Position numbers and translations under genes: made by a program. This document shows positions 1 to 7,423 of a stretch of DNA of 7,423 nt, in pieces (position 1 is the first letter of the stretch; the number at the start of each line of letters is the position of its first letter). This DNA is from an uncultured Sphingomonadales bacterium (lineage in GTDB: Bacteria > Pseudomonadota > Alphaproteobacteria > Sphingomonadales > Sphingomonadaceae): the NCBI GenBank assembly GCA_903868655.1, contig CAIPWG010000205.1, positions 1-7,423 on the forward strand. The letters run 5' to 3'. The notes beneath the pieces are model-generated. The model did no database searches. It was not told the origin of the DNA and worked only from the letters and a program-made list of their open reading frames with translations.

Positions 1-109
1 CCCTTCAGGCAGGTTGCCGGTTGCTACCCCGCGATGCACCCGCCGCAACACTGTCGATCCGCTTTGCGCAATTCTGCAAGGGTCCTCCTCTCTATCGAAG
101 GGCCATTCG
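1..109. other. Upstream leader, no recognisable gene
   Basis: Between the window edge and ATG 110 I see only the ribosome site of the first gene. The photolyase frame is open through this stretch, but its translation here has no family resemblance. No clear promoter hexamers or hairpin are visible. Confidence 0.4.
97..102 (+). promoter_or_regulatory. Ribosome binding site of the photolyase-like gene
   Basis: GAAGGG lies 7 bases before ATG 110. It decides the start, because the same frame is open back to the window edge and has a TTG at 14 without a comparable site. Confidence 0.6.
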
Positions 110-1303
110 ATGTCCGATCATCACCCGATTTCACGGGGAGCAGCCCTCACCCGCTTGGCGCAGTTTGTACCGCGCGCAGGACAAGAATACGCCACAAAGC
201 GCAACTTTGACGGGGGTGCAGGTCATCATGAAGCGGTTTCGCGCCTCTCCGCCGCGCTCGCACGGCGCACGATCAGCCAAGCCGAAGTGCTTGCACCCGT
301 GCTCGCCGCGCATGGAGATGGCGCCGTGGCCTTCGTCAGCGAAGTGTTCTGGCGCAGCTACTTCAAGGGCTGGCTCGAATCACGGCCAATCGTCTGGCAC
401 AGTCTGTTGGGTGCGCTTGACCGGATCGATGCCCGACTGGCGCAGGACGATACTCTCGCGGCACGTCATCTGGCCGCCATTCGCGGCGAAACCGGGATTG
501 ACTGCTTTGACCACTGGATCGGTGAATTGGCTGCTACCGGTTACCTGCACAACTGGGCGCGGATGCAAGTGGCCTCGATCTGGATTTTCACGCTCGGTCT
601 GCCTTGGGAACTCGGCGCGCGCCATTTCATGGATACATTGATCGACGCCGATGCCGCATCAAACACGCTGTCCTGGCGCTGGGTTGCAGGCTTGCACACA
701 CGCGGCAAAACTTATCTTGCCGACGCCGAGCGTATTGCCCGCATGACCGGCGGTCGTTTTGCACCGGCGGGGCTGGCAACCCAGCCACGCGTACCCGACG
801 AACCACCCCCGCCCGCAGCGCAGCCGTTCCGTGAAGCGCTGGCGCCAACACCGCAGACACCTACTTTGCTGTGGGTCACACGTGAAGATTGTGCGCTCGA
901 AACCGAAACTGCGCTGCACGACTTGGCCGTTCGCGCGATCGCCATTATCGACAATGCAGCAGGGGCCGATGCCATTGCGCTTGATGATGCGCTGGCGCGT
1001 GCCGCCGCGCACTGGGGCGTGCCCGCCTTTCGCGTCGCCGGGGTGGAAGCACTGGCAGCGCTGGCAACCGAATGCGGAGCGCAGCAAGTCGTCACCGGGC
1101 GCGTTGCAACAGGGCCCGGGCTCGACCCCCTGATCGCCGTGCGGGGGGCTTTGCGCCGCGCGGGGATTGCCCTTGCCGAACACACGCGGGCGTGGGACAT
1201 GCACGCTTGGCCCAAAGCGACACGGGGCTTCTTCGCTTTGAAAGAACATATTCCCGCGCTGCTGGCCTATGCCGGACTGGCTTTTGGAAAGACCCAAGGA
1301 TGA
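110..1303 (+). CDS. Photolyase/cryptochrome-family FAD-binding protein with C-terminal antenna-like domain
   Basis: A 397-residue flavoprotein of the DNA photolyase/cryptochrome superfamily. Residues about 10-220 form the helical FAD-binding domain: YATKRNFD (27-34), EVFWRSYFKGWLE (78-90), TGYLHNWARM (143-152), LPWELGA (164-170) and ASNTLSWRWVAG (183-194). Aligned by eye to E. coli PhrB, E78, W81, N148, M152 and W191 match lesion-contacting residues E274, W277, N341, M345 and W384. N185 matches the flavin-N5 Asn378, and W189/W166 match electron-transfer W382/W359. A proline-rich linker (226-250) leads to an alpha/beta domain (252-385) opening with LLWVTRED, like the photolyase antenna domain that normally sits at the N-terminus. 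ATG at 110 is preferred to an upstream TTG at 14 because GAAGGG (97-102) sits 7 bases ahead and FAD-domain similarity starts just after. Light-dependent DNA repair is the likely role, but photoreception is possible. The family call is firm; the activity is inferred. Confidence 0.88.
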   Translation: MSDHHPISRGAALTRLAQFVPRAGQEYATKRNFDGGAGHHEAVSRLSAALARRTISQAEVLAPVLAAHGDGAVAFVSEVFWRSYFKGWLESRPIVWHSLLGALDRIDARLAQDDTLAARHLAAIRGETGIDCFDHWIGELAATGYLHNWARMQVASIWIFTLGLPWELGARHFMDTLIDADAASNTLSWRWVAGLHTRGKTYLADAERIARMTGGRFAPAGLATQPRVPDEPPPPAAQPFREALAPTPQTPTLLWVTREDCALETETALHDLAVRAIAIIDNAAGADAIALDDALARAAAHWGVPAFRVAGVEALAALATECGAQQVVTGRVATGPGLDPLIAVRGALRRAGIALAEHTRAWDMHAWPKATRGFFALKEHIPALLAYAGLAFGKTQG

Positions 1304-2613
1304 CCGGTGATGCACGCAAGGTCCCAGCCGGGCGTTTTGCCCGCCTGGGCGCGTTTGGCCAACTGGCCGCCGGAGTTGCAGGCGGGGTCGTCGCCGAAGG
1401 TGCGCGGCGACTGGCGCAAGGCGAACGGCCGCGTATGGCGGATTTGTTGCTGACCCCGGCCAATGCCACCCGCGTTACCGAACAATTGTCGCGGTTGCGC
1501 GGCGCGGCGATGAAGCTGGGCCAGATGATATCGCTGGATGCGGGCGACATGCTGCCGCCCGAATTGACGCAGATATTGGCGCGATTGCGCGATTCCGCGC
1601 ATATCATGCCGCCCGCACAGCTCGAAAAAGTGCTCGCGGCATCGTGGGGCGCCGGTTGGCGCAAACGGTTTCGCCGATTTGACGCACGCCCGGTAGCCGC
1701 CGCCTCGATCGGACAAGTCCACCGCGCCGAACTGCCTGATGGGCGAGTTCTGGCAATCAAGGTCCAATATCCCGGCGTAGCGCAAAGCATCGATTCCGAC
1801 GTCGACAATGTGGCGACACTGCTCAAAGTGTCGGGCCTGTTGCCCGCCAGCCTGGATGTCGCGCCGTTGCTGGCCGAAGCCAAGCGGCAGTTGCACGAAG
1901 AAGCCGATTACGATCGCGAAGCCGCGATGATGACGCGTTACGCCGACCTGCTGGCAAACGACCCGCACTTTGTCGTGCCCCGCCCGGTGATGGAATTCAC
2001 CGGCAAAGATGTGCTCGCCATGGATTTCATTGCGGCCCGCCCGATCGAAACCCTGGAAACAGCATCGCCCGAGATACGCAACGCAGCCATGCAGGCCATG
2101 CTTGGGCTGGTCTTGCGCGAACTGTTTGAATTCGGGTTTATGCAGACCGACCCCAATTTCGCCAATTTCCGGTGGCTTGAGGCGACCGGGCAAATTGTCG
2201 TGCTTGATTTTGGCGCAGCGCGCAGCGTCGATCCGCAAGTGTCGCACGAATATGCCGCTTTGCTGGGCGCAGGATTTCGCGGCGAAGCTGCTGCTGTGCG
2301 CCAGGCATTGATCCGTGTCGGTTTCTTGTCGGAGACACAGTTTGCCCGACACGGAGATGCCCTCGACCGGATCATCGCGATCATTCTTGAACAGATCCAA
2401 CGCATCGACGATTTTGATTTTGCCGATCGCAGCTTTGTCGAACGCATCCGCACCGAAGTACCATCGATCGCTGCCGACCGTGACAGCTGGCATATTCCAC
2501 CAGCCGAAGCGCTGTTTGTGCAGCGCAAGATCAGCGGCACGGTCTTGCTGGCAGTCAAGATGGCGGCGCGCCTTCCGCTCAAGGCGATGCTGCAGCCTTA
2601 TGCCGAGCACTGA
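1300..2613 (+). CDS. ABC1/UbiB/COQ8-family atypical protein kinase-like protein
   Basis: A 437-residue member of the ABC1 (ADCK/COQ8/UbiB) atypical kinase family. Visible motifs, in order: the KxGQ motif MKLGQMISLD (71-80); the alanine-rich loop PVAAASIGQVH (131-141) that replaces the kinase glycine loop; the ATP-contacting lysine K154 in VLAIKVQYPG; the ExD-type motif EEADYD (200-205); the catalytic-loop motif QTDPNFANF (282-290, D284/N289); and the metal-binding DFG (303-305). QTDPN is the form found in COQ8/ADCK3, whereas E. coli UbiB-like members carry a DPHPGN form. I see no C-terminal transmembrane helices, which also fits COQ8. The family generally supports ubiquinone biosynthesis or isoprenoid-lipid handling through ATPase activity rather than protein phosphorylation; that role is inferred here. 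ATG 1300 overlaps the preceding stop codon (ATGA), with GGAAAG at 1286-1291 as ribosome site, so the two genes are probably co-translated. I leave the symbol empty because ubiB and coq8-like paralogs cannot be separated safely. Confidence 0.9.
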   Translation: MTGDARKVPAGRFARLGAFGQLAAGVAGGVVAEGARRLAQGERPRMADLLLTPANATRVTEQLSRLRGAAMKLGQMISLDAGDMLPPELTQILARLRDSAHIMPPAQLEKVLAASWGAGWRKRFRRFDARPVAAASIGQVHRAELPDGRVLAIKVQYPGVAQSIDSDVDNVATLLKVSGLLPASLDVAPLLAEAKRQLHEEADYDREAAMMTRYADLLANDPHFVVPRPVMEFTGKDVLAMDFIAARPIETLETASPEIRNAAMQAMLGLVLRELFEFGFMQTDPNFANFRWLEATGQIVVLDFGAARSVDPQVSHEYAALLGAGFRGEAAAVRQALIRVGFLSETQFARHGDALDRIIAIILEQIQRIDDFDFADRSFVERIRTEVPSIAADRDSWHIPPAEALFVQRKISGTVLLAVKMAARLPLKAMLQPYAEH

Positions 2614-2781
2614 ACGGTTGATCGGCTGGCCGCAACTGTTCGAAATTGCAAACCAGATCCGGCGCCAGCAGCCGAGTTGGTAATCGCGGGGCGGTGACCG
2701 GCGTGCTCCATTGACGATCACCTGCCAACATGTGCACATGGTCTGGACACCATCACTGCTGACCAGACGGAAAATTGCGCC
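2614..2781. other. Intergenic region with putative control signals
   Basis: This 168-base gap separates the kinase-like gene from the amidohydrolase gene. It holds a TTGACG (-35-like, 2711-2716), a perfect 12-bp palindrome at 2729-2740 and a 6-bp inverted repeat at 2741-2768. I find no convincing -10 box at standard spacing and no clear terminator for the upstream operon. Its size and signals suggest that the amidohydrolase has its own promoter. Confidence 0.4.
2729..2740. promoter_or_regulatory. 12-bp perfect palindrome, candidate operator
   Basis: CATGTGCACATG reads identically on both strands. It lies 41 bases before the amidohydrolase start and 12 bases after a TTGACG hexamer, a usual position for a dimeric repressor or activator site. 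The binding protein is unknown and none is encoded in the window. Confidence 0.35.
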
Positions 2782-4125
2782 ATGCCCAAGACCGCAATGA
2801 TCACAAGAATTCTCCTCGCTGCTGCGGCATTGGTCGCCCTGCCCACTGCAACCCCGGCGGCCGAAGCAGCGTCCGAAAAACTGGCGATCGACGCAGTGAT
2901 TGATCAGAACCAGGCCGATCTCGACGCGCTCTACATCGATCTGCATAGTCATCCGGAACTCGGCTTTCACGAGCTTCGCACCAGTGCACTGCTCGCAGCC
3001 CGTATGCGCAAGCTGGGCTTCACCGTAACCGAACATGTTGGCAAAACCGGGGTTGTTGCGGTCATGCACAATGGCGACGGGCCCGTGGTCATGGTTCGCA
3101 CCGAACTCGACGCCCTGCCAATGGAAGAACTCACAGGCCTGGCCTATGCCAGCCGCGCCACTGCCACGCGCGAGGATGGCACGACGACATTCGTCGCGCA
3201 TTCGTGCGGCCACGACAATCATATGGCAGCATGGCTCGGCACTGCCACCGCGCTGGTCGCGCTTAAAGACCGCTGGCATGGTACGCTGGTGTTTGTCGGG
3301 CAGCCCGCAGAGGAAGAAGTCTCGGGCGCCAAGGCCATGCTGGCGGACGGACTGTTCACGCGGTTTCCAAAACCCGATTTCGGTTTCGCGGCGCATGTCG
3401 ACAACGCCTTGGCCGGCACCGTTCACGTCAAGCAAGGGCCAACGACTTCAGCGGTCGATACAATCCTGATCACGTTCAAGGGCGTTGGCGCGCATGGATC
3501 AATGCCCGACAAAGGCATCGATCCCATTGTTGAAGCCGCGCATTTCGTGACCGACGTGCAAAGCGTGATTGCGCGCGAAAAGGACCCGTGGAAATTCGGC
3601 GTCGTGACTGTCGGCGCGTTCCATGCCGGATCGGTATCCAATATCATCTCTGACCATGCCGAATTGCAGCTGACGCTACGGTCGTATGATCCCGATGTGC
3701 GCCGGATATTGAACGAAGGGGTCGAACGCACCGCGCGGGCCGCTGCCGATATTGCGCACGCACCAGCACCCGACATCCGGCACAGTTTCAGCGCCAATCC
3801 GGTGGTCAACGATCCCGCCATAGCCGCCAGCACTGCGGCGCGCCTGACCGATGCGCTGGGCCAGTCGCGCGTGACGCTCGTGCCCGAATCCGGCCCGGGC
3901 TGGACTGCAAGCGAGGATTATTCCGAATATGTCAGCGCTGGCCTCATCCGATCAGTGTATTTTTCGATCGGCGGCACCCCGCAAACGGTGATTGACCGCC
4001 ACAAAGCGCAAGGCAAACCGCTGCCCGTCAATCATTCACCGCTGTTTGCCCCTGATCATACCATTGCGATCCGCACTGCGATTGAAGTCCAAACGATTGC
4101 CGTGCTGAGCGTGACAGGGCGGTAA
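2782..4125 (+). CDS. Exported M20D-type metallo-amidohydrolase
   Basis: A 447-residue M20 peptidase/amidohydrolase of the aminoacylase-like M20D group (hippurate, IAA-amino-acid and N-acyl-amino-acid hydrolases). An N-terminal signal peptide (basic start, hydrophobic run at about 8-20, likely cleavage after an Ala near 27-30) predicts a periplasmic or secreted enzyme. Family motifs follow: HSHPELGFHE (55-64), RTELDALPMEE (106-116), HSCGHDNH (140-147), QPAEEE (174-179), AAHVDN (203-208), AHGSMPDKGIDP (237-248) in the lid/dimerisation domain, and NHSPLF (417-422). By family comparison the two-metal ligands are probably C142, H144, E178, H205 and H418, with E177 as the general base; all are present, so it should be active. 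It presumably hydrolyses an amide or N-acyl bond, but the substrate cannot be read from sequence. ATG 2782 is chosen because GGAAAA (2769-2774) precedes it and it keeps the full signal peptide; ATG 2797 lacks a ribosome site. It converges on the synthetase gene, so it is not in that operon. Confidence 0.92.
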   Translation: MPKTAMITRILLAAAALVALPTATPAAEAASEKLAIDAVIDQNQADLDALYIDLHSHPELGFHELRTSALLAARMRKLGFTVTEHVGKTGVVAVMHNGDGPVVMVRTELDALPMEELTGLAYASRATATREDGTTTFVAHSCGHDNHMAAWLGTATALVALKDRWHGTLVFVGQPAEEEVSGAKAMLADGLFTRFPKPDFGFAAHVDNALAGTVHVKQGPTTSAVDTILITFKGVGAHGSMPDKGIDPIVEAAHFVTDVQSVIAREKDPWKFGVVTVGAFHAGSVSNIISDHAELQLTLRSYDPDVRRILNEGVERTARAAADIAHAPAPDIRHSFSANPVVNDPAIAASTAARLTDALGQSRVTLVPESGPGWTASEDYSEYVSAGLIRSVYFSIGGTPQTVIDRHKAQGKPLPVNHSPLFAPDHTIAIRTAIEVQTIAVLSVTGR

Positions 4126-4159
4126 AGCGCTTGGACAAATGCCGAACCAGATGAGGGCG

Positions 4160-4192
4160 TTCTCAAGCATTCTTGGGAATACGACACTTTTT
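4160..4192 (+). terminator. Possible terminator hairpin after the amidohydrolase gene
   Basis: TTCTCAAG (4160-4167) and CTTGGGAA (4172-4179) pair as an 8-bp stem with one G-U pair and a 4-base loop. A T5 run follows at 4188-4192, but 8 bases after the stem, which is far for an intrinsic terminator. It lies in the 89-base gap between two converging genes, where a terminator is expected. On the minus strand the G-U pair becomes an A/C mismatch and no T run follows, so any function is mainly for the plus strand. Confidence 0.3.
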
Positions 4193-4214
4193 CGCAGCGA
4201 AGGCCCGGGCAGCG

Positions 4215-7200
4215 CTAAGTCTCGACGCGGATCAGAGCCTTTTCAATAGCAGCCGCCAACTTTGTCGCGTGGCTTGCTTCGAGGAAATCGAGGTGGTTGT
4301 CGAACAAGGGGTGAATGTGCACGCCTCCCATGGCGTAGTGCCTCCACAAAGGCGCGATCCGGTTGCTTTCTTTTCGCGGCGAGAACACATCAACGGCCAC
4401 CGGCAATCGGGGCGGGCGATGGCTCCGCAACAGCACCACGAACGGATCAAAGCGCGGCAGCACGTTTCCAGGTTGCGCTGATTTCACGCCCCCAGTGATC
4501 GGCGTGCGCACGTCACTGAAACGCACGACAATCCTCAATTTCCTGAAAATGCGGTCAAGCTGCCTGCCAAAGCCGCCCGGAAGAAGACGCAAGCGAACTT
4601 TCAGGTCGATCAGCGGTCCAATGCGGGTGTCGAGAATGGCGATAAGTCCAAGTGTCGCCCCCTTCTCATGCAACGCTGCCGCAACGGCGTGGGCATACCA
4701 ACCACCAATGGAGTACCCCATTAGATTGATCGGCCCGCCCCGTGAATGCGCGATGATATGATCGGCATAAAGTGATGCAAGTTCCGAGACCGTGCGGGGC
4801 TTTGCATTGTCATCACCCTTGGGCGCTGCTTCCAGTGCATAGACGGCGCGGCGCGGTCCGATGGCTTCCGCAAAATGGCGGAATGTCAGAAGCCCACCAC
4901 CAAATCCATGGATCAAATAGAGCGGTGCTGCCTCACCCTCGGGTTGCAGAGTTACGATATTGCTCTGTCGTTTGCAGTCGTTCGGCAAACGTGCGGATGG
5001 ATCAGGGGCCGTTCCGTGTGCCTTCGCCCGGCGAATGCCACCTAACGATGGGTCCGCCAGGAACGCCCCGACCGGCAGATGAAGTCCCGCCTCTTTCTCC
5101 AGGCGCATCAGCAACTCGATCGCGGCCAGCGAGTCACCGCCAAGGGTCCAGAAGCTCTCGTCTTCGCCCGCATCGGTGCTGGCCGGCAGGCAGGCTTGCC
5201 AAATTGCGCGCAAAGGGTCGGTTTCAGCCACAAAGCCTGCCGCTTGCGTGCGGGTGGCCATGTCCAACTCGACCAGCGCTCGCCGATCTATTTTGCCGGC
5301 ACTTGTATAGGGCAGGGCATCGTGGACCCGCAATTCGCGCGGAACGAGGGCCGCTGGCAGCTGATCCTTCAACCGTTGGCGCAAGTCAGCGACACGCGCC
5401 GCCGACGCTTCGACACCTGGCCTCGGCGCCACATGGGCGATAATCCCGGTTATCTGTTCCCCCACCTGCAAGGGCAGGCAAATGGCATCAGCAACCATGG
5501 GGTCAGCTTTCAGCACAGCCTCAATCTCACCGGGTTCAACCCGGATGCCCATTACTTGTACCTGATCATCGACACGACCACGGAATTCGTAATCACCGTG
5601 CAAGTCGATGCGGGCCAAGTCGCCCGTGCGATAGGTGCGCTCACCCTCGCGGATCGGAAACTTTTCCTCGGTCAGGTCCGGCCTTCCCCGGTAACCCAGC
5701 GCAAGCTGGGCACCGCCAAGGACCAACTCGCCGGTATCGCCGGCTCGCACGATCTTGCCATTTTCATCGACAATCTGCGCGGTCACGCCCCGAATCGGCT
5801 TGCCAATTGTCGGTCGCCCCCCTGCCGGACCCACGTATCCCCATAAACTGTCGACAGTATTCTCGGTCGGTCCGTACGTGTTGATAACTTTGAAGGAAAG
5901 CCCCGGAGGCGGCCGATGGTGGAGTGCGCTGCCGCCTGTCAAAAGCGTCTTGAGTTCCATGCGCTCTGGCCAGGCAATACCAAAAAGTCGTTCCGCCACG
6001 GCTGTGGGAACGAACGTGCAAGTTGCGGATGCATCGCGCAACCATCCGATCAATGCTGCTGGATCAAGCAGAATGTCGTTTGGCGGAATGAGCAACACAC
6101 CGCCAGCCGCAAGAATTGGCCAGATGTCGCCGACCGATGCATCGAAGGTGGGATGTGCGAGCGCCGTCATACGATCGCCCGGCCCCATCGAAAGTGCCTC
6201 GTGATAATGCGCCACCAGGTTTGCAAGGGACGCGTGTGATATTTCCACCGCCTTGGGTCGTCCGGTCGAACCCGATGTGAATATCCTATAGGCGCATTGT
6301 CCTGGCGCAATCTCGGGCAGCCGAACCGGGTCTGCATCCCCGATGCTGGTTGGACTGATAAAGACAATGCCCGGAATGCCTGACGGGCGGAGACCGTCAA
6401 TCGGTTCCCCGATGATATGCGTAACGCCAGCCTCGGCAATTTCGAACGCCAGCCGTTTCGGAGGTGACGATGGATTAAGCGGCACATAGGCGCCGCCCGC
6501 CATCATAGTCCCGAGCGCACCAGCCACGAAATCGGACTCCATCGGCAGCAGCAGCCCGACACCGGCATCCCGGCGCAAACCCAAGGTCTGAAGTTTTGCC
6601 GCGAAACCATTGGCGCGCGCCAAAAGGTCCTTGCGCGAAACGGGCAACCTCTCTCCCAGGATCGCCGGCATGTGTGGACCTGCTGTGGCAAGTGCCGTAA
6701 TCGCTTGGCTAACCGTTGGCAAAGCATCTGGCTGGGCCAGTACATTCACCTCTGCCTTGGCCGACCCGATGCCCGGCGGCGGAATTTCGAAATCACGAAG
6801 CTGCAGCCGCACAGCACCATCGCTGCACGCAATCGTCAAAGACGAACCATCAACATTCAAGATGGTCCCGGGCACCCCCGCTGCTTTCGCTGATGTTGCA
6901 GAACGAACCACCTGGATACTGCCATCAGGAAGTGCGACACGCGCTTCGCCAAAGCTGTTTGCAGATGAACCCCAGTCGCAGGCGCGCACAAGGCGGAGGA
7001 TTTTTGTTTGATCCCATTGCCAGTCAATCATGCCCCCGTTCGGTGCGGTATCAGATCGTCCGAAATAGCTTCGATTGCTGAAGTCCTGAGGAGCGCCTGC
7101 CAGGGCGCCGCGCTCAAGCCTGGCCAAAACCTCTGGAAAGCTGGCCAAGGCAGCTTCTGAGCAGCGCATATTGAGCGACCCCGTGGTCTCGCCTGTCGTC

Positions 7201-7423
7201 AGGGCAAAACGCCGTTGCTCAAGAATTGCACCAGTATCAATGCCGGGCGCCATCAGGTGCCAGGTTATCCCGTGTAAGGGTTCGCCGTTCAGGATTGCCC
7301 ATGGCGTTGCCCAGCGGCCGGCATATGCGGGCAACGGACCATTGTGATAATTGATGGCAGCGATCTTTGGCCGGGCAAGCGTTTCCGCATCAAGAATACG
7401 GCCGTTGGCGATGCTGATGATCG
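4215..7423 (-). CDS. Single-module formylating NRPS-like enzyme: formyltransferase-adenylation-carrier-thioesterase (5' end outside window)
   Basis: The frame is open to the right edge: 1068 residues are visible and the start is missing. Residues here count from the codon at 7421. Residues 1-120 are the rest of a formyltransferase core (INYHNGPLPAYAG; N24, H26 and D62 fit the N-H-D catalytic set, with the same 38-residue N-to-D spacing as E. coli methionyl-tRNA formyltransferase), and 130-212 resemble its C-terminal domain. The adenylation domain (about 235-720) carries FTSGSTGRPK (381-390), FDAS (426-429), NTYGPTEN (514-521), YRTGDL (597-602), GRVDDQVQVMGIRVEPGEIE (615-634) and Lys710 in SAGKIDR. 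The carrier protein has LGGDSLAAIEL with Ser764 for phosphopantetheine. The type I thioesterase has GYSIGG (Ser904), Asp931 and His1043. No condensation or epimerisation domain is visible. By analogy with the linear gramicidin initiation module, it should activate an amino acid, formylate it on the carrier using formyl-tetrahydrofolate, and release it through the thioesterase. The product is inferred. Confidence 0.9.
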   Translation of the reverse strand, partial: IISIANGRILDAETLARPKIAAINYHNGPLPAYAGRWATPWAILNGEPLHGITWHLMAPGIDTGAILEQRRFALTTGETTGSLNMRCSEAALASFPEVLARLERGALAGAPQDFSNRSYFGRSDTAPNGGMIDWQWDQTKILRLVRACDWGSSANSFGEARVALPDGSIQVVRSATSAKAAGVPGTILNVDGSSLTIACSDGAVRLQLRDFEIPPPGIGSAKAEVNVLAQPDALPTVSQAITALATAGPHMPAILGERLPVSRKDLLARANGFAAKLQTLGLRRDAGVGLLLPMESDFVAGALGTMMAGGAYVPLNPSSPPKRLAFEIAEAGVTHIIGEPIDGLRPSGIPGIVFISPTSIGDADPVRLPEIAPGQCAYRIFTSGSTGRPKAVEISHASLANLVAHYHEALSMGPGDRMTALAHPTFDASVGDIWPILAAGGVLLIPPNDILLDPAALIGWLRDASATCTFVPTAVAERLFGIAWPERMELKTLLTGGSALHHRPPPGLSFKVINTYGPTENTVDSLWGYVGPAGGRPTIGKPIRGVTAQIVDENGKIVRAGDTGELVLGGAQLALGYRGRPDLTEEKFPIREGERTYRTGDLARIDLHGDYEFRGRVDDQVQVMGIRVEPGEIEAVLKADPMVADAICLPLQVGEQITGIIAHVAPRPGVEASAARVADLRQRLKDQLPAALVPRELRVHDALPYTSAGKIDRRALVELDMATRTQAAGFVAETDPLRAIWQACLPASTDAGEDESFWTLGGDSLAAIELLMRLEKEAGLHLPVGAFLADPSLGGIRRAKAHGTAPDPSARLPNDCKRQSNIVTLQPEGEAAPLYLIHGFGGGLLTFRHFAEAIGPRRAVYALEAAPKGDDNAKPRTVSELASLYADHIIAHSRGGPINLMGYSIGGWYAHAVAAALHEKGATLGLIAILDTRIGPLIDLKVRLRLLPGGFGRQLDRIFRKLRIVVRFSDVRTPITGGVKSAQPGNVLPRFDPFVVLLRSHRPPRLPVAVDVFSPRKESNRIAPLWRHYAMGGVHIHPLFDNHLDFLEASHATKLAAAIEKALIRVET

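Follow-up and report, generated by a model that had tools for sequence, protein, structure and literature searches.

A condensation-less formyltransferase-adenylation-carrier-thioesterase gene, a candidate stand-alone module, in an uncultured Sphingomonadales bacterium

NRPS-like enzymes of the adenylation-carrier-thioesterase (A-T-TE) type, such as the atromentin synthetases, lack a condensation (C) domain and carry out one-module synthesis with TE release and without a formyltransferase (F). Some modules end in a type I TE capable of oligomerisation or cyclisation, EntF being an example. According to a 2022 review, three nonribosomal peptides have a formylation domain, which in every case lies in the initiation module (PMC8949500). 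The hybrid lines for conglobatin, oxazolomycin and rhizopodin likewise begin with a formylation domain, and CongA is proposed to hand formyl-glycine to a PKS (PMC4504003).

The gene analysed here can be likened to an LgrA-type F-A-T module with an EntF-type release domain attached. The gene lies in the window, which is the entire 7423-base contig (C205) of a draft genome (G000; 2.93 Mb, 654 contigs, completeness 85%, contamination 5%). LgrA (linear gramicidin) is the best PDB sequence match of the window protein and among its top structural matches; the two have the F-A-T order, aligned F active-site N/H/D residues and the A core motifs in common. This agrees, as does the review (PMC8949500), with the statement in the earlier note that the F-A-T order is known from initiation modules. 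LgrA, however, continues into a C domain, whereas in the window protein a TE follows T. In addition, the F-A stretch of LgrA is ~80 residues shorter (83 versus 161 positions in the window), which we read as a probable absence of Formyl_trans_C. CongA and OzmO (conglobatin, oxazolomycin), formyl-glycine F-A-T starters, have by description the same three domains. Two Streptomyces loci (L053, L063) may be of CongA/OzmO type; their F-A inserts are among the 68 aligned below, and their F ORFs, unlike the window, have no TE match. EntF and SrfA-C (C-A-T-TE) correspond to the window in their A-T-TE half and TE fold, but the window has F instead of the catalytic C domain, with no upstream partner found. 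Compared with such a termination module, the window protein lacks the HHxxxDG C domain, and its long relatives have only a motif-less C-lobe. The atromentin-type enzymes resemble it as one-module, TE-releasing systems to which the window adds a formyltransferase, and are set apart here by description only.

Domains of the window protein

Pfam matches place F, A, T and TE in one chain (Table 1), and N24, H26, D62, D601, K710, S764, S904 and H1043 are all invariant in the 14-row alignment A1, which confirms the earlier description of a single chain with its catalytic residues. The catalytic roles of these eight residues (N24, H26 and D62 in F, D601 and K710 in A, S764 in T, S904 and H1043 in TE) are assumed from family knowledge. 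The AMP-binding and PP-binding matches exceed the Pfam cut-off, TIGR01733 scores 304.8 bits on the A domain, slightly under its cut-off of 317.4, and Pfam gave no Condensation match in the window protein. The window gene is a real F-A-T-TE chain in one ORF.

The contig stops within the gene, which is therefore 5'-open. Measured against the nearest relative (P0001), ~73 N-terminal residues lie beyond the contig edge. The P0001 chain begins just 5' of the formyltransferase and its extra 73 residues hold no further domain; therefore, no more domains are expected N-terminal in the window protein. Full-length relatives in A1 also begin at F. Of the true N-terminus and neighbouring genes that had been anticipated beyond the window, the former could be sized in this way, while the upstream flank lies past the contig end.

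Table 1 Features of the window (7423 bases)
Feature	Position	Strand	Details
F-A-T-TE gene	4215..7421	-	1068 residues; 5'-open at contig edge; stop codon 4215-4217
Formyltransferase catalytic subdomain (Formyl_trans_N)	7125..7409	-	Residues 5-99; Pfam E 9.5e-14; profile 87-181 of 181
F active-site N24-x-H26 (NYH)	7344..7352	-	Invariant 14/14; aligned to LgrA
F Asp D62, partner of NYH	7236-7238	-	Invariant in A1 (14 rows)
Formyltransferase C-terminal subdomain (Formyl_trans_C)	6801..7037	-	Residues 129-207; Pfam 1.4e-8
Short F-A linker	6717..6800	-	Residues 208-235; insert at this place in 68 ORFs of related loci
Adenylation domain	5292..6680	-	Residues 248-710; AMP-binding 248-577 (Pfam 1.3e-57); AMP-binding_C 632-710
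Carrier (T) domain (PP-binding)	5034..5213	-	Residues 737-796; Pfam 7.3e-9
Phosphopantetheine Ser764	5130-5132	-	Invariant in A1
Thioesterase domain	4218..4925	-	Residues 833-1068; Pfam Thioesterase 833-932 (7.1e-15)
TE Ser904	4710-4712	-	
TE Asp931	4629-4631	-	
TE His1043	4293-4295	-	
M20 amidohydrolase	2782-4125	+	TIGR01891; convergent with F-A-T-TE gene
ABC1/UbiB-like kinase	1288-2613	+	
Photolyase/cryptochrome FAD-domain protein	2-1303	+	5' cut

Distribution of the chain and condensation partners

Scoring of 7991 protein candidates gave 3101 at E <= 1e-50, many via the A domain, the best 120 of which are listed; by sequence comparison, the similarity to the relatives is well above chance. 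Domain profiles derived from A1 (14 sequences) recognised a single-A F-A-T-TE chain in 30 of 35 sequences (the window and its 34 best matches), which fall in a supported clade. Homologs with the identical four-domain order, sought at the suggestion of the earlier note, are therefore at hand; in P0007, P0021, P0022, P0023 and P0027 one or more of the four domains is missing. From 84,980 species genomes, 559 stretches encoding relatives were obtained and 80 loci retained. A single-module F-A-T-TE gene is present at 24 of the 80, so the proposed stand-alone, C-less module recurs; at 23 of these loci the DNA examined contains no further ORF with an F, A, T or TE match, the exception (L035) having a second copy in tandem. 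Two loci (L049, L050) in which the condensation profile places a C-lobe ahead of F, at the edge of the contig, were left out of this count. A convincing condensation N-lobe match was found at none of the 24, the shortest of which span only 5-7 kb. The remaining 53 of the 77 F-bearing ORFs at the 80 loci comprise 12 with a TE plus extra domains, an interrupted A domain or a cut start, and 41 without a TE match, several of them cut by contig ends.

The closest loci (L021-L024) come from uncultured Caulobacteraceae, Sphingomonadales, Sinobacteraceae and Nitrosomonadales. Neither the genomes of 60 relatives nor 384 other genomes of the class (0/384) yielded a close copy. A search of the phylum gave matches in 85 of 398 genomes, mostly to the A domain alone, with no further close member; among 249 genomes of the family to which the Caulobacteraceae relative belongs, 5 matched, only that relative's own genome being close. 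In the open-access literature, no description of an F-A-T-TE architecture or of a formyltransferase without condensation was found, consistent with the idea that the architecture may be undescribed. If C-less modules ending in a TE do occur in many uncultured bacteria, stand-alone action would have to be added to the roles of formylation modules.

Several related loci have other arrangements. The tandem F-A-T-TE genes of L035 lie at 8297-12721 and 12935-18592, and the A domain of the second is interrupted. At L078-L100 (mostly Rhodobacteraceae), F-A-T ORFs have an A domain interrupted by roughly 300-420 residues, and at many of these loci a large ORF with T-TE matches adjoins. A similar interrupted-A chain in a Caulobacteraceae locus (L149) adjoins PKS-like and divergent PPTase-like ORFs (by eye).

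The profile PF00668 was unmatched in the draft genome (85% complete) and absent from 7 of 12 other genomes with related loci, including those of L021, L022 and L024. Matches were present in the other 5 of 12, including those of L023 and L025; the one in the L023 genome is weak and partial (35.7 bits, 477-residue ORF) and lies ~14 kb from the F-A-T-TE gene, apparently on the same contig. A condensation domain that could accept the formylated intermediate, which would have told against a stand-alone module, was thus found neither in the chain nor in an adjacent gene, the window's upstream flank being beyond the contig. With a TE after T and no PF00668 in the draft genome, the window gene would not be classed as an initiation module when such modules are defined by a downstream acceptor. 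The draft genome has a single PPTase match (157-residue ORF), and a PKS gene is absent from the window. Elsewhere in this genome (contig C537, locus L002) an A-T protein without C has a hexapeptide-repeat-like C-terminal end under the Pfam cut-off, and A-domain ORFs resembling it in length occur in several same-genus genomes.

A partial condensation domain between F and A

In many relatives, roughly 170-300 residues separate F from A. Aligned together, 68 of these inserts matched the condensation C-terminal lobe at 99.2% versus 0.5% for the N-terminal lobe; HHxxxDG occurs in none of the 68, and the F, A, T and TE profiles were unmatched too. In two Pleurocapsa chains the Pfam PF00668 match runs only from position 153-154 to 455, and the C-lobe profile singly matches the inserts of L026, L028, L030, L031, L032, L035, L036, L038 and L061. 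The ~190-residue insert of the window's own clade gave 0.2% with the C-lobe profile directly and 96.3% with the general insert profile. Modelled with AlphaFold, the L025 insert (pLDDT 79.1, pTM 0.71) matches condensation-type domains, which supports a predicted C-lobe identity for the inserts of this clade. The window itself has a short linker in place of the insert. In a 97-sequence tree, midpoint-rooted and with some weakly supported nodes, parsimony gives six changes between the short and long states, with 'long' at the root.

These data would fit a history in which F took over the site of the condensation catalytic lobe and the C-lobe was left as a remnant, which would have been dispensable and later lost in the window's lineage. 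A swap of the condensation N-lobe for F would offer a concrete route to the origin of such modules. A C-lobe-only condensation remnant between F and A is new here; a literature search on truncated condensation domains, judged by title and first part of the abstract, turned up nothing relevant.

Five chains (L033, L037, L039, L048 and L067, the last starting inside its first A) have the order A-T-C(HHxxxDG)-F-halfC-A-T-TE, and L049 and L050 resemble cut chains of this type. A mid-chain F after a full condensation domain may formylate a side chain; the A codes of L037, L039 and L048 are, on our assumption, Lys/Orn-like.

Substrate, release and possible products

With code positions taken over from GrsA, which we assume to be applicable, the ten-residue code of the window A domain is DAGTLGTVDK. 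The pattern DA[AG]xLGTVD is common to 35 of 46 clade rows and to no row outside the clade (106 readable rows in total); among the 11 deviating clade rows are some near variants, and P0028, P0032, P0058, P0113 and L025 diverge more. This pattern fits no assignable specificity, and a literature text search with five code strings found no mention of them. The codes of other branches presumably indicate Cys-, Gly-, Ser-, Thr- or Lys-like substrates; those of the two Streptomyces loci (DILLLGLIWK in L053, DILVLGLIWK in L063), both unlike that of the window, were taken as Gly-like. An Asp occupies code position 331, a hint that the substrate side chain is polar or basic.

The window TE has the motifs GYSIGG, ILDT with the Asp, and DNH with the His, and sequence alignment places D931 at the site of the acid in known TEs; by these matches, the Ser-Asp-His triad (S904/D931/H1043) of a type I thioesterase (PF00975) is present. 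An Asp occupies the usual TE site in no more than 8 of 36 tails, namely those of the window, P0001-P0005, P0007 and P0030, and the window and P0006 TEs show 27% similarity over 121 residues compared with 49% for the entire chain. Judged from these comparisons, the window's sub-clade has a TE of another subtype than the remaining clade members, and release may therefore differ within the clade.

The explanation that we favour, by a little over an even chance, is that the C-less F-A-T-TE chain is a self-contained module. The A domain would load one amino acid onto the carrier, F would formylate an amino group with formyl-tetrahydrofolate as donor, and the TE would release the N-formyl-aminoacyl group as a small molecule. 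As no peptide-bond-forming domain is present, a small N-formyl amino acid product is predicted from the gene alone. Release to water, giving the free N-formyl amino acid, would be the simplest of several outcomes, with transfer to a small acceptor as the main alternative; making a free N-formyl acid at the cost of ATP and a carrier looks uneconomical, which speaks for a release in which the thioester is put to use. F could also act on a side-chain amine, since some relatives carry a mid-chain F (L033, L037, L039, L048, L067). The conserved neighbours sought in the window's clade did not materialise (clade loci; Pfam on seven neighbours), so no pathway backs this explanation. An F-A-T-TE gene is a one-gene, expressible target for the product of such modules.

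In an alternative reading, the TE would be an acyltransferase that places the N-formyl-aminoacyl group on a sugar (or lipid) acceptor, giving a decorated surface glycan and not a free metabolite. Five Acidobacteria long-form loci (L026, L028, L035, L036, L061) have a capsule-type cluster in common, consisting at L026, where Pfam was run, of Poly_export, Wzz/GNVR, NeuB, UDP-GlcNAc 2-epimerase, cytidylyltransferase, Asn synthase and an ABC-2 exporter. The Bacteroidales loci L041, L042 and L044 have glycosyltransferase-like genes on the upstream side (by eye) and a PPTase-like gene downstream (Pfam on L041 only), and an LPG_synthase_TM gene lies downstream in the clade member L025. A precedent for such a group is the N-formyl-L-alanyl substituent of the V. 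anguillarum O2 polysaccharide, reported in PMC10059132; a literature search for N-formyl-alanyl sugars gave no further lead among the matches listed. These glycan loci, however, are distant from the window's clade and have other A-domain codes, and no glycan cluster was recognised in the window or at L021-L025 (by eye; Pfam, seven neighbours), and we consider this reading rather unlikely for the window. At three Legionella and gammaproteobacterial loci (L051, L077, L083), the single-module F-A-T-TE gene adjoins a PAS hybrid histidine kinase and also a FadL/OmpP1-like outer-membrane protein (Pfam on L051 and L077, below the cut-off in L077). With capsule-type clusters and histidine kinases beside distant relatives, the formyl-aminoacyl group may therefore decorate a sugar or act as a signal, which these neighbourhoods suggest for distant single-module relatives and not for the window itself. 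It is possible, though somewhat short of an even chance, that the genes represent phylum-spanning self-contained formyl-aminoacyl synthetases, with F standing in for the condensation catalytic lobe, a change that would have converted a termination module of peptide synthesis into a one-protein pathway, and with a signal or a surface-sugar acyl group as product.

A starter module that passes its formyl-aminoacyl thioester to a condensation domain or ketosynthase encoded elsewhere, with the TE editing or vestigial, would correspond to the use documented for F-A-T chains (PMC8949500, PMC4504003), and to the 41 of 77 F-bearing ORFs without a TE match, some of them cut by contig ends. We regard it as improbable for the window, given the conserved TE serine and histidine and the lack of PF00668 matches in its draft genome and in 7 of the 12 others. 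Less probable again is a TE that builds a small oligomer, lactone or lactam from at least one formyl-aminoacyl unit: EntF provides the type I TE precedent, matched by the predicted structure model, and a nucleophilic side chain would be compatible with the Asp at code position 331, but a formylated amine would be a poor nucleophile in chain growth and there is no sign of cyclisation in the sequence. Decay of the gene or an assembly chimera is very improbable. The assembly is fragmented (654 contigs) with 5% contamination, and the 60 relatives and 384 other class genomes hold no close copy; set against this are 1068 codons without a stop, intact motifs, and full-length homologs of the same order from several collections and contigs.

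The M20 amidohydrolase convergent with the F-A-T-TE gene was a candidate partner but was discarded: at L147 and L148, M20 genes adjoin TonB-receptor-like genes (by eye) with no F-A-T-TE match. The window enzyme has a signal-peptide-like start (by eye), and a 76% identical copy is present in a same-genus genome.
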